From assembly GCF_003353425.1 (NCBI RefSeq), contig NZ_QRAO01000004.1, positions 124,001-188,000 on the forward strand: 64,000 nucleotides of DNA. Direction: 5' to 3'. The DNA comes from Marinirhabdus gelatinilytica. Its GTDB lineage: Bacteria; Bacteroidota; Bacteroidia; Flavobacteriales; Flavobacteriaceae. Of this stretch, positions 1 to 64,000 are shown one piece after another. The position numbers were made by a program, and so were the translations under genes. Within the stretch, counting starts at the first letter, position 1. The number at the start of each line of letters is the position of its first letter. Under the pieces are notes generated by a model that saw only the letters and a program-made list of their open reading frames with translations, did no database searches and was not told the origin of the DNA.

Positions 1-88
1 TTCCAAAAACAAGATTATCAAAATCCACTTCTGGTAATCTTGAGGTGGTCACTTTTTTTACGGTAATTTGTTCAGTGCTTGTATTCAT
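1..88 (-). CDS. ilvE: Branched-chain amino acid aminotransferase, N-terminus only
   Basis: The reverse strand has an ATG at 88-86 followed by 29 open codons that run off the left edge. The visible residues begin MNTSTEQITVKKV and include VDFDNLVFG. This resembles the N-terminus of flavobacterial branched-chain aminotransferases (PLP-dependent transfer of the amino group of Leu, Ile or Val), which have a VDFNNLxFG stretch at the same place. No catalytic residue is in view, so the assignment rests on this short resemblance. It is divergent from the lipoprotein gene at 202 and has a -7 like element at 118-111 on its own strand. Confidence 0.5.
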   Translation of the reverse strand, partial: MNTSTEQITVKKVTTSRLPEVDFDNLVFG

Positions 89-110
89 AGAGGGTAAGGT
101 CGTTTGGGTA

Positions 111-118
111 CAAAATTA
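111..118 (-). promoter_or_regulatory. Candidate Bacteroidota -7 element for the gene at 88-1
   Basis: Read on the reverse strand this is TAATTTTG, an exact match to the TAnnTTTG -7 consensus of Bacteroidota. It lies about 23 bases before the ATG at 88. A TTTG at 147-144 could be the -33 element, but the spacing (25 bases) is a little long. Confidence 0.4.
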
Positions 119-201
119 ACGAAAATTTAGTCGTAAAAAAATCCAAAAAATTCATAAAATTGCAGTATCTTATAAGATAAAATCAAAACGAAATATTCCA
201 G

Positions 202-723
202 ATGAAAAATATAATTTTTGCAGTACTCTCCTTAGCAGTATTAACCGCGTGCAATAACAAGGTTGAAAAAGAAACTGAAGTTGAGAAGGAAGTTGAAACA
301 ATAACTACCGAAACCCTGGCCTACCAAGAATTTGGCGAGAAAATAACCGATGCAGATGTTCTTACGAAAGAAGAAATGTACGAAAAGTATAAAAACCTGA
401 AACCTGGCGATACGGCGCAAGTGAAGTTTAAGGCCAAAGTAAACAGTGTTTGCCAAAACAAGGGTTGCTGGATGCGATTGGATGTGGGCGATGAAGAAGC
501 TTTGATAAAGTTTAAGAACTATGGTTTCTTTATGCCAAAGGATATTGCGGGAGATGAGGTGATCGTGAGAGGAAAAGCCTATGTGGACGAAATGAGCGTA
601 GAGGACCAACGCCATTTTGCCGAGGATGCAGGAAAGAGCAATGAAGAAATAGCAGCCATTACTACGCCGAAGAAAACCCTTTCCTTTACGGCAGATGGTG
701 TCTTGCTTCCAGAAAACCAATAA
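202..723 (+). CDS. DUF4920 domain lipoprotein
   Basis: 173 residues. The N-terminus is a lipoprotein signal with a lipobox ending LTAC, so Cys17 would be lipidated and the protein anchored in a membrane. A low-complexity Glu/Val/Lys linker (about residues 20-37) leads into a domain with KVNSVCQNKGCWMRL and VRGKAYVDEMSVEDQRHFAEDAG, which match the DUF4920 family. The two close cysteines (CQNKGC) are a family feature and could bind metal or form a disulfide; that is inference. The next gene, mnmD, starts 8 bases after the stop, so both may be cotranscribed although their roles are unrelated. Confidence 0.8.
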   Translation: MKNIIFAVLSLAVLTACNNKVEKETEVEKEVETITTETLAYQEFGEKITDADVLTKEEMYEKYKNLKPGDTAQVKFKAKVNSVCQNKGCWMRLDVGDEEALIKFKNYGFFMPKDIAGDEVIVRGKAYVDEMSVEDQRHFAEDAGKSNEEIAAITTPKKTLSFTADGVLLPENQ

Positions 724-731
724 ACCAACCC

Positions 732-1403
732 TTGAAACGTGAATTCCTAACCACGGGGGACGGCTCGGTAACCATTCACCTACCAGACTGGAACGAACAA
801 TATCATTCCAAGCACGGTGCCATTGCCGAGGCTATGCACGTGTTCATAAAAGAGGGTTTGCACCATTATCTTGTCACGAACAAACCTGCAGCTCTCTCCA
901 TACTTGAAATAGGTTTTGGCACTGGTCTCAATGCCCTGCTCACAGTTTCGGAGGTTAGCGAGCAATCTATTCGTTGTAATTATGTTGGGGTAGAGGCATA
1001 TCCAGTATCGTCTGCCGAGATTGCAAAACTCAACTATGCCGAAAAGACAACTATTCCTGAAGAAATATTTCGAAAGCTACATAATGCTCCTTGGGAAGAC
1101 CCCACAGAAATTATTGAAAATTTTTCATTGCTAAAGCGCAAACAGTTCTTTTCAGAAATTTCAGATAAGGATACATTCAACCTTATCTATTTCGATGCCT
1201 TTGGAGCAAGGGTGCAGCCCGAGCTTTGGACGGAGGAGATTTTCAGTAAAATGTTCACTGCGCTAAAAAATGACGGTGTTTTGGTAACCTATTCAGCAAA
1301 AGGTAGTGTGAGGCGAGCACTACAATCCGTAGGTTTCACTGTGGAAAGACTCCCTGGGCCACCCGGAAAACGTGAAATGCTAAGGGCTCTAAAAAGGTCT
1401 TAG
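732..1403 (+). CDS. mnmD: tRNA (mnm5s2U34) methyltransferase MnmD
   Basis: 223 residues, starting with TTG at 732. This start gives KREFLTTGDGSVTIHLPDWNEQYHS, which matches the usual beginning of stand-alone MnmD/MnmC2 proteins. The SAM-binding ILEIGFGTGLNALLT lies near residues 57-71 and FNLIYFDAFGARVQPELW near 149-166. MnmD methylates the aminomethyl group on the wobble uridine of certain tRNAs and needs no MnmC1 oxidase domain. The last codons (from 1375) and the stop are the first copy of a 46-bp tandem repeat that continues downstream, so the end of the coding region is also part of a repeat array. Confidence 0.82.
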   Translation: MKREFLTTGDGSVTIHLPDWNEQYHSKHGAIAEAMHVFIKEGLHHYLVTNKPAALSILEIGFGTGLNALLTVSEVSEQSIRCNYVGVEAYPVSSAEIAKLNYAEKTTIPEEIFRKLHNAPWEDPTEIIENFSLLKRKQFFSEISDKDTFNLIYFDAFGARVQPELWTEEIFSKMFTALKNDGVLVTYSAKGSVRRALQSVGFTVERLPGPPGKREMLRALKRS

Positions 1404-1567
1404 CATTCGTGTTTTTTTACAAATGCTAAGGGCTCTAAAAAGGTCTTAGCATTCGTGTTTTTTTACAAATGCTAAGAGCTCTAAAAAGGTCTTAGCATTC
1501 GTGTTTTGTTTTACAAATGCTAAGGGCTCTAAAAAGGTCTTAGCATTCGTGTTTTTTTACAAATGCT
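1375..1567 (+). repeat. Tandem array of a 46-bp hairpin unit overlapping the mnmD stop
   Basis: Four head-to-tail copies: 1375-1420, 1421-1466, 1467-1514 (48 bp, a longer T run with one G and one G-to-A change) and 1515-1560. A 7-base start of a fifth copy follows at 1561-1567. Each unit holds AATGCTAAG and its exact reverse complement CTTAGCATT. Hairpins can therefore form inside a unit (14-base loop) or across unit borders (CTTAGCATT, then a T-rich loop, then AATGCTAAG). The first copy contains the mnmD stop codon. With 1576-1607 it fills most of the 369-bp gap before the next gene. The cross-border hairpin followed by T runs could serve as a terminator. Confidence 0.95.
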
Positions 1568-1575
1568 GGCGTCAA

Positions 1576-1607
1576 CCTAGTATTTGTGATTTTTAAAAAA
1601 TACTAGG
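1576..1607. repeat. Solitary hairpin related to the 46-bp array
   Basis: A 10-base perfect inverted repeat, CCTAGTATTT and AAATACTAGG, with a T-rich loop; 32 bases in all. It has the same length and layout as the cross-border hairpin of the array (for example 1399-1430). It differs from it by compensating changes at two stem pairs (T-A to C-G and C-G to T-A). The rest of the gap, 1608-1772, shows no gene; TATATTTA at 1732-1739 is one base off a -7 element for the gene at 1773. Confidence 0.9.
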
Positions 1608-1772
1608 GGCAATGAAGCATTGAAGTTTCATATTTCTATCTCCAACACTCAGGATCATGCCCAAGATTACCACAAGGTCTCCTTCATATTAAAGTTCCGT
1701 TAATCCCCATCGTATTGTACTGGCAACATTGTATATTTAGGTGATTGCAAGTATGAAGAGAAAAATGACGAG

Positions 1773-2675
1773 ATGAAAATATTAATAACCGGAGCCACTG
1801 GACTTATTGGCACGCAGCTTACCGAATATTGCCATGAAGAAGGGATAGAGGTTAATTACCTTACCACCAGCAGAGAAAAAATAGAAAACCGCCCCAATTA
1901 CAAAGGCTTTTATTGGAATCCAGTAGAAAACGAAATAGACACCAATGCATTTACAGATGTAATTGCCATTATCAATTTGGTGGGTGCTACCATTTCTAAA
2001 CGATGGACGAAAAGCTATAAGAAAACGATCCTTGAGAGTAGAACGCAGACTGCCAATTTACTATTTGAAACATTAAAAAGCATAAACCATAGCGTATCAC
2101 ATTTTATCTCCGCGAGCGGTGTGAGTATTTATCCAAACCATCCTACAAAATTGTACACTGAAAATAGCAGTGAGGTTTCCAGGGATTTCCTGGGAGAAGT
2201 GGTGATAGCCTGGGAGGCTGCTGCAGATCAATTTGAGACATTGGGGATACGGGTGGCAAAAATACGCACAGGAGTAGTTTTTGCTGAAGAAGAAGGTGCT
2301 TTCCCTAAAATAATGGAACCCATTGAAAAAGGATTTGGAGCTCCCTTGGGTAGCGGCGAGCAATGGATTTCGTGGATTCACTTAAACGATATCACATCTA
2401 TTTACTTGCACATTTTAAAAAATGGTTTGGACGGAGTGTACAATGCAGTAGCACCCAATCCAGTGACCAATAAAAACCTTACCTTTAAGATAGCTGCCGC
2501 TCTCAACAAGAATATTTGGTTGCCCAATGTGCCGGGCTGGGTGCTTAAATTGGTGCTAGGACAAATGGCCAACTTAGTGCTTAAAGGGCAACTGGTAAGC
2601 TGTAAAAAAATTGAAGCTACCGGCTATAACTTTATGTTCGTGAATATTAACTACGCCATTAAAAAATTGGTATAA
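1773..2675 (+). CDS. NAD(P)-binding SDR epimerase, TIGR01777/YfcH family
   Basis: 300 residues beginning MKILITGATGLIGTQL, the Rossmann GxxGxxG motif at residues 7-13. ISASGVSIYP and the later QWISWIHLNDI are hallmarks of the TIGR01777 (SDR39U1, E. coli YfcH) epimerase-like family, and the length fits. The substrate of this family is not established. The gene stands alone between the repeat region and the convergent yceI-like gene. Confidence 0.8.
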   Translation: MKILITGATGLIGTQLTEYCHEEGIEVNYLTTSREKIENRPNYKGFYWNPVENEIDTNAFTDVIAIINLVGATISKRWTKSYKKTILESRTQTANLLFETLKSINHSVSHFISASGVSIYPNHPTKLYTENSSEVSRDFLGEVVIAWEAAADQFETLGIRVAKIRTGVVFAEEEGAFPKIMEPIEKGFGAPLGSGEQWISWIHLNDITSIYLHILKNGLDGVYNAVAPNPVTNKNLTFKIAAALNKNIWLPNVPGWVLKLVLGQMANLVLKGQLVSCKKIEATGYNFMFVNINYAIKKLV

Positions 2676-2677
2676 AA

Positions 2678-2707
2678 AAAAGCTGCGAAGTTTCCTTTAC
2701 AGCTTTT
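2678..2707 (-). terminator. Rho-independent terminator between convergent genes
   Basis: AAAAGCTG (2678-2685) and CAGCTTTT (2700-2707) form a stem. On the reverse strand it is followed by a run of T, which fits termination of the YceI gene; in the + direction it may also end the SDR transcript. Confidence 0.6.
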
Positions 2708-2726
2708 CCTTATTAAAATTTGTTAG

Positions 2727-3392
2727 TTATTCTTTAGATGCGTGGAGCTCTACTTGCAACTCCATATCGTCACTAATGAATTTATCTCCAAGATTATCAA
2801 AGATAGATTTTGACCCATAGTTTACATCCCATAGTGTACGGTCTATTGTAAATTTCTCACTTTTTAGGAATAATGTTTCCCCAGGGTAAGAAACCGTAGC
2901 GTTAAAAGAAACTGGGTTTGTTTTGTCCTTTATGGTTAAGTTACCTTTCACGGTTGGCTTGTATTGGTTGCCTTCAATGCTGGTAATCTCGAAAGTTGCC
3001 GTTGGAAACTTGTTGGCGTTAAAAAAGTCTCCCTCTTTCCCCTCAACCGTTCCCATAAGGTGGGCTTCAAGATTTTCCTTGCCGTCACCTGCGTCAAGAT
3101 CGGTTACGGTGATACTTTTCATGTCTATTGAAAATGAACCAGCCTCTATGGTTCTATCATTCACCAACACTTCTCCGCTATTAAGAGAAATTGTACCGGT
3201 GTGCGTCCCAGTGGGCTTGCTCCCGGACCAATTAATGACAGATTTTTCTGCGTTTACCATATAGGCCTCGGCTGTTTCCTCTGCTTCGGCAACTGCTTCA
3301 GTTTCGGTCTTTTTCTCTTTGGTTTCGTTACAGGATGTAAATGTGAAAGCTGTACAAAATGTAACAGCTAGTAAGATGGTTGATTTTTTCAT
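2727..3392 (-). CDS. YceI family lipoprotein
   Basis: 221 residues. The signal peptide ends in FTSC, so Cys21 is the predicted lipid anchor, followed by a charged Glu/Lys/Thr linker to about residue 44. The YceI lipocalin-like barrel follows: INWSGSKPTGTHTGTI, then FEITSIEGN, NLTIKDKTNPVSF, and RTLWDVNYGSKSIFDNLGDKFI at the end. YceI proteins bind long isoprenoid or other amphiphilic ligands in a hydrophobic pocket; the ligand here is unknown. It is divergent from grpE and has its own promoter candidate at 3448-3421. Confidence 0.85.
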   Translation of the reverse strand: MKKSTILLAVTFCTAFTFTSCNETKEKKTETEAVAEAEETAEAYMVNAEKSVINWSGSKPTGTHTGTISLNSGEVLVNDRTIEAGSFSIDMKSITVTDLDAGDGKENLEAHLMGTVEGKEGDFFNANKFPTATFEITSIEGNQYKPTVKGNLTIKDKTNPVSFNATVSYPGETLFLKSEKFTIDRTLWDVNYGSKSIFDNLGDKFISDDMELQVELHASKE

Positions 3393-3420
3393 GATTTTTC
3401 AATTATAATTGATTCGACTT

Positions 3421-3448
3421 CAAAATTACCTTTTCTCGCAAAATTCAA
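3421..3448 (-). promoter_or_regulatory. Candidate promoter of the YceI gene
   Basis: On the reverse strand TTG at 3448-3446, 17 bases, then TAATTTTG at 3428-3421, an exact TAnnTTTG. It lies 29 bases before the ATG at 3392. Confidence 0.5.
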
Positions 3449-3480
3449 TCTTAAAGTTATATTAAATAAATGTGGTGACA

Positions 3481-3514
3481 TTTTGACATTTCTACTGAAA
3501 TGGCAGTACTTTTG
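3481..3514 (+). promoter_or_regulatory. Candidate promoter of grpE-dnaJ
   Basis: TTTTG at 3481-3485, 21 bases, then TACTTTTG at 3507-3514. This is one of the best matches to the Bacteroidota TTTG/TAnnTTTG promoter in the window. The start of grpE is 34 bases downstream. No CIRCE element is visible. Confidence 0.65.
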
Positions 3515-3548
3515 CAACTTTCAGGAAAATTAAAAAAGACACGCTTTT

Positions 3549-4112
3549 ATGAGCAAGAAAGATAAAATAAACGAGGAGCAACAGCCCCAGGGTGAAACTG
3601 CCACACAAGAAGTTGAAAAAGATCCTGTTGCCAAAGAAACGAAAACTGCCGAAGCGAAGGTAGATGAGGTTTCAAAATTAAAAGAGGAAGTAGCTGCAGA
3701 AAAAGATAGGTATTTACGCCTATTTGCAGAATTTGAAAACTATAAAAAGCGAACCAGTCGTGAACGTTTGGAGCTTTTTAAAACAGCAGGACAGGAAGTA
3801 ATGGTTGCAATACTTCCCATCTTGGACGATTTTGACCGTGCCTTGGCCGAAATCAAAAAAAGTGAGGACGACGAACATTTTAAAGGTGTAAACCTCATTA
3901 ATCTAAAACTGAGGGAAACCTTGAAGCTTAAAGGCCTTGAACCACTTGAAACCAAACAGGGCGATACCTTTGATGCAGAGATCCACGAAGCCATCACGCA
4001 AATCCCAGCACCCGAAAATAACATGAAGGGAAAAATTATAGACGTGGTAGAGAAAGGCTATAAGCTAGGCGATAAAATTATTCGCTACCCAAAAGTGGTA
4101 ATAGGACAATAA
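3549..4112 (+). CDS. grpE: Nucleotide exchange factor GrpE
   Basis: 187 residues. A charged, disordered N-terminal stretch (about 1-40) precedes a long coiled coil with RYLRLFAEFENYKKRTSRER and the C-terminal beta domain with VEKGYKLGDKIIRYPKVVIG, the family signature. GrpE dimers release ADP from DnaK in the cytoplasm. The dnaJ gene follows 57 bases downstream, the usual pairing; dnaK is not in the window. Confidence 0.95.
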   Translation: MSKKDKINEEQQPQGETATQEVEKDPVAKETKTAEAKVDEVSKLKEEVAAEKDRYLRLFAEFENYKKRTSRERLELFKTAGQEVMVAILPILDDFDRALAEIKKSEDDEHFKGVNLINLKLRETLKLKGLEPLETKQGDTFDAEIHEAITQIPAPENNMKGKIIDVVEKGYKLGDKIIRYPKVVIGQ

Positions 4113-4169
4113 TATATAGCTTAAAGTATAAGAAATAAGTAAACCGTACCCACTGCGTGGGAATAGATA

Positions 4170-5291
4170 ATGAAAGAAGACTTTTACGATATACTAGGAA
4201 TCAATAAGAATGCCTCTGCGGCCGAAATCAAGAAAGCCTATCGGAAAAAAGCGATAGAGTACCATCCGGACAAAAACCCGGGAGATAAAACAGCAGAAGA
4301 AAAATTTAAGAAAGCAGCCGAAGCCTATGAAGTATTGAGCGACCCTAATAAAAAAGCTCGTTACGACCAGTATGGTCACCAAGCCTTTGAAGGAGGTGGT
4401 TTTGGAGGTGGCGGTATGAATATGGAAGACATATTTAGCCAGTTTGGAGACATCTTTGGCGGTGCCTTTGGCGGTGGCGGCGGTTTTAGTGGCTTTAGCG
4501 GTTTTGGTGGCGGTGGTCGTCGTACCGTAAAAGGTAGCAATTTGCGCATTCGTGTGAAATTGACACTGGAGGAAATTGCCAACGGAGTAGAGAAAAAAAT
4601 TAAGGTAAAGCGCAAGAAACAAGCACAGGGAACCACTTACAAAACCTGTACAACTTGTAACGGTGCTGGGCAGGTAACCCGTGTGCAAAATACTATTCTG
4701 GGTCGTATGCAAACTTCTGCGCCCTGTAGTACCTGTGGGGGTGCTGGGCAGATTATCGATAAAAAACCAGCCAATGCAGACGCGCAGGGTATGTTGGCCA
4801 CGGAGGAAACCGTGAGTATAAAAATACCTGCTGGTGTGGTAGATGGTATGCAGCTCAAGGTTTCTGGAAAAGGAAACGATGCCCCAGGAAATGGTATAGC
4901 TGGAGATCTTTTGGTTGCTATTGAAGAAAAACCACACCCAAGCCTACAGCGTGAAGGGGACAACTTACATTACGATCTTTACATAAGTTTTTCTGAAGCT
5001 GCTTTGGGAGCATCAAAAGAAATTGATACCGTTACCGGAAAAGTGCGCATAAAAATTGAACCAGGCGTGCAAAGTGGAAAAATCCTCAGACTTCGCAACA
5101 AGGGTATTCCTAGTATTAACGGCTACGGAACTGGAGATTTGTTGGTACACGTAAATGTGTGGACACCAAAATCCCTATCTAAGGAACAAAAAGAATTTTT
5201 CGAGAAAATGAGTGCAGACGATCATTTTAAACCCAATCCGGAAAAAGAGGACAAGTCGTTTTTCGAGAAAGTAAAAGATATGTTTTCTTAA
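4170..5291 (+). CDS. dnaJ: Chaperone DnaJ with a reduced zinc domain
   Basis: 373 residues. J domain at 1-70 with HPD at 32-34, a long Gly/Phe-rich linker (about 74-117), a central cysteine region and the two C-terminal substrate-binding beta domains. DnaJ delivers unfolded clients to DnaK and triggers its ATPase. The central region has only two CxxCxGxG motifs (Cys160-Gly167 and Cys186-Gly193) instead of four. They correspond by position to motifs 2 and 3, which build zinc centre II; motifs 1 and 4 (zinc centre I) are replaced by other sequence. It is cotranscribed with grpE. Confidence 0.94.
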   Translation: MKEDFYDILGINKNASAAEIKKAYRKKAIEYHPDKNPGDKTAEEKFKKAAEAYEVLSDPNKKARYDQYGHQAFEGGGFGGGGMNMEDIFSQFGDIFGGAFGGGGGFSGFSGFGGGGRRTVKGSNLRIRVKLTLEEIANGVEKKIKVKRKKQAQGTTYKTCTTCNGAGQVTRVQNTILGRMQTSAPCSTCGGAGQIIDKKPANADAQGMLATEETVSIKIPAGVVDGMQLKVSGKGNDAPGNGIAGDLLVAIEEKPHPSLQREGDNLHYDLYISFSEAALGASKEIDTVTGKVRIKIEPGVQSGKILRLRNKGIPSINGYGTGDLLVHVNVWTPKSLSKEQKEFFEKMSADDHFKPNPEKEDKSFFEKVKDMFS

Positions 5292-5317
5292 ATAAACGTT
5301 AATTAATTAATTTTACC

Positions 5318-5325
5318 TATATTTG
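5318..5325 (+). promoter_or_regulatory. Candidate -7 element in the dnaJ-ABC gap
   Basis: TATATTTG, an exact TAnnTTTG, 27 bases after dnaJ. A start near 5332 would give a transcript of about 80 bases ending at the terminator at 5379-5412. No clear -33 element is visible. Confidence 0.3.
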
Positions 5326-5378
5326 GATATCGCTTAATTCTTTAAGTGATATTTTTCTTTTTCATAGCAATTTTTTTT

Positions 5379-5412
5379 CCCATCCTTGATATGTTTCGAG
5401 GGTGGGTTTTTG
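5379..5412 (+). terminator. Rho-independent terminator after dnaJ
   Basis: CCCATCCTTGA pairs with TTCGAGGGTGGG through G-C, A-T and some G-T pairs and is followed by TTTTTGTTTT. A weaker hairpin with ATATCGCTTAA and TTAAGTGATAT lies just before it at 5327-5352. Confidence 0.6.
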
Positions 5413-5531
5413 TTTTGGGAATAACCGTAACAAAACGCTAGGAATTGCTACTAACTGCTATAAATATTTCAATGTTTCAAGAATAGCTTCAGAACCTACA
5501 AACCTTTATATTTACACCACGTAAAAAATCT

Positions 5532-6458
5532 ATGGAAAAATTACTTGTAGCACAAAACGTTTCTAAATCTTTTGGAGAATTTAAAGCACTTAACGATGTA
5601 TCCATCGAGGTGCCTAAAGGAAGTATCTTTGGATTGCTGGGACCCAACGGTGCTGGTAAGACTACGTTTATACGCATTATCAACCAAATTACAATGCCAG
5701 ATACTGGAAAGGTATTCTTGGATGGAGAAGCCTTACAGCCACACCATATACAGCACATAGGATACTTGCCAGAAGAACGCGGCCTCTATAAATCTATGAA
5801 AGTTGGCGAGCAGGCACTCTACCTCGCGCAGCTTAAAGGACTTTCTAAAGATGAAGCCAAAACCAAACTAAAATATTGGTTCGACCGTTTGGAGATAGGT
5901 GATTGGTGGAACAAGAAGATACAAGAGCTTTCCAAGGGTATGGCTCAAAAAATACAGTTCGTGGTAACGGTCCTGCACGAACCCAAACTGCTTATTTTTG
6001 ATGAACCCTTTAGTGGTTTCGATCCAATTAATGCCAATCTTATAAAAGATGAAATTTTAAAACTTCGGGAAGATGGAGCCACGGTTATCTTTTCAACCCA
6101 CCGTATGGAATCTGTCGAGGAAATGTGCGACCATATTGCGCTCATCAACAAATCCAACAAAATATTGGACGGTAAATTGATCGATATCAAGCGCGCCTAC
6201 AAAAACAATACCTACGAAGTGGGTCTAGTGGCCCAAAATGCTGAAATGGTAAGTACCAGGCTCAAAGAAAAATTTGAAGTATCGCCCGCAACCTTCAAGA
6301 CCATTAACGATGAGCTTCAGTACAAGATCCAGATTCCTGAAACTGCTTCGGCAAACGACCTAGTGGGCTACTTGGCTACCCAAGGACAGCTTACTCACTT
6401 TGTGGAAGTGATCCCGAGCGCCAACGATATTTTTATCGAAACTGTAAACAACAACTAA
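5532..6458 (+). CDS. ABC transporter ATP-binding protein, NatA-like
   Basis: 308 residues. Walker A GPNGAGKT at 37-44, signature LSKGMAQK near 137-144, Walker B LLIFDEPFSG near 156-165, and an H-loop in IFSTHRMES. The C-terminal part (about 225-308) resembles the DUF4162 tail of many Na+/drug type ABC-2 ATPases. It forms an operon with its permease 12 bases downstream and probably the MscS channel. The exported substrate cannot be told from sequence; NatAB-type sodium export is one option. Confidence 0.88.
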   Translation: MEKLLVAQNVSKSFGEFKALNDVSIEVPKGSIFGLLGPNGAGKTTFIRIINQITMPDTGKVFLDGEALQPHHIQHIGYLPEERGLYKSMKVGEQALYLAQLKGLSKDEAKTKLKYWFDRLEIGDWWNKKIQELSKGMAQKIQFVVTVLHEPKLLIFDEPFSGFDPINANLIKDEILKLREDGATVIFSTHRMESVEEMCDHIALINKSNKILDGKLIDIKRAYKNNTYEVGLVAQNAEMVSTRLKEKFEVSPATFKTINDELQYKIQIPETASANDLVGYLATQGQLTHFVEVIPSANDIFIETVNNN

Positions 6459-6470
6459 CATTTCAGCAAT

Positions 6471-7781
6471 ATGAACCATTTACAACTCATTATAAAAAGA
6501 GAATACCTTACTAAGGTTCGTAACAAATCGTTCATAATAATGACTTTTTTGAGTCCTGTTATTATGATAGGGCTTTTCTCTCTGGTGGGGTATCTCTCCC
6601 AAGTTAATAATGACAAGGTGCGTATCATAAACGTACTGGACGAGAGTAGTTTATTCGCCTCACAGTTTGAAGATACCGATAACTTAAAATACAACCGCTT
6701 GGAAAGTCTTTCATTGGATCAAGCCAAGGCAAAGACCGAAAAAAGTGGTGACTACGGTTTGCTGTACATCCCGAAAAACGAAAACATTGACGAACTGGCA
6801 AAGAGCATCACCTTCTATTCTGAAGACTCTCCATCCCTAGGGACCATTGGCGACATTGAGAGCGCCATTCGTGATAAGGCCAACACCATAAAACTGAACG
6901 CCTCAAATTATGATGCCGAAAAAATCAAGGAATTACGTGTAAAAGTTGATACCAAACTGGAAACCTTCAAAGGGGAAGAAACCTCAAAATTGGGCTCGGG
7001 GATTAAGCTTGTTTTTGGAGGTGCAGCAGGGTATTTGCTCTTTATGTTTATCATTATTTATGGGAATATGATAATGCGTAGCGTCATTGAAGAGAAAACC
7101 AGCCGAATTATTGAAGTGATCATATCTTCAGTAAAACCTATAAAATTATTGTTGGGCAAAATTATTGGAACTTCTCTTGCGGGTGTCACACAGTTCGCTG
7201 CTTGGGTGATATTGCTTGGAGTACTCTCGGCCATTGTTCCCGTAGTGTTTGGCATAGATTTAACCGCGATTCAAGAGCAGCAAATGGAGGCTATGGCACA
7301 GACCCAGGATTCTGGGTTACAATCTATCGTTACCGATGCTATTCTTGAAATACAAAAACTCCCCATTGCCAATTTGGTAATTATGTTCCTATTGTTTTTC
7401 GTTGGGGGGTATTTGTTATATGCGTCCCTGTATGCCGCCATAGGTGCTGCGGTAGATAGTGAGACGGACACCCAGCAGTTTATGTTGCCATTGCTTATGC
7501 CTTTGATCTTGGCAGTTTATGTTGGTTTTTTCACGGTGATAGACAATCCACACGGCACGGTTAGCCAAGTATTTTCGTACATCCCATTTACCTCTCCAGT
7601 TGTTATGTTAATGCGTATCCCGTTTGGGGTGCCGTTGTGGCAACAAATACTTTCGGTAGTTATTTTATTTGCTACCTTTATTGGCACCGTTTGGTTCGCT
7701 GCAAAGATTTATCGTGTAGGGATTTTAATGTACGGAAAAAAAGCAAGCTACAAAGAATTGGCAAAATGGCTTAAATATTAG
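6471..7781 (+). CDS. ABC-2 type permease, NatB-like
   Basis: 436 residues. One N-terminal membrane helix (about 21-43), a large extracytoplasmic loop (about 45-170), then five to six helices in the C-terminal half. YGNMIMRSVIEEKTSRIIEVIISSVKP is split by the second helix region and is the typical coupling motif of NatB/ABC2_membrane_3 permeases. It partners the ATPase encoded just upstream. The MscS gene starts 2 bases after its stop. Confidence 0.87.
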   Translation: MNHLQLIIKREYLTKVRNKSFIIMTFLSPVIMIGLFSLVGYLSQVNNDKVRIINVLDESSLFASQFEDTDNLKYNRLESLSLDQAKAKTEKSGDYGLLYIPKNENIDELAKSITFYSEDSPSLGTIGDIESAIRDKANTIKLNASNYDAEKIKELRVKVDTKLETFKGEETSKLGSGIKLVFGGAAGYLLFMFIIIYGNMIMRSVIEEKTSRIIEVIISSVKPIKLLLGKIIGTSLAGVTQFAAWVILLGVLSAIVPVVFGIDLTAIQEQQMEAMAQTQDSGLQSIVTDAILEIQKLPIANLVIMFLLFFVGGYLLYASLYAAIGAAVDSETDTQQFMLPLLMPLILAVYVGFFTVIDNPHGTVSQVFSYIPFTSPVVMLMRIPFGVPLWQQILSVVILFATFIGTVWFAAKIYRVGILMYGKKASYKELAKWLKY

Positions 7782-7783
7782 CA

Positions 7784-8698
7784 ATGGTTCAAGAGGCAGA
7801 AAAAGTTACCGAAAAAATTGAAGAAGTTGTAAAAGAGGATATCTGGGGAGCCATCAAGGAATTCCTCAATCTCGGTATTCATTTTGGCGAAGGTGACAAG
7901 GAGATTCACATTACCGTAGGGCTTATACTGGTTGTGACCATTTCCTTTTTGGTGGCCAGCTTTTTGCTTAAATGGATAAGAAAATTATTTACCCGAAGAA
8001 TGGCCGAACCCGATAAGCTAAAGTTTATCAGCGTCTTCAAGTTTATTAAATACATTGTTTATGTAATTGTAGTTTTTGCAACCCTAAGCCTTGCAGGCTT
8101 TAATGTAACACCTTTTCTCGCCGCCTCGGCAGCCCTGCTGGTAGGATTAGGGTTGGCCTTGCAGGAACTGTTCCAAGACGTAATTGGAGGCATCTTTATA
8201 ATTGTGGATAAATCACTGCTGGTAGGAGATATCATTGAAGTAGAGGGAAAAGTAGGGCGGGTTATCGATATAAAGCTAAGGACTACAAGAGCCATAACCC
8301 GGGACGACAAAATCATTATCATTCCCAACCATAAGTTTATTAGTGACCTTGTTTTCAACTACACCCAAAACCATAGGTCCACTAGGGAATTTGTAAGGGT
8401 TGGCGTTGCCTATGGCAGCGAAACTGCAAAGGTAAAGGAACTGTTGTTGCGCAGTGTTGAAAAGCAGAGCGGCGTATTAAAGAGTCCAAAACCCTTTGTC
8501 TTGTTTGAGGATTTTGGGGATTCGGCACTAGTGTTCAGTGTTCATTTCTTTATAAACGATAGTTTCGTAGACCCCAAGATAAAGAGTGAGATACGGTTTA
8601 CGATAGACAGGCTCTTCCGTGAAAACAATGTTACCATTCCTTTCCCTCAGCGCGATGTGCATTTGTTCACCCAAAACGTACCAAACCCCAAAGAGTAG
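7784..8698 (+). CDS. Small-conductance mechanosensitive channel, MscS family
   Basis: 304 residues. Three membrane helices near 43-67, 88-108 and 113-135. The last is Gly/Ala-rich (AASAALLVGLGLALQELFQDVIGGIFI) and is the pore helix of MscS proteins. The beta domain follows with VGDIIEVEGKVGRVIDIKLRTT and IIIPNHKFI. The channel opens under membrane tension to release solutes during osmotic downshift. Translationally linked to the ABC exporter, which may point to shared ion or osmotic control (inference). Confidence 0.9.
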   Translation: MVQEAEKVTEKIEEVVKEDIWGAIKEFLNLGIHFGEGDKEIHITVGLILVVTISFLVASFLLKWIRKLFTRRMAEPDKLKFISVFKFIKYIVYVIVVFATLSLAGFNVTPFLAASAALLVGLGLALQELFQDVIGGIFIIVDKSLLVGDIIEVEGKVGRVIDIKLRTTRAITRDDKIIIIPNHKFISDLVFNYTQNHRSTREFVRVGVAYGSETAKVKELLLRSVEKQSGVLKSPKPFVLFEDFGDSALVFSVHFFINDSFVDPKIKSEIRFTIDRLFRENNVTIPFPQRDVHLFTQNVPNPKE

Positions 8699-8776
8699 GC
8701 TTACGTTATTTTATGACAACGCTAACAGTAGGATTAAATTAGGTTATGTAATTTTAACATTCAGAAAATACCCTTT

Positions 8777-9685
8777 ATGAATTTAAGATTTAAACCTATC
8801 CCGTTATTGTTCCTGTTGGCTATGGTAACAATAACAATCCCCACATTTGCTCAACTTACAGATCTTGCCAGGGTTGAATACACCTATTTTCCACAAAAAG
8901 ATTCGGACAACTCTTTTAGGAGGGCAAGGGCATTTATAAACATACCGATCCAGTTGGACGACGATGCCTATCTGGTTACGGGTCTCGAATACAGAAACGT
9001 ACATTTAAAATTACAGGACTCGTTACCATTCAGTATATCTGATAACGAACGTTTTCAGAATATGGTGCTTACCATAGGGTTTACAGACAAGTTGGAAAGC
9101 GGTTGGCGATATGCACTACAAGGCGAGGCTAGGCTAGCATCAAATTTTTCAACAGGAGATATAATACGGGACGACCTGATATTTGGAGGAAGTTTTTACT
9201 TTATAAAAGACCGTACTGGCGAAAACCTAGAAAACCCACCCGACAAACCGTGGCGCCTGATTTTGGGTTTGAATTATTCAACCACTGCGGGAAGGCCTTT
9301 CCCACTACCTTTTGTGAATTATTATAGAGAATTTGCGCCTAAATGGACCTATACAGCTGGAGTGCCTAAATCCAATATCAAGTACGAGTTTGTTAAAAAC
9401 ATGAAATTACAGGGATTTATCACCTTGGATGGGTTTTTCTCGAATATACAAGAGAACGAACCTGTAGATAATACACAAACCATAGCCGAGAATGTCTCTA
9501 TGACAACCTTGCTCTCCGGGTTGGGATACGAGTGGGAGTTTATAGATCATTTTGTGTTTTACGTGTATGCAGGCCATACACTTATCAATGACATACGCTT
9601 GCGCGACAGCAATGGTGACGATGTATTTACCATAAACGATACCAACACCTTTTACAGCAGGGGTGGCTTAAAAGTTAAAATTTAA
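8777..9685 (+). CDS. Outer-membrane beta-barrel protein, DUF6268/DUF2490-like
   Basis: 302 residues. The signal peptide ends near TFAQ (about residue 25). The mature part alternates short amphipathic strands with polar loops (YLVTGLEYRNVHLKL, WRLILGLNYSTTAGRP, FVFYVYAGHTLINDIRL), as in a monomeric outer-membrane barrel. The ARVEYTYFPQ start suggests DUF6268, but DUF2490 is possible and the function is unknown. It ends 3 bases before the response regulator gene, which implies one operon. Confidence 0.65.
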   Translation: MNLRFKPIPLLFLLAMVTITIPTFAQLTDLARVEYTYFPQKDSDNSFRRARAFINIPIQLDDDAYLVTGLEYRNVHLKLQDSLPFSISDNERFQNMVLTIGFTDKLESGWRYALQGEARLASNFSTGDIIRDDLIFGGSFYFIKDRTGENLENPPDKPWRLILGLNYSTTAGRPFPLPFVNYYREFAPKWTYTAGVPKSNIKYEFVKNMKLQGFITLDGFFSNIQENEPVDNTQTIAENVSMTTLLSGLGYEWEFIDHFVFYVYAGHTLINDIRLRDSNGDDVFTINDTNTFYSRGGLKVKI

Positions 9686-9688
9686 AAA

Positions 9689-10852
9689 ATGTCCAAGATA
9701 CTTATTATTGAAGATGAAGCAGCCATACGCAGGGTGCTCGTAAAAATACTTTCTGAAGAAAGTAAAACCTACCAAGTCACCGAGGCCGAAGACGGACTGG
9801 CTGGAACCGAATTGATCAAGAAAGAAGATTTCGACCTCGTGCTTTGCGATATAAAAATGCCCAAGATGGACGGGGTGGAAGTCTTGGAAGCCATAAAAAA
9901 AATAAAGCCAGAAACCCCCGTGGTCATGATCTCTGGCCATGGCGATCTTGATACCGCTGTAAACACCATGCGCCTGGGGGCATTCGATTATATTTCAAAA
10001 CCACCAGACCTTAACCGTTTGCTAAACACCGTACGTATAGCTTTAGACCGTAAGGAACTTGTGGTAGAAAATACCCGCCTCAAGAAAAAAGTGAGCAAGA
10101 ATTACGAAATGGTAGGAGAGAGCGATGCGATTGTACATATAAAGGAAATGATAGAGAAGGTAGCTCCTACAGAGGCTCGTGTTCTCATTACAGGTCCCAA
10201 TGGTACCGGGAAAGAACTTGTGGCCCACTGGTTGCACCAGAAAAGCGAAAGAAACAAAGGACCCATGATTGAGGTAAACTGTGCAGCAATTCCCAGTGAA
10301 TTGATAGAGAGCGAACTCTTTGGGCACGTCAAGGGGGCCTTTACCTCGGCAAACAAGGACCGTGCAGGAAAATTCGAAGCTGCGAATGGAGGTACTATCT
10401 TCCTAGATGAAGTAGGGGATATGAGTCTTCCAGCCCAAGCAAAAGTATTACGTGCCCTTCAGGAAAATAAGGTACAGCGCGTAGGGAGCGATAAGGATAT
10501 AAAAGTAGATGTGCGCGTACTAGCGGCAACTAACAAAAATTTAAAAAAGGAAATAGAAGAGGGTAGCTTTCGTGAGGATCTATACCACCGTCTGGCCGTG
10601 ATACTTATTAAAGTCCCGCCACTCAACGAGCGCCGTGACGATATCCCGGTATTGGTAGATTATTTTACGCAAAAAATAGCCTCGGAACACGGTACGGGAC
10701 AAAAGAAATTTTCAGACAAGGCCTTAAAAAAATTAAAGGAGTACGACTGGACCGGTAACATTAGGGAACTCAGGAACGTAGTAGAACGATTGATTATCTT
10801 GGGTGGTACCGAAGTAAGCGAAGAAGACGTAAAACTATTTGCTAGTAAATAA
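9689..10852 (+). CDS. Sigma-54 type response regulator without DNA-binding domain
   Basis: 387 residues. Receiver domain at 1-120 with the acidic pocket (E8, D9), phospho-acceptor D54 and K104. AAA+ domain at about 140-375 with Walker A GPNGTGKE (169-176), GAFTSA in place of GAFTGA (216-221), Walker B GGTIFLDE (234-241) and the arginine finger in REDLYHRL. The protein stops at VKLFASK right after the AAA+ lid, so the C-terminal Fis-type helix-turn-helix of NtrC is absent. It would activate sigma-54 holoenzyme from solution, like other activators lacking this domain. No histidine kinase lies next to it. Confidence 0.88.
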   Translation: MSKILIIEDEAAIRRVLVKILSEESKTYQVTEAEDGLAGTELIKKEDFDLVLCDIKMPKMDGVEVLEAIKKIKPETPVVMISGHGDLDTAVNTMRLGAFDYISKPPDLNRLLNTVRIALDRKELVVENTRLKKKVSKNYEMVGESDAIVHIKEMIEKVAPTEARVLITGPNGTGKELVAHWLHQKSERNKGPMIEVNCAAIPSELIESELFGHVKGAFTSANKDRAGKFEAANGGTIFLDEVGDMSLPAQAKVLRALQENKVQRVGSDKDIKVDVRVLAATNKNLKKEIEEGSFREDLYHRLAVILIKVPPLNERRDDIPVLVDYFTQKIASEHGTGQKKFSDKALKKLKEYDWTGNIRELRNVVERLIILGGTEVSEEDVKLFASK

Positions 10853-10875
10853 ACTTTATTAAAATTACCTGTTGC

Positions 10876-10920
10876 CTCCCTTTCGGGGAGATCAGAATTG
10901 CTTTTCGCAATTCTGGGTGG
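10876..10920. repeat. Two adjacent palindromes between the regulator and ppk2
   Basis: CTCCC and GGGAG (10876-10880, 10886-10890), then CAGAATTGC and GCAATTCTG (10893-10901, 10907-10915) with a TTTTC loop, flanked by GGTGGGG. The compact GC-rich layout resembles the palindromic elements near 38.3 and 62.7 kb. It may end the upstream transcript although no long T run follows. Confidence 0.6.
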
Positions 10921-10961
10921 GGAATACTAAATTTTTGAACCAGCAAGAAAATAAAAAATAT

Positions 10962-11837
10962 ATGGAAGTATCTATTTCAAACTACAAAGTAGTTGGGAGT
11001 ACTAAGATTTCAGACTTAAAGAGCCACGAGGATTTTGGTGCTTCAAAAAAAAAGCTTGAAAAAGAACTGGAAAAAACTCGAGAAAAACTTGGTGAACTAC
11101 AGGATACCCTCTATGCCCACGGAAAATACGCCGTACTGGTATGTCTACAGGGAATGGATACCGCAGGAAAGGATAGTTTGATTCGTGAGGTTTTCAAAGA
11201 TTTTAATGCACGTGGTGTGGTTGTGCATAGTTTTAAAGTACCCACCGAGCTGGAGAAAAACCATGATTATCTATGGCGCCATTACATTGCATTACCCGCA
11301 CGTGGCAAGTTTGGTGTTTTCAATAGGACACATTACGAAAATGTACTGGTTACGCGCGTCCATCCCGAATACATCTTGGGCGAAAACCTTCCCGATGTAA
11401 ACAGTGTTGCAGATATAGACAAAGAATTTTGGGACAAGCGTTTCGAACAGATCAATAATTTTGAAAGAACCATTGCCGAAAATGGAACACTCATCTTTAA
11501 ATTCTTCCTCAACCTCTCTAAAGAAGAACAAAAAAACCGGTTACTGCGCAGGTTGAACAAACCCAACAAACACTGGAAATTCTCTCCGGGAGATCTCAAG
11601 GAGCGAAAACTTTGGGATTCTTACATGGATTGCTACGAAGATATTTTGAACCGAACGTCACACCCCCACGCCCCTTGGTACGCGATCCCGGCCGATGATA
11701 AACCTGCCGCACGATATATTGTGGCATCCATATTGCTGGAAGAACTTGAAAAATACAAAGACATCAAAGAACCCGAACTGGACGCCGATGTAAAGGCTCG
11801 TATCGAAGAGTTTAAAGACCAACTCCAAAACGAGTAA
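10962..11837 (+). CDS. ppk2: PPK2 family polyphosphate:nucleotide phosphotransferase
   Basis: 291 residues from ATG 10962; a TTG at 10872 would add 30 residues that read through the palindromes and is unlikely. Walker A GMDTAGKDSLIREVF lies near residues 64-78, and FNRTHYENVLVTRV and RRLNKPNKHWKFSPGDLKERKLWDSYMD (in pieces) follow the PPK2 pattern. The single-domain form transfers phosphate between polyphosphate and nucleotides. Whether ADP, AMP or GDP is preferred cannot be read from the sequence. It is monocistronic by spacing. Confidence 0.9.
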   Translation: MEVSISNYKVVGSTKISDLKSHEDFGASKKKLEKELEKTREKLGELQDTLYAHGKYAVLVCLQGMDTAGKDSLIREVFKDFNARGVVVHSFKVPTELEKNHDYLWRHYIALPARGKFGVFNRTHYENVLVTRVHPEYILGENLPDVNSVADIDKEFWDKRFEQINNFERTIAENGTLIFKFFLNLSKEEQKNRLLRRLNKPNKHWKFSPGDLKERKLWDSYMDCYEDILNRTSHPHAPWYAIPADDKPAARYIVASILLEELEKYKDIKEPELDADVKARIEEFKDQLQNE

Positions 11838-11934
11838 TTTTAGCTTTCTGTAATTATTGATACATTTACACGTCATTGTTTACAGGACGTAGCATTACCA
11901 ATTCGGTTTAATTTCTTGAACTATATTTATTACT

Positions 11935-13347
11935 ATGAAAAAGATATTTCTTTTACTTGCCATCACCGCAATAACAGCCTCAGCAACCGCCCAAAAAGTA
12001 AACAAAGCAGATTCTACCCAACTTCGAAATATATTCGATGTAGCCCTATTGAACGGCAAAAGTTACGATTGGCTGGATTACTTAAGTAACGAAATTGGAG
12101 GCCGTCTTTCTGGCTCCGTTCAGGCAGACCGTGCTGTGCGCTATACCGAAAAGGAACTGAACGAACTTGGCTTGGATAAAGTATGGTTACAACCCGTTAT
12201 GGTACCTAAATGGACACGTGGCTTTAAGGAATATGCCTATATAGAAACTGCACCGGGAAGGACTTCGGTAGTGAATATTTGTGCCTTGGGAGGCTCAGTG
12301 CCAACCCCGCCCACAGGCCTAAAAACCGAAGTGATAGAAGTACAGAACTTTGAAGATCTGGAACGCTTCGGTCGTGAACAGATTGAAGGGAAGATTGTAT
12401 TTTACAATCGCCCCATGCAAGCAGATCTTATCCAAACTTTTGAAGCCTATGGAGGTTGCGTAGATCAGCGGTACGCCGGGGCTATGGAGGCCGCAAAATA
12501 CGGTGCCGTGGGGATTGTAGTGCGTTCTATGAATTTGCGTCAAGACGACTTTCCACATACAGGTTCAATGAGCTATGGAGACACCCCACCAGGGCAGCGT
12601 ATCCCGGCCTGTGCCATTAGTACTAACGATGCCGATTACCTGAGCAATGCCCTCTCGCTAAAACCAGACCTGAAATTTTATTTTAAACAAAGCTGCCAGA
12701 CACACGAAGATGTAGAATCCTATAACGTGATTGGCGAGATTACAGGTAGTGTATACCCCAATAAATATATTGTGGTTGGAGGACACCTGGACTCTTGGGA
12801 TCTGGGGGATGGAGCCCATGACGATGGTGCGGGTTGTGTACAATCTATGGAAGTGTTACGATTGCTAAAGCAAACCAACTATAAGCCTAAGCACAGTATA
12901 CGGGTAGTATTGTTTATGAACGAGGAAAACGGATTGCGCGGTGGACGCAAATATGCCGAAGAAGCTAGGTTGAAAAACGAAAAACACATCTTCGCCCTAG
13001 AGAGTGATGCTGGTGGCTTTACCCCACGCGGGTTCTCTTTTGATACAGATGACGCCAACTTTAAACAGATTGAAAGCTGGAAACCTTTGTTCAAACCGTA
13101 TTTGATCCACTTTTTTGAAAAAGGAGGCAGTGGGGCAGACATCGGTCCGCTAAAGGATGGTACGGTGGTCTTGGCAGGACTGCGTCCAGACTCCCAGCGG
13201 TATTTCGATTACCATCACGCCGCCAACGATACCTTCGATGCCGTGAACAAGCGTGAACTGGAATTGGGAGGAGCCACTATGGCAAGCTTGGTGTACCTTA
13301 TCGATAAATACGGCATTAAAAATGAAACTACCGAGGTAAAAAACTAG
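11935..13347 (+). CDS. Exported M28 family metallopeptidase
   Basis: 470 residues. Signal peptide ends near ATAQ (about residue 19). A PA-type insert (about 130-240) precedes the M28 zinc site: VVGGHLDSWDLGDGAHDDGAG near 280-299 supplies His and Asp ligands, FMNEENGLRGG the catalytic Glu pair, and ALESDAGGF and FDYHHAANDTFD the later Asp and His ligands. M28 aminopeptidases and carboxypeptidases remove terminal residues in the periplasm or outside. No T9SS tail is seen. The DUF2071 gene starts 2 bases downstream. Confidence 0.88.
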   Translation: MKKIFLLLAITAITASATAQKVNKADSTQLRNIFDVALLNGKSYDWLDYLSNEIGGRLSGSVQADRAVRYTEKELNELGLDKVWLQPVMVPKWTRGFKEYAYIETAPGRTSVVNICALGGSVPTPPTGLKTEVIEVQNFEDLERFGREQIEGKIVFYNRPMQADLIQTFEAYGGCVDQRYAGAMEAAKYGAVGIVVRSMNLRQDDFPHTGSMSYGDTPPGQRIPACAISTNDADYLSNALSLKPDLKFYFKQSCQTHEDVESYNVIGEITGSVYPNKYIVVGGHLDSWDLGDGAHDDGAGCVQSMEVLRLLKQTNYKPKHSIRVVLFMNEENGLRGGRKYAEEARLKNEKHIFALESDAGGFTPRGFSFDTDDANFKQIESWKPLFKPYLIHFFEKGGSGADIGPLKDGTVVLAGLRPDSQRYFDYHHAANDTFDAVNKRELELGGATMASLVYLIDKYGIKNETTEVKN

Positions 13348-13349
13348 AT

Positions 13350-14060
13350 ATGAGTTTTTTAACCGCAGAGTGGCGAAGACTTGCATTTGCAAATTATAGT
13401 ATTGATCCTGAAATATTAAAGCCGTTCGTGCCTTTTAAAACAGAACTGGATCTATACAAGGGAACTTGCTTTGTGAGTCTTGTTGGCTTTATGTTCAGAA
13501 ACGTGAAGTTGCTGGGGATGAAAATCCCCGGTCACATAAACTTTGAGGAAGTAAACCTCCGTTTTTATGTTCGGTTTAAAGAAAACGGTTTGTGGAAGCG
13601 AGGTGTGGTCTTTATTAAAGAAATTGTGCCAAAACATGCTATTAGTTTTGTTGCTAACACGGTGTATAACGAAGTATACGAAACGCGGAAAATGAACCAT
13701 ATTTGGGAAGAAAATAATGGAGAACTTCGTACAGCGTATCGTTGGAAAAACAAACAGCAATGGTTCTCGTTCGAGATAATTTCAGAAAAAGGAGCTAGAC
13801 CCATCACCCAAAATTCTCAAGACGAGTTTATCACCGAACACTATTGGGGGTATAACAAAACCTCTAAAAACAAAACTACCGAATACGAAGTGACACATCC
13901 AAAATGGGATGTTTACGACGTGAAAAACTATACGATTGAAACAGATTTCGCCAAAGAATACGGAGAGGAATTCCGTTTTCTGAATGCTGCGACACCTGCC
14001 TCGGTGATGCTCGCCGAAGGGTCCCCAATAACAATTGAAAGTAAGAAAACAATAAGATAG
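13350..14060 (+). CDS. DUF2071 (YqjF) family protein
   Basis: 236 residues beginning MSFLTAEWRRLAFANYSI, with LVGFMFRNVKLLG, EVNLRFYV and ARPITQNSQDEFITEHYWGY, which match DUF2071. No signal peptide and no membrane segment, so cytoplasmic. The biochemical role of the family is unknown. It sits in line with the peptidase gene with a 2-base gap and converges with the DUF1853 gene with no gap, so its 3' end lies against the opposite stop. Confidence 0.75.
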   Translation: MSFLTAEWRRLAFANYSIDPEILKPFVPFKTELDLYKGTCFVSLVGFMFRNVKLLGMKIPGHINFEEVNLRFYVRFKENGLWKRGVVFIKEIVPKHAISFVANTVYNEVYETRKMNHIWEENNGELRTAYRWKNKQQWFSFEIISEKGARPITQNSQDEFITEHYWGYNKTSKNKTTEYEVTHPKWDVYDVKNYTIETDFAKEYGEEFRFLNAATPASVMLAEGSPITIESKKTIR

Positions 14061-14855
14061 CTACCACCATACCACAAAAAACCGCTCTAAGGTCCCCCCA
14101 ATTTTTTTATAGACCAAGGGCGAGCGTTTTTCAGAGATCGATTGGCTTATAACTGTTTTAGCTTCCTGAAATGACATCCAGTTATCCAAACTTTCGGGCG
14201 GTAGCAACCACTCTCTCTTCTGTGGAAGGGTATACCGTGCGCTTGTGTCTTTTTCAGTTTTAAATTCACTTTCAGAAATATAATGTCCCACCACACAATC
14301 CTGGAAATGCCTTGGGAGGTTTTGTACTGCATATCCTTTTGGCACAAACACAAAAGCCTTGATGCAGTACTGTTGCTGTATATTCGATATATTAATTGAG
14401 AAGTGTTCTAAAGTCTGTACGGTTTCCCTACGATGTAACAAAGGGAACTGCTTGGTTTCCATTTTTGTGAGTTTGTCCACCAGTGTGTCTTTTCGGTTGG
14501 GGCCAATCCATTGCTGGGTGGTATGCTTGCCAAGGGTTTCGTCCAATAGGTAAAATTTGCAAGCCAGTTCTATATGGAGTGTTTGTTTGGTTTCGGTATC
14601 CCGAACGATGTAATCCAGTTCTCCCAAAGTTTCGGTAGCTCCCTGTATTTGTATGTTCTTAGCTATTTCTTGATACCGTTGTGAATGGTTCAGCCAGCTT
14701 TCAAATAAAAATTCAGCCTGTTTTCCCAGCATCTTTTCAGATGGGAATGCTATGCTATGTCCTTTTATTTCTGAAATCTCGAAAAAGGGAAAGGGGAACT
14801 CTGCTCTGGGAAGTTTCAGTAGGGGAGCTTTCAAAAAATAGTGGGCTGTATTCAT
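14061..14855 (-). CDS. DUF1853 family protein
   Basis: 264 residues from ATG 14855; a GTG at 14864 would add three residues and overlap the upstream gene. LGELDYIVRDTETKQTLHIELACKFYLLD and WIGPNRKDTLVDKLTKM follow the DUF1853 pattern. The D...E.A.K spacing there looks like a PD-(D/E)xK nuclease fold core, which fits what is generally suspected for this family, but no activity is established. The downstream end abuts the DUF2071 stop. Confidence 0.7.
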   Translation of the reverse strand: MNTAHYFLKAPLLKLPRAEFPFPFFEISEIKGHSIAFPSEKMLGKQAEFLFESWLNHSQRYQEIAKNIQIQGATETLGELDYIVRDTETKQTLHIELACKFYLLDETLGKHTTQQWIGPNRKDTLVDKLTKMETKQFPLLHRRETVQTLEHFSINISNIQQQYCIKAFVFVPKGYAVQNLPRHFQDCVVGHYISESEFKTEKDTSARYTLPQKREWLLPPESLDNWMSFQEAKTVISQSISEKRSPLVYKKIGGTLERFFVVWW

Positions 14856-14857
14856 CT

Positions 14858-15196
14858 TTAGCACGTAAATTTTCCGTCGCAGAACAATTCAATACACACC
14901 CAGATGCTAATGTTAAGCCCTATCCAGACTACGGGCAGTAAACTAAAGACCAGTGCGGTTTTCAATTTGTTTTTCGCAAAAAAGACCCAAGAAAAGATAA
15001 TTCCCAGCACTGCCACAAGCGGATAACTAAGCATAACACTGGCTGCCGCGATGGTCCAAGAGCTGGTTTCAGAACCCGGGGCATCGAACATCATGGGAGA
15101 GAACATTGCCATGAACAGAGCGGGGAACAGGGAAATAAACCAAACTATGCTTATGATGATAAGATAAATGCGAATGCCGTCTCTATGTTTTTCCAT
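14858..15196 (-). CDS. Small integral membrane protein, unknown function
   Basis: 112 residues with three predicted membrane helices (about 10-32, 48-70, 78-102) and a charged N-terminus. No family recognised. It lies upstream of the DUF1853 gene with a 2-base gap (or 7-base overlap), so the two form a small operon, divergent from the MATE gene. Confidence 0.55.
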   Translation of the reverse strand: MEKHRDGIRIYLIIISIVWFISLFPALFMAMFSPMMFDAPGSETSSWTIAAASVMLSYPLVAVLGIIFSWVFFAKNKLKTALVFSLLPVVWIGLNISIWVCIELFCDGKFTC

Positions 15197-15250
15197 AGTA
15201 GTTCAAAAAATTTATATGCGCTAAGTGCTTTTTTTAGGACAGCGGTTTTC

Positions 15251-15258
15251 TAACTTTG
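15251..15258 (+). promoter_or_regulatory. Candidate -7 element of the MATE gene
   Basis: TAACTTTG, an exact TAnnTTTG. It lies inside the longest possible reading frame of the MATE gene (GTG 15225), which argues that translation really starts downstream, at TTG 15276. Confidence 0.5.
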
Positions 15259-15275
15259 CCAAAAATCACCGCATT

Positions 15276-16646
15276 TTGCTCCAGCAATATACCAAAGAAT
15301 TTAAATACAACATCCGTCTGGCTACTCCTGTTATTTTGGGAATGTTGGGGCATACGGTGGTGCAGCTGGTAGATAACATTATGGTGGGACAGTTGGGAAC
15401 AGCAGAACTGGCTGCGGTATCTCTGGGCAATAGCTTTATGTTTGTGGCCATGAGTTTGGGAATTGGCTTTTCCACCGCCATCACTCCTTTGGTTGCCGAG
15501 GCCGATGGGGAAAACAATTTTGATGCGGGAAAATCTGCTTTCAAGCATGGGTTGTTTTTGTGTTCGGTGTTGGGGGTGCTACTTTTTTTAACCGTTTTTA
15601 TTGCTAAGCCATTGATGTACGCTATGGACCAGCCGCCAGAGGTTGTGGATTTGGCTATGCCCTATTTAAACCTCGTTGCCATTTCGTTGGTACCGCTCAT
15701 TGTTTTTCAGGCTTTTAAGCAATTTAGCGATGGGTTGTCGTTAACGCGATATCCTATGTACGCTACCATTGCCGCCAATGTGGTAAATATAGTTTTAAAC
15801 TATATTTTTATTTTTGGGAAGTTCGGGATGCCAGCACTGGGTGTAGTGGGAGCGGCAATAGGGACTTTGGCCTCCCGGGTCATTATGGTAGGATATTTAT
15901 GGTTTGTCCTCTCAAGGCACTATAAGGCAAAGGACTATGTGTTGCATATAAAACTGTTTTCTCTTTCTAAAAAAATGCTGAAGAAACTCCTCAGTTTGGG
16001 TTTTCCGTCGGCATTGCAAATGTTTTTTGAGGTTGCCATCTTTACCAGTGCTATTTGGCTCTCAGGGATATTGGGGAAGAACCCACAGGCGGCCAACCAG
16101 ATTGCGCTAAACCTATCTTCTATGACTTTTATGGTGGCCATGGGCTTTAGTGTAGTAGCAATGATACGGGTGGGCAACCAGAAAGGACTGAAACGCTTTA
16201 TAGAATTACGCCGCATTGCACTTTCCATATTTTTAATCTCTACGATCTTAGCAGTTGTTTTTGCACTGCTTTTTGTGCTTTTCCATGAGGCACTGCCTAA
16301 ATTGTATCTAGACTACGATAACGAACTGGAAGCGGTAGATAACTTTCAGGTGGCTTCCATTGCTGCAAAATTGTTGCTCATATCAGCAGTGTTTCAAATA
16401 AGCGATACTTTACAAGTAGTAGCTCTGGGTGCCCTGCGCGGGATGCAGGACGTAAAAATACCTACCGTAATCACGTTTATCGCTTACTGGTGCATTGGGT
16501 TTCCTATTTCTTATTATTTGAGTATGCACACAGCTTACGCAAGTTCTGGCATATGGATTGGCCTTCTAGCGGGTCTTACGGCTTCTGGGCTGATGTTGTT
16601 TGTTAGGTTTCATTACCTTTCCAAAAAGCTAACCATAGAGTCATAA
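15276..16646 (+). CDS. MATE family efflux transporter
   Basis: 456 residues from TTG 15276; the frame is open from GTG 15225, but a -7 element lies between the two. Twelve hydrophobic segments in two similar halves. The first half begins with RLATPVILGMLGHTVVQLVDNIMVGQLGTAELAAVSLGN (read in parts), the classic MatE signature. The proteins export cationic drugs or metabolites in exchange for Na+ or H+. Divergent from the small membrane protein at 15196; no regulator adjacent. Confidence 0.9.
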   Translation: MLQQYTKEFKYNIRLATPVILGMLGHTVVQLVDNIMVGQLGTAELAAVSLGNSFMFVAMSLGIGFSTAITPLVAEADGENNFDAGKSAFKHGLFLCSVLGVLLFLTVFIAKPLMYAMDQPPEVVDLAMPYLNLVAISLVPLIVFQAFKQFSDGLSLTRYPMYATIAANVVNIVLNYIFIFGKFGMPALGVVGAAIGTLASRVIMVGYLWFVLSRHYKAKDYVLHIKLFSLSKKMLKKLLSLGFPSALQMFFEVAIFTSAIWLSGILGKNPQAANQIALNLSSMTFMVAMGFSVVAMIRVGNQKGLKRFIELRRIALSIFLISTILAVVFALLFVLFHEALPKLYLDYDNELEAVDNFQVASIAAKLLLISAVFQISDTLQVVALGALRGMQDVKIPTVITFIAYWCIGFPISYYLSMHTAYASSGIWIGLLAGLTASGLMLFVRFHYLSKKLTIES

Positions 16647-16765
16647 AAGCGTGCATCTTCATTTATAAATAACGACTCCTTATTCATAAAACAGGTGATA
16701 AACCCTTTGTTAAAGTGCTGGTTATCCAATAGTTTCGAGGTATTAGTAACCAAAAAACTAAAATC

Positions 16766-17971
16766 ATGAAAAAATTAGTACTCGTATTGATAGGTATGTA
16801 TTCACTTGTTGTAAATGCACAGTCATTTACAAATTATTCTTTAAACGATATTGGGATTGAAGCCTTGTTGGCAGACCTTATAGTAGATGATAACAATAAT
16901 TATTGGGTCACCTCTTGGGCTGTAGATGGTACACCAGGAATTGCATCCTTTGATGGAACTACATGGCAAACCTATGGGCCTACGGATGGCTCAGTGGGAT
17001 TTCAGCATAGAGGGGTTTTTCAAAGTACTTCTGGAGACCTGTATTTTGGGTTGTTTTTAGATGTAGATGCCGAAGGTTTTGAAATCTTCGATGGAACATC
17101 TTGGACAAATTATACTACAGTAGATGGACTTGCAGGGCCTGATGTGTTCAATTTTGCCGAAGCAACCAATGGAGATATCTGGATAGCCACCAATAATGGA
17201 TTATCAAGATTTGATGGCACAAACTTTGTCAATTATGGACCAAACGAAGGACTCACAGGAGCTCCTAGAGAAGTTCTAACAGATGCCAGTGGGCTTACTT
17301 GGTTAGCTACCACCGATGGTGCCTTTACTTTTGATGGAACTAACTTCACAAGATTTACAGTGACCGATGGTCTTGTTACTAATGATTTGTTTGCAGTACA
17401 TCAAGACCAAGATGGAAATTATTGGTTTGGAGGATTTGAGTTTGATAACCCGGGTGTCACTCGTTTTGATGGCACAACTTTTACCACATTCACTGAAGTA
17501 ACAGATGCAATAAGAAAAATTGAGAGCGATAGTAACGGAAATATTTATTTTGGAGGCGAGAGTGCGGGATTGTTCATCTTTGATGGAACTGATTTTTTAC
17601 AGTTAACCGAAGCAGACGGCTTGTCCAGTAACAGGATACGAGGCATTGCCGAAAATGCAGAAGGAAATATGGTATTTTCTACTTGGCAAGGAGTTAGTGT
17701 GTATAACCCAACGCTGGGTATCATCACTTTGGAAAATCCAGACTTTAAAATCTTTCCCAACCCCGCTGTTGATATAGTTAAGATTCAAACCGACAACTTT
17801 CAGGTTAGTGAGTTTGCAATATATGATGCTCTAGGAGCATCCATTAAGGCCCAAAAAGTTGATAAGACCCTAACAGAAATTTCTCTCACAGGACTAACGT
17901 CGGGGATCTACTTGTTGAAATTTACGAATTCAAATGGAAAACATATTATTAGGAAAATTGTAAAGGAATAA
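16766..17971 (+). CDS. T9SS-secreted two-component-regulator-type propeller protein
   Basis: 401 residues. Signal peptide ends near VNAQ (residue 19). Six copies of an FDGTxF/W motif spaced about 45-50 residues apart, each followed by a YxxxDGL-like turn (for example FDGTSWTNYTTVDGL), match the Reg_prop repeats of beta propellers. The last 75 residues, starting near FKIFPNPAVD and ending in IVKE, are a T9SS type A sorting domain, so the protein is exported through the outer membrane and the tail is cleaved. It has no kinase domain, so it is not a hybrid sensor. Confidence 0.85.
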   Translation: MKKLVLVLIGMYSLVVNAQSFTNYSLNDIGIEALLADLIVDDNNNYWVTSWAVDGTPGIASFDGTTWQTYGPTDGSVGFQHRGVFQSTSGDLYFGLFLDVDAEGFEIFDGTSWTNYTTVDGLAGPDVFNFAEATNGDIWIATNNGLSRFDGTNFVNYGPNEGLTGAPREVLTDASGLTWLATTDGAFTFDGTNFTRFTVTDGLVTNDLFAVHQDQDGNYWFGGFEFDNPGVTRFDGTTFTTFTEVTDAIRKIESDSNGNIYFGGESAGLFIFDGTDFLQLTEADGLSSNRIRGIAENAEGNMVFSTWQGVSVYNPTLGIITLENPDFKIFPNPAVDIVKIQTDNFQVSEFAIYDALGASIKAQKVDKTLTEISLTGLTSGIYLLKFTNSNGKHIIRKIVKE

Positions 17972-17996
17972 TAGGCTCTTTCAAATTTTGAACTAC

Positions 17997-18025
17997 ATCC
18001 CGGGCGCATAGCTCGGGATTTTTTG
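17997..18025 (+). terminator. Rho-independent terminator
   Basis: ATCCCGGGC (17997-18005), loop GCATA, GCTCGGGAT (18011-18019) with one G-T pair, then TTTTTT. It ends the propeller gene transcript. Confidence 0.75.
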
Positions 18026-18060
18026 TGTAATTTTACACTGAAATTTTAGCAACCCAATCT

Positions 18061-18291
18061 ATGGAGCTTCCAAAATATATCCTAGGCGACAATACCGATT
18101 TTCCCAACGCCATCTACGTAGTACATACTGAATTCCCCCGTTTTGTCATCAATCTTGAAAATGATGAAGTGGAATGGCTTGAGGAATTTGACAATCACGA
18201 CCAGAAAGAACTGGAAACCGAAGCAGAAAACTACATAAAAGAGGCAACCGAATTTTACGACCGCGAAGTAGCACGCTACGAAGATGATTGA
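18061..18291 (+). CDS. Small acidic hypothetical protein
   Basis: 76 residues, rich in Glu and Asp, with no signal or membrane segment. VVHTEFPRFVINLENDEVEWLEEF is its most ordered part. No family recognised. It overlaps the PAP2 gene by 8 bases (18284-18291), so translation is probably coupled, and it is likely a real gene rather than noise. Confidence 0.65.
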   Translation: MELPKYILGDNTDFPNAIYVVHTEFPRFVINLENDEVEWLEEFDNHDQKELETEAENYIKEATEFYDREVARYEDD

Positions 18292-18853
18292 ACAACTCTT
18301 GGAATACGATACCGAACTATTTCTATTCCTGAACAACTTGGGAAGCGATCGCTGGGACGGATTTTGGCGTTTCGTGACCGAAAAATGGTCGTCCATCCCT
18401 CTATACCTTGTATTGCTGTTCATGATTTACAAACACTTCAAATTAAAAGGGACCTTGGTAATTTTAGTATGTGCAGCATTGCTCATCACTGCAACAGACC
18501 AATTGGCCAACCTTTTTAAATACGTACTTTTTCAACGCCCGCGACCGTGTAGGGTAGAGACTTTGCAGGAAGTTATGCGCTTTGTAGCAGATGGTTGTGG
18601 ACGTTACGGCTATTTCTCTGCACACGCTGCCAGTAGTATGGGAGCCGCTGTTTTCCTGGGTCTCATCCTGCAAAAATGGTACAGATACCTGCCATTCCTT
18701 TTACTTTTTTGGGCGGTACTAACTGCCTATAGCCGTATATATCTTGGGGTTCATTATCCATTGGATATTATTACGGGAATGTTCTTTGGTGGACTGCTGG
18801 GCTGGCTGTTTTACAACATACAGTTATGGGGAAGAAGAAAGTTTGCAACGTAA
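18284..18853 (+). CDS. PAP2 family phosphatase, membrane-bound
   Basis: 189 residues with five to six membrane helices. The three PAP2 motifs are visible: KYVLFQRPRP near 83-92, GYFSAHAAS near 108-116 (catalytic His), and SRIYLGVHYPLDI near 149-161 (His and Asp). Enzymes of this type dephosphorylate undecaprenyl diphosphate or phosphatidylglycerol phosphate at the membrane. The neighbouring lipid-linked sugar operon makes undecaprenyl diphosphate recycling plausible, but this is inference. Confidence 0.85.
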   Translation: MIEQLLEYDTELFLFLNNLGSDRWDGFWRFVTEKWSSIPLYLVLLFMIYKHFKLKGTLVILVCAALLITATDQLANLFKYVLFQRPRPCRVETLQEVMRFVADGCGRYGYFSAHAASSMGAAVFLGLILQKWYRYLPFLLLFWAVLTAYSRIYLGVHYPLDIITGMFFGGLLGWLFYNIQLWGRRKFAT

Positions 18854-18909
18854 AAAAATTACGCATTAACCCTGTTTAACCAACTAAAGATTCTAAGGTT
18901 ACTGAGTGA

Positions 18910-18944
18910 TTTTAAATTTTTAAGCACCGCTCAAAAATTTAAAA
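18910..18944. repeat. AT-rich perfect inverted repeat over the end of the GT39 gene
   Basis: TTTTAAATTTTT (18910-18921) and AAAAATTTAAAA (18933-18944), 12 of 12 pairs, with a GC-rich 11-base loop. It covers the last two codons and stop of the GT39 gene. It may act as a weak terminator for either strand. Confidence 0.5.
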
Positions 18945-20588
18945 TTGTATCGAAGTGACCGAAGTAACTACATACAAATCCCTCCACAGTCTGGTCCTAT
19001 GGGAGCTTTCACCTGGGGCTTTTGCATTCATATCGTAGCGTTCCACTTTTTGGAAGTTTCGGTCCGCGAACATTTTTTTGAACTTCTCAGTATCCTCTTG
19101 GGCAACCAGTACGGCAAAACTTTCTTCTTTCGGAAGGTTTTCTATACCAAAGTTCATGATTACTGGGATGGGTTTTCCGTAATCCCAGATAAGCTCGGGG
19201 GTGAAATAGGTAAATTCATATACGGGAATATTGTTGTTCTGTGCTTGCCAATCATTCAGTTCGGAAAGTGGGTTGTATTCGGGATTGATCGTGAGTGCTT
19301 TTGCCATGGGCATTCCAAAACACATGATCACAGCAATGAATACAATGGTTCCATAAAAAACGGCACGAATCTTTTTCCGCAGTAAGTTTAATAAGAGATA
19401 AATCCCCACACTTAATAACGCAGCCGAAAGCAAGATGAACCAAACCCAATACCCGGCCAGCGCATCTTTCAGAAATAGATAACCACCAATGGGAAACACA
19501 ATTCCAATGGTAGCAATGAGCCCAAAATTAAAATACACGGGAATGGTCTCTCGCCTGTCTTTCAGTTGGGCAAATTTCAGAAATAGATATTCTATATAGT
19601 AGGCCGTGTTCAATGCCAATGGAATAAGTACCGGCAAAAGATAGCGCGATTTTTTTTCAGGAATTATAGAGAGCAGTATCACTGAGGCCATTGTCCATAA
19701 AAAAGTGAATCTATACCCTTTTTTATCGCTCACCCTGTTTTTGAGATACGGATACAAGAGACCGATAAACGCTGGAATGGTCCACACCCCACTTTGGGTA
19801 AAGAAACTCCAATAATAATAGAACGGCCGTACGTTGTAACTGGTCCAATTTCCTGTCTCGCGGCGAGTAATCTCAGCTACGGCTTCAGTATCAAAAGTGT
19901 AGGTGTACCAGTACCACCAGCCTGAGAGCAGTAAGGAAACAACAACAAAAACTACTAAGGGGAGTATCTCGTTTTTCAGGTTTTGGAACTTAAAAACCAC
20001 CCCAAAAGCAATCAAGAACGGTAGCAGCAGCGCATAGAGCGAAACGGGTCCCTTGCTCATAAACGAGGCACCAAAAAACAATGCAGCAATAAGGATGCGT
20101 TGGTATTTCATCCTTTCGGAAGTAAAGAATAGATAGAGCTGATAGATACACACCATCATAAACCCATGGGTGAAAATGTCCCACTGGCCATTTCGTCCCG
20201 AAAATATGATGTAAAAGGATGTGGCAAGTATGAGCGAACCTATAAATGCTATTGTTCTGTTGTTGCTGAAACGTTCGGCAAACTTGTACGTGGTGACTAC
20301 CAAAAACAAGGTTATCAATGCTGCTGGGAGCCGCATGGCGGTGAGGCTCTTCAACCCAAAGATAGCCCCCGAAATGGCCGTGAGCCACGTAGGCAGTGGT
20401 GGTTTTTGGTAGCGGGGTTCACCATTTAAGGTGGTGAGCAACCAATTGCCATCGTGCAACATTTCTCGCGCCGTGGTGAAATTGCGGGCCTCCATGATAT
20501 TTACGTACAAGGCATCTAGATTCACGAAGAAAATAGCGATGCACGCTACACATAATAGCAGTATATGGTTATTTTGTAGTTTCTTCAC
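18939..20588 (-). CDS. GT39 family (ArnT-like) glycosyltransferase, GT-C fold
   Basis: 549 residues from GTG 20588, which overlaps the upstream gene by 20 bases; the frame is open further to 20639. N-terminal helix, then the first periplasmic loop with VNLDALYVNIMEARNF and GEPRYQKPPLPTWL, where acidic and DxxYxxxE residues match the catalytic loop of PMT/ArnT enzymes. About ten more helices follow. Such enzymes transfer a sugar from a polyprenyl phosphate donor to lipid A, protein or glycan on the outer face of the inner membrane. It closes the GT2-LAB_N-GT39 operon. Confidence 0.85.
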   Translation of the reverse strand: MKKLQNNHILLLCVACIAIFFVNLDALYVNIMEARNFTTAREMLHDGNWLLTTLNGEPRYQKPPLPTWLTAISGAIFGLKSLTAMRLPAALITLFLVVTTYKFAERFSNNRTIAFIGSLILATSFYIIFSGRNGQWDIFTHGFMMVCIYQLYLFFTSERMKYQRILIAALFFGASFMSKGPVSLYALLLPFLIAFGVVFKFQNLKNEILPLVVFVVVSLLLSGWWYWYTYTFDTEAVAEITRRETGNWTSYNVRPFYYYWSFFTQSGVWTIPAFIGLLYPYLKNRVSDKKGYRFTFLWTMASVILLSIIPEKKSRYLLPVLIPLALNTAYYIEYLFLKFAQLKDRRETIPVYFNFGLIATIGIVFPIGGYLFLKDALAGYWVWFILLSAALLSVGIYLLLNLLRKKIRAVFYGTIVFIAVIMCFGMPMAKALTINPEYNPLSELNDWQAQNNNIPVYEFTYFTPELIWDYGKPIPVIMNFGIENLPKEESFAVLVAQEDTEKFKKMFADRNFQKVERYDMNAKAPGESSHRTRLWRDLYVVTSVTSIQF

Positions 20589-21213
20589 GAACCTGTTTTT
20601 TCCAGATAAAAATATTACGAATATACACCAACATCCCAATACTGTGTGCTAGAAACAATACAATGTCCTCCCTAAAGATAGAGTAGGTCAAGATAAGGAG
20701 TGAGCCAGCCAGGCTAATACGCCAAAATCCAAGTGGGAGGTGGGAGGTTTTTGTTTTTTCGGAAGTGATCCATTGATAGATAAAGCGGCAAATAAATACC
20801 AATTGTGCCACAATACCCAGGGCCAACAGCCAAGTGGGAATGTTTTCCTTGCCCAGTAGTTTGTTTAGGTCGTAAATACCATTGTTATAGGCATATACCA
20901 CAATAAAGACAGGGAATACAAATAAAAAGATCTGAAATATTTTATGTAGCTTTTTCCACTCGCCCTGCAATTGTAAATTTCGTATGTAAATGAAATAGGT
21001 AAACGTTTGCCCCAACATAATAGAGAAATCTTCCCGTAGGTACCCATACACAAAAAAGATGACCGAGGCCAATAAACTCAACTTCCAAAAAACCGAAGGG
21101 GTGATAACTTTTTTCTGCTTTTCTGAAAGGAACAATTGTACCGCAAAGCGCGAAAAGAACAATCCTTGACCCACAAAACCAATCAGTGTGATATAGTTTA
21201 GGGCCTCTAGCAT
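20569..21213 (-). CDS. Tandem LAB_N domain membrane protein
   Basis: 214 residues, six or so helices. Two similar halves are visible: FWKLSLLASVIFFVYGYLRED followed by YFIYIRNL (about 43-85), and FWRISLAGSLLILTYSIFRED followed by MLVYIRNI (about 160-202). They match the LAB_N domain named after the N-terminus of some LpxB proteins. No LpxB catalytic part is present. The gene overlaps GT2 by 7 bases and GT39 by 20 bases, the tightest coupling in the window. The duplicated three-helix plan recalls PQ-loop/SWEET carriers and suggests transport of a lipid or sugar-lipid (inference). Confidence 0.8.
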   Translation of the reverse strand: MLEALNYITLIGFVGQGLFFSRFAVQLFLSEKQKKVITPSVFWKLSLLASVIFFVYGYLREDFSIMLGQTFTYFIYIRNLQLQGEWKKLHKIFQIFLFVFPVFIVVYAYNNGIYDLNKLLGKENIPTWLLALGIVAQLVFICRFIYQWITSEKTKTSHLPLGFWRISLAGSLLILTYSIFREDIVLFLAHSIGMLVYIRNIFIWKKQVREETTK

Positions 21214-21965
21214 CCTTTAGATTTTATTTCGTAGTTGATGTATTTTTTCTTCATCCAGAGATAGGCAAAGCAATCCATTAACGGCCCCAACAATCTGTTC
21301 CAAACACCAAACTTGGCCTTTCCGGCAATACGCGGGAAATGTTGTACGGGTACTTGCAGTACTTTTCCATTTTGCAACAGGATCATCGCTGGCAAAAAGC
21401 GGTGCAGTCCTTTGAACATGGGGATGCGCTTGGCATAGGCTGTCTTTATCACTTTTAGTGGGCAACCCGTGTCGTCCATCCCGTCGTTGGTAAACGCACG
21501 GCGTATCCCGTTGGCGATTTTGGAGGACATGTTCTTTACAAATTTGTCCTTTCGGTTGGCGCGTACGCCAGTGACAAGGTCATATTCTCCAATTTTTTCC
21601 AATAAGAGGTTGAAATCCTCAGGGGCCGTTTGTAGGTCACTATCAATATACCCCAGCAAGGGTGTCTCCACATGGTCAAAACCTGCTTTAATGGCAGCGC
21701 TCAATCCTCGGTTTTCCTTAAAACTGATATAGTTGAACCCTTCGTTTCGGGTACAGGTTTCTTCTATGAGCGCTTGGCTATTGTCCTTTGAGCCATCGTT
21801 CACGAAAAGGATCCCCGTTTTTTTTGAAGCGATCTTGGTATACGCCAGCAATTCTTTTTCAACCCTTGGAAGGTTTTCCTCTTCGTTATACACGGGCACG
21901 ATAATGGTAAATTGGTAGTCTTGCAAGGCGTTGGCTTTGGGTGCAAAAGTACTATTTTCTTTCAA
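21207..21965 (-). CDS. GT2 polyprenyl-phosphate sugar synthase (ArnC/DPM1-like)
   Basis: 252 residues from a TTG start. FTIIVPVYNEEENLPRV near 19-35, FVNDGSKDNSQ near 55-65 and GYIDSDLQTAPEDF near 105-118 are the donor- and metal-binding motifs of GT-A family 2. No C-terminal membrane helices, so it is a peripheral enzyme of the DPM1/ArnC type. It would load a sugar onto undecaprenyl phosphate on the cytoplasmic face for use by the GT39 enzyme of the same operon. Confidence 0.82.
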   Translation of the reverse strand: MKENSTFAPKANALQDYQFTIIVPVYNEEENLPRVEKELLAYTKIASKKTGILFVNDGSKDNSQALIEETCTRNEGFNYISFKENRGLSAAIKAGFDHVETPLLGYIDSDLQTAPEDFNLLLEKIGEYDLVTGVRANRKDKFVKNMSSKIANGIRRAFTNDGMDDTGCPLKVIKTAYAKRIPMFKGLHRFLPAMILLQNGKVLQVPVQHFPRIAGKAKFGVWNRLLGPLMDCFAYLWMKKKYINYEIKSKGC

Positions 21966-22073
21966 CTAGGACTTGATTATAATTTTGAAGTTATAGCTAG
22001 AATTTCAATCTCAAGTAAAAAGATACTGTAGAAGAAAACATTTGCGAATCCTAAAATTAATGTTTCAAAGTCT

Positions 22074-22081
22074 TATTTTTG
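22074..22081 (+). promoter_or_regulatory. Candidate -7 element of the epimerase gene
   Basis: TATTTTTG, an exact TAnnTTTG, 25 bases before ATG 22106. It makes the upstream TTG at 22079 an unlikely start. Confidence 0.5.
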
Positions 22082-22105
22082 AAATCTAAACTTTCAATTT
22101 TTTTA

Positions 22106-23039
22106 ATGAAGATACTCGTAACAGGCGCTGCAGGATTTATAGGTTCCCACACGGCAGAACGTTTACACGCAATGGGCCACGAAATAGTGGCCATCGATAA
22201 TTTTTCAGAATATTATGATGTCTCCCTGAAAAAGATGAATGCCAAAACGCTTGCTGACAAAGGCATCGAGGTTCAAAAAATTGATCTTAGGACCGATGAT
22301 CTTTCAGGCATCATTACCGAAGAAATTTCGTTTGTCTTCCACTTTGCTGCCCAGCCGGGAATTAGTGCCACGAGTACTTTTGAGGCTTATTTCAGTAATA
22401 ACTTTCAGGCAACCCAGCGCATGTTGGACGTCTTGGAAACACTTGAGAACAAGCCATTTTTTGTGAATATTGCTACATCCTCTATTTATGGTTTGCACGC
22501 CACACTTACCGAAGATGAAGCACCTTTGCCCGCTAGTTGGTACGGAGTCACAAAACTGGCCGCAGAGCAATTGGTCTTGGCTTACACACGGCGAGGATTG
22601 TTGGAGGGGACCTCGTTGCGTTTATACTCGGTGTACGGACCCCGCGAACGCCCCGATAAGCTATATACACGTTTGATAGGCTGCGGACTTAACAATAAAC
22701 CGTTCCCGCTGTACGAAGGGAGTGAAAAGCATCTTCGCAGTTTTACTTATGTGCAGGACATCGTAGATGGTATTGTGAGTGTGATGGACCACACCGATGT
22801 GTGCAACACCGAGATTTTCAATTTGGGAACCGAAGAAGAGAATACCACCGCCACGGGTATAGCCACGGTTGAAGATATATTGGGACACCGCATTACGGTA
22901 GCCAACAAACCCCCACGCCCTGGAGACCAATCCCGTACCAAGGCCAATATCGATAAGGCCAGAAGATTGTTGAACTACAACCCACAGACAGGTTTAAAGG
23001 AAGGTCTGGAAGCACAGGTGGCGTGGTTTCGGGAGAATT

Positions 23040-23047
<8 letters not shown>
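22106..23047 (+). CDS. NAD-dependent sugar epimerase (extended SDR)
   Basis: 313 residues from ATG 22106. GAAGFIGSHTAERL is the NAD-binding motif, ATSSIYG gives the catalytic Ser and WYGVTKLAAEQL the YxxxK pair. The protein resembles UDP-glucuronate/UDP-glucose 4-epimerases. The exact sugar is not determined by sequence. It converges with meaB; the two stop regions overlap by 8 bases. It may supply the neighbouring lipid-linked sugar operon. Confidence 0.82.
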
Positions 23048-24125
<1,078 letters not shown>

Positions 24126-24134
24126 AATTTATGA

Positions 24135-24142
24135 CAAATTTA
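24135..24142 (-). promoter_or_regulatory. Candidate -7 element of meaB
   Basis: Reverse strand TAAATTTG, an exact TAnnTTTG, 10 bases before the ATG at 24125, which implies a very short or absent leader; ATG 24119 would then fit slightly better. Confidence 0.4.
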
Positions 24143-24210
24143 TGAATACACATTTTTAAAAGCACATTTTCGGTAGTATATTGAGTTGTATTAATTTAAA
24201 AAACCAAATA

Positions 24211-24639
24211 ATGAAAACTTTATATGAAGCAACCTCAACAGCAGTAGGCGGTAGAGCGGGACACGTAACTACCGAGGATGGCCCAATAGACCTCAATCTT
24301 TCGGTGCCCAAAAGTATGGGTGGTGACGGAGGCGATGGAGCCAATCCAGAGCAGTTGTTTGGCAGTGCATATGCAGCGTGTTTTGGAGGGGCTATACAAG
24401 CAATTGCCAAAAATAAGGATATTGATATTGACGGTGAAAATTTGAGCGTTACCGCTACGATCGGGTTTTGTGAGGATGATGATGGCTTTTTCTTAGAAGC
24501 TACCTTAGATTGCTTTATCCCTGGTGTGGATAAGGAAACAGGTGAGAAGTTGGTAAAATCTGCACACCAAATATGCCCGTTCTCCAAAGCTACTCGAGAT
24601 AATATAACGGTTACATTAAACCTAATGTTGGATGAATAA
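24211..24639 (+). CDS. Organic hydroperoxide resistance protein, Ohr/OsmC family
   Basis: 142 residues from ATG 24211. EATSTAVGGRAGHVTTEDGPIDLNLSVPKSMGG (in parts) is the Ohr N-terminal signature. The two reactive cysteines are in YAACFGGA and HQICPFSKATRDNI. Ohr reduces organic hydroperoxides with dihydrolipoyl thiols in the cytoplasm. No OhrR-type regulator lies beside it. A strong terminator follows at 24662. Confidence 0.9.
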   Translation: MKTLYEATSTAVGGRAGHVTTEDGPIDLNLSVPKSMGGDGGDGANPEQLFGSAYAACFGGAIQAIAKNKDIDIDGENLSVTATIGFCEDDDGFFLEATLDCFIPGVDKETGEKLVKSAHQICPFSKATRDNITVTLNLMLDE

Positions 24640-24661
24640 TCCAGTATTGGTTAAACATGAG

Positions 24662-24693
24662 AAAAGCCTTTCAGAAATTTCTGAAAGGCTTTT
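24662..24693. terminator. Bidirectional rho-independent terminator
   Basis: AAAAGCCTTTCAGAAA and its exact reverse complement, 16 of 16 pairs with no loop bases between, flanked by A and T runs. It lies between the convergent ohr-like and ferritin-like genes and can serve both. Confidence 0.85.
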
Positions 24694-24718
24694 GTAAATG
24701 TATACAGGCAAGAAAAAG

Positions 24719-25276
24719 TTACATTGCCTTTAAATTTATGATTCTTCCTTGCTCATCCCTTTTTTTTTCCTGCTCTTTTGGGGGTGGAGTTCCATGGAGT
24801 GCCTCGTCCCTATTGTTGGGACTTTTTAGCGTTGGATTTGTTTTATGTGCTTCGGCTTGTTTTATGTACCACTCCAACTGTTGTTTCTGCTTGTAGAGAA
24901 TTCCCAAGGTGATTTCGGGCAATTGGTGGTTGTTTATAAGCTCATCATATCGTTTAATATTGTTCAGGTCGCGTGCGATACATTGTTTAATGATGATTTC
25001 AGAATTGAAATGTTCCAATGCTTCTTTTATCTCTTCCCAAGTACGATCCTGGTGCCCTTTTTCTGAATCCAGCTTTAAAGGCTCGATATCTCTCGAACTC
25101 AATTCACTGCTTATGGTATTTGCCATGCGGTTTCGCTCTACGGCCATGAAATTCAAGAAACGCTTCAGTTCGGTTGTCTGTGCGTCTTCGGCTGCGTTAT
25201 AGTACAGCTTCTCTGCTTCGAAACAAGCAACCAGTAAGCGGTTTAGCTTGTTAAAATCTGGGTATTTCTGTTTCAT
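24719..25276 (-). CDS. Ferritin-like four-helix protein, DUF2383-like
   Basis: 185 residues. LVACFEAEKLYYNAAEDAQTTELKRFLNFMAVERNRMANTI (read in parts) has the length, helical pattern and spaced acidic residues of the PA2169/DUF2383 ferritin-like bundle. Classical metal ligands of ferritins are only partly present, so metal binding is uncertain. The C-terminal 35 residues are charged and probably disordered. Divergent from the ECF sigma gene. Confidence 0.55.
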   Translation of the reverse strand: MKQKYPDFNKLNRLLVACFEAEKLYYNAAEDAQTTELKRFLNFMAVERNRMANTISSELSSRDIEPLKLDSEKGHQDRTWEEIKEALEHFNSEIIIKQCIARDLNNIKRYDELINNHQLPEITLGILYKQKQQLEWYIKQAEAHKTNPTLKSPNNRDEALHGTPPPKEQEKKRDEQGRIINLKAM

Positions 25277-25293
25277 GTATCTTTAGATTTAAC

Positions 25294-25301
25294 CAAATGT
25301 A
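25294..25301 (-). promoter_or_regulatory. Candidate -7 element of the ferritin-like gene
   Basis: Reverse strand TACATTTG, an exact TAnnTTTG, 18 bases before the ATG at 25276. Confidence 0.45.
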
Positions 25302-25426
25302 CGATAAAACCATAATCGAAAGTTTCAGCATTACGTTAATTAACACTAAAATTTCGTTAACGTTTGAAACACTGCCATAAAATTCTCGTCCTTTACCCGA
25401 ACAGCAACCAAAAAACCATCCAGAGT

Positions 25427-25972
25427 TTGTCCAACCAACTACTCGTAGAACAATGTAAACAGAACAGCCGCAAGGCGCAATTGGCTTTATACAAGCAGTA
25501 TTGCGACGGGATGTATATTGTTGCCCTACGGTATATGAAGGATAAGGCAACCGCAGAAGATGCGGTACAGGAAGGTTTTATCAAAGCCTTCAAAAAAATC
25601 GAGCAGTTTAAAGGGGACGTCACCTTTGGTGCTTGGTTAAAAAGAATCGTGATAAACACCTGCCTGGATGCCATAAAGGCAAAAAAATTGGAGACAGAAC
25701 CCTTGTATGACGAAACGTTACGTATTGCAGAAGATGAAACAGACTGGCATGTGCCGGATGAGACCACCGTGGATGAAGTGATGCAGGCCATTGAAAATCT
25801 GGGCGATAATTATCGCGATGTTACAAAATTATTCCTTCTGGAAGGCTATGACCATCAAGAAATAGCCGAGGTGCTCAACATTTCTGAAAGCGCCTCCAGA
25901 ACAAAGCTGCACCGCGGAAAATTGAAATTGAAAGAAAATTTAAAACACTTACACTATGGCACAGGATATTAG
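25427..25972 (+). CDS. ECF RNA polymerase sigma factor
   Basis: 181 residues from TTG 25427 (SNQLLVEQCKQNSRKAQLALYKQYC), the usual beginning of this flavobacterial sigma-70 group; the frame is open to a TTG at 25364. Region 2 contains YMKDKATAEDAVQEGFIKAFKKI and FGAWLKRIVIN; region 4 contains LFLLEGYDHQEIAEVLNISESASRTKLHRGK, a helix-turn-helix. It overlaps the downstream membrane protein by 17 bases, a typical sigma/anti-sigma arrangement. Confidence 0.9.
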   Translation: MSNQLLVEQCKQNSRKAQLALYKQYCDGMYIVALRYMKDKATAEDAVQEGFIKAFKKIEQFKGDVTFGAWLKRIVINTCLDAIKAKKLETEPLYDETLRIAEDETDWHVPDETTVDEVMQAIENLGDNYRDVTKLFLLEGYDHQEIAEVLNISESASRTKLHRGKLKLKENLKHLHYGTGY

Positions 25973-26588
25973 AGATTTACTGAAACAACGTCCTGAAAAG
26001 ACCGAGGCAATGTCCACAGGGCACGAGGATAGGTTTTTGGCGAAGCTGGAAGCCCAGTTTCCTGAAACACTTGAAAAGAAAACAGATAACACGAACGCAC
26101 CTTTCTTTTGGATGAAGATTGCAGCCGTTGCCGTTGTGATGCTCACAGCGGGCTTTTTTGGGTACCAATACACCTCAAACTTTAACGGTGGACCCAATAT
26201 GGACAATAGTACAACCGAAGCTGGAACCGATGAGATAAAGGCTACTGAGATCCTTAAACAACCCAAACTCACATTGGGCGACCTTTCACCAGACCTAAAA
26301 AAGGTAGAGGATTTTTACCTCACGGGAATTAACGTGCAACTGGCATCCCTCAATGAAAATGACGATAACAAGGAACTTATTGAAGCCTATAAAAAGCGTA
26401 TCGCAGCGTTGGATGTAGAGTACAACCGCTTAAATACAGAATTAACCGAGACAGGCCCTACAGAGGCCACCATCAACGCATTGATTGATAATTTGAAACT
26501 TCGTTTGGATTTGCTGTTCAAGCTTAAAAACAAATTAAAAGAACTTAAAAATTTAGACAATGAAAAATTCAACAATTTACAAGCGTAG
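25956..26588 (+). CDS. Probable anti-sigma factor, single-pass membrane protein
   Basis: 210 residues. A short cytoplasmic N-terminus with GHEDRFLAKLEAQFPE (about 23-38), one membrane helix FFWMKIAAVAVVMLTAGFFGY (about 50-70) and a coiled-coil extracytoplasmic region to the end. It has no zinc-binding anti-sigma motif. Position, overlap with the sigma gene and topology support an anti-sigma role, but sequence similarity alone does not. The next gene overlaps it by 29 bases. Confidence 0.65.
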   Translation: MAQDIRDLLKQRPEKTEAMSTGHEDRFLAKLEAQFPETLEKKTDNTNAPFFWMKIAAVAVVMLTAGFFGYQYTSNFNGGPNMDNSTTEAGTDEIKATEILKQPKLTLGDLSPDLKKVEDFYLTGINVQLASLNENDDNKELIEAYKKRIAALDVEYNRLNTELTETGPTEATINALIDNLKLRLDLLFKLKNKLKELKNLDNEKFNNLQA

Positions 26589-28182
26589 CCTTGTCTATGC
26601 AGTTTTAGTTTTTTGTGGTGGTTTTGTCCTTGCACAAAATTCCTATAAAGAAACCTTTACCGTGGCTGAAGATGCCGTAGTGAACGTGAACACCTCCCAC
26701 ACCAATGTGGTTTTTGAAACGTGGAACAAGGATAAGGTTGAGGTAGAAGCATTTGTGGAGGGTGAAAACCTTTCAGAAAAGGAAAAACAGGAAATTTTCG
26801 ATAACTGGAAATTTGATGTGATGGGGAACAGCAAGAAAGTGAACATAACCTCCAACAGTGGAAGCCTTTGGGGCGATTTTGAAACCCTGGGTAGCCTAAA
26901 CTCGTTGGACAATCTGGGTAGCCTCGTAAATATGTCCAGCCTTGAAGCATTAAAAGGCCTTGAAGGGCTTGGCGAGCTTGGAGAGATCTTCACTGCAGAT
27001 TGGAACATTAACGTTCCGGAAATCCCAGAAATGGAAGCCATGCCGATGTGGCCCTTTGGAGAGCAGAACGCTATTATAAAAAAGGGCGACTCTTATAAGC
27101 GCTTCAATTATAAGGACAAAGCATCCTTCACTTTTGATAGGGATACTTATGAAAAAGACAAAAAAGCATATGTAAACAAGCTGAACAAGAAGTACGGTGC
27201 CAATGCCACGGTTAAAGAGACCGACAAGTGGTTAAAGGATTTGGATACTTGGAGCGAAGACCTTGAAAAGCGAATGGAAGATTGGGGCAATCAATTTGGG
27301 AAATCCTTTGAGGAAAACTTTGGTCCCGACTTTGAGAAACGTATGGAAGCTTGGGGTGAAAACTTTGGGAAACAATTCGAAAAACAAATGGAAGCCTGGG
27401 GAGAGAACTTTGGTAAGGATATGGAAAAATGGGGCGCCCAGTTTGAAAAGGAAGCCGAAGAGTGGGCAAAACAGTTTGATGGCAACTACAAAAAAGAAGA
27501 AATTATAGATGAGAATGGTAACAAGACCACCATCATCAGATCTTCAAACACTAAGAGCGGTCTTTTGGACAAACCCAACAAAAAGGTAAAAAAGACCATA
27601 ATTATACGTATGCCCAAGAATACCAAGACCGATATCAATGTTCGGCACGGTGAAATAAAAATGGCCGATGTGACCAATGTTAGAGCAACCTTGAATTACG
27701 CCGCTTTAACAGCAAACAGTATTGATGGGGGGAAAACCCTCATCAATGCTGCTTATGCCCCCGTACATGTGAACTATTGGGGTGATGGGGCACTGGCAAT
27801 ACAATATGTGGAAAACTGTAAACTGAATTCGGTAAATAATATCAATTTGCAAACCAGTTCTAGCAACGTGGTAATAAATGAACTTAAAAAGACAGCGTAT
27901 GTTAAGGGCTTCATTGGTAGTCTTTTTGTGAACAATGTCTCATCAAACTTTACTACGATCGATCTTGTGCTGGATGACACCAATGCAACCATAGACCTGC
28001 CCAGTACCTCATATACTTTTTTCTTCAACGGAAGAAAATCAACCTTGCAATACCCTAAGTCGCTGGAAGCTACAAACTCTAAAGAATACGGAAGAATCCT
28101 GGTTCGGGGTTTCAACAGTAAAAAAGACGCCCCACGCTCTCTCACGATCAACGCCAATTATAGCAATGTACGATTGCAATAA
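26560..28182 (+). CDS. Exported beta-helix (DUF4097-like) surface protein with Trp-Gly repeats
   Basis: 540 residues. Signal peptide ends near VLAQ (about residue 26). Residues about 27-90 form a beta-rich start. Residues about 230-305 hold a helical repeat of about 14-16 residues, such as KRMEAWGENFGKQFEKQ and KQMEAWGENFGKDMEKW. From about 345 to the end short beta turns (INVRHGEIKMADV, VRATLNYAALTANS) look like the DUF4097/putative adhesin beta-helix. No T9SS tail. Third gene of the sigma operon, overlapping the anti-sigma gene; it is probably part of the stimulus or the output (inference). Confidence 0.7.
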   Translation: MKNSTIYKRSLVYAVLVFCGGFVLAQNSYKETFTVAEDAVVNVNTSHTNVVFETWNKDKVEVEAFVEGENLSEKEKQEIFDNWKFDVMGNSKKVNITSNSGSLWGDFETLGSLNSLDNLGSLVNMSSLEALKGLEGLGELGEIFTADWNINVPEIPEMEAMPMWPFGEQNAIIKKGDSYKRFNYKDKASFTFDRDTYEKDKKAYVNKLNKKYGANATVKETDKWLKDLDTWSEDLEKRMEDWGNQFGKSFEENFGPDFEKRMEAWGENFGKQFEKQMEAWGENFGKDMEKWGAQFEKEAEEWAKQFDGNYKKEEIIDENGNKTTIIRSSNTKSGLLDKPNKKVKKTIIIRMPKNTKTDINVRHGEIKMADVTNVRATLNYAALTANSIDGGKTLINAAYAPVHVNYWGDGALAIQYVENCKLNSVNNINLQTSSSNVVINELKKTAYVKGFIGSLFVNNVSSNFTTIDLVLDDTNATIDLPSTSYTFFFNGRKSTLQYPKSLEATNSKEYGRILVRGFNSKKDAPRSLTINANYSNVRLQ

Positions 28183-28244
28183 TATGAATAATGCCCCATT
28201 GTTACTTTCCTTTTTGCGTACATCTTTAACTTTTATGCTAAACG

Positions 28245-28269
28245 AAAAACCCCGAAATTTCTTCCGGGG
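28245..28269 (-). terminator. Rho-independent terminator of the 1002-residue T9SS gene
   Basis: On the reverse strand CCCCGGAA, a GAAA loop, TTTCGGGG with one G-T pair, then TTTTT. It lies 27 bases after the stop at 28296. Confidence 0.8.
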
Positions 28270-28295
28270 CCTTTGCTACTTTTAATTAGGAATAA

Positions 28296-31200
28296 TTACT
28301 TCTTCAGTAGCTTAAAGGATTTTGAATTATCTCCGGCTACAACATTCACAATATACATCCCTGCACGTAGTGCTGAAATAGTAACTGCCTTCTCTTGTGC
28401 AGCAATTTCAGTAAATAAAACTTGCTGCCCAGTAATGGAATATATGGTAACCGAATCTATGGTTGTATCGCCCTTTACATTCAATACATTTTCAGCTGGA
28501 TTGGGATAGATGGCAAACTGTGTGTTTGCTGTAATATCTTCAGTATCTAAGATCGTGGGCTCAAGTTTTAAGACAAACCCTACAGAATCTCCATTGCTAT
28601 CCTTTCCGGTACCCACTATAGTAGTGCCGTCCGCCGATATATCGAGAGGAAGGGATAAATTAACCCCTTGCAGGTCTATACCAAGTGTGGTGGCATAATC
28701 GTTCAGGTTTAATATGCCTAAAGCTTCGGTCCAGATAAAACCTTCTCCAAATACGGCAGGGACCCCATTGGGTCTATAATTTCCTACGGCAATGGTTCCG
28801 TCTTCGTTCAATCCTGTGGTAAATCCTCTGTACCCAGGAGTCAAGGCTGGGCCTATATTTACTAAACCAGAATCCTCACTCCAGAGATACGCTTGAAAGT
28901 TGTTGGCAAAACTACCTTCGCCGCCTACCCAAGCACCATCGTTGGAAACGGTTTCTACACCTCCTACGGGATCACCATTGGCAGTATCTATAGTTTGCTG
29001 TACCCCATTTGTCCAAACGGCTCCCTGACGGAATCCAGAAGCGGTATCTTGCCAGCCTCCTATTATGGTACCGTCCAGATTTGTGGCATTTGCCCTAGAA
29101 AACGCACCAGCTACAGTAGAACCTAAATCTATAACCCCTTCGGTCTCTGTCCACCGAACGGCGTGTGGTGTGTTTGTGCCGGCAGTATATCCAAGGCCAA
29201 CTATAGTACTTGCGTCTCCGGAGATTGCGTGGCTAGAGCTTGCCTCAATACCATCATCGCCTCCCAGACCACCAAGGGGTGTCCAGGTTTGGGTGGCTAC
29301 ATCATACATACTCAACTCAATAAGGTTATTAGTGGTGTTAAGCGAGCTGGCACCAATGGTAAGACCATCGTCCGATATTCCTGTCTTCCCTCCAATTCCA
29401 GGGGCAGGAACTACTCCGCCAATAGTTTCAAAACCTGTTGTTTCGTTCCATAAAAAGTGTGTTTGGGTGTCGTATCCTGCAGCAGCTGAGCCGTTGTAGT
29501 TTACGCTGGAAACAAACCCGGTGGTGGGAAGGATAATAAGTTCTCCGTCGCTAGGTGGAATGTTCAAGGTTACCGAAACATCAAAAACCAAAAAGCCTCC
29601 TGCATCAGTTCCGTTTGTGCCTGTTGTGTGGATAGCCACAAAATATTCTCCCGTTGTGGGCGGTGTAAATGTTTCAGAAGCTGTGTATGCCATACTTCTC
29701 AGGTCATTTCCATTGTTCATTCCCGGAAACTCTCCTTGTTGCATGATGTTTTGGAAGGTGGCAAGCGTTTCAACTATCGCACCGCTGTTTTGTCCATCTG
29801 TAATGACCAACTCAAAGTTCTCACTAGCTGTAAGGTTACCTAGATTGAGGGCGTTATAGTCTATTTCAATTTTGTATTCGTTGGCACTGTTCAATGCCAA
29901 CCCCTTCGTAAATGCCCAATCGTCTTTTTCTAGTTGGCTCACGTTGTTCGGGATAACGTTCACAAACATATCGTTTGTTCCGTCTCCGTCTATATCAACC
30001 GTGTCATTAAATGCCCACACAGGTGTCTGTGCATCAGCATCCTCATATTCCCAGCAGTCAGGTGTTCCATCACTAAAATCTTCAGTATAAGGGATGGTAG
30101 CTGGTTCGTTGCACAATGGGACGGAAGGCTGGGTATCCACACCAACATCGAACAACAATAAAGCACCTCCACTTGCCGAAGCATCTATTGCGTGTACCCC
30201 AACGTAGTATGTGCCTGTAGTTGTAGGCGTAAATCCTTCTTCAGCTAAATAGGCTTGGGCCTTCAAATCGTTACCATTGTTCATCCCTGGAAACTCTCCT
30301 TGCTGGGTTATATCGTTATATGTATTCAATAACTGTTGAAAAGGGGCTGTGGAAGATTGTTCGTCCAGCACGAAAAATTCAAAATTTTCTATAGAGGTTG
30401 CTTGCCCAAGGTCTACTGCATTGTAGTGGGCAGATAGATAATAAGTGGTTCCAGCTTCTAGTGCTACGCCTCGTGAGAATACCCAATCGTCCTTATCTGG
30501 AAATTGGACACCCGGTGAAATGTTACTGTAAATAGGATCGTTGGTGCCGTCCCCGTCAATATCTACACTATCGTTATAGCTCCATACGGGCAGTATACCA
30601 TCGGTATCCTCAACAGCAAAACAAGGTGGGTTCCCTGTGCTGAAGTCTTCATAGTACGGTACTGTCGCAGCGTTACAATTAATGGTAATATCTTCTACTG
30701 ATGCATTAAAAACAAAAAATCCCCCACCTTCGGCACCGTTTGTTCCAAGGGCGTGGATCGCTACATAATACTCTCCCGATGTTGCAGGAATAAAAAGTTC
30801 GGAAGCGGTATATGCCTGATTTTTAATGTCGTTTCCGTCGTTCTGGCCGGGGAAGGTTCCTTGTTGTAAAAAGTCGTTATAGGTTCCCAAAACAGTGGAA
30901 AAAGTTGCTGTAGAGCTGGGAGCATCTGTAATTACCAACTCAAAATTTTCAGAAGCCGTTGCGTTTCCAAGATTAAAGGCGTTATAATCTATTTCAATCA
31001 CATATTCGTTGCCAGCTGTTAAATCCAGTTTTCTGGTAAATGCCCAATCGTCTTTTTGGGTGGTTCCTACATTTGGTGGGATCATAACCATTACGGGGTC
31101 GTTGGTTCCGTTTCCTGTAATGTCCACACCATTGTTGTAGGTCCAAACAGGGTTTGCATTGTCAGTATCTTCATAGGTCCAGCAATCTGGAGTCCCTGCA

Positions 31201-31304
31201 CTAAAATCCTCAAAATAGGGAATGGTGGCTGCCATAGTGCAATCCTGGGCTTGACTTGCCAAGATGGTGGTGAAGAGAAATAAGAGCGTAACTAATTGTT
31301 TCAT
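28296..31304 (-). CDS. T9SS-secreted protein with three jelly-roll-like repeats and HAF repeats
   Basis: 1002 residues. Signal peptide ends near ASQAQ (residue 19). Three repeats of about 195 residues (about 20-215, 216-410, 411-605) each start with a Cys and a phrase like IPYxEDFSxGTPDCW and contain a DDWAF/DDWVF motif and FPGxNxGND; they look like carbohydrate- or protein-binding beta sandwiches. From about 620 to 915 there are HAF-type repeats (GLSDDGLTIGASS-like, ISGDASTIVGLGY, LNEDGTIAVGNY). The last 75 residues (FAIYPNPAENVLNV to KLLKK) are a T9SS type A sorting domain. A probable surface adhesin or binding protein. Confidence 0.85.
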   Translation of the reverse strand: MKQLVTLLFLFTTILASQAQDCTMAATIPYFEDFSAGTPDCWTYEDTDNANPVWTYNNGVDITGNGTNDPVMVMIPPNVGTTQKDDWAFTRKLDLTAGNEYVIEIDYNAFNLGNATASENFELVITDAPSSTATFSTVLGTYNDFLQQGTFPGQNDGNDIKNQAYTASELFIPATSGEYYVAIHALGTNGAEGGGFFVFNASVEDITINCNAATVPYYEDFSTGNPPCFAVEDTDGILPVWSYNDSVDIDGDGTNDPIYSNISPGVQFPDKDDWVFSRGVALEAGTTYYLSAHYNAVDLGQATSIENFEFFVLDEQSSTAPFQQLLNTYNDITQQGEFPGMNNGNDLKAQAYLAEEGFTPTTTGTYYVGVHAIDASASGGALLLFDVGVDTQPSVPLCNEPATIPYTEDFSDGTPDCWEYEDADAQTPVWAFNDTVDIDGDGTNDMFVNVIPNNVSQLEKDDWAFTKGLALNSANEYKIEIDYNALNLGNLTASENFELVITDGQNSGAIVETLATFQNIMQQGEFPGMNNGNDLRSMAYTASETFTPPTTGEYFVAIHTTGTNGTDAGGFLVFDVSVTLNIPPSDGELIILPTTGFVSSVNYNGSAAAGYDTQTHFLWNETTGFETIGGVVPAPGIGGKTGISDDGLTIGASSLNTTNNLIELSMYDVATQTWTPLGGLGGDDGIEASSSHAISGDASTIVGLGYTAGTNTPHAVRWTETEGVIDLGSTVAGAFSRANATNLDGTIIGGWQDTASGFRQGAVWTNGVQQTIDTANGDPVGGVETVSNDGAWVGGEGSFANNFQAYLWSEDSGLVNIGPALTPGYRGFTTGLNEDGTIAVGNYRPNGVPAVFGEGFIWTEALGILNLNDYATTLGIDLQGVNLSLPLDISADGTTIVGTGKDSNGDSVGFVLKLEPTILDTEDITANTQFAIYPNPAENVLNVKGDTTIDSVTIYSITGQQVLFTEIAAQEKAVTISALRAGMYIVNVVAGDNSKSFKLLKK

Positions 31305-31329
31305 CGCATAATATGTTTTGATTATGCAA

Positions 31330-31337
31330 CAAACCTA
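31330..31337 (-). promoter_or_regulatory. Candidate -7 element of the large T9SS gene
   Basis: Reverse strand TAGGTTTG, an exact TAnnTTTG, 25 bases before the ATG at 31304. An 11-bp direct repeat array lies directly upstream of it. Confidence 0.5.
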
Positions 31338-31357
31338 TATAGAATAAAGAGGTGTCT

Positions 31358-31401
31358 GAGTTAATGCTCGGTTAACGGTCGGTTAATGAACGGTTAATGG
31401 C
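31358..31401. repeat. Four 11-bp direct repeats upstream of the large T9SS gene
   Basis: GAGTTAATGCT, CGGTTAACGGT, CGGTTAATGAA and CGGTTAATGGC at 31358, 31369, 31380 and 31391. The core GTTAAyG repeats every 11 bases, close to one helical turn. It lies 20-65 bases upstream of the -7 element of the gene at 31304 and 3 bases after the stop of the DUF4199 gene. Confidence 0.7.
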
Positions 31402-31404
31402 CTA

Positions 31405-31881
31405 TTAGCTTCTTCTCATAAAAATGGCAACGATCGCCGAAGTAACCAACCCCATGCCCAAAGCACCAATGGCCGATTGCCATATATAATTGTTGATATT
31501 GAAATAATCATTGGCCTTGGTACGCGTCATCACATCGTTGGTGACCGAATATTCTATCACATTGTTGAAATATTCAGGGGTGATATAATTGTGGGTTATA
31601 TATTGGGCCAAAGGCGAGAGCAGGGTGACAAAAACAGTCATCTTTACACCGGTTAAAAACCCTTGGAGCCACGTCATTTTTTTATCATAGTGCCTTCTCC
31701 TTTTTTCGCGCATGACCAGAACGTACATTAAAATTGCAAATGGCATAAAAAGTAAAGTAAGCCAATAATGGTCTGCAATTTTCTCGTCGTGCCATCCCAG
31801 GGTTTTTTCAAACAGCATCCAAGCCAGCATGGTAATGGTAAATATAAACGCCCATTTCAGTTCTATTTTTATAGCTTTCAT
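31405..31881 (-). CDS. DUF4199 membrane protein
   Basis: 158 residues with four predicted helices (about 9-27, 38-58, 74-95, 130-153). KIELKWAFIFTITMLAWMLFEK and the W..GF..G..MT segment fit DUF4199, a family of small Bacteroidota membrane proteins of unknown role. It stands alone by spacing. Confidence 0.75.
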   Translation of the reverse strand: MKAIKIELKWAFIFTITMLAWMLFEKTLGWHDEKIADHYWLTLLFMPFAILMYVLVMREKRRRHYDKKMTWLQGFLTGVKMTVFVTLLSPLAQYITHNYITPEYFNNVIEYSVTNDVMTRTKANDYFNINNYIWQSAIGALGMGLVTSAIVAIFMRRS

Positions 31882-31969
31882 TTGGTAAGTATTAGTACGG
31901 CAAGATACAAAAAAAGCATCCTGAAAATTTACGTTCCCGAATGCTGTTTAATTTATGATTCTTATAATT

Positions 31970-32524
31970 TCAATAAAGCGCTTGCAATATATAAGTTCCT
32001 TCCACACCGTGGGTAAAACTGCCTGTAATGGGTTCCTGGTTTTGGATAGCAGCCCGTATGTTTGAACAAAGGGTATTACAATCAAATTCAATCTGTCCGC
32101 TTAAAAAGAACGTGTTTGTTGAAACGTCCTGAACAAACGAAACATACCCAACACCATTTACAAAACGGGCAATAGGAACTTCAAAACTGGTTTGAGGGGA
32201 AACTGGCTCTTTCTGGTTTACTGAAATTACTTTGTAAGAAACCGTAGTAGCATCGGTACCCGCGTTTTTTGTTGTGATCTTTTCTGCTGAAACAGTATAG
32301 GTGAAACCAGGCTCGAAGTCGAAATTAGAAATAAATGCTGTGCCCTGAAATGTATCACTGCCAATAGCACCGTTTTCCTGAATCAAGAATTGGGTTCCGT
32401 TTAAAACCGATGTAGTTTTATAATGGTTCACAAATAAGGTCACCTCTTCATTTGTAACCGAAGCATCGTCAGCACTACAAGCCAACAGTAAGAATGAAGT
32501 GAGTAGTATAACTATTTTTTTCAT
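31970..32524 (-). CDS. Hypothetical lipoprotein
   Basis: 184 residues from ATG 32524; the frame is open to 32548 but the lipoprotein signal MKKIVILLTSFLLLAC starts at 32524. Cys16 is the predicted lipid anchor. The mature part is Thr/Ser/Val-rich and probably all beta, with two cysteines in FDCNTLCSN. No family recognised. Confidence 0.7.
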   Translation of the reverse strand: MKKIVILLTSFLLLACSADDASVTNEEVTLFVNHYKTTSVLNGTQFLIQENGAIGSDTFQGTAFISNFDFEPGFTYTVSAEKITTKNAGTDATTVSYKVISVNQKEPVSPQTSFEVPIARFVNGVGYVSFVQDVSTNTFFLSGQIEFDCNTLCSNIRAAIQNQEPITGSFTHGVEGTYILQALY

Positions 32525-32568
32525 TGTATTTTTTACTGGAATAATCACAAAAAAGATACCAAAAAAAA

Positions 32569-32593
32569 CCCGAATGTTGTATCAACATTCGGG
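32569..32593 (-). terminator. Rho-independent terminator of secA
   Basis: CCCGAATGTTG and CAACATTCGGG, 11 of 11 pairs with a 3-base loop, followed on the reverse strand by eight T. It lies 46 bases after the secA stop. Confidence 0.85.
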
Positions 32594-32638
32594 ATTCTAA
32601 GAAAATTAAATTGCTCAAAGCTAATTGCTAAAGGCTCA

Positions 32639-35600
32639 TCACTTTGTCTCGGTAAGTACCCATTCGCCTTTGTTTATAAGGGGGAGCGCTTGTTTGTATT
32701 TTACCTCTTTGCTCTCGCCGCTCATCACATTCTTTATCACCACCTTATCGTTACGGCCTATCTTGGGCTGTTCGCGCACTATGGTTTCGGTAACTTGTGG
32801 TTGCTGGCGTTGGGTCTGTCCTGCGGCTCTTGCCTGGGCAGCACGCTCGTCCAGATTTTGGATCTCCTCTTTCTGCTCGCTCAGTTTTTCTTTTGGACGG
32901 GTCTGGCGTGCCTCGCGGATTTGTTGCTGGTTTTCCTGTGGCAATTCTCCTTTGAAAAGGAAGGAGATTACATCCTTATTTACCTTTTCTATCATTTGTT
33001 TGAAAAGCTCAAAGGCTTCAAACTTATAGATCAATAACGGGTCCTTCTGCTCGTGTACGGCCAACTGTACCGATTGTTTCAGCTCGTCCATTTTACGTAA
33101 ATGGGTTTTCCATGCATCGTCGATAATGGCGAGGGTAATGTTCTTTTCAAAGTCGTTTACCAGTTGTGTGCCTTCGGTTTCGTAGGCTTTTTCAAGATTT
33201 GTAGCCACGTTGATGGTCTTCACCCCATCGGTAAACGGAACGAGAATACGCTGGTACTGGTCCTTGTGATTCTCGTATACATTCTTTATCACGGGGAAGG
33301 CCATTTCGGCATTGCGGGCCATCTTGTCCTTGTAGTGCTGAAAAGCGGCCTTGTACACTTTCCCTGCAATTTGTTGGGCGCCCATGGCCTCGAATTCTTC
33401 TGCGGTAACGGGAGAGCTCATGGAGAAATAACGAATCAATTCAAACTCGAAATTCTTATAATCCTGCGCCAGTTTGTTACTTTCGGTAATTACCTCGGCA
33501 GTGTCGTAGATCATGTTTGCTACGTCCACACGCAATCGTTCCCCAAACAGGGCGTTGTAACGACGCTTGTACACCACTTCACGTTGGGCGTTCATTACAT
33601 CATCATATTCAAGGAGCCTTTTTCTAATTCCGAAGTTGTTTTCCTCTACCTTCTTCTGTGCACGCTCAATAGATTTACTGATCATGGAATGCTGAATCAC
33701 CTCTCCTTCCTTCAAGCCCATACGGTCCATCATCTTGGCAATACGTTCACTCCCAAAGAGACGCATTAAGTTATCTTCCAGCGAAACGTAGAACTGCGAA
33801 CTTCCCGGATCTCCCTGACGTCCTGAACGACCACGCAACTGCCTGTCCACACGGCGGCTGTCGTGACGCTCTGTACCTATAATGGCAAGACCTCCGGCAT
33901 CTTTCACCTCTTTACTCAATTTAATATCGGTACCACGGCCTGCCATGTTGGTGGCAATGGTTACCATCCCGCTGTTACCTGCTTCCGAAACAATATCTGC
34001 CTCTTTTTTGTGCAGTTTTGCGTTCAATACGTTATGCGGAATGTTACGTATGCTCAACATACGGCTCAATAATTCTGAAATTTCTACCGATGTGGTACCA
34101 ATCAACACTGGTCTCCCTTGTTTTGAAAGTTCGGTCACCTCTTCAATTACCGCATTGTATTTCTCACGCTTGGTCTTATAAATCTTGTCTTCACGATCAT
34201 CACGTGCAATGGGTCGGTTGGTGGGTATCTCCACCACGTCCAGCTTGTAGATTTCCCATAGCTCACCAGCTTCGGTCACGGCGGTACCCGTCATCCCCGA
34301 AAGCTTGTTGTACATCCTAAAGTAATTTTGAAGCGTAATGGTGGCAAAGGTTTGCGTCATGGCCTCGATTTTTACATCTTCCTTTGCCTCGATGGCTTGG
34401 TGCAGTCCATCGCTGTAGCGGCGACCTTCCATGATACGTCCGGTTTGCTCGTCCACGATCATTACTTTGTTTTCCATCACTACATACTGGTCGTCTTTCT
34501 CGAACAGCGCGTAGGCCTTCAACAATTGGTTCATGGTATGGATACGCTCACTCTTCACTCCAAAATCACGGAATAGTTCTTCTTTTTCTACCGCTTCTTC
34601 TTCTGGGGTAAGACCTTTGTTTTCAATCTTGGCGATTTCGGTGCCCATTTCTGGCATCACGAAGAAATCTGGATCGTCCTTCCCGGAAAGATAATCTACA
34701 CCTTTATCGGTCAATTCAATCTGGTTGTTCTTTTCGTCTATCACGAAATACAACTCGGCATCTACCTTTGGCATCTCGCGATTGTTATCCTGCATGTAGA
34801 AGTTTTCGGTTTTCTGAAGGATTTGTTTTACACCTTCTTCAGATAAAAACTTGATGAGCGCCTTGTTTTTTGGAAGCCCACGAAACACACGTAGTAATTT
34901 GAAACCACCTTCTTTTACGTCACCTTCAGCAATCGATTTTTTTGCTTCGGCGAGTACGCCCGTCAACAGCTTTTTCTGTACGTTCACGATGTCGGCGATT
35001 TTCGGCTTCAGTTCGTTAAACTCGTGGCGGTCGCCTTCAGGTACGGGACCAGAGATGATGAGTGGGGTACGGGCATCGTCAATCAAGACACTATCCACCT
35101 CATCCACGATAGCGTAGTGGTGAGGCCGCTGTACAAGGTCTCCCGGGGCGTGCGCCATGTTATCACGCAGGTAATCGAAACCAAACTCGTTGTTGGTTCC
35201 ATAGGTAATATCGGCATTATAGGCTTTACGGCGCGCATCACTATTGGGGCGGTGGTAGTCTATACAATCTACGGTCATCCCGTGGAATTCGAAAATGGGG
35301 GCCATCCACGCGCTATCACGTTTTGCGAGATAGTCGTTCACGGTTACCAAGTGCACACCGTTCCCGGCCAATGCGTTAAGATAGACGGGAAGTGTTGCCA
35401 CAAGGGTCTTACCTTCTCCTGTTTGCATCTCGGCCACTTTTCCTTGGTGCAGTGCTACACCACCAATGAGCTGTACATCGTAGTGGACCATATCCCAGGT
35501 AACTTCTTTACCTGCGGCATCCCAAGAATTTTTCCAGATGGCTTTTTCGCCTTCAAGCGTTACATAATCTTTTTCGCCCGATAGCTCACGATCGAAGGGT

Positions 35601-36001
35601 GATGCGGTAACTTCCAGCGTTTGGTTTTCTTTAAAGCGTTTTGCGGTTTCCTTGATTACGGCAAAGGCTTCGGGTAGGATTTCGTCGAGGGTTTTCTTCT
35701 CTACTTCGTAGCGGTCTTTTTTAAGGGCATCCATCTGGTTGTAGATGTCTTCCTTCTTATCTATATCTTCTTCTTTATCGGCTTCGGCCTGAAGGTCGTC
35801 TATCTGCTTTTGGATATCGGCTTGGTCTTCCTTTATCTTGCTGCGGAAGAAATCGCTCTTGGCGCGCAATTCGTCCAGCGAGAGTGCTGCAATGCTTGCT
35901 TCCTGTTCTTTTATTCTATCTACATACGGTTGTATGTCTCCAATGTCTTTTTTGGATTTGTCTCCAACAAAAACTTTTAATACGCTATCTAAAAATCCCA
36001 T
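32639..36001 (-). CDS. secA: Preprotein translocase ATPase SecA
   Basis: 1120 residues. Walker A GEGKT at 195-199, [14 protein letters not shown] (DEAD-box) near 305-318, GTDIKLS and [23 protein letters not shown] (in parts) in the second motor domain. SecA pushes unfolded preproteins through SecYEG. It is longer than E. coli SecA (901) because of an N-terminal coiled insert (about 50-120) and a long helical region near the C-terminus. It ends [10 protein letters not shown] with no CxCx8CH zinc motif. Followed by a strong terminator. Confidence 0.97.
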
Positions 36002-36127
36002 AATAATATTTCGGTTTAAGGGGCAATTTCAAAAGGTAATTTCCCTTTAAAAACAGTATACAAAAAAACGGTTAAAAAACCACATTAACAAGTGGTTTAC
36101 TAGTTTTGTGTGTTCGGTTTTGCCCAC

Positions 36128-36158
36128 AAAAAAAGCCTCAATGATTTGAGACTTTTTT
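36128..36158 (-). terminator. Rho-independent terminator of the DUF2795 gene
   Basis: AAAAAAGCCTCA and TTGAGACTTTTTT pair around a short loop; on the reverse strand the stem is followed by a T run. It lies 29 bases after the stop at 36187. Confidence 0.7.
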
Positions 36159-36186
36159 GGTATGTTGTTTACTGCTAGGCAGTGTG

Positions 36187-36408
36187 TTAATATTCATCTT
36201 CGTTCCACAGGTAATCATCGTCTGTGGGGTAATCTGGCCAAATTTCTTCGATAGAGTCGTAGCTGTCGCCTTCGTCTTCAATAGCCTGAAGGTTTTCCAC
36301 AACTTCTAATGGGGCTCCGGTTCTAATAGCGTAGTCTATCAGTTCGTCTTTTGTTGCCGGCCAGGGCGCATCGCTTAAATAAGATGCTAATTCTAAAGTC
36401 CAGTACAT
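36187..36408 (-). CDS. DUF2795 small acidic protein
   Basis: 73 residues, highly acidic. MYWTLELASYLSDAPWPATKDELIDYAIRTGAPLEVVENL (in parts) matches DUF2795, a small helical domain of unknown role that is common in Bacteroidota. It has the clearest promoter in the window (36464-36435) and its own terminator, so it is a compact single-gene unit. Confidence 0.8.
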   Translation of the reverse strand: MYWTLELASYLSDAPWPATKDELIDYAIRTGAPLEVVENLQAIEDEGDSYDSIEEIWPDYPTDDDYLWNEDEY

Positions 36409-36434
36409 AGTACGTTGTAATTTTTAATTTTGTG

Positions 36435-36464
36435 CAAAAATAATTTTTTAGACCAAAAAGCCAA
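36435..36464 (-). promoter_or_regulatory. Promoter of the DUF2795 gene
   Basis: On the reverse strand TTG at 36464-36462, 19 bases, then TATTTTTG at 36442-36435, an exact TAnnTTTG at ideal spacing, 27 bases before the ATG. Confidence 0.65.
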
Positions 36465-36600
36465 GGAAAAAAAGAATTATTTCTGTTTTATTTCTAAGAA
36501 CGTTTGTAAGTAGTTGAAGATTAGTGAATTGTATTATTGGTAAATTGGTAAGTTAGTTAGTGCTAAAGTTATTTGTCAAATTTTCAATTTAACTAATTTT

Positions 36601-36652
36601 CTAACCTCTAACCTCTAACCTCTAACCTCTAACCTCTAACCTCTAACCTCTA
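36601..36652. repeat. Heptamer array CTAACCT
   Basis: Seven perfect tandem copies of CTAACCT plus a partial copy. It ends 2 bases from the stop codon of the cobalamin adenosyltransferase gene (36655-36657), on that gene's downstream side. The rest of 36465-36600 holds no recognisable feature. Confidence 0.95.
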
Positions 36653-36654
36653 AG

Positions 36655-37227
36655 TTACAGTTTTTCCGGTATCCACTTTACTTCTTCTGCTTGCAAGTCT
36701 TTGGACAACTTCCGTGCCAGTACGAATAGGTAGTCAGAAAGGCGGTTGAGGTATTGTAAAACACGTTCGTCCGTAGGTTCTATTTCGTGTAATTGTGTGG
36801 CCAGACGTTCGGCGCGACGGCATACACAGCGGGCTATGTGACAATATGACACGGTAGTGTGCCCCCCTGGAAGTACAAAGTGCGTCATTTGTGGGAGGGA
36901 GTCGTTCATAGTATCCATTTCAGTTTCGAGCAACGTGATATTTTCTTCTGAAATCTTAGGAATGTTCAATCGCTCTTTCCCACTTTTAAGCATCGCCTTT
37001 TCCGGGTCTGTTGCCAAGATGGCGCCCACGGTAAATAATCTGTCCTGTATATGAACTAGGATTTCCTTACTTCGCGGATCTATCTCTTGGTCACGTATAA
37101 GGCCGATGTAGCTGTTAAGCTCGTCCACCGTTCCGTAACTTTCAATACGTATATGGTGCTTGGGGACGCGGGTACCGCCAAAAAGGGCCGTGGTACCTTT
37201 ATCGCCTGTTTTTGTGTAGATTTTCAT
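36655..37227 (-). CDS. Cob(I)alamin adenosyltransferase, PduO type
   Basis: 190 residues from ATG 37227; the frame is open to 37293 but MKIYTKTGDKGTTALFGGTRVPK is the standard beginning. RCVCRRAERLAT near 135-146 and YLNRLSDYLFVLAR near 160-173 are the family's helix motifs with the conserved Arg and Asn. It transfers the adenosyl group of ATP to reduced cobalamin to give adenosylcobalamin. MeaB at 23-24 kb points to methylmalonyl-CoA mutase as its user. Confidence 0.92.
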   Translation of the reverse strand: MKIYTKTGDKGTTALFGGTRVPKHHIRIESYGTVDELNSYIGLIRDQEIDPRSKEILVHIQDRLFTVGAILATDPEKAMLKSGKERLNIPKISEENITLLETEMDTMNDSLPQMTHFVLPGGHTTVSYCHIARCVCRRAERLATQLHEIEPTDERVLQYLNRLSDYLFVLARKLSKDLQAEEVKWIPEKL

Positions 37228-37258
37228 GGTTGTTTTCCGCAAAGACGGAACGATTTTT

Positions 37259-37453
37259 TTAGTGATTGGTATTCTTTTTTTCTGTATCCTCACGCTCCTT
37301 CTTCCGTTCTAAATAGCCGCTCTTAAAATTTCGTTGTCTACGGTTGCGGTTGGTGTTGGTGTTCTTTTTGTTCCAGAAAAAGACGAGTACTGCCAATATA
37401 AGCAGTCCAACAATAACGAGATACGGATTGGAAAGGTCTAGTGTCAATAGCAT
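37259..37453 (-). CDS. Small single-pass membrane protein
   Basis: 64 residues. One N-terminal helix (PYLVIVGLLILAVLVFFW, about 9-26), then a very basic tail rich in Asn, Arg, Lys. No family recognised. It lies 31 bases upstream of the adenosyltransferase start, so the two may be cotranscribed. Confidence 0.55.
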   Translation of the reverse strand: MLLTLDLSNPYLVIVGLLILAVLVFFWNKKNTNTNRNRRQRNFKSGYLERKKEREDTEKKNTNH

Positions 37454-37568
37454 TATGTAAAAGTAAGAAAAATGCCGAGGAGTTAGAAGATTTTATAGGT
37501 TGATAGTTGAGTTGTTTAAAAGTTTAGTGTTGAGAAGTCTAGATGTTTAGAAGTAGGTTTTTAGTTTT

Positions 37569-37601
37569 CACTACTCACTACTCACTACTCACTACTCACT
37601 A
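37569..37601. repeat. Heptamer array CACTACT across a stop codon
   Basis: Four perfect copies of CACTACT (37569-37596) plus a partial copy. On the reverse strand the stop codon TAG (37587-37585) and the last codons of the LolD-type ATPase lie inside it, so gain or loss of one heptamer would change the C-terminus. Confidence 0.95.
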
Positions 37602-38289
37602 TCTTTTCATTCCTTACATCACTCTCCACCACACCATCGCGAAGCCTGATCACACGGTGTGCGTGCGTGGCAATATCTTCTTCGTGTGTTACAAGGATCA
37701 CAGTATTTCCAGCCGCATGGATATCATCGAAAAGTTTCATGATTTCCACTGAAGTTTTACTGTCCAGATTTCCCGTAGGTTCATCGGCCAGAATAATGGA
37801 GGGTTTGTTTACAAGAGCCCGCCCCACAGCCACACGTTGGCGTTGCCCACCGGATAACTGATTGGGACGGTGGTCCATACGGTCGCCCAGCCCTACGTCC
37901 TTTAGTACCTCTTCGGCACGGGCGTGGCGTTCGGCTTTGGAGGCCCCGGCATACACCATAGGCAGGGCTACGTTTTCTAATGCCGTAGTTCTTGGTAACA
38001 GGTTAAAGGTTTGGAAGACAAAACCTATTTCTTTGTTGCGTATTTCGGCCAGCTCGTCGTCGCTTAGGTTGCTTACATCCACGCCGTTCAGTTCGTAACT
38101 ACCGGCAGTGGGGGTGTCCAGACAGCCCAGGAGGTTCATCAAGGTAGATTTTCCCGAACCCGAAGGTCCCATGAGTGCAACATAATCCCCTTTTTCTATA
38201 TCAAGGTCTATCCCTTTTAATACGTGGACAATTTCTTGTCCCAATGGGAAGTCGCGGATGATATTTCGTATTTTAATGACTAAGCTCAT
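37585..38289 (-). CDS. ABC transporter ATP-binding protein, LolD/MacB type
   Basis: 234 residues. Walker [10 protein letters not shown] near 40-48, Q-loop, signature LSGGQRQRV near 144-152, Walker [14 protein letters not shown]-loop LVTHEED. The [19 protein letters not shown] stretch is typical of the LolD/MacB/FtsE subgroup that drives lipoprotein release or tripartite export. Its permease is not adjacent. The last residues (VSSE and stop) are written by a heptamer array. Confidence 0.88.
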
Positions 38290-38300
38290 ACACCGCTATG

Positions 38301-38316
38301 GTCCCCTCGAGGGGAC
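38301..38316. repeat. Perfect 16-bp GC-rich palindrome
   Basis: GTCCCCTCGAGGGGAC, followed by ATTTTTT, just upstream of the LolD-type gene on the far side from its start. It resembles the elements near 62.7 kb. The remaining gap 38317-38563 holds no recognisable gene. Confidence 0.7.
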
Positions 38317-38563
38317 ATTTTTTAATGGTTAACTGTAAATTTGGTTATTGGACGCAAAGGTAACGATGTTGTTACAGATTTTAATAGAGGAATTGAGTGA
38401 TTGTTAGTTTAGAGTTGAACAGTTTTTAACGTTTTTGAAAAAAGATTGGCAATAAAAATCCACAAACCACAAAATCACCAAAGGTAGTGTTTAAGGGTTT
38501 AGGAGTTGAGAGGTTTAGTGTACGTGTTGGTTTTGTTCAAAGCTCACGCCTCACTGCCCACCA

Positions 38564-39337
38564 CTACACCCTAATCCTGAAATGCTGTTTGGGCTGTTCG
38601 CTCCGGAAGAAGACCAATCCCCATTGAAAGGTGTCAATACTCACCGTTACTTTGGGGTGGTTGTAAATTTGCTGCCATGCCTCTGTCATTTCGGGGCTCC
38701 AGTAAATATCGTCAAAAATAATGATGGAGTCTTTATGGATGTGCTTCAGCAATCTTTCAAAATACCGAAGGGTCGCTTCCTTGTCGTGGTTTCCATCCAC
38801 ATACACAAAATCGAAAACTTCAGGATTGTGTTGCTGAAAAAACTGCTCAAATGTTAAGGTTTCGGTTGTGCTATTTTCAATCCCGAAGCTATTGAAATAC
38901 TGTTGTGCCTTTGCTGAAGTTGCGGGACAGCCCTCTACCGTTGTAACGGTGCCGTTGGGATTGCCGGTTGCCATCGCTACGGTGCCCATTCCTAATGAAG
39001 TGCCCAGTTCTAACAGGTTGTTTGGTTGGAAATAACGTGCCAATCGAAATAGCAATTGCTGCCGCTTAATAGGTATTCCTGCATTTTTTGCAATGGCTTT
39101 TACCGTACGCTCGTTGCTTTTGAAGACCCGGGAGCCTGCGCCAAAATCGGTAATTGAAATGGTCGAGGTGTCTCGAAGTAGCTTCTTTCGGTGTTGTTCC
39201 AGCATATCGTAGCCTTGATGCTTTTGGGTGTCATAAAAACATTTGGTAACCAAATCGTACACAAAAGGGGAGTGCACCCCGTGCTGGTTGGTGGAGCAGA
39301 GGAGGAAGTTTAGGTATGATTTGAGTTGGTAAAACAC
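38564..39337 (-). CDS. Class I SAM-dependent O-methyltransferase-like protein
   Basis: 257 residues. LLELGTSLGMGTVAMATGNPNGTVTTVEGCP (in parts; SAM motif I near 113-123), FDFVYVDGNHDKEATLRYFERLL (motif with the metal-binding Asp) and IIFDDIYWSPEMTEAW match the Methyltransf_24 family. The acceptor is unknown. A 208-bp gap with no recognisable feature separates it from the ABC-F gene. Confidence 0.8.
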   Translation of the reverse strand: MFYQLKSYLNFLLCSTNQHGVHSPFVYDLVTKCFYDTQKHQGYDMLEQHRKKLLRDTSTISITDFGAGSRVFKSNERTVKAIAKNAGIPIKRQQLLFRLARYFQPNNLLELGTSLGMGTVAMATGNPNGTVTTVEGCPATSAKAQQYFNSFGIENSTTETLTFEQFFQQHNPEVFDFVYVDGNHDKEATLRYFERLLKHIHKDSIIIFDDIYWSPEMTEAWQQIYNHPKVTVSIDTFQWGLVFFRSEQPKQHFRIRV

Positions 39338-39545
39338 ATCTTACGTTTTCAGTGGTAGTGACAGTTTGCAGTATCTATATATTTTTTTTGCCCTTCGATA
39401 TTTTTTTACTTTCCTGATTAATCTGTGACAGGCTATGCCTCGTAAATTCTCTTAGGATACTTTCATATTGGAGTTTGTTATTTGCTTTTTTTGATATTTT
39501 GCTGCTGCAGCTCACTGCAAGTGTCCGCGTCCTACCCGCAGCCAA

Positions 39546-41411
39546 CTACCCTTCCAATTTCTCACTCAACTCAAACCAACGCATTTCCTTTTCTGAGATG
39601 CTATCTATAATTTCTTGCAAAACTTTGGACTGTTTGTCTATTTCCTCGCCGTCCCAGCCTTCGGTGGCAAATTTGTTCTGGAGGGCTTCCCTTTCTTTTT
39701 CCAGGGTTGCTATTTCTTTTTCTAGGCGGCTGTGTTCTTTCTGTTCGTTATAGCTGAGTTTTGCTTTGGTCTGGTCTTTTTTCCAATCGTTTTTGGGCTT
39801 TGTATTTTCTTCCGAAGCGCTCTTTGAAGGCTTGCTGTCCTCGTATACCCTATAGTCGCTATAGTTGCCAGGAAAATCCTGTATCTCGCCTTCTCCTTTA
39901 AACACAAAGAGATGGTCCACGATCTTGTCCATAAAATAACGGTCGTGAGAAACCACGATGAGACAACCCGGAAAGTCCAGTAAAAAACTCTCCAGCACGT
40001 TTAAGGTTACAATGTCCAGATCGTTAGTGGGTTCATCTAGAATCAGAAAATTGGGGTTTTTGATGAGGACGGTGCATAAGTATAGGCGTTTCCGTTCACC
40101 ACCACTCAACTTTTCAACAAAATCGTATTGCTTTTTACGGTCGAAGAGAAAACGTTCCAACAGTTGTGCTGCTGAAATTTGCCGCCCCTTTTTCAGTGGG
40201 ATATAATCGCCAAATTCCCGCACCACCTCAATTACTTTTTGTCCGGGTTTAATGGTAATTCCCTTTTGGGTGTAGTAGCCAAACTGCACTGTTTCACCTA
40301 TTACAACCTTCCCCGTATCTGGCACGAGCTGTCCCGTGAGCATGTTGAGAAATGTAGATTTCCCGGTTCCGTTCTTGCCTATGATACCAACTCGTTCGCC
40401 TTTCAGAAAATTGTAATCGAAGTTGTTAAAGAGTTCCTTGTCGCCATAGCTTTTGGAAACATTGTGCAGCTCTACCACTTTAGTGCCCAAACGTTCCATG
40501 TTCAGTTCCAGTTGTACCTCGTGGTCGTTGCGGCGCTGGTGGGCACGCTGTTTTATTTCAGAAAAATCGTCAATACGGCTTTTGCTCTTGGTGGTACGGG
40601 CCTTGGGTTGGCGGCGCATCCAGTCCAGTTCTTTTTTGTAGAGCTGTTTTGCCTTCGCGGTCTCGGTGGCTTGGTTCTCTATGCGTGCGTCCCTTTTTTC
40701 CAGATAGTAACTGTAGTTTCCTTTATAGCTGTATAGGTTGCCCTCGTCCAGTTCAATAATCTGGTTGCATACACGCTCCAAGAAATAACGGTCGTGGGTT
40801 ACCATGAAGATGGTAAAATTTTCAGTTGCGAACAGCTGTTCCAGCCACTCGATCATTTCCAGATCCAGATGGTTGGTGGGCTCGTCCATGATAAGGAGAT
40901 CTGGATTTTGCAATAGGGCCGAGGCCAATGCAAGTCTTTTCTTTTGTCCCCCAGAGAGATTTTTCACCTTTAAGTTAAGGTCGTCCAATTTCAGTTTGTA
41001 GAGAATTTGGGTGTAGCGGGTCTCAAAATCCCAGGCATTGTGGGCATCCATGGCATCGAAAGCTGCTTGGTAGGTTTCGGTATCTTGGGGATTTTTGAGT
41101 GCCTTTTCGTATTGTGCGATGATGTTGAGGATGGGATTGTCCGAGGCTAAAATAGTTTCCTCGATGGTAAGCCCTGGGTCCAAATTGGGTTCTTGGGATA
41201 AAAAAGCCGTTTTCAAGTTTTTTCTGAAAACGATCTCGCCAGTATCTGGGCTGTCTTCCCCAGAGAGCATGTTGAGTAGGGAGGTTTTTCCGGTTCCGTT
41301 CTTGGCAACAAAACCTATTTTTTGTCCCTCATTGATGCCGAAGGAAATTTCAGAAAAGAGAACACGTTCTCCGTACGATTTTGCTATATTTTCTACCGAA
41401 AGGTAATTCAC
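39546..41411 (-). CDS. ABC-F family ATPase
   Basis: 621 residues from GTG 41411. Two ABC domains without membrane parts: GKNGTGKTSLLN-like first Walker A (VAKNGTGKTSLL near 34-45) with LSGGQKKRLALA, and second GIIGKNGTGKSTFLN with LSGGERKRLYL. The linker (about 230-310) is Arg/Lys-rich. A C-terminal coiled coil (about 545-620) resembles the Uup DNA- or ribosome-binding tail. ABC-F proteins act on ribosomes rather than transport. Divergent from the polysaccharide locus. Confidence 0.92.
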   Translation of the reverse strand: MNYLSVENIAKSYGERVLFSEISFGINEGQKIGFVAKNGTGKTSLLNMLSGEDSPDTGEIVFRKNLKTAFLSQEPNLDPGLTIEETILASDNPILNIIAQYEKALKNPQDTETYQAAFDAMDAHNAWDFETRYTQILYKLKLDDLNLKVKNLSGGQKKRLALASALLQNPDLLIMDEPTNHLDLEMIEWLEQLFATENFTIFMVTHDRYFLERVCNQIIELDEGNLYSYKGNYSYYLEKRDARIENQATETAKAKQLYKKELDWMRRQPKARTTKSKSRIDDFSEIKQRAHQRRNDHEVQLELNMERLGTKVVELHNVSKSYGDKELFNNFDYNFLKGERVGIIGKNGTGKSTFLNMLTGQLVPDTGKVVIGETVQFGYYTQKGITIKPGQKVIEVVREFGDYIPLKKGRQISAAQLLERFLFDRKKQYDFVEKLSGGERKRLYLCTVLIKNPNFLILDEPTNDLDIVTLNVLESFLLDFPGCLIVVSHDRYFMDKIVDHLFVFKGEGEIQDFPGNYSDYRVYEDSKPSKSASEENTKPKNDWKKDQTKAKLSYNEQKEHSRLEKEIATLEKEREALQNKFATEGWDGEEIDKQSKVLQEIIDSISEKEMRWFELSEKLEG

Positions 41412-41486
41412 TGTACAATTTTTTGCAAAATAAGCAGTTTTTCAGCAGAACCCACAAAATACCTTTCATTATTACATTGGTTGGTT

Positions 41487-41494
41487 TATATTTG
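41487..41494 (+). promoter_or_regulatory. Candidate promoter of the polysaccharide locus
   Basis: TATATTTG, an exact TAnnTTTG, 22 bases before ATG 41516, with TTTC at 41464-41467 at 19-base spacing as a weak -33 element. It is the only good candidate before the wza-wzc genes. Confidence 0.5.
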
Positions 41495-41515
41495 TCGCAT
41501 TACAACCCTGCCCTT

Positions 41516-42310
41516 ATGAACTGTAAGTACCTGTTCTTGTTATTGGTTACCGTCCTTGGGTTTACTTCCTGCATCTCTACCAAGCAGTTGGAATACCTTC
41601 AGGAGGACACTGCTGCCAAGGACACCCTCTATTCCCTGAACAAAAAGCAAGAGCCCTATAGAGTACAGGTAAACGACCTCTTGAGCATTAGAGGAAAAGC
41701 ACTGGATCCTGAGTTTGTAAGTACATTCAATCCTACGGGTGAGACCAATCCCAATGCTACAGGGGAAGAGCGTTTGTACTACGATGGTTTTGTGGTAGAT
41801 CCCCACGGAAATATACGAATCCCTAAATTAGGTGAGGTAGCCGTGCTTGGGCTCACCGTAGATGAAATACGGGAGAAGATTGAAAAACAGCTCACCGATG
41901 AGTATTTTAAACCAGAAGCCGAACTATTTATTACCGTAAAACTTGCAGGGATACGATATACCATTAACGGGGAGATAGGTGCCCCAGGCTCCCAGATTAT
42001 CTATAGGGACGCCATTACCATTATGGAAGCCATAGCCAATAGTGGCGATATTACGCTCACGGGCGACAGAAGCGATGTGGTGATTATTCGTCAATATCCA
42101 GCAGGACAGAAGGTTCACCATATAGACCTTACCTCCATAAATGCTATGAACTCACCCTATTATTGGATACAGCCCAACGATTTGATCCTGATAAACCCAT
42201 TGCCGCAAAAGGCGTTGGGGACTGGTACTACGGGACTGCAATCGTTTACAACCATACTTACCGTTTTTACTGCTTTGGTAACAACGGTTCTATTATTTAC
42301 TAGGTTATAA
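41516..42310 (+). CDS. Polysaccharide export outer-membrane lipoprotein, Wza-like
   Basis: 264 residues from ATG 41516; the frame is open to 41381 but the lipoprotein signal MNCKYLFLLLVTVLGFTSC starts here (Cys19). PYRVQVNDLLSIRGKAL is the Poly_export domain start; IRIPKLGEVAVLGLTVDEI and ITVKLAGIRYTINGEIGAPG form the following SLBB-like domain. A C-terminal hydrophobic helix ends the protein. It forms the outer-membrane pore for capsule or exopolysaccharide. Overlaps wzc by one base. Confidence 0.9.
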   Translation: MNCKYLFLLLVTVLGFTSCISTKQLEYLQEDTAAKDTLYSLNKKQEPYRVQVNDLLSIRGKALDPEFVSTFNPTGETNPNATGEERLYYDGFVVDPHGNIRIPKLGEVAVLGLTVDEIREKIEKQLTDEYFKPEAELFITVKLAGIRYTINGEIGAPGSQIIYRDAITIMEAIANSGDITLTGDRSDVVIIRQYPAGQKVHHIDLTSINAMNSPYYWIQPNDLILINPLPQKALGTGTTGLQSFTTILTVFTALVTTVLLFTRL

Positions 42311-44784
42311 TGAGCGAAGATTTTAACATAAACGACGTACAGATAAACTTCGACTTTAAGGGGTTTTTGTTCAAGCTATTGAGCTATTGGCCGCTGTTTC
42401 TTGTTTCCTTGGCCATTGCTTTTGGAATTGCGTATTACATAAATGTTAGGAAGTTGGCAGTGTACCGAATGAACACCTTGGTAACTATAAAGGACGACCA
42501 AAACCCGTTCTTTACGGCCAATACAAGTCTCACCTTCAACTGGGGAGGAACTACCGACAAGGTAAACACCGCTGTTGTAACGTTGAATTCCCGTACCCAT
42601 AATGAGAAAGTGGTGGATAGGCTTCAGTATTACTTGAATTACAAGAGGGACGGGGAGTACCAAAAGGTAGACGCTTACAAACAAACCCCGTTTTTTGTGA
42701 AGGTAGATACTACGAGAGCCCAGCTACTAGGGCAGGAGTTTACCGTGGTGTTCAAGGACTCGGTCAATTTTACGCTTACTGCTGAAATCTTAGAGGAGGG
42801 CAACAAAAGTTTCCAAACATACAATGCTGAAAAAGAAAAGGAGAGGCGCTTTGTGCCCAGTGGTACTTTTAAAGAGTCCTTTAAAATAGGTGAGCTTGTT
42901 AAAACCCCGTATTTTAACGGAATATTTGTGCCCAACCAAGAGCTTTCGGTAAAGGCCAATAAGCCCTATTACCTTAGTTTTTCAAACTTTGATAGTGCTG
43001 TGAAGGGGTATTTGGATATCACGGTAACCCCGGCTTCTTCAGGATCTTCAGTATTGAATTTAGGTCTTACGGGTAAGAACAAGGCACGAATTGTAGATTA
43101 CCTGAACAGCTCTGTGCAGGTGTTGAGTGATGACATGCTGGAGCGAAAGAATCTTTTTGCTACCAAAACCATAAAGTTTATAGATAGTAGTCTTGGGGTG
43201 AAATCGAAAGAATTAAAGGATGTTGAGCAAGAACTCAACGAATTTAAGGATAAGAATGCAGTATTCAACCTTGAAGCTGAAGGAGCTGAAATAAAATCTA
43301 AACTTAGTGCGCTCGATATAAGGAAAGAAAACGTAGATAGAGAATTGAACTACTACAACGCGCTTGAAGATTACTTGCGCACGCGCAACGATTATAGGGA
43401 TGTACCGGCACCCTCTGTGGCGGGTATTACAGAGTCCAGTATTGTCACTGGGGTATCGCAGATTGTAAGCCTTGCACAACGGCGAAACACCTTGGAATAT
43501 AGCTATAAGGAGGGGGCCACCCCACTTTTGGATATAGACAGGCAGATTGATGCCGTAAAAAAAGTGTTGCTTGAAAACATAACCTCTACCAAGGGATTGA
43601 AGAACCAAGAGCTCCAAAACATTAATAGGGAGATAAGTTCGCTAGAATTTCAAATACGGAAACTACCAAAAGAGCAACAAGATCTTTTGAAAATTGAAAG
43701 ACAGTATACTTTAAATGAAGCAGTATATAATATTTTCCTTTCCAAAAAAAGTGAAGCAGATCTCGTAAAGGCAGCAAACGTAAGTGATGTACAGGTAATC
43801 GATGAGGCAAAGGATACAGGGGGTGGAAAGATAGGCCCCAATACACAACTCAATTATGTAATGGCATTCCTTTTTGGCTTGCTCATTCCTTTTGTGTTTG
43901 TGTTCCTAAGGGTGTTCTTTGACACCAAGGTCCACCATTTAAATGACGTGGAGCGCAACTCCAAGATTCCTATCCTTGGTGTGATAGGGAAGAGCCGTAT
44001 GGATGGAAACCTTGCCGTACTTAACAAGCCTAAATCCTCTATTGCGGAAGCTTTTAGAGCACTGCGTTCTGGGCTTCAGTTTTTGTATAGGAAGCAGGGT
44101 ATCGAGGGTTGCAAGACCGTACTGGTAACCTCTTCGGTGAGTGGGGAGGGGAAAACATTTACGGCCATTAACATAGCTTCGGTATTTGCGCTTAGTGAGA
44201 AGAAAACGGTACTGGTAGGACTAGATCTTAGGAAGCCAAAGATTTTTGACGATTTCGAGATTACCAATTCTATCGGTGTGGTCAATTATTTGGTAAATGA
44301 TGCAACTGTCACAGATATTGTACAGCCTACAAGAGTTTCAAATCTGGATATCATTACCTCAGGACCCATACCGCCCAATCCTTCAGAATTATTGATGAGC
44401 GAGCGTATGGAGTTGCTGGTCGAACAGTTGAAGCAGGAATACGATTACATCATCCTGGATACCCCGCCTATGGGCTTGGTTGCAGATTCCTTGGAACTGT
44501 TGAAATATGCCGATGCAACCATTTATATGATCCGTCAAAATTATACCCGCAAACGTATGTTGGGTATGATAAACGAAAAGTACAAACGTGGAGAGGTAAA
44601 GAACATCAGCTTTGTATTGAACTATTACGAAGAAAAGGCCAAATACGGCTATGGTTATGGCTATGGTTACGGCTATGGCTATGGTTACGGAGGCTATGGA
44701 AAATATGGCAACGGGTATCACGAAGAAGAAAAACCCAAAGGCTATTGGCAACGGTTCCTAGGATTTTTCCGCAGAAAAAAATAA
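42310..44784 (+). CDS. Polysaccharide co-polymerase and tyrosine autokinase, Wzc-like
   Basis: 824 residues. Wzz domain with helices near 24-44 and 515-540, long periplasmic coiled coils between them, and the BY-kinase domain: Walker A SSVSGEGKT near 612-620, Walker A' VLVGLDLRKPK, Walker B YDYIILDTPP. The C-terminus carries at least nine Tyr in a Tyr-Gly repeat (about 778-800) before a basic end RRKK. Wzc controls chain length and export through cyclic phosphorylation of this tail. The DNA of the tail is a near-tandem repeat of GGCTATGGTTAC. Confidence 0.93.
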   Translation: MSEDFNINDVQINFDFKGFLFKLLSYWPLFLVSLAIAFGIAYYINVRKLAVYRMNTLVTIKDDQNPFFTANTSLTFNWGGTTDKVNTAVVTLNSRTHNEKVVDRLQYYLNYKRDGEYQKVDAYKQTPFFVKVDTTRAQLLGQEFTVVFKDSVNFTLTAEILEEGNKSFQTYNAEKEKERRFVPSGTFKESFKIGELVKTPYFNGIFVPNQELSVKANKPYYLSFSNFDSAVKGYLDITVTPASSGSSVLNLGLTGKNKARIVDYLNSSVQVLSDDMLERKNLFATKTIKFIDSSLGVKSKELKDVEQELNEFKDKNAVFNLEAEGAEIKSKLSALDIRKENVDRELNYYNALEDYLRTRNDYRDVPAPSVAGITESSIVTGVSQIVSLAQRRNTLEYSYKEGATPLLDIDRQIDAVKKVLLENITSTKGLKNQELQNINREISSLEFQIRKLPKEQQDLLKIERQYTLNEAVYNIFLSKKSEADLVKAANVSDVQVIDEAKDTGGGKIGPNTQLNYVMAFLFGLLIPFVFVFLRVFFDTKVHHLNDVERNSKIPILGVIGKSRMDGNLAVLNKPKSSIAEAFRALRSGLQFLYRKQGIEGCKTVLVTSSVSGEGKTFTAINIASVFALSEKKTVLVGLDLRKPKIFDDFEITNSIGVVNYLVNDATVTDIVQPTRVSNLDIITSGPIPPNPSELLMSERMELLVEQLKQEYDYIILDTPPMGLVADSLELLKYADATIYMIRQNYTRKRMLGMINEKYKRGEVKNISFVLNYYEEKAKYGYGYGYGYGYGYGYGGYGKYGNGYHEEEKPKGYWQRFLGFFRRKK

Positions 44785-44809
44785 CAACTGGTGCGGCACC
44801 CACTTATTT

Positions 44810-45403
44810 ATGCTTACCAAAAAGCAACAACTCACCAAGCGTATCTTTGACCTAAGTCTTACACTTTTAATAATCCCTTTTGTGATAATTCCCGTACTTT
44901 TATTCCTCCTTATAGCAACGGTTGTGACGGGAAAAAACGGACTGTTTTCACAAATAAGGATAGGACAGTTCGGAAAGTATTTTAGGCTCTATAAAATAAG
45001 GTCCCTAAAAAAAGAGAACCACGAGGATATCTTTGCTATACGAAAGAACGAAACTGTTTTTGGAAGTTGGTTGCGACGTAGCAAACTGGACGAACTGCCG
45101 CAATTATGGAACGTTCTTGTAGGAGACATGAGCTGGGTAGGCCCTAGACCCGATGTGCCGGGCTATGCAGATATGCTGAAGGGAAACGATAGAGAACTCT
45201 TATTGTTGAAACCAGGGATTACCGGCCCTGCAACCTTGAAATATAAAAATGAAGACAAATTGCTATTAAAGCAACCAAACCCAACCGAATATAACGACAC
45301 GGTAATTTGGCCGGACAAGGTCAGGCTCAATATTGCGTATGCCGAAGACTGGAGTATTATAAAAGACGTTGTGTATATAGTAAAGTCTGTTTTTGGGAAT
45401 TAA
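44810..45403 (+). CDS. Initiating phosphoglycosyl transferase (bacterial sugar transferase)
   Basis: 197 residues, the small single-domain form. One N-terminal re-entrant/membrane helix (about 14-38), then IRIGQFGKYFRLYKIRSL, RRSKLDELPQLWNVLVGDMSWVGPRP (in parts) with the catalytic Asp-Glu pair. It transfers a sugar phosphate from a UDP-sugar to undecaprenyl phosphate and so starts the repeat unit. Follows wzc by 25 bases. Confidence 0.92.
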   Translation: MLTKKQQLTKRIFDLSLTLLIIPFVIIPVLLFLLIATVVTGKNGLFSQIRIGQFGKYFRLYKIRSLKKENHEDIFAIRKNETVFGSWLRRSKLDELPQLWNVLVGDMSWVGPRPDVPGYADMLKGNDRELLLLKPGITGPATLKYKNEDKLLLKQPNPTEYNDTVIWPDKVRLNIAYAEDWSIIKDVVYIVKSVFGN

Positions 45404-45408
45404 CATAA

Positions 45409-46704
45409 ATGATAACTATGAAAGAAAAACCAACCATCGCCATTATAGGATTGGGCTATGTGGGGCTCCCCCTTGCTGTTGCCTTTGCAGAGAAGTACCA
45501 CGTAATTGGTTTCGATATCAATGAAGCCCGGGTGAACGAATTGAACAGCGGGACAGACCACACCCTAGAGGTAAGTGACAACGCGCTACAAAAGGTTTTA
45601 AAAGGTACTGCTGAAGGTTCACTACGAGTAACCACCCAAGCCGATACGATGAAGGAGGCCACAGTATACATCGTAACAGTGCCTACCCCAACCAATAAAT
45701 ACAACCAACCAGTATTAACGCCGCTTACTAAAGCCAGTGAGACCATTGGGAAACAGCTTGAAAAGGGCGATGTGGTTATCTATGAATCTACCGTATACCC
45801 TGGAGTCACCGAAGAGATTTGTGTGCCTATTTTGGAACAGGAATCTGGCCTGGCTTTCAATAAGGATTTTTATGCAGGGTATTCTCCAGAGCGTATCAAT
45901 CCAGGGGATAAAAAACATACCGTTACCAAAATATTGAAAGTTACCTCTGGATCCACTCCAGAGATTGCCCAAAAGATAGATGCGCTCTATGCATCGGTGA
46001 TTACGGCGGGAACACACTTGGCTCCCAGTATTAAAGTGGCCGAGGCTGCCAAAGTGATAGAGAACTCGCAGCGCGACATCAATATTGCGTTTGTGAACGA
46101 GCTGTCCAAGATTTTCCGTTTGCTGGATATCGATACCCACGCCGTATTGGAAGCTGCCGCAACCAAATGGAACTTTATAAAATTCACCCCGGGACTTGTG
46201 GGCGGTCACTGTATTGGGGTAGACCCTTATTATCTGGCACAAAAAGCACAGGAAGAAGGCTACAACCCAGAGATCATCCTGGCCGGTAGGCGTATGAACG
46301 ATGGGATGGGGAATTATGTAGCCCAAGAAGTGGTAAAGCTCATGATACAAAAGGAGTGCAAGGTAAAGAACGGGCACGTACTGCTTATGGGAATTACCTT
46401 TAAGGAGAACTGCCCGGACATTCGCAACAGTAAAGTAATTGATGTAATTGAAGAACTCCGGAAATACAATCTGAACATAGACGTGTACGACCCGTGGGCC
46501 GATGCTTCTGAGGTGTATAACGAATTCGGTCTGCACCTGCTCACCTCGCCAGAACAGTTAAAAGAGAATTATGAAGCTGTGATTTTGGCCGTGGGACATA
46601 GCAAATTTTCAGAGTTCGATTTTGAGAATCACTTGGCATCCCCTTCAGTGGTGTTCGATGTAAAGGGATTCTTTCCGAAGGAGAAAGTTGATGGGTGTTT
46701 GTAG
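45409..46704 (+). CDS. UDP-N-acetylhexosamine 6-dehydrogenase (WbpA/WbpO/TviB type)
   Basis: 431 residues; ATG 45418 is an equally good start. NAD motif GLGYVGLPLAVAFA at about 13-26, TVPTPTNKYNQP, and the catalytic Cys in GGHCIGVDPYYL near 265-276. The sequence is of the TviB/VipA group that oxidises UDP-GlcNAc or UDP-GalNAc to the uronic acid rather than UDP-glucose. With the epimerase at 47275 it would give UDP-GalNAcA. A heptamer array starts 5 bases after its stop. Confidence 0.88.
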   Translation: MITMKEKPTIAIIGLGYVGLPLAVAFAEKYHVIGFDINEARVNELNSGTDHTLEVSDNALQKVLKGTAEGSLRVTTQADTMKEATVYIVTVPTPTNKYNQPVLTPLTKASETIGKQLEKGDVVIYESTVYPGVTEEICVPILEQESGLAFNKDFYAGYSPERINPGDKKHTVTKILKVTSGSTPEIAQKIDALYASVITAGTHLAPSIKVAEAAKVIENSQRDINIAFVNELSKIFRLLDIDTHAVLEAAATKWNFIKFTPGLVGGHCIGVDPYYLAQKAQEEGYNPEIILAGRRMNDGMGNYVAQEVVKLMIQKECKVKNGHVLLMGITFKENCPDIRNSKVIDVIEELRKYNLNIDVYDPWADASEVYNEFGLHLLTSPEQLKENYEAVILAVGHSKFSEFDFENHLASPSVVFDVKGFFPKEKVDGCL

Positions 46705-46709
46705 GTAGT

Positions 46710-46849
46710 GGTTATCGGTTATCGGTTATCGGTTGTGGGTTGTGGGTTGACGGTTGTGGGTTGTCGGTTGTGGGTTGTCGGTTGTGGGTTGACGGTTGTG
46801 GGTTGTGGGTTGTCGGTTGTCGGTTGTCGGTTGTGGGTTGTGGGTTGTG
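46710..46849. repeat. Array of 20 heptamers GGTTNNN
   Basis: Twenty tandem 7-bp units with constant GGTT and variable last three bases: ATC three times, then a mixture of GTG, GTC and GAC. Length is exactly 140 bp. It starts 5 bases after the dehydrogenase stop. The reverse strand is open in all frames because 7 is not a multiple of 3, which produces spurious Thr/Asn/Gln/Pro-rich reading frames. Confidence 0.95.
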
Positions 46850-46874
46850 GAAAATGGTTTAAAATGATTACTAT

Positions 46875-47237
46875 ATGAAAAGCTATAAAGATCTCGACAT
46901 TTATAGATTGGCTTTTGAGTATGCAGTTGAGGTACATAAAATCTCATTATCGTTACCTTCGCACGAACTTTATGAACAAGGAGGCCAAATACGTAGATCG
47001 TCAAAATCTATTAAAGATAATATCGTTGAAGGATATGGTAGGAGAAAGTATAAAAAGGATTTTATCAAATTTTTAATCTATGCCCACGCCTCCTTATTAG
47101 AATGTATTTCACAATTGGAGATGATCCAGGAAATTTATAAAGAAATTGATGTTTCAGACCTATTAAAAAAATACGATACCCTAGGTGCTAAGATTTTTTC
47201 TTTTTTGAAATATGTTGAAAAAGAATGGAAACCTTAA
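46875..47237 (+). CDS. Four-helix bundle protein, 23S rRNA intervening sequence (S23) family
   Basis: 120 residues. YKDLDIYRLAFEYAVEVHKIS, ELYEQGGQIRRSSKSIKDNIVEGYGRR (in parts) and KFLIYAHASLLECISQLEM match the S23/bIVS family. These were first seen inside 23S rRNA intervening sequences but most copies lie in ordinary intergenic sites; the role is unknown. It separates the dehydrogenase from its epimerase partner and sits behind a heptamer array, so it looks like an insertion into an older operon. Confidence 0.88.
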   Translation: MKSYKDLDIYRLAFEYAVEVHKISLSLPSHELYEQGGQIRRSSKSIKDNIVEGYGRRKYKKDFIKFLIYAHASLLECISQLEMIQEIYKEIDVSDLLKKYDTLGAKIFSFLKYVEKEWKP

Positions 47238-47274
47238 CACACAACAAACAACAACCCTAAACCTTTTAAAACAC

Positions 47275-48264
47275 GTGTACAAAACTAAATACCATTCCGG
47301 AGACCTTTCAGATTATTCATTCTTAGTAACAGGAGGCGCAGGCTTTATCGGTTCCAATCTGGTGGCGTATTTGCTGAAATACAATGCTAAGAGAGTACGG
47401 GTGCTGGATAATTTTGCTACGGGGTTTCGGGAAAATCTTTCAGCGTTTCAAAGCAACCCGGCTTTTGAATTAGTGGAAGGCGATATAAGGGATCTGGAAA
47501 CCTGTAAGCGTGCCATGGAGGGAATAGACTACGTCTCCCACCAAGCTGCCTTGGGAAGCGTCCCCCGGAGTATCAACGACCCCATCACTTCTAACGATGT
47601 GAACGTGTCGGGATTTTTGAATATGCTGGTCGCCCAGAAAGAAAGCGATACCGTAAAGCGCCTGGTGTATGCTGCTAGCAGCAGTACCTATGGCGATAGT
47701 AAAAATTTGCCCAAGGTAGAAGATACTATTGGCAAACCATTATCGCCTTATGCAGTAACCAAACTGGTGAATGAATTATACGCAGATGTTTTTTACAAAA
47801 CCTATCAAACCCAAACCATTGGCCTACGCTACTTTAATGTGTTTGGCCCAAACCAAAGCCCAACGGGAGCGTATGCAGCGGTAATCCCATTGTTTATGCA
47901 AGCCCTAAAAGACGGTAAATCACCAACCATACATGGTGACGGTGAACAAACCCGTGACTTTACTTTTGTAGAGAACGCCGTGCAGGCCAATATAAAAGCA
48001 TTGTTTGCAGGAGATAAAGCTGTAAACGAAGTCTTTAATGTTGCCTTTGGGGAGCGCATTAGCTTAAATACACTGTGGGAAAATTTACAGCAAATTTCAG
48101 ATAAAAAATTAAAAGCTACTTACGGCCCGCCCCGTAAAGGTGATGTGCGAGACTCCCTGGCCAATATCGATAAAGCTAGAGGCTTGATAGGGTATGACCC
48201 GTTGTTTTCGGTGAAGGATGGACTGTTGTTAACTTGGGAGCAATTCAGCAAAAACGTTTATTAA
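47275..48264 (+). CDS. UDP-N-acetylglucosamine 4-epimerase (WbpP/TviC type)
   Basis: 329 residues from GTG 47275; the frame is open to ATG 47212, which would overlap the S23 gene. GGAGFIGSNLVAYLL is the NAD motif, YAASSSTYGDS holds the catalytic Ser, SPYAVTKLVNELY the YxxxK pair. RYFNVFGPNQSPTGAYAAVIP is typical of WbpP/TviC enzymes that act on N-acetylated UDP-sugars. It completes the UDP-HexNAc-uronic acid branch with the dehydrogenase at 45.4 kb. Confidence 0.87.
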   Translation: MYKTKYHSGDLSDYSFLVTGGAGFIGSNLVAYLLKYNAKRVRVLDNFATGFRENLSAFQSNPAFELVEGDIRDLETCKRAMEGIDYVSHQAALGSVPRSINDPITSNDVNVSGFLNMLVAQKESDTVKRLVYAASSSTYGDSKNLPKVEDTIGKPLSPYAVTKLVNELYADVFYKTYQTQTIGLRYFNVFGPNQSPTGAYAAVIPLFMQALKDGKSPTIHGDGEQTRDFTFVENAVQANIKALFAGDKAVNEVFNVAFGERISLNTLWENLQQISDKKLKATYGPPRKGDVRDSLANIDKARGLIGYDPLFSVKDGLLLTWEQFSKNVY

Positions 48265-48271
48265 GAGGTAT

Positions 48272-49069
48272 ATGCTTATAACAGATTCCTATATCTATCT
48301 TGAACTACACAAGACAGGCTGTAGCCATACTCGAAAAATACTTCATTTGTTGGAGGGTGAAACTGCCGAACGCTATGGGCAGCACAATTCCTACTTTAAT
48401 ACGGACAAGGGGAAACTGGAAGAAATAGGGTTCCGTTCCAAAAAGAAGCTGGGCAATATCCGTAACCCTTGGGACTGGTACGTTTCGCTATGGGCATTTG
48501 GTTGCATGAAAAAAGGGGGATTATACCATAAGCTAACCCAGCAAAAAAGTTATTCCTTAAAAAATAGAATTAAGAACCCCCGGCTCTTTGCACAAAATAA
48601 GGCTTTATGGGAGGAATTATATTCCGACCCGTACAAGGTGGAAAATTTCAGGAAATGGTTACTGTTATTGCTCGACAATAAGGGCACACAAGTTACCGAA
48701 GGGTTTACCAACTATCCATTGGCCTCCTTCGCGGGCTTCCTAACATTTCGGTTTTTGCGATTGTACACATACAACTCTGATGAGTCGTTGCGTTCCATTA
48801 CCTCCACGGAAGATGTAAGCACCTTTTATGGGGAACATTCGTTTATGGACGTTATCATAAAAAATGAAGCTATCAATGAGACGATTTTGTCCCTGTCTGA
48901 TGTACTTGGTGCAAATGAAACTACCATAGCAGAAGTGTTAAAAGAAACCACTGCAAAAAGTAACAGTTCCATTCGTAACAGCTATACGGGTTATTACGAT
49001 ACCAAAACAAAAGATCTGGTCTCCAAGCGCGAATCTTTCATTATAGATCGATTTGGCTATCAATTTTAA
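48272..49069 (+). CDS. Sulfotransferase-like protein
   Basis: 265 residues. YLELHKTGCSHTRKIL (about 9-24) corresponds to the 5'-phosphosulfate loop of PAPS sulfotransferases, and LGNIRNPWDWYVSLWAF (about 67-83) to the 3'-phosphate motif RxPxxxxxS. It starts 7 bases after the epimerase. It would transfer sulfate from PAPS to a sugar in the cytoplasm. Specificity unknown; a second such gene lies at 59.4 kb. Confidence 0.75.
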   Translation: MLITDSYIYLELHKTGCSHTRKILHLLEGETAERYGQHNSYFNTDKGKLEEIGFRSKKKLGNIRNPWDWYVSLWAFGCMKKGGLYHKLTQQKSYSLKNRIKNPRLFAQNKALWEELYSDPYKVENFRKWLLLLLDNKGTQVTEGFTNYPLASFAGFLTFRFLRLYTYNSDESLRSITSTEDVSTFYGEHSFMDVIIKNEAINETILSLSDVLGANETTIAEVLKETTAKSNSSIRNSYTGYYDTKTKDLVSKRESFIIDRFGYQF

Positions 49070-49122
49070 ACAACATTTAATTTAGTTGTGAATCCTGTGC
49101 AGATACCTTAAATTGCATCCCT

Positions 49123-49980
49123 ATGGCAGAAGAGAAATGGCTATATGAAATTTCCTCCAAAAAGAAGTTGCTAAGCCTCAATTTCAATGAGATATGGCGG
49201 TATAGAGATTTGTTGCTATTGTTCGTAAAACGTGATATTACCACTGTTTACAAACAAACCATCTTAGGTCCACTTTGGTATTTCATACAACCTTTGTTTA
49301 CATCGGTTATCTTTACGTTGGTGTTCAATAATCTTGGAAGCATAAGCACAGGTCTAATACCTCCTTTTTTATTTAATCTTACTGGGATTACTGCCTGGAA
49401 TTATTTTAAAGAATGCTTAACAGGTACTTCCAATACTTTTGCCAAGAATCAAGGTATTTTTGGGAAGGTATATTTCCCTAGGGTAATCATGCCTATGTCT
49501 GTTACTATATCCAATTTGGTGAAATTTGGTATACAGCTTTTGATCTTGGTGTCTTTTTATGTGTATTATATAAGTACTGGAGCTATGATTACCCCAAATG
49601 GCTATATAGCCCTTTTTCCTGTTTATATTATCATGATGGCGCTTCTGGGGCTGGGAGTAGGTATGTTAGTGTCTTCTCTTACTACAAAATATAGAGACCT
49701 GCAGGTACTCATAAATTTTGCCGTACAATTGTTAATGTACCTCTCGGCAGTGCCGTACCCTTTAAGCGAGGCAAAGGCCAAGTTTCCTTATTTTGTAGCA
49801 ATTTTTGTACAATACAATCCTGTTACGCAAATTGTGGAGGGTTTTAGATATATGGTTTTAGATTCAGGCACGTTTACTTGGACAGGATTTATATATACAC
49901 TGGTCGTATGTGTTTTCCTGTTCTTGGTAGGACTAGTTGTATTTAATAGAACCGAAAAGAATTTTATAGATACTGTATAA
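49123..49980 (+). CDS. Polysaccharide ABC exporter permease, Wzm-like
   Basis: 285 residues with six membrane helices. YRDLLLLFVKRDITTVYKQTILGPLWYFIQP near 25-55 (in parts) is the cytoplasmic start of O-antigen and teichoic acid type ABC-2 permeases. It ends one base into the start of the ATPase gene, so the two are translationally coupled. Confidence 0.92.
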   Translation: MAEEKWLYEISSKKKLLSLNFNEIWRYRDLLLLFVKRDITTVYKQTILGPLWYFIQPLFTSVIFTLVFNNLGSISTGLIPPFLFNLTGITAWNYFKECLTGTSNTFAKNQGIFGKVYFPRVIMPMSVTISNLVKFGIQLLILVSFYVYYISTGAMITPNGYIALFPVYIIMMALLGLGVGMLVSSLTTKYRDLQVLINFAVQLLMYLSAVPYPLSEAKAKFPYFVAIFVQYNPVTQIVEGFRYMVLDSGTFTWTGFIYTLVVCVFLFLVGLVVFNRTEKNFIDTV

Positions 49981-51266
49981 TGGCAAAGGTAATCTTAAAA
50001 GCAGAAAGCATAAGCAAGCAATACCGATTGGGATTAGTAGGTACAGGTACCGTAAAACATGATTTCAATAGATTTATAGCTCGTATCCTAGGGAAAGAAG
50101 ACCCTTATTTGAAAGTAGGTGCTGAAAATGATCGAAGTGCAAAAGCGACCGAAAATTATGTGTGGGCACTACGTGATATTAATTTTGAAGTTAAAGAAGG
50201 GGAAGTACTTGGGATCATAGGGAAAAACGGTGCAGGAAAATCTACCTTGTTAAAAATCCTGAGCCGCGTTACCAGCCCCACAACAGGGGTTATAAAAACA
50301 AAGGGGCGTATAGCTTCCCTCTTGGAAGTGGGAACCGGGTTCCACCCCGAGTTAACAGGTCGAGAAAACATCTATTTGAACGGAGCCATACTAGGGATGA
50401 CCAAGACCGAGATACAAAGAAAAGAAGAAGAGATTATCGATTTTTCTGGCTGTACAATGTATATTGATACTCCCGTAAAGAGATATAGTAGCGGGATGCG
50501 TGTGCGCCTGGCTTTTGCCGTAGCGGCCCATCTAGAACCCGATATCTTGGTGGTAGATGAGGTGCTAGCGGTAGGTGATGCGGAGTTTCAGAAAAAAGCG
50601 ATAGGAAAGATGCAGGATATAAGTAAAGGGGAGGGCAGGACAGTATTGTTTGTTAGCCATGACATGACAGCAATAAAAAGTCTATGTACTAGGGTTGTTG
50701 TCCTACAAAACGGTAAAACTTTTTTTGAAGGCGAAACCGATGAGGCAATTGATAAATATTTAGAAAAATATAAAACTTCTTCAGGACTTATAAACTTTAA
50801 AGGAGGAAAGAATGTTTTTAAATTAAAGTTCTCTAGATTCGAGGTTTTAAATAAAAATAAAGAAATTTCCTCTTCGTTTCAATCTGGAGAAAAAATTACC
50901 TTTAAAACAACTATAAAGGTAAATCATAAAATTAGAAATCCAATTTTTAGTTTAAGGTTGAGTGATTCAAATAATACTAGCATTATTTGTTGGAGAAGCA
51001 ATGATTTTATAGAACAACCACTTCCTAAGGGGCTAGAAGATGATTTAATTATATATATATCTACAAATAAGTTATTTTTACTAGACACAATCTATAAAGT
51101 TTCTATTAGTTTTTTAGATGGTAAAGAACTTTTGGATTATAAGCGTGACTTTATTTCTTTTGAAATTTTACCAGGAAAGCCTAACGAACGCTTTCACCCA
51201 ATTACAAAACGAAAAACATATAACAGTATTGTTTTTGCTGAAGCTAAATGGCAAGTTGAACAATAG
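49980..51266 (+). CDS. Polysaccharide ABC exporter ATPase, Wzt-like, with cargo-binding domain
   Basis: 428 residues. ATPase at about 1-265: Walker A GKNGAGKST near 80-88, signature YSSGMRVRLAFA, Walker B ILVVDEVLAVGD, H-loop SHDMTAIK. Residues about 275-428 form the C-terminal Wzt domain, a beta sandwich that recognises the finished glycan. Base composition changes sharply between the two domains, about 46% G+C at 50401-50640 and about 25% at 50761-51000 by hand count. The glycan-reading domain therefore seems to have arrived with the AT-rich genes downstream. Confidence 0.92.
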   Translation: MAKVILKAESISKQYRLGLVGTGTVKHDFNRFIARILGKEDPYLKVGAENDRSAKATENYVWALRDINFEVKEGEVLGIIGKNGAGKSTLLKILSRVTSPTTGVIKTKGRIASLLEVGTGFHPELTGRENIYLNGAILGMTKTEIQRKEEEIIDFSGCTMYIDTPVKRYSSGMRVRLAFAVAAHLEPDILVVDEVLAVGDAEFQKKAIGKMQDISKGEGRTVLFVSHDMTAIKSLCTRVVVLQNGKTFFEGETDEAIDKYLEKYKTSSGLINFKGGKNVFKLKFSRFEVLNKNKEISSSFQSGEKITFKTTIKVNHKIRNPIFSLRLSDSNNTSIICWRSNDFIEQPLPKGLEDDLIIYISTNKLFLLDTIYKVSISFLDGKELLDYKRDFISFEILPGKPNERFHPITKRKTYNSIVFAEAKWQVEQ

Positions 51267-51278
51267 CAAATATTTGCG

Positions 51279-52115
51279 ATGAAAAACTATAAGGAATTAC
51301 GTATTGGAGAAAAGAAAGCTTTCTGGAAAGAAAACCCTTTACTTGGAGAGATTCCAATTAATATAAAGGGGATTATTCCTTTTAAAATGTATTCTCAGAA
51401 TGACGATAGTGTTGTGAAGGAACTTCATTGGACAAATTATGAAGGATGGGAGTTGACAAGTTTATTGTTGTGGTCTGATTTGCTTATGAATATACCAAAG
51501 GGTATCATATTTGATATTGGAGCCTATTCGGGTATCTATTCTATTATTGCATCAAAAAAGGCAAAAAAGTGTGAAATCCACGCATTTGATATTCAGGATA
51601 ACTGTATAAATCGTCTAAAAAAAAATATGAAAATTAATGAGGTGAATAATGTAAAGATCCATCAAGCTGCATGTACTGATTTTAATGGTGAATCTATTTT
51701 TTATTTTTATGAAGAGGAAGGAATTATGTCTTCCATTGCTGGACTAGTACCCAATAAAATAAATGACCTAGAAAAAAAAATAAGGACTGTCAAACTAGAC
51801 GATCTTAAGGTCAATGGCTCGGTACAGCTTATAAAAATAGATGTTGAAGGTGCCGAATTGAGTACTTTAGGAGGTTTGAAACATATATTAATCAATGATA
51901 GTCCAGATGTTCTGATAGAGGTAAATAATTTTAAGGATATAAAAAAAGTCAAGAATTTGTTTCCCTCAGGCTATGTGCTTTACGATATTGACGAGGACAG
52001 TCTTACAATTAAGAAAATGGGATGGTTCAAAAAACCTTCTGCACATAGGAATTATTTGTTTACCAAGAAAGATCAAATGACAATTAAAGAGATATTTTCA
52101 GGCCTCGTTAAATGA
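51279..52115 (+). CDS. FkbM family methyltransferase
   Basis: 278 residues. IFDIGAYSGIYSIIASKKAKKCEIHAFDIQ (in parts) is SAM motif I, VKLDDL and LIKIDVEGAELSTLGG the FkbM signature. FkbM enzymes O-methylate hydroxyls on sugars or other small molecules. First complete gene of the AT-rich block; starts 12 bases after wzt. Confidence 0.85.
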   Translation: MKNYKELRIGEKKAFWKENPLLGEIPINIKGIIPFKMYSQNDDSVVKELHWTNYEGWELTSLLLWSDLLMNIPKGIIFDIGAYSGIYSIIASKKAKKCEIHAFDIQDNCINRLKKNMKINEVNNVKIHQAACTDFNGESIFYFYEEEGIMSSIAGLVPNKINDLEKKIRTVKLDDLKVNGSVQLIKIDVEGAELSTLGGLKHILINDSPDVLIEVNNFKDIKKVKNLFPSGYVLYDIDEDSLTIKKMGWFKKPSAHRNYLFTKKDQMTIKEIFSGLVK

Positions 52116-52147
52116 TGAAATATCCCTCAATTTGCAAAATTAATTAA

Positions 52148-52924
52148 ATGAACGTATGCATACTATCCGGTAGATACCCAGTTACTGAGTTTCAATCGTA
52201 CATAAACCATAAAATTTATGCAGATCATTTTGGCTATTCCTACGTACATTGTAATTGGCCAACTACTACAAAGAACAATTACCTCAATAAAATAGTATAT
52301 ATATTAAGCATTATTGATCATTATGACTATCTGGTTTGGATAGATGATGATGCATTCTTTATTGATTTTAAAAAAGATATAATGGAGTACCGCCCGGAAG
52401 GGGATTCTTTTATATCCTTTTGCAAGAGCCCTAATTTTAAAGAGCTTAAGACCGTTTTATCGTCTGGGCAATTTATTGTAAGGGTAAACGATTTGTCAAA
52501 GCTGTTTTTTGAAACTGTTTTAAAAACCGAAATGGATTCAGTGAAAAATTGGTGGGATGAGTCCCTAGGATACTTTACAAATGGCGATCAAGATATAATG
52601 ATATATTTGCTTTTGGAAGATAAACGGTTTAAGAATAAGGTGGATTTGTATGATTATAAAAAATTCAATAGCCGCGTTGAAAATTTAATTGATGTAGATG
52701 TACATAAACCTTTAGTTCTACATTTTACTGGGAGAGGAAAAACCAAGCAAAAAAATTATATACGGATACAGCGTAATTTAAATATTCACCCCTCATTGGT
52801 GCCCAATACCAAGTTAGTTGAATATAATATTGTGGTCAAACCAAGTTATAACAAAGATGATGTGCAAAAAAATCCTGTATCATTATTATATAAGCTTAAT
52901 CGAAAGATAAAAGGATGGTTGTAA
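52148..52924 (+). CDS. Putative GT-A fold glycosyltransferase (GT34-like pattern)
   Basis: 258 residues. ITYDYLVW-type core: DYLVWIDDDAFFIDF (about 59-73) gives a DxD metal site and YFTNGDQDIMIYLLLED (about 136-152) a second conserved acidic patch, and LVLHFTGRGK near 195 the terminal loop. The layout resembles GMA12/MNN10 (GT34) galactosyltransferases, though similarity is weak. Cytoplasmic. Overlaps the next gene by 10 bases. Confidence 0.55.
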   Translation: MNVCILSGRYPVTEFQSYINHKIYADHFGYSYVHCNWPTTTKNNYLNKIVYILSIIDHYDYLVWIDDDAFFIDFKKDIMEYRPEGDSFISFCKSPNFKELKTVLSSGQFIVRVNDLSKLFFETVLKTEMDSVKNWWDESLGYFTNGDQDIMIYLLLEDKRFKNKVDLYDYKKFNSRVENLIDVDVHKPLVLHFTGRGKTKQKNYIRIQRNLNIHPSLVPNTKLVEYNIVVKPSYNKDDVQKNPVSLLYKLNRKIKGWL

Positions 52925-53802
52925 GATTAAAGAACAATGAGCAGTATAATTTACCAAAACAGGTACAAAAAACTCTAAATAAGTATGCTTATGTTTTCAA
53001 CCCTAGCTTAGTTATCTCAAGGGAGAATCATTATTTGGCAATTCGTGCTTTTTGTAAAGAATCCAATTCAATTTTAGCACTCCTGTTTGTATGGAATGAT
53101 AAAAAAGAAGTGCAAGAGGTAAATTTAACTCATTACTTCTGCTCACGTTTAAAACTAGTAAAAGTGGCTGATCCAAAACTCTTTGTTTTAGAGGAAGAGG
53201 TTTATGGCACTTTTAACTCTGGAGACGCCATTAAGGGGTCAAATTCCATTATTCTGTTCCAGCTTGATAAAAGCTTGATAAAAAACTACTACGAATGTAT
53301 CTACTCTGACCGCATTAAAACTGAAAAAAACTGGGCATTTTTTAAAGAAAAAGAAGAAATGTTTGTGCTTTACAGTCTTGACCCACTTAAAATCCTGAAA
53401 TTAGATAAAGTTTCAGAAAATAAAATATTTTTTAAAAATTTTTTTTGCGACCCAACACAACGTCTCAAAAATCACTCTATAGGAACACCTCTGATAAGAG
53501 TGAAGAACGGCTATGGTTTCATAGCCCATAAAAAGCTGTACCGTAAGCGGAAGCGTCTTTATTTAGGGAAGATGGCGATTTTAAAAACAAGTGGCCCCGT
53601 AGTTGTCTCTGTTCGTTCTATACCAATAATACACTCATTTGAATCCTTATTGGGAAGTAAATTTAAATTTAACAAGAATCTTATATCTTGCTCTTATTTT
53701 TCTGGCTTATATCGTTACCAGAATAAATTAATATTAGGCTATGGTATTAATGATATAGATTATAACATTGTAATAGTAAACAAAAAAAAATTATGGCTCT
53801 AA
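52915..53802 (+). CDS. Putative five-bladed beta-propeller protein (GH130/GH43-like pattern)
   Basis: 295 residues, no signal peptide. Motifs spaced as in five-bladed propeller glycoside enzymes: FNPSLVISRENHYLAIRAF (blade 1), VADPKLFVLEEEVYGTF (the DPRLF-like blade 2), KNWAFFKEKEEMFVLYSLDPLKIL (in parts; KNWxPF-like), GTPLIRVKNGYGFIAHKK and YFSGLYRYQNKLILGYGINDID. The match is by motif order only. In a capsule locus a cytoplasmic propeller could be a phosphorylase or a transferase of unusual fold. No function is claimed. Overlaps both neighbours by 10 bases. Confidence 0.5.
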   Translation: MVVRLKNNEQYNLPKQVQKTLNKYAYVFNPSLVISRENHYLAIRAFCKESNSILALLFVWNDKKEVQEVNLTHYFCSRLKLVKVADPKLFVLEEEVYGTFNSGDAIKGSNSIILFQLDKSLIKNYYECIYSDRIKTEKNWAFFKEKEEMFVLYSLDPLKILKLDKVSENKIFFKNFFCDPTQRLKNHSIGTPLIRVKNGYGFIAHKKLYRKRKRLYLGKMAILKTSGPVVVSVRSIPIIHSFESLLGSKFKFNKNLISCSYFSGLYRYQNKLILGYGINDIDYNIVIVNKKKLWL

Positions 53803-54629
53803 GAACTTATTATTGGACTCAAAGAAACGTTTCCCTATATAAATATTATAAGTATAAGTTCTTTAAGCCAGATCGGCTTATGTTTAGATTTGGGAATGCA
53901 GGTGACATATTTAATAAAGATCTACTTACCTATTTGTATCAAGAAAAACCCGTAAACATTAAAAATGAAGGCAACCGACTTTTACTTGTAGGCTCTATTG
54001 CCACAAAAATTAAAGAAGGAGATATTATAAATGGAATAGGCTGGAAAGGTAACGATATGAAAGACATGGAGGACCTATTGGCCTCATTAAAAGTTTATGG
54101 TGTAAGAGGGCCATTAACTAAATCTCTCTTTGAAAAATCCGGGACGGATCTATCTCAAATAAAATTTGAATACGATCCTGGATTACTCATAAAGGAAGTC
54201 TATAATTTAAACACTACCCAAAATACCGAAGAGCAAGTGGTCTTTCTACCCCATTATCAAGACAAGGCAGTTTATAAGGGAAAATTTCCCAAAAGCCTAA
54301 AAGTGATAGATATAGATAATAAGCCGAAAAAAATTGCCAAGGAAATTATGAAGGCAAAGGTGGTTTACTCCTCTTCACTCCACGGGATTATTTTCAGTCA
54401 CGCATTAGATAAGCCTTGTGTTTTTGTAGAGCCACAATCAAATGAACCTATATTTAAATACCGCGACTACTACCTGTCTGTAGGGCTTGAACAGCCCGAA
54501 CCTATAGCGAACATCTATGCTGCTAATTTTATAAAAGATAAACCAACCAAATTGACCAAAAAAATTGGAAGAGAAGATTTTTTTTTCCCTGGTAAAAAAC
54601 AATTAAAAGAAGAAGGAATTATTCTTTAA
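53793..54629 (+). CDS. Polysaccharide pyruvyl transferase family protein
   Basis: 278 residues. FGNAGDIFNKDLLTYL (about 32-47), LLLVGSIATKIKEGDIINGIGW, YGVRGPLTKSLFEK and VVYSSSLHGIIFSHAL are the ordered motifs of the PS_pyruv_trans family (GumL/CsaB fold). Such enzymes transfer enolpyruvate from PEP to form pyruvate ketals on sugars and add negative charge. Translationally coupled to the propeller gene. Confidence 0.85.
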   Translation: MALRTYYWTQRNVSLYKYYKYKFFKPDRLMFRFGNAGDIFNKDLLTYLYQEKPVNIKNEGNRLLLVGSIATKIKEGDIINGIGWKGNDMKDMEDLLASLKVYGVRGPLTKSLFEKSGTDLSQIKFEYDPGLLIKEVYNLNTTQNTEEQVVFLPHYQDKAVYKGKFPKSLKVIDIDNKPKKIAKEIMKAKVVYSSSLHGIIFSHALDKPCVFVEPQSNEPIFKYRDYYLSVGLEQPEPIANIYAANFIKDKPTKLTKKIGREDFFFPGKKQLKEEGIIL

Positions 54630-54707
54630 AAATAGAAAGGCTTTAAAAAACTGCAATTAAATTTTAAAACGAAAATAGTTTAAGTATAATAAACTATAGT
54701 GCTACAT

Positions 54708-55724
54708 ATGAGCAAAAACATATACTATATTAATCGCTATAACCTCCAAAAAAGGAAGGAAATACGTGAAAATACTGGCTATGAGCAGATCGTGAAATAC
54801 AGCAGTTTGTTTAAGCCCATTACTGGAAATGAATTGCTGGCCAAAATAGTATTGAAGGTTTTAAAATTAAAATTACCTAAAAACTATTTGAAAATTACCA
54901 TTAGCGAAGAGATTAAAGCACTTTTTATAGCTTTATTGACAGGAGCTCCTATCTTTTATTTATATGCAGATAAAGATGCTTTTTTATTACCTCTGCTGAA
55001 AAGAAAATTTGGTCTTAAGCAAGTAAAACTTTTCGGCACCCTCCATTGGCCCATAGAAACTAGTCAAAAATTTTCTTTTTATGAAAAAAATTTGATATTC
55101 CAGTTTGATGGAATTATAACTTTATCTTCATCATTGACCCTGCTGAATCATCCTAACCAAATTACTATTCCACATGGAATTAATATTAATTACTGGCAAG
55201 AAAATGATACTTTGAAGTTCAAGAACTTTTATCTTATAATAGGTGTTAGCAACAGGGATCATGAAAAGCAAATACAGCTCATAAAGCAAATTAAATACCT
55301 CGACAATACTGCAAGGTTTGTTGTTTTAATAGACAATAAAGTCATTTACAATCTATATGAAGGTCTACTTGATCTAGAAGTGATTAAAACAAGAATATCA
55401 GATGCAAAACTTAAGGAATTATACGTAAGATGTAAAGCAGTTATCTTGATCCAAAAATATTGCCTAGCATCTAACTTAGTCTTAGAGTGTATTGCCACTA
55501 CAACCCCAATAATTGCAAATAATGTTGGAGATATTGCAGAATATTTAGGCAAGAGGTACCCCTTGTTTCTATCTCAAGACAATCAACCCAACAACTTAGA
55601 AAAATTTATATTTGATAATGAAAACTATAGACGGAAGATTTTAGAATACTTATCAGGACTGAGGGACACATTTAATTGGCCCAGTATTGTAAATAATACA
55701 GTAAAATTTATAAATAATAGCTAA
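54708..55724 (+). CDS. Glycosyltransferase, GT-B fold, GT4-like
   Basis: 338 residues from ATG 54708; a GTG at 54699 would add three residues. GTLHWPIE near 109, IPHGININYW (about 151-160), then the C-terminal nucleotide-sugar domain with LELYVRCKAVILIQKYCLASNLVLECIATTTPIIANNVGDIAEYLG (in parts), where the ExxxxxTPII pattern replaces the usual EAMAxGxPVI. Distant GT4-type enzyme; donor and acceptor unknown. Confidence 0.7.
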   Translation: MSKNIYYINRYNLQKRKEIRENTGYEQIVKYSSLFKPITGNELLAKIVLKVLKLKLPKNYLKITISEEIKALFIALLTGAPIFYLYADKDAFLLPLLKRKFGLKQVKLFGTLHWPIETSQKFSFYEKNLIFQFDGIITLSSSLTLLNHPNQITIPHGININYWQENDTLKFKNFYLIIGVSNRDHEKQIQLIKQIKYLDNTARFVVLIDNKVIYNLYEGLLDLEVIKTRISDAKLKELYVRCKAVILIQKYCLASNLVLECIATTTPIIANNVGDIAEYLGKRYPLFLSQDNQPNNLEKFIFDNENYRRKILEYLSGLRDTFNWPSIVNNTVKFINNS

Positions 55725-56474
55725 ATGGGCAATAAACTCACGACCCAAGACTATTGGGAAGCATACTACAGTAAGGGTACTGTTAACCAAAGAAACATTA
55801 TAAATGTTTGCTCATACTACGATCATTATTGGAATAGTTTTATAGATAAGAACAAACAGAAACAAACAATTATAGAAATTGGGGGTTACCCAGGAAGGTA
55901 TTTGGCCTATTTAGCCTCCAGATATAATTTGGCACCAACTTCTTTAGACTATAACTCAGACACCGATAAAATCAAAGAAATGTTTGAGGTTATGGAGGTG
56001 AAAAACTTTACTATTCTTCAAAAAGATTTTACAGTCTATACTCCTGAAATATCGTACGATTATGTACTTTCAAACGGCTTTATAGAACACTTTAATAATT
56101 TCGAAGAAATTTTAGACCTTCATGTTAAATACATGAAAAAAAACGGAAAACTATATGTTATGATACCCAATATGAAAGGATATGTATATTTTTATAAATA
56201 TTTAGTAGATCGTCGCAACCTTAAAATTCACAATCTAAAATCTATGCGGAAAAGAGTATTCAAGAATTTTGCAGAAAGAAATGATCTCATAATAGGAAAA
56301 TTAGAATATTTCGGGGACTTTCCACACGCAGTGCACCAAAAACTGAATCCTATTCAAAAAATTATATGCAAAATACATAGATTTTTGTTTAAAAGGTTTT
56401 TAAATAAAATATTGAATAAATATCCATCACCCTATTTTTCTAGTGGTATTGTGGCTATTTTTGAAAAAAAATAA
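55725..56474 (+). CDS. Class I SAM-dependent methyltransferase
   Basis: 249 residues, starting directly after the preceding stop. TIIEIGGYPGRYLAYLASRY is motif I (about 47-66), SYDYVLSNGFIEHFNNFEEIL and NGKLYVMIPNMKGY the following motifs of Methyltransf_11/23 type. Probably methylates a sugar of the glycan; substrate unknown. Confidence 0.8.
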   Translation: MGNKLTTQDYWEAYYSKGTVNQRNIINVCSYYDHYWNSFIDKNKQKQTIIEIGGYPGRYLAYLASRYNLAPTSLDYNSDTDKIKEMFEVMEVKNFTILQKDFTVYTPEISYDYVLSNGFIEHFNNFEEILDLHVKYMKKNGKLYVMIPNMKGYVYFYKYLVDRRNLKIHNLKSMRKRVFKNFAERNDLIIGKLEYFGDFPHAVHQKLNPIQKIICKIHRFLFKRFLNKILNKYPSPYFSSGIVAIFEKK

Positions 56475-56477
56475 TCT

Positions 56478-58328
56478 ATGTGCGGATTTTTAGGAGAATT
56501 CTGTTTTCAAGATACACCTACCACGGAGACAACAGTGTTCAAAAATCTATTGCGCTTGTCACAGCATAGGGGACCAGATCATTCTCAAGTTAATTGTGAA
56601 GAAACATTTCAATTGGGATTTAATAGATTGGCTGTCATAGATATAACCGAGGCCGGAAATCAACCTAAAATTAGTCCTTCCAACCGTTACCACATTGTTT
56701 TTAATGGAGAGATATATAACTATCAATCGCTTAAAAAAAAATATAAATTAAAAAACTTATCGAGTACTTCAGATACTGAAGTGATACTACATTTATTAGA
56801 TTCCATAGGTGTTTCAAGTACTATAGAATTGCTTAATGGAATGTTTGCTTTAGCCATTGTAGACGTTTGCAAAGAGAGTGTTTTCTTGGCTAGAGATTTT
56901 GCGGGAATAAAACCGCATTTTTATGGTATTTGTGATAAAGGGTTGGTTTTTGCGTCACAATTTGACCAGATTTTCAAACACCCTTTCTTTTCTGGCAACT
57001 TAACTCTTAATGTATCTACAGTAAAAGAATACTTTGGTTTGGGTTATATGCCATCACCAAATACGATTTATAATAAAATTCATCAAATAAATCCGGGCGA
57101 ATTTCTTGAGATTACCAAAAAAGGAAAAATAAATCGTTCAAGCTACTGTGTTTTAAGCAAACAAAAAGTGTCTAAAATAGATGAAACTTCAGAAGATAAT
57201 TCAGAAATTTACAATAAACTCCTTGAAGATGTTGTAGCTCGACAAATGGTTAGTGACGTACCTTTAGCTAGTTTTCTTAGTGGAGGTATAGACAGCCCAC
57301 TCGTTTCTGCTGTTGCCCATAACCAAAGCAAGAATTTAAAAGCCTATACAGTAGGCGTAGACGACCTACGTTTTGACGAAAGCGAGAAAGCAAAACAATA
57401 TGCCAACATACTGGGTGTAAAGCAGCAATCAATACGTATAAGTGAGGATGAAATTATAGGTCATATAGATGAGCATTTCAAATTTTATTCCGAACCGTTT
57501 GGAGATTATTCTAGTATTCCTACGTACTTAATTTGTAAAAAAGCTAAAATAGAAAATACCGTTATGTTATCTGGTGATGGCGGAGATGAGCTTTTCTTTG
57601 GTTATCAACGAATGCTTCAAACATTAAAAAACCGAAATTGGTTTAAAGTTCCATTTAGACTACGCAAACAATTGATAAGGCTATCAAATAAAATTGGTTT
57701 TACAGGAACTTTTGGGCCATACTATTATAAAACAATGGGTGATTGGATATTGGCAAGGCATCACCAAATTTTTCCAAACGAACTCGAAAAAATGTTCCCT
57801 AAAATAAATTTAACTAATGCCACTAACTCGCTTTACAGGAATAATAGCATAGCTTCAAAAAAAGACCTTTTACATTGGTTACGATGGAACGAGTTCTATG
57901 GACACATGCAACGCGTTCTAATAAAGGTGGACCGTGCAAGTATGGGCAATAGCCTCGAGGTTCGTGTTCCTTTTTTAGATAAAGAGAGTATAGATTTTTC
58001 TTGGAAGTATTTTCCTCTTTCATTTAATGATTCGGATGATTTAAAATCAATTCTAAAGAAATGCCTTCAGGTTTTTATCCCAAGAAAAATAATACAAACT
58101 AGCAAAAAAGGATTTACTGTACCTATTGATACTTGGCTTAAAGGTGTATTGAGAGAAGATTTAGAAAAAACTGTTTTAGAAACCCCTTTCTATGGTAGCG
58201 AAACTATAAATGTAAGTGAAGTCAGAAAATTTGTCACTAATTATTTAAATGGTAAACATAATGCTGCATGGGGAGTTTGGCATATATATGCCTGGCAAAA
58301 ATGGGCATCTATTCACGTTTCCGATTAG
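56478..58328 (+). CDS. asnB: Asparagine synthase (glutamine-hydrolysing) homologue of a glycan locus
   Basis: 616 residues, full length. MCGFLGEF gives the catalytic Cys2 of the glutaminase domain (about 1-210), with LGFNRLAVID and FNGEIYNY. The synthase domain carries the ATP PP-loop FLSGGIDSP (about 266-274) and VMLSGDGGDELFFGY. In O-antigen and capsule loci such paralogues amidate the carboxyl of uronic acids. The UDP-HexNAc-uronic acid genes in this locus fit that role, but ordinary asparagine synthesis cannot be excluded. Last gene of the AT-rich block. Confidence 0.88.
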   Translation: MCGFLGEFCFQDTPTTETTVFKNLLRLSQHRGPDHSQVNCEETFQLGFNRLAVIDITEAGNQPKISPSNRYHIVFNGEIYNYQSLKKKYKLKNLSSTSDTEVILHLLDSIGVSSTIELLNGMFALAIVDVCKESVFLARDFAGIKPHFYGICDKGLVFASQFDQIFKHPFFSGNLTLNVSTVKEYFGLGYMPSPNTIYNKIHQINPGEFLEITKKGKINRSSYCVLSKQKVSKIDETSEDNSEIYNKLLEDVVARQMVSDVPLASFLSGGIDSPLVSAVAHNQSKNLKAYTVGVDDLRFDESEKAKQYANILGVKQQSIRISEDEIIGHIDEHFKFYSEPFGDYSSIPTYLICKKAKIENTVMLSGDGGDELFFGYQRMLQTLKNRNWFKVPFRLRKQLIRLSNKIGFTGTFGPYYYKTMGDWILARHHQIFPNELEKMFPKINLTNATNSLYRNNSIASKKDLLHWLRWNEFYGHMQRVLIKVDRASMGNSLEVRVPFLDKESIDFSWKYFPLSFNDSDDLKSILKKCLQVFIPRKIIQTSKKGFTVPIDTWLKGVLREDLEKTVLETPFYGSETINVSEVRKFVTNYLNGKHNAAWGVWHIYAWQKWASIHVSD

Positions 58329-58335
58329 ATAAACA

Positions 58336-58446
58336 ATGTATATTTTGAATTTTAAAGTAAATGATGACCCTACGTATTATGAAAACCAAAAACTAAATAA
58401 AATAGAAAAGTCATCTTATTCATATTATCTAACAACTATGACATAA
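58336..58446 (+). other. Short open frame in a decayed AT-rich stretch
   Basis: An ATG opens 36 codons (MYILNFKVNDDPTYYENQ at the start) to a TAA. The flanking 58329-58557 gap is very AT-rich and codes for nothing else longer than a few residues. It may be a remnant of a lost gene at the right edge of the block, or chance. Confidence 0.2.
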
Positions 58447-58557
58447 AATTATTTTCTTATTATATACATAGGATACATAAAAGAGTCCATCAATATGACT
58501 AAGGCATATCTTAATGCAGGATGGGAAATCTAAATTGAGAAAAAATAAAACTTTGTC

Positions 58558-59415
58558 TTGAATACATTAGTTAGTATTATCTTACCCAACTACAATCATG
58601 CTGCCTTTTTGCAGGAACGGTTGGACAGCATCTATAACCAGAGCTATAGAAATTTTGAGGTGCTAATTTTGGACGATGCCTCTACCGATACAAGTCTGGA
58701 GCTGCTCACCGTGTACAAAGACCACCCCAAGACAGCTCATTTTATACTGAACAAGAAAAACACAGGCTCCCCCTTTAAACAATGGGAAAAGGGATTGCAA
58801 CTGGCACAGGGAGACTATGTCTGGATTGCAGAAAGTGATGATGCCTGCGCGCTCAATTTCTTAGAGACCCAAATAGCACATCTAGAACAAGCTAGTGTTG
58901 CCGTTGCCCAAACAAAAACATTTAATACTACGGGTGTGCAAAAGGAAATACCGCATCCCGTGTTTATGGAACATACTGAAACAATACTCACCAATGACTC
59001 CTTATTGTATTGCCCCATCCTTAATGTTAGTGCCACGGTTTTTAAAGCACTTCCTAAAGAAGATGTCGAGGGCTTTACATTTACCGAATACAGTTTAATA
59101 GGGGACCGGGTTTTTTATTATGAGGCCTTCCAGGGAAAGCGTATTGTAAAGAATGAACACACCACCAGTTATTTTAGGCAAGAGGGGACCGGGGTGTCCA
59201 ATCTGGCACAAAAGGGGATACACTATCTTTCAAACTACTTTAGGCAACACGTATCCTTTATAAACTATGTTTCAGATACTGAAACGCTCGATTCAGCTGT
59301 AAGAAAAGCCTATATAGATCGTTTTTTTGCAAGGGTGCGTGATAGATTGTCCAGAAATCAAAAGATGTCCTTTACGTATGCTAAAATACTATGGCTTTAT
59401 TATAGGAGTCGCTAA
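58558..59415 (+). CDS. Glycosyltransferase family 2
   Basis: 285 residues from a TTG start. VSIILPNYNHAAFLQERLDS (about 5-24), ILDDASTDTSLE and WIAESDDACAL (DxD-like) are GT2 motifs. Base composition is back to the background of the flanking chromosome. Converges with the sulfotransferase gene with a 5-base gap. Confidence 0.88.
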   Translation: MNTLVSIILPNYNHAAFLQERLDSIYNQSYRNFEVLILDDASTDTSLELLTVYKDHPKTAHFILNKKNTGSPFKQWEKGLQLAQGDYVWIAESDDACALNFLETQIAHLEQASVAVAQTKTFNTTGVQKEIPHPVFMEHTETILTNDSLLYCPILNVSATVFKALPKEDVEGFTFTEYSLIGDRVFYYEAFQGKRIVKNEHTTSYFRQEGTGVSNLAQKGIHYLSNYFRQHVSFINYVSDTETLDSAVRKAYIDRFFARVRDRLSRNQKMSFTYAKILWLYYRSR

Positions 59416-59420
59416 AAGGG

Positions 59421-60317
59421 TTACCAATCCTCTTCAGTATAAAAGTGGGGCCAAATAGGCTGAGTGCCTTCTTTAATGCGTTCTATCTCTTCTGGCTCTA
59501 AACGGGTTTTCCAAGTTGAGATATTTTGTTTTGAATCCCTTTGCCGTTCCTTGGGTCCCTTGCCCGTAGTGGTTTCAATTATTTTAGCGTGCATTTTGTT
59601 CGAATATTCAATATCCAGGAAATCGCAAAGCTTTTTAAACTCAACAACCGGTTGGGTGGAAAGATCCTCATGTCTCAAAAAGTACCAACCCGGTAAGTTC
59701 TCAGATCCACGCTTTAGCACGTAATGGTTCAGGATGTTCCATAGCACTATTCCTTGGGCTACAATATCTTTTTTAGTTGTGGCGAATTCTTCGATCTCAG
59801 AAGCAAAAGAGGAAAGTTCCCGTTCCATCAAAAGGGGTTGTGATTGGAAATTAGTAAAATCGAATTGCCAATCCTTTACCTTCAAACTTGCTATAAAAGC
59901 TGCTGGGTGACGAACCAATACCACAACCTTACTATCCATCTTTTCCTGGAACCATGGTGCCGAAAAAAGCAATAGCGGATCTTTAAAAAGGGTACGGTGT
60001 GTAACACGGTTTTTTATGTCGCCCAAGGCGTAATAATAACCCTTTAAGGAATTTGCTTTTGTCAAGGAAGTAAAGAGGTGCTTGGGTTGTAGGGAGGTGA
60101 ACTTTTTAAGGTAGTTGTGTACTTGGTCTTGTTCGTGGGCAGGGGAATGGACCGACACATATTTGTACCATTGCGTGAAGGGTTGTTTGTATCTAGATAT
60201 GGCAACATTAAACGGTTCTTGTACATAACGTAGCTCTGTGGCCGTGGCCAAGACTTTCCCCGTCCAAGTAGTACCAGACCTATGCGCTCCTGTAATGAGA
60301 ATATTATTGTGCTCCAC
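59421..60317 (-). CDS. PAPS-dependent sulfotransferase family protein
   Basis: 298 residues from GTG 60317. ILITGAHRSGTTWTGKVL (about 6-23) is the 5'-phosphosulfate P-loop and VVVLVRHPAAFIASL (about 130-144) the 3'-phosphate motif RxPxxxxxS. WYFLRHEDLSTQPVVEFKKLCDFLDIEY (in parts) is the usual C-terminal pattern. It lies on the opposite strand from the rest of the locus. Predicted to sulfate a sugar or lipid in the cytoplasm. Confidence 0.85.
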   Translation of the reverse strand: MEHNNILITGAHRSGTTWTGKVLATATELRYVQEPFNVAISRYKQPFTQWYKYVSVHSPAHEQDQVHNYLKKFTSLQPKHLFTSLTKANSLKGYYYALGDIKNRVTHRTLFKDPLLLFSAPWFQEKMDSKVVVLVRHPAAFIASLKVKDWQFDFTNFQSQPLLMERELSSFASEIEEFATTKKDIVAQGIVLWNILNHYVLKRGSENLPGWYFLRHEDLSTQPVVEFKKLCDFLDIEYSNKMHAKIIETTTGKGPKERQRDSKQNISTWKTRLEPEEIERIKEGTQPIWPHFYTEEDW

Positions 60318-60429
60318 CTGTATGGAATAATTTAAGGCAAGGTACTATAGTTTTTTATAAAACAAGCTGAAAATATATAGCCAGCCCCAATTTTTTTTCC
60401 ACCTTTGTATAAACGATGGTAGTACCACT

Positions 60430-61434
60430 ATGAGAGTAGCATTAGTTCTTACCGTAAAGAATGAAGAACGGTTGTTGAGGCAAAATTTATTGTACCACCG
60501 GGCACTAGGGGCCGAACATATTTTCGTGTATTTTGATGGTACTACCGATGGGGGAAAAGCCGCTATTTCAGATTTGGATTTTGTGACCCTCCAAGATTCG
60601 GTTTCTCCAGAAAAATACGAGCACTTAACCTATCTGGAAAAATTCACTTCCCAAGCAGATGAGCATCATACGGCACGCCAATGCCTGAACACTTTTGATG
60701 CGCAGCAAGAATGTAAAGCAATGGGTATAAGCTGGTTGGTTTCACTGGATGCAGACGAACTGGTTTGTCCAAATACTACAGAGATTATTGGTTTGCCCCA
60801 GTTTTTTGATACTATTCCCCCCCAAGTGGAGATTGTTTATTTGCAAACCCGCGAATTCTTGCAGCATAAGATCTCTATACACAATGTTTTTTCCGAAGGG
60901 ACACTCTTTAAGACAACTCCTACGTATCGTAGCAGGTTCAAAAATATCACCAAGCAACTTGATAACCCTTTTACGGGACAACAGCAAAAATTTCCCTATT
61001 GGTATGGGCAAACTATGGGAAAGGGAGCCATACGCATTGGAAAGGATGTTATTCCCCACAACGTGCACCGTTACAAAAAAGTGGATGGTTTACAAGTAAC
61101 ATCGGTTAAGGCTGGGCTGGTATTACATTATCACGCTTATGATGCGGCAGACTTTATCAAGAAATTCACAAATTTTTCTGAACATCCAGATACCTTTTTA
61201 AGCGGGAACAGTGTAGAAAGCATAAAACTGTTGTTGCGTGATGTGGTGAACAAAAGCGGTAAGACCGAAACCGAACTAAAAACATACTTTGAAAATAATC
61301 TTATGTTCTCCCGAACAGAGGTTACGGCACTATTGAAGAATAAGTATTTGTGGCTTTTATCCAGAGATCCAGCTCCCTTGGAAGAAATCACCTCCGTGCA
61401 ACAAGTCTTTCAACAAAAAATAAAGGCCCATTGA
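60430..61434 (+). CDS. Glycosyltransferase family 2-like (Glyco_tranf_2_4/GT92-like)
   Basis: 334 residues. MRVALVLTVKNEERLLRQNLLYHRALGAEHIFVYFDGTTDG (in parts) and WLVSLDADELVCP, with a DxD, match the Glyco_tranf_2_4 group, where the opening VKNE and the late H...Y patterns are typical. No membrane helix. Its stop overlaps the TTG start of the next gene (TTGA at 61431-61434). Confidence 0.8.
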   Translation: MRVALVLTVKNEERLLRQNLLYHRALGAEHIFVYFDGTTDGGKAAISDLDFVTLQDSVSPEKYEHLTYLEKFTSQADEHHTARQCLNTFDAQQECKAMGISWLVSLDADELVCPNTTEIIGLPQFFDTIPPQVEIVYLQTREFLQHKISIHNVFSEGTLFKTTPTYRSRFKNITKQLDNPFTGQQQKFPYWYGQTMGKGAIRIGKDVIPHNVHRYKKVDGLQVTSVKAGLVLHYHAYDAADFIKKFTNFSEHPDTFLSGNSVESIKLLLRDVVNKSGKTETELKTYFENNLMFSRTEVTALLKNKYLWLLSRDPAPLEEITSVQQVFQQKIKAH

Positions 61435-62621
61435 AACCACGGTTGCACATAGCGATTTTTGACGGTAGTTTTAAGACCACTTCCTTTATCAACAGGCTTA
61501 TTGGGGGACTTTCTGAAAAGCATGAAATCTCGGTTTTAGGGTTCAATGAGGACATACAGCAAAAAATACCGAGGGTTCAATACATTGCCTTGGGAAGTAG
61601 TGCCAATACAATGAGATTGCTTTGGCTAAGTTTGGGATACGCTTTTAAAGTACTTTTCCAGCGAGGCGATTTCAATAGGTTTTTATCATATATGCGTTTG
61701 CTTTTCGGTCTTAAAAAGCGAGAGCTCCAGCAGTATAATCTAGATACGGCCCTACGGCTGTTACAGCCTGATATTTTTCACGTGCAATGGCCATCGTTAC
61801 TGCCGTGGTGTGAATCGGTTTTAAGAGATAAAAGAATCAAAGTGGTTTTGAGTCAGCGAGGCTATCAAAATAATATCCGTCCCTTTGTGGATGCTGAAAA
61901 CTTTGCCTACCTCCAAAACATATATCCCAAGATAGATGGGTTCCATTCCGTTTCAAAGGCGATGGTGGCAGTAAGCAACAAAATGTACGATAGTCCTAAC
62001 AAAATAGATAGGGTAATCTACTCCGGGTTCGATTTTGAAGCACTTCCTTTTATGGAAAATTATAACAAAAATATGCCATTGCGGCTCCTTTCGGTTGGTA
62101 GGCCCCACTGGGTGAAGGGATATTCGTATGTGTTGGAAGCGTGTTCTGTTTTAAAGCAAAAAGGAATTCAGTTTACATATACTATTATTGGAGGGCAAGG
62201 AAATGAAGAGCTACAATACAGGATAAATAGTTTAGCATTAAATACTGAAATACTATTGACCGGTAAAATCTCCCAAGAAAAAGTATATGGAACTATGGTT
62301 TCCAGCGATGTATTGGTGTTTCCTTCCATAAAAGAAGGACTTCCCAACGTAGTCGTTGAAGCCATGGCAACAGGCCTCCCCGTTATTGCGACAGATTGCG
62401 GTGGGGTATCAGAATTGATTGAGGAAACTACCGGTAGTTTGGTTCCTACCCGGGATGCCGCTGCCATTGCCGAGGCCGTGGTAGCTTTCGCTGAAAAACC
62501 CTTGGAAGTCATTAACGAACAACGAAAAAACGCCCGAAACAAAGTGATGGCCCAGCACGGTGCTGAAAAGATGGTTGCAGCTATGGAAGCATTGTATGAT
62601 GAGGTGCTTAGTAAGGATTGA
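61431..62621 (+). CDS. Glycosyltransferase family 4
   Basis: 396 residues from TTG 61431, which overlaps the preceding stop as TTGA; the frame is open to 61350 but the extra residues read over the other gene. GT-B fold: HVQWPSLLP and GFDFEALP-like hinge, then LLSVGRPHWVKGYSYVLEAC, DVLVFPSIKEGLPNVVVEAMATGLPVIATDCGGVSEL (in parts), the EX7E motif of GT4 retaining enzymes. Adds a sugar to the growing repeat unit. Confidence 0.9.
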   Translation: MKPRLHIAIFDGSFKTTSFINRLIGGLSEKHEISVLGFNEDIQQKIPRVQYIALGSSANTMRLLWLSLGYAFKVLFQRGDFNRFLSYMRLLFGLKKRELQQYNLDTALRLLQPDIFHVQWPSLLPWCESVLRDKRIKVVLSQRGYQNNIRPFVDAENFAYLQNIYPKIDGFHSVSKAMVAVSNKMYDSPNKIDRVIYSGFDFEALPFMENYNKNMPLRLLSVGRPHWVKGYSYVLEACSVLKQKGIQFTYTIIGGQGNEELQYRINSLALNTEILLTGKISQEKVYGTMVSSDVLVFPSIKEGLPNVVVEAMATGLPVIATDCGGVSELIEETTGSLVPTRDAAAIAEAVVAFAEKPLEVINEQRKNARNKVMAQHGAEKMVAAMEALYDEVLSKD

Positions 62622-62623
62622 AT

Positions 62624-62695
62624 CCCCCTTAGACCTGCCTCCCTTGTCATCGACGAGCGACGCTAGAAGCGAGAGAATGGCACAAGGAGGGGAGG
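62624..62695. repeat. GC-rich palindromic element A
   Basis: Starts CCCCCTTAGACCTGCCTCCC and ends ACAAGGAGGGGAGG, which can pair with it; the middle holds CGACGAGCGACGC and GCGAGAGAATGGCA. First of three related elements in the 338-bp gap 62622-62959, which has no gene. Confidence 0.65.
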
Positions 62696-62738
62696 TACAA
62701 TGTTACATTGATTTCTAAATTCAACTTGGGCTGTAGCA

Positions 62739-62765
62739 CCCCTAAGGTCCCCCCCTCAAGGGGGC
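62739..62765. repeat. GC-rich palindromic element, middle copy
   Basis: CCCCTAAGGTCCCCCC followed by CTCAAGGGGGC; CCCCCT and AGGGGG pair around CA. A fragment TAAGGTCCCCCC-like also occurs at 14087-14099 beside the DUF1853 gene. Confidence 0.55.
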
Positions 62766-62845
62766 AATCATTCGGCTGCGCTCACTACTTTCAGTCAAAA
62801 CATATTTTAACTTTAAATAATCCTCAAGGGCACAATTGGATAATT

Positions 62846-62905
62846 CCCCCTCGATTTGCCTCCGACGAATGAGGCACGAGTGAGAGGAAGGCATAAGAAG
62901 GGGGG
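62846..62905. repeat. GC-rich palindromic element B
   Basis: CCCCCTCGATTTGCCTCC, then GACGAATGAGGCACGAG, GAGAGGAAGGCATAAGAAG and GGGGG. It shares the order CCCCCT, GCCT, GACGA, CGAG, GAGAG, GGCA, AAG, GGGG with element A, so both belong to one family. Confidence 0.65.
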
Positions 62906-62959
62906 TGTTTTCCACCATCTAAAATTACTATATTTAACCCAACCAAATCAACAGCAACC

Positions 62960-64000
62960 TTGCCCACCATAAAAACTCCTATCATACCCACTAAACCTAG
63001 TTATGTGAAGGTGCGTGCACCTCACGAGTTTCATTGGGAGGCTATTTGCGTATTTGTTGCCACAGGTTTTTTTCTGGATACCGACACCTATTTTAAAGAC
63101 TTAATGGTGCTGCCGCCAGCTTCTATAAATGAAATAGATGAGGAAGGTTTCTTTGTGAAGAGTACGCCTTGGTTCCATTGGCACAAGACTAGTAGAGCTC
63201 TTGCTTTTGAAGATGCCTTAGAAGAATTCACCCAGCTTTTTGAAACCATCATCGACGAGCAAGTGGGGGATAAAAAAGTGATACTCCCACTTTCCGGTGG
63301 GTTGGACAGCCGCACACAGGCAACGGCATTACACCATTTGGGAAAAGACGTGAATGCATACAGTTACGATTTTAAAGGTGGTTATCCCGAAACTGCCATT
63401 GGCAAACAAATTGCAAAAACCTGCGACCTCACTTTTACCGAACACCATATAGAAAAGGGATATCTATGGGATTGCATAGAACAATTGGCCGCCATAAACC
63501 AATGCTATAGCGAGTTTACCCACCCACGGCAAATGGCAATTTTTGATGAATATGAGAAGATGGGTGATATATTTTCTCTAGGACATTGGGGCGATGTACT
63601 GTTCGATACACCTACCTCCAAACAGCTTACCGAAGCAGAGGAGCTGGAATACCTGCTAAAAAAAATAATTAAAAAAGGCGGGATGGAACTGGCCAACGCC
63701 CTGTGGGAGCAATGGAACCTCCCCGATACCTTTGAGGCATACCTGCGTCAAAGGGTATCAAAACTGCTCCAAAAAATCGATATTCAGGATACGGGCGCAA
63801 AAATCAGGGCCTTTAAATCATTGTACTGGGCACCGCGCTGGACCAACACCAACCTATCGGTATTTGAGGAACAACACCCCATAACGTTGCCGTATTTTGA
63901 TGATAGGATGTGCCAGTTTATCTGCACGGTTCCCGAAAAACACCTTGAGGATCGAATGCTTCAAATTGCGTACATAAAAAAACGAAACCCAAAATTGGCG
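62960..64000 (+). CDS. Asparagine-synthase-like protein without glutaminase domain, 5' part
   Basis: A frame open from TTG 62960 to the window edge (347 codons, no stop), so the gene continues beyond it. The start MPTIKTPIIPTKPSYVK has no Cys2, and only about 110 residues precede the ATP PP-loop LPLSGGLDSRTQ (about 110-121), too short for a glutaminase domain. AYSYDFKGGYPETAIGKQIA and FSLGHWGDVLFD follow the asparagine synthase fold. It may use ammonia or another donor for amidation or ligation. TATATTTA at 62929-62936 is one base off a -7 element. The stop codon in frame at 62894-62896 rules out a longer N-terminus. Confidence 0.75.
   Translation, partial: MPTIKTPIIPTKPSYVKVRAPHEFHWEAICVFVATGFFLDTDTYFKDLMVLPPASINEIDEEGFFVKSTPWFHWHKTSRALAFEDALEEFTQLFETIIDEQVGDKKVILPLSGGLDSRTQATALHHLGKDVNAYSYDFKGGYPETAIGKQIAKTCDLTFTEHHIEKGYLWDCIEQLAAINQCYSEFTHPRQMAIFDEYEKMGDIFSLGHWGDVLFDTPTSKQLTEAEELEYLLKKIIKKGGMELANALWEQWNLPDTFEAYLRQRVSKLLQKIDIQDTGAKIRAFKSLYWAPRWTNTNLSVFEEQHPITLPYFDDRMCQFICTVPEKHLEDRMLQIAYIKKRNPKLA

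Follow-up and report, generated by a model that had tools for sequence, protein, structure and literature searches.

Covarying hairpin repeats at the 3' end of mnmD in Flavobacteriaceae: a probable palindromic, locus-bound minisatellite

In many Flavobacteriaceae the last codons of mnmD are supplied by hairpin repeats whose fold is kept while their letters vary, and the older end of the gene has often been pushed downstream. The original prediction holds in the main; the place of the repeats, their units, two alternative stems with covariation and displaced gene ends can be read off directly in many loci. The best reading of the array described here is a palindromic minisatellite bound to the mnmD locus. 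We give roughly even odds (about 0.5) to the fuller reading, in which this locus-bound minisatellite at the gene's 3' end gains its units through template switching driven by the hairpins. No report of the hairpin repeat turned up in the open-access literature that we searched, subscription literature lying mostly outside that search. In what follows "the window" is the whole stretch of 64,000 nucleotides from Marinirhabdus gelatinilytica that was analysed, and the loci and genomes compared with it carry L and G numbers.

The mnmD product in the window scores 211.8 bits against the NCBIfam MnmC2 model NF033855 (cut-off 136), the match ending at residue 221 of 223. The array begins inside this gene. 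The left arm of the first hairpin is formed by the E-M-L-R codons (AAATGCTAAG), and the last codons as a whole, EMLRALKRS-stop, form the left arm, the loop and part of the right arm (CTTAGCATT) of unit 1, the stop codon lying within that right arm (Table 1). An array after mnmD had been proposed in the original prediction; the array is real, but its position has to be corrected, since unit 1 starts in the final mnmD codons and carries the stop. A tandem-repeat scan of the window places it at 1375-1567 with a 46-bp period, 4.2 copies and a 95% match, that is, as tandem near-identical units within the 10-100 bp range of a minisatellite. Similarly homogenised arrays occur in L004, L114, L119 and L273, homogenisation being visible within single genomes only because one genome per species was compared. 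Two mutually exclusive hairpins are available to the array: P1 forms within a unit, and P2 spans the border of two neighbouring units by joining the upstream one's right arm to the downstream one's left arm. The predicted folding energy of 1370-1620 is -85 kcal/mol, against -52.1 kcal/mol (sd 4.2) for shuffled sequences (z -7.8), and none of 200 shuffles equals it.

Table 1. Features at the mnmD end in the window.
Feature	Positions	Strand	Remarks
mnmD	732..1403	+	ORF; NCBIfam NF033855 above cut-off; MnmC2-type tRNA 5-methylaminomethyl-2-thiouridine methyltransferase
Repeat unit 1	1375..1420	+	46 bp; hairpin P1 = 1376-1384 with 1399-1407; stop TAG 1401-1403 in right arm
Repeat unit 2	1421..1466	+	46 bp
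Repeat unit 3	1467..1514	+	48 bp
Repeat unit 4	1515..1560	+	46 bp
Decayed unit 5	1561..1585	+	short P1 AAATGCTGG / CCTAGTATT; assigned by eye against short units of relatives
Decayed unit 6	1598..1622	+	AAATACTAGGGGCAATGAAGCATTG, resembling 25-nt hairpins in L128 and L132; assigned by eye
Cross-border hairpin P2, units 1/2	1399..1430	+	right arm of unit 1 with left arm of unit 2; C.A mismatch at 10-23
Second hairpin of the original prediction ("solitary")	1576..1607	+	P2 between decayed units 5 and 6; assigned by eye
yfcH (next gene)	1773..2675	+	TIGR01777 family oxidoreductase

Two hairpins of this region, the P2 of units 1 and 2 and a second one at 1576-1607, had been described as variants of one fold, and the description was confirmed in part. 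Both are 32 nt long and align without gaps (24 of 32 positions identical); pair 2-31 is T-A in the first and C-G in the second, pair 6-27 is C-G and T-A respectively, and the C.A mismatch at 10-23 has become T-A in the second. The compensating changes therefore stand as claimed, but the picture is less clean than it was drawn, as inner pairs 11-22 (G-C to G.A) and 13-20 (G.T to G.A) are damaged at 1576-1607. With two inner pairs broken, these two hairpins alone make a weak case, and it is the relatives that decide. Nor is the second hairpin solitary, being by eye a P2 formed between two decayed units.

Across the family the units are about 34-66 bp long and share a layout: they open with the end of mnmD in copy (A-AATG-Leu-Arg-Ala-x-Lys), continue with these codons in reverse complement, and close with a short spacer with pairing ends. 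The stop codon is often supplied by the reverse-complement part (YTA read backwards is TAR), and in some loci it lies before or beyond the hairpin. To compare the stems we used alignment A2, in which 92.6% of the P1 cells are standard pairs (82.9% in shuffles; at most 36% for slid structures). Three of the nine P1 pairs vary on both sides: columns 6-33 are UA in 12 rows, CG in 11 and other in 1, columns 9-30 are AU in 11, CG in 10 and other in 3, and columns 8-31 hold four pair types with 5 rows unpaired. Columns 10-29 are unpaired in 8 of 24 rows. Cells in which both sides have changed number 28, against 11.4 after shuffling, a value that none of 500 shuffles reaches. For P2, 88.7% of cells are standard pairs (shuffles 81.6%; slid structures at most 44.5%). 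Of the five covariation measures, two are not raised over the shuffles: how many pairs show a double change (3 against 2.7 for P1, 5 against 4.3 for P2) and how many further pair types occur (8 against 8.8 for P1, 12 against 11.5 for P2). The loci were partly picked for their hairpins and the rows are related by descent, and the shuffle control leaves both effects in.

The inner stem of P2 is non-coding. Next to the C.A mismatch stand three bases that are complementary to the last three ahead of the following unit in 31 of 39 distinct P2 hairpins (10.8 in shuffles, maximum 19 in 2000), and with one P2 per locus all three pairs form in 20 of 26 loci (6.4 in shuffles, maximum 13 in 2000); both counts are without L102, L115 and L116, which have no units spaced at most 80 bp apart, and without L129 and L130. 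The variants include GAG/CTC, GAA/TTC, AAC/GTT, AGC/GCT and GGC/GCC, among others. The C.A mismatch is kept in 35 of the 39, GA...GA also stands inside the stem in 9 of the 39, and the C after CATT (a CATTC motif) is conserved in 30 of 38 units. The claim that the fold and not the sequence is conserved is supported across about two dozen genera, with both alternative stems covarying.

To see how widely the repeat occurs we compared the mnmD ends of relatives. Among the 5 genomes of the own genus, G000 and G001 have four-unit arrays with differing letters, G002 has an array broken by Ns and G003 has one hairpin; at mnmD of G004 the covariance-model search found neither hairpin nor array. The synonymous codons used for M-L-R differ between G000 and G001, and in each genome the right arm changes to match (ATGCTAAGG with CTTAGCAT in G000, ATGTTACGG with CGTAATAT in G001). 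The run of Ns in G002 (locus L003) falls exactly within the mnmD array, so that arrays of this kind may go unseen or be miscounted in assemblies. Heptamer arrays were also seen just behind mnmD in relatives, of CTACCAA in L003 and of TATTGGC around a run of Ns in L016. In a set of 107 mnmD ends chosen by MnmD similarity only (from 110 loci, with L027, L059 and L091 left unparsed; own genome included and a few species present twice), an exact arm of at least 8 occurs in 6 ends, with 0.7 expected by shuffling, and one of at least 9 in 4, with 0.14 expected; certain arm-match counts outside this set include loci picked by hairpin pattern. When 299 family genomes were scanned for the hairpin pattern, 24 had matches, 22 of them at mnmD, compared with 3 control matches. 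A scan across the order (196 genomes) gave one match each in 6 of 166 genomes outside the family, none of them behind an mnmD tail and none with more than 7 of 9 arm pairs.

A covariance model, R1, was built from 29 first units. In 31 chosen genomes all 53 of its matches, in 28 genomes, lie at the mnmD locus, most of these genomes having supplied the model. Run on 397 family genomes, R1 matched 42; in 41 of these, with 68 of the 69 matches, the place is mnmD, as judged from loci read directly or from coordinates compared with known mnmD loci. The held-out genomes agree: 19 of the 42 had contributed nothing to the model, and 18 of them match at mnmD. The one match elsewhere is in G311, in another gene that we take to be hutI. 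Carriers include Ichthyenterobacterium magnum and metagenome-assembled genomes of Altibacter and Algibacter. The remaining 355 genomes gave no match in a search that scores limited candidates with strict filters, so that weak copies could be missed; G183 carries an array yet is absent from the 42.

The covariation could reflect selection for a fold in the terminal part of the mnmD mRNA, where a hairpin that covers the stop codon or follows it closely would slow termination or block 3' exonucleases, as REPs near stop codons do in E. coli. The two covarying stems do lie on the mnmD sense strand. Furthermore, G.T mispairs exceed A.C mispairs by 25 to 5 in 38 distinct units (beside 41 mispairs of other kinds), as expected for a sense-strand RNA, although this is not proof of the strand because the left-arm codons are fixed and a mutation bias towards A+T acts likewise. 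REPs at most 15 nt from a stop codon are reported in parts of PMC12306157 to reduce translation. Since hairpins at stop codons can lower translation, a role in the mRNA is conceivable. The 355 family genomes without a match under strict filters, the matchless G004 of the own genus and the loci in which the stop lies before or beyond the hairpin all weigh against such selection, and we regard it as a rather unlikely account of the repeats. A structured RNA was among the suggestions of the original prediction and keeps this standing, but no Rfam family reaches its cut-off at the array in the window or in 11 relatives. Positions 1-6000 of the window gave just mir-122 at 1474-1542, with 28 bits against a cut-off of 70, so a known Rfam RNA was set aside. 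Flavo-1 RNA (RF01705, above cut-off) was seen directly upstream of mnmD on the opposite strand at L113:2221-2370 and L044:1326-1468, in two array-bearing genomes among the 11 loci scanned.

Might the array be one copy of a dispersed repeat of the REP/RAYT type, or an intrinsic-terminator cassette, that lies here by chance? It is palindromic and close to the end of a gene, T-rich spacers occur in some units, the window's among them, and terminator-like sites fall on the array (minus strand 1477-1444 and 1430-1399, plus strand 1557-1589); such spacers and sites are a feature of the window and not of many relatives, where many units have no T run behind the stem. BLAST finds a single place in the own genome, and the R1 matches are confined to mnmD with the one exception given above. 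A Y1-type transposase gene (PF01797, TnpA_REP) is present in 4 of 12 hairpin-bearing genomes and in 2 of 8 others, but there is no PF01797 match in the own genome, nor in 7 more of the 12, which speaks against a RAYT/IS200 link. We therefore consider a dispersed repeat or terminator cassette very improbable, and the two corresponding suggestions, a small palindromic mobile family and a reusable terminator, find no support. The covariance-model search that had been proposed did recover homologous loci with compensating changes, but no further members elsewhere in the genome. Likewise, the many genomic insertions that mark Rickettsia palindromic elements or MITEs were not seen, by BLAST in the own genome or with R1 in the 31 and 397 genomes.

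Tandem repeats were scanned in 464 kb (the 64-kb window, 220 kb more of the own genome and 180 kb of G001), and the only arrays with a period of 40-60 bp are the two at mnmD. The other periods of at least 25 bp are 33, 35, 90, 94, 104, 177 and 402 bp, the 94-bp period being the window's array again. The 90/177-bp array carries terminator-like hairpins; it lies in the own genome at L225:16326-16702, as 2.1 copies of 177 bp. A 104-bp repeat with 3.6 copies and a 97% match lies at L233:576-948 in G001. The window also holds perfect or near-perfect 7-bp arrays of TCTAACC (7.7 copies, 36600-36653), TCACTAC (4.9 copies, 37568-37601) and TTGTCGG (21.6 copies, 46699-46848).

The copies within an array differ with their distance from the gene, which bears on how arrays grow. 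For this comparison we dropped L006, L117 and L204, where copy 2 is the ATGTTGCGTTAA found ahead of yfcH, and, for the same reason, the final matches of L053, L114 and L150; L119 and copy 3 of L035 were entered manually. The sequence AATGTTGCGTTAA recurs upstream of yfcH in several loci, where it mimics a repeat start and is possibly part of a promoter. In the 29 curated array loci the hairpin score is at least 7.5 in 25 proximal but in 5 distal copies (p = 8e-6; the uncurated set of 31 gave 24 and 6); in 24 of the 29 the copy farthest from the gene has no hairpin. This distal copy often reads like a normal end of mnmD, stop included (MLRATK*, MLRATKS*, MLRAIK*, MLRAIKS*, MLRAIKV* or MLRAVKGG*). 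The hairpin-free, native-like distal copy therefore indicates that in these loci units were inserted between the gene body and an older end. In the window all four good units retain the hairpin and the last units have decayed, and there, as in other homogenised arrays, an old mnmD end could not be recognised.

In G523 (L265) a long, a short and a long unit, of two hairpin types, are followed by the native MLRATK*. The two copies at L150 differ at 1 of 21 bases, and simple tandem duplication is argued against there, since the stretch after the stop of copy 1 is missing behind copy 2. Empty-site comparisons are clearest for L115 against L020 (58.4 without units, 3.0 with units) and L116 against L041 (72.1 and 3.0), where removing the units clearly restores collinearity with the arrayless relative, a result that tandem duplication predicts as well. 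The signal is moderate for L008, L102, L134 and L153 and weak for others, and for many loci the mean difference over all relatives is about zero. L082 is closer to L156 in its uncut form (45.9 against 20.2), L156 itself seeming to carry such a unit.

An inserted unit with an old end behind it is also what a very small site-specific mobile element would leave, if its sole target were the 3' end of mnmD. Such an element would enter at GAA/ATG, bring a replacement C-terminus and stop, and displace the old end, served by a putative recombinase acting in trans; on balance we think this unlikely. It accords with the sharp A(A/G)ATG junction, the replacement C-termini and displaced native ends, the mixing of unit types in one array as in G523, and the recurrence of similar long units (ACGCGCTTGnAAAGAAGCG) in several genera. 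Yet no unit was found elsewhere in the genomes searched, and loops of 5 to 19 (38 units) are unlike the site of a dimeric recombinase. In 25 of the 30 loci with an array or hairpin (and in 108 of 155 others) a yfcH-like start, identified by sequence motif, follows at most 600 nt downstream, so there is no large insert or cargo there. A viral att site was rejected too: the pattern occurs in 99 viral stretches, 17 with 8 of 9 arm pairs and none with 9, all 99 were checked and none has a GKR tail upstream, and no MnmD relative was found in viral contigs. The most specific form, a 34-66 bp element with a single genomic target that stacks on the gene side, leaves the host gene intact and is recognised as a folded strand with its conserved C.A, is quite unlikely; if true, it would be among the smallest mobile elements imaginable.

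Template switching at the hairpin seems to us the likeliest source of the units, and it explains both the matched arms and the displaced ends. New units would form next to the gene body whenever the replication machinery changes template at the hairpin: the growing strand would copy its own fresh arm backwards, return upstream and repeat the gene end, giving the order arm, loop, reverse arm and gene end again. Slippage and recombination could then multiply or erase units, and the stems may be kept matched by template switching, by selection on an mRNA hairpin over the stop codon, or by both; the array is possibly retained for its mRNA fold. According to passages of PMC8794818, template switching creates hairpins and matches their stems in one step, and the evidence that it maintains short stems is there termed circumstantial. 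In our loci the right arms match the reverse complement of adjacent sequence; with one genome per species, a single step, or a single gain of a unit between close strains, is invisible. Several observations count against this reading: the spacer cannot be derived from the upstream gene by simple reverse complementation, perfect correction by template switching would erase the conserved C after CATT and the C.A mismatch, two covariation measures are not raised over the shuffles, and the window and other homogenised arrays show no displaced native end. The conserved mismatch and the CATTC motif suggest that the fold is recognised by something, or selected.

The hairpins described by Monttinen and Loytynoja (2022; parts of PMC8794818) are the closest likeness, as one template-switch (quasipalindrome) error yields a perfect reverse-complement arm and may keep stems matched; unlike them, the mnmD repeats, known here from sequence patterns, are family-wide, fixed to one gene end, arranged as direct repeats and marked by a conserved mismatch. 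Like REP/BIME sequences (with RAYT) they are short, palindromic, tandem and near stop codons, but they occupy one locus per genome searched, overlap the coding end, and no Y1-type gene was found in the own genome. Integrative elements such as SCC in rlmH and tRNA islands restore the 3' end of their target, the new end replacing the old, which is displaced downstream. The mnmD repeats resemble them in this replacement and differ in having units below 70 bp, in tandem, with no cargo between copies. Rickettsia palindromic elements, as presented in sections of PMC10969869, are palindromic repeats whose insertion adds in-frame residues to proteins; they are about 150 bp long and found in many genes, whereas the mnmD repeats are 34-66 bp and belong to one gene.

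The mnmD ends of the family form a natural series over dozens of genera, in which the coding constraint on one arm and its covarying partner arm can be traced together, and in many loci old gene ends are kept downstream as fossils. With this series the origin of compensatory changes can be questioned: they may stem from selection acting on a fold, or from an error of replication by which one arm is copied onto the other. Where covariation is interpreted as a sign of function, this point is usually assumed without question.
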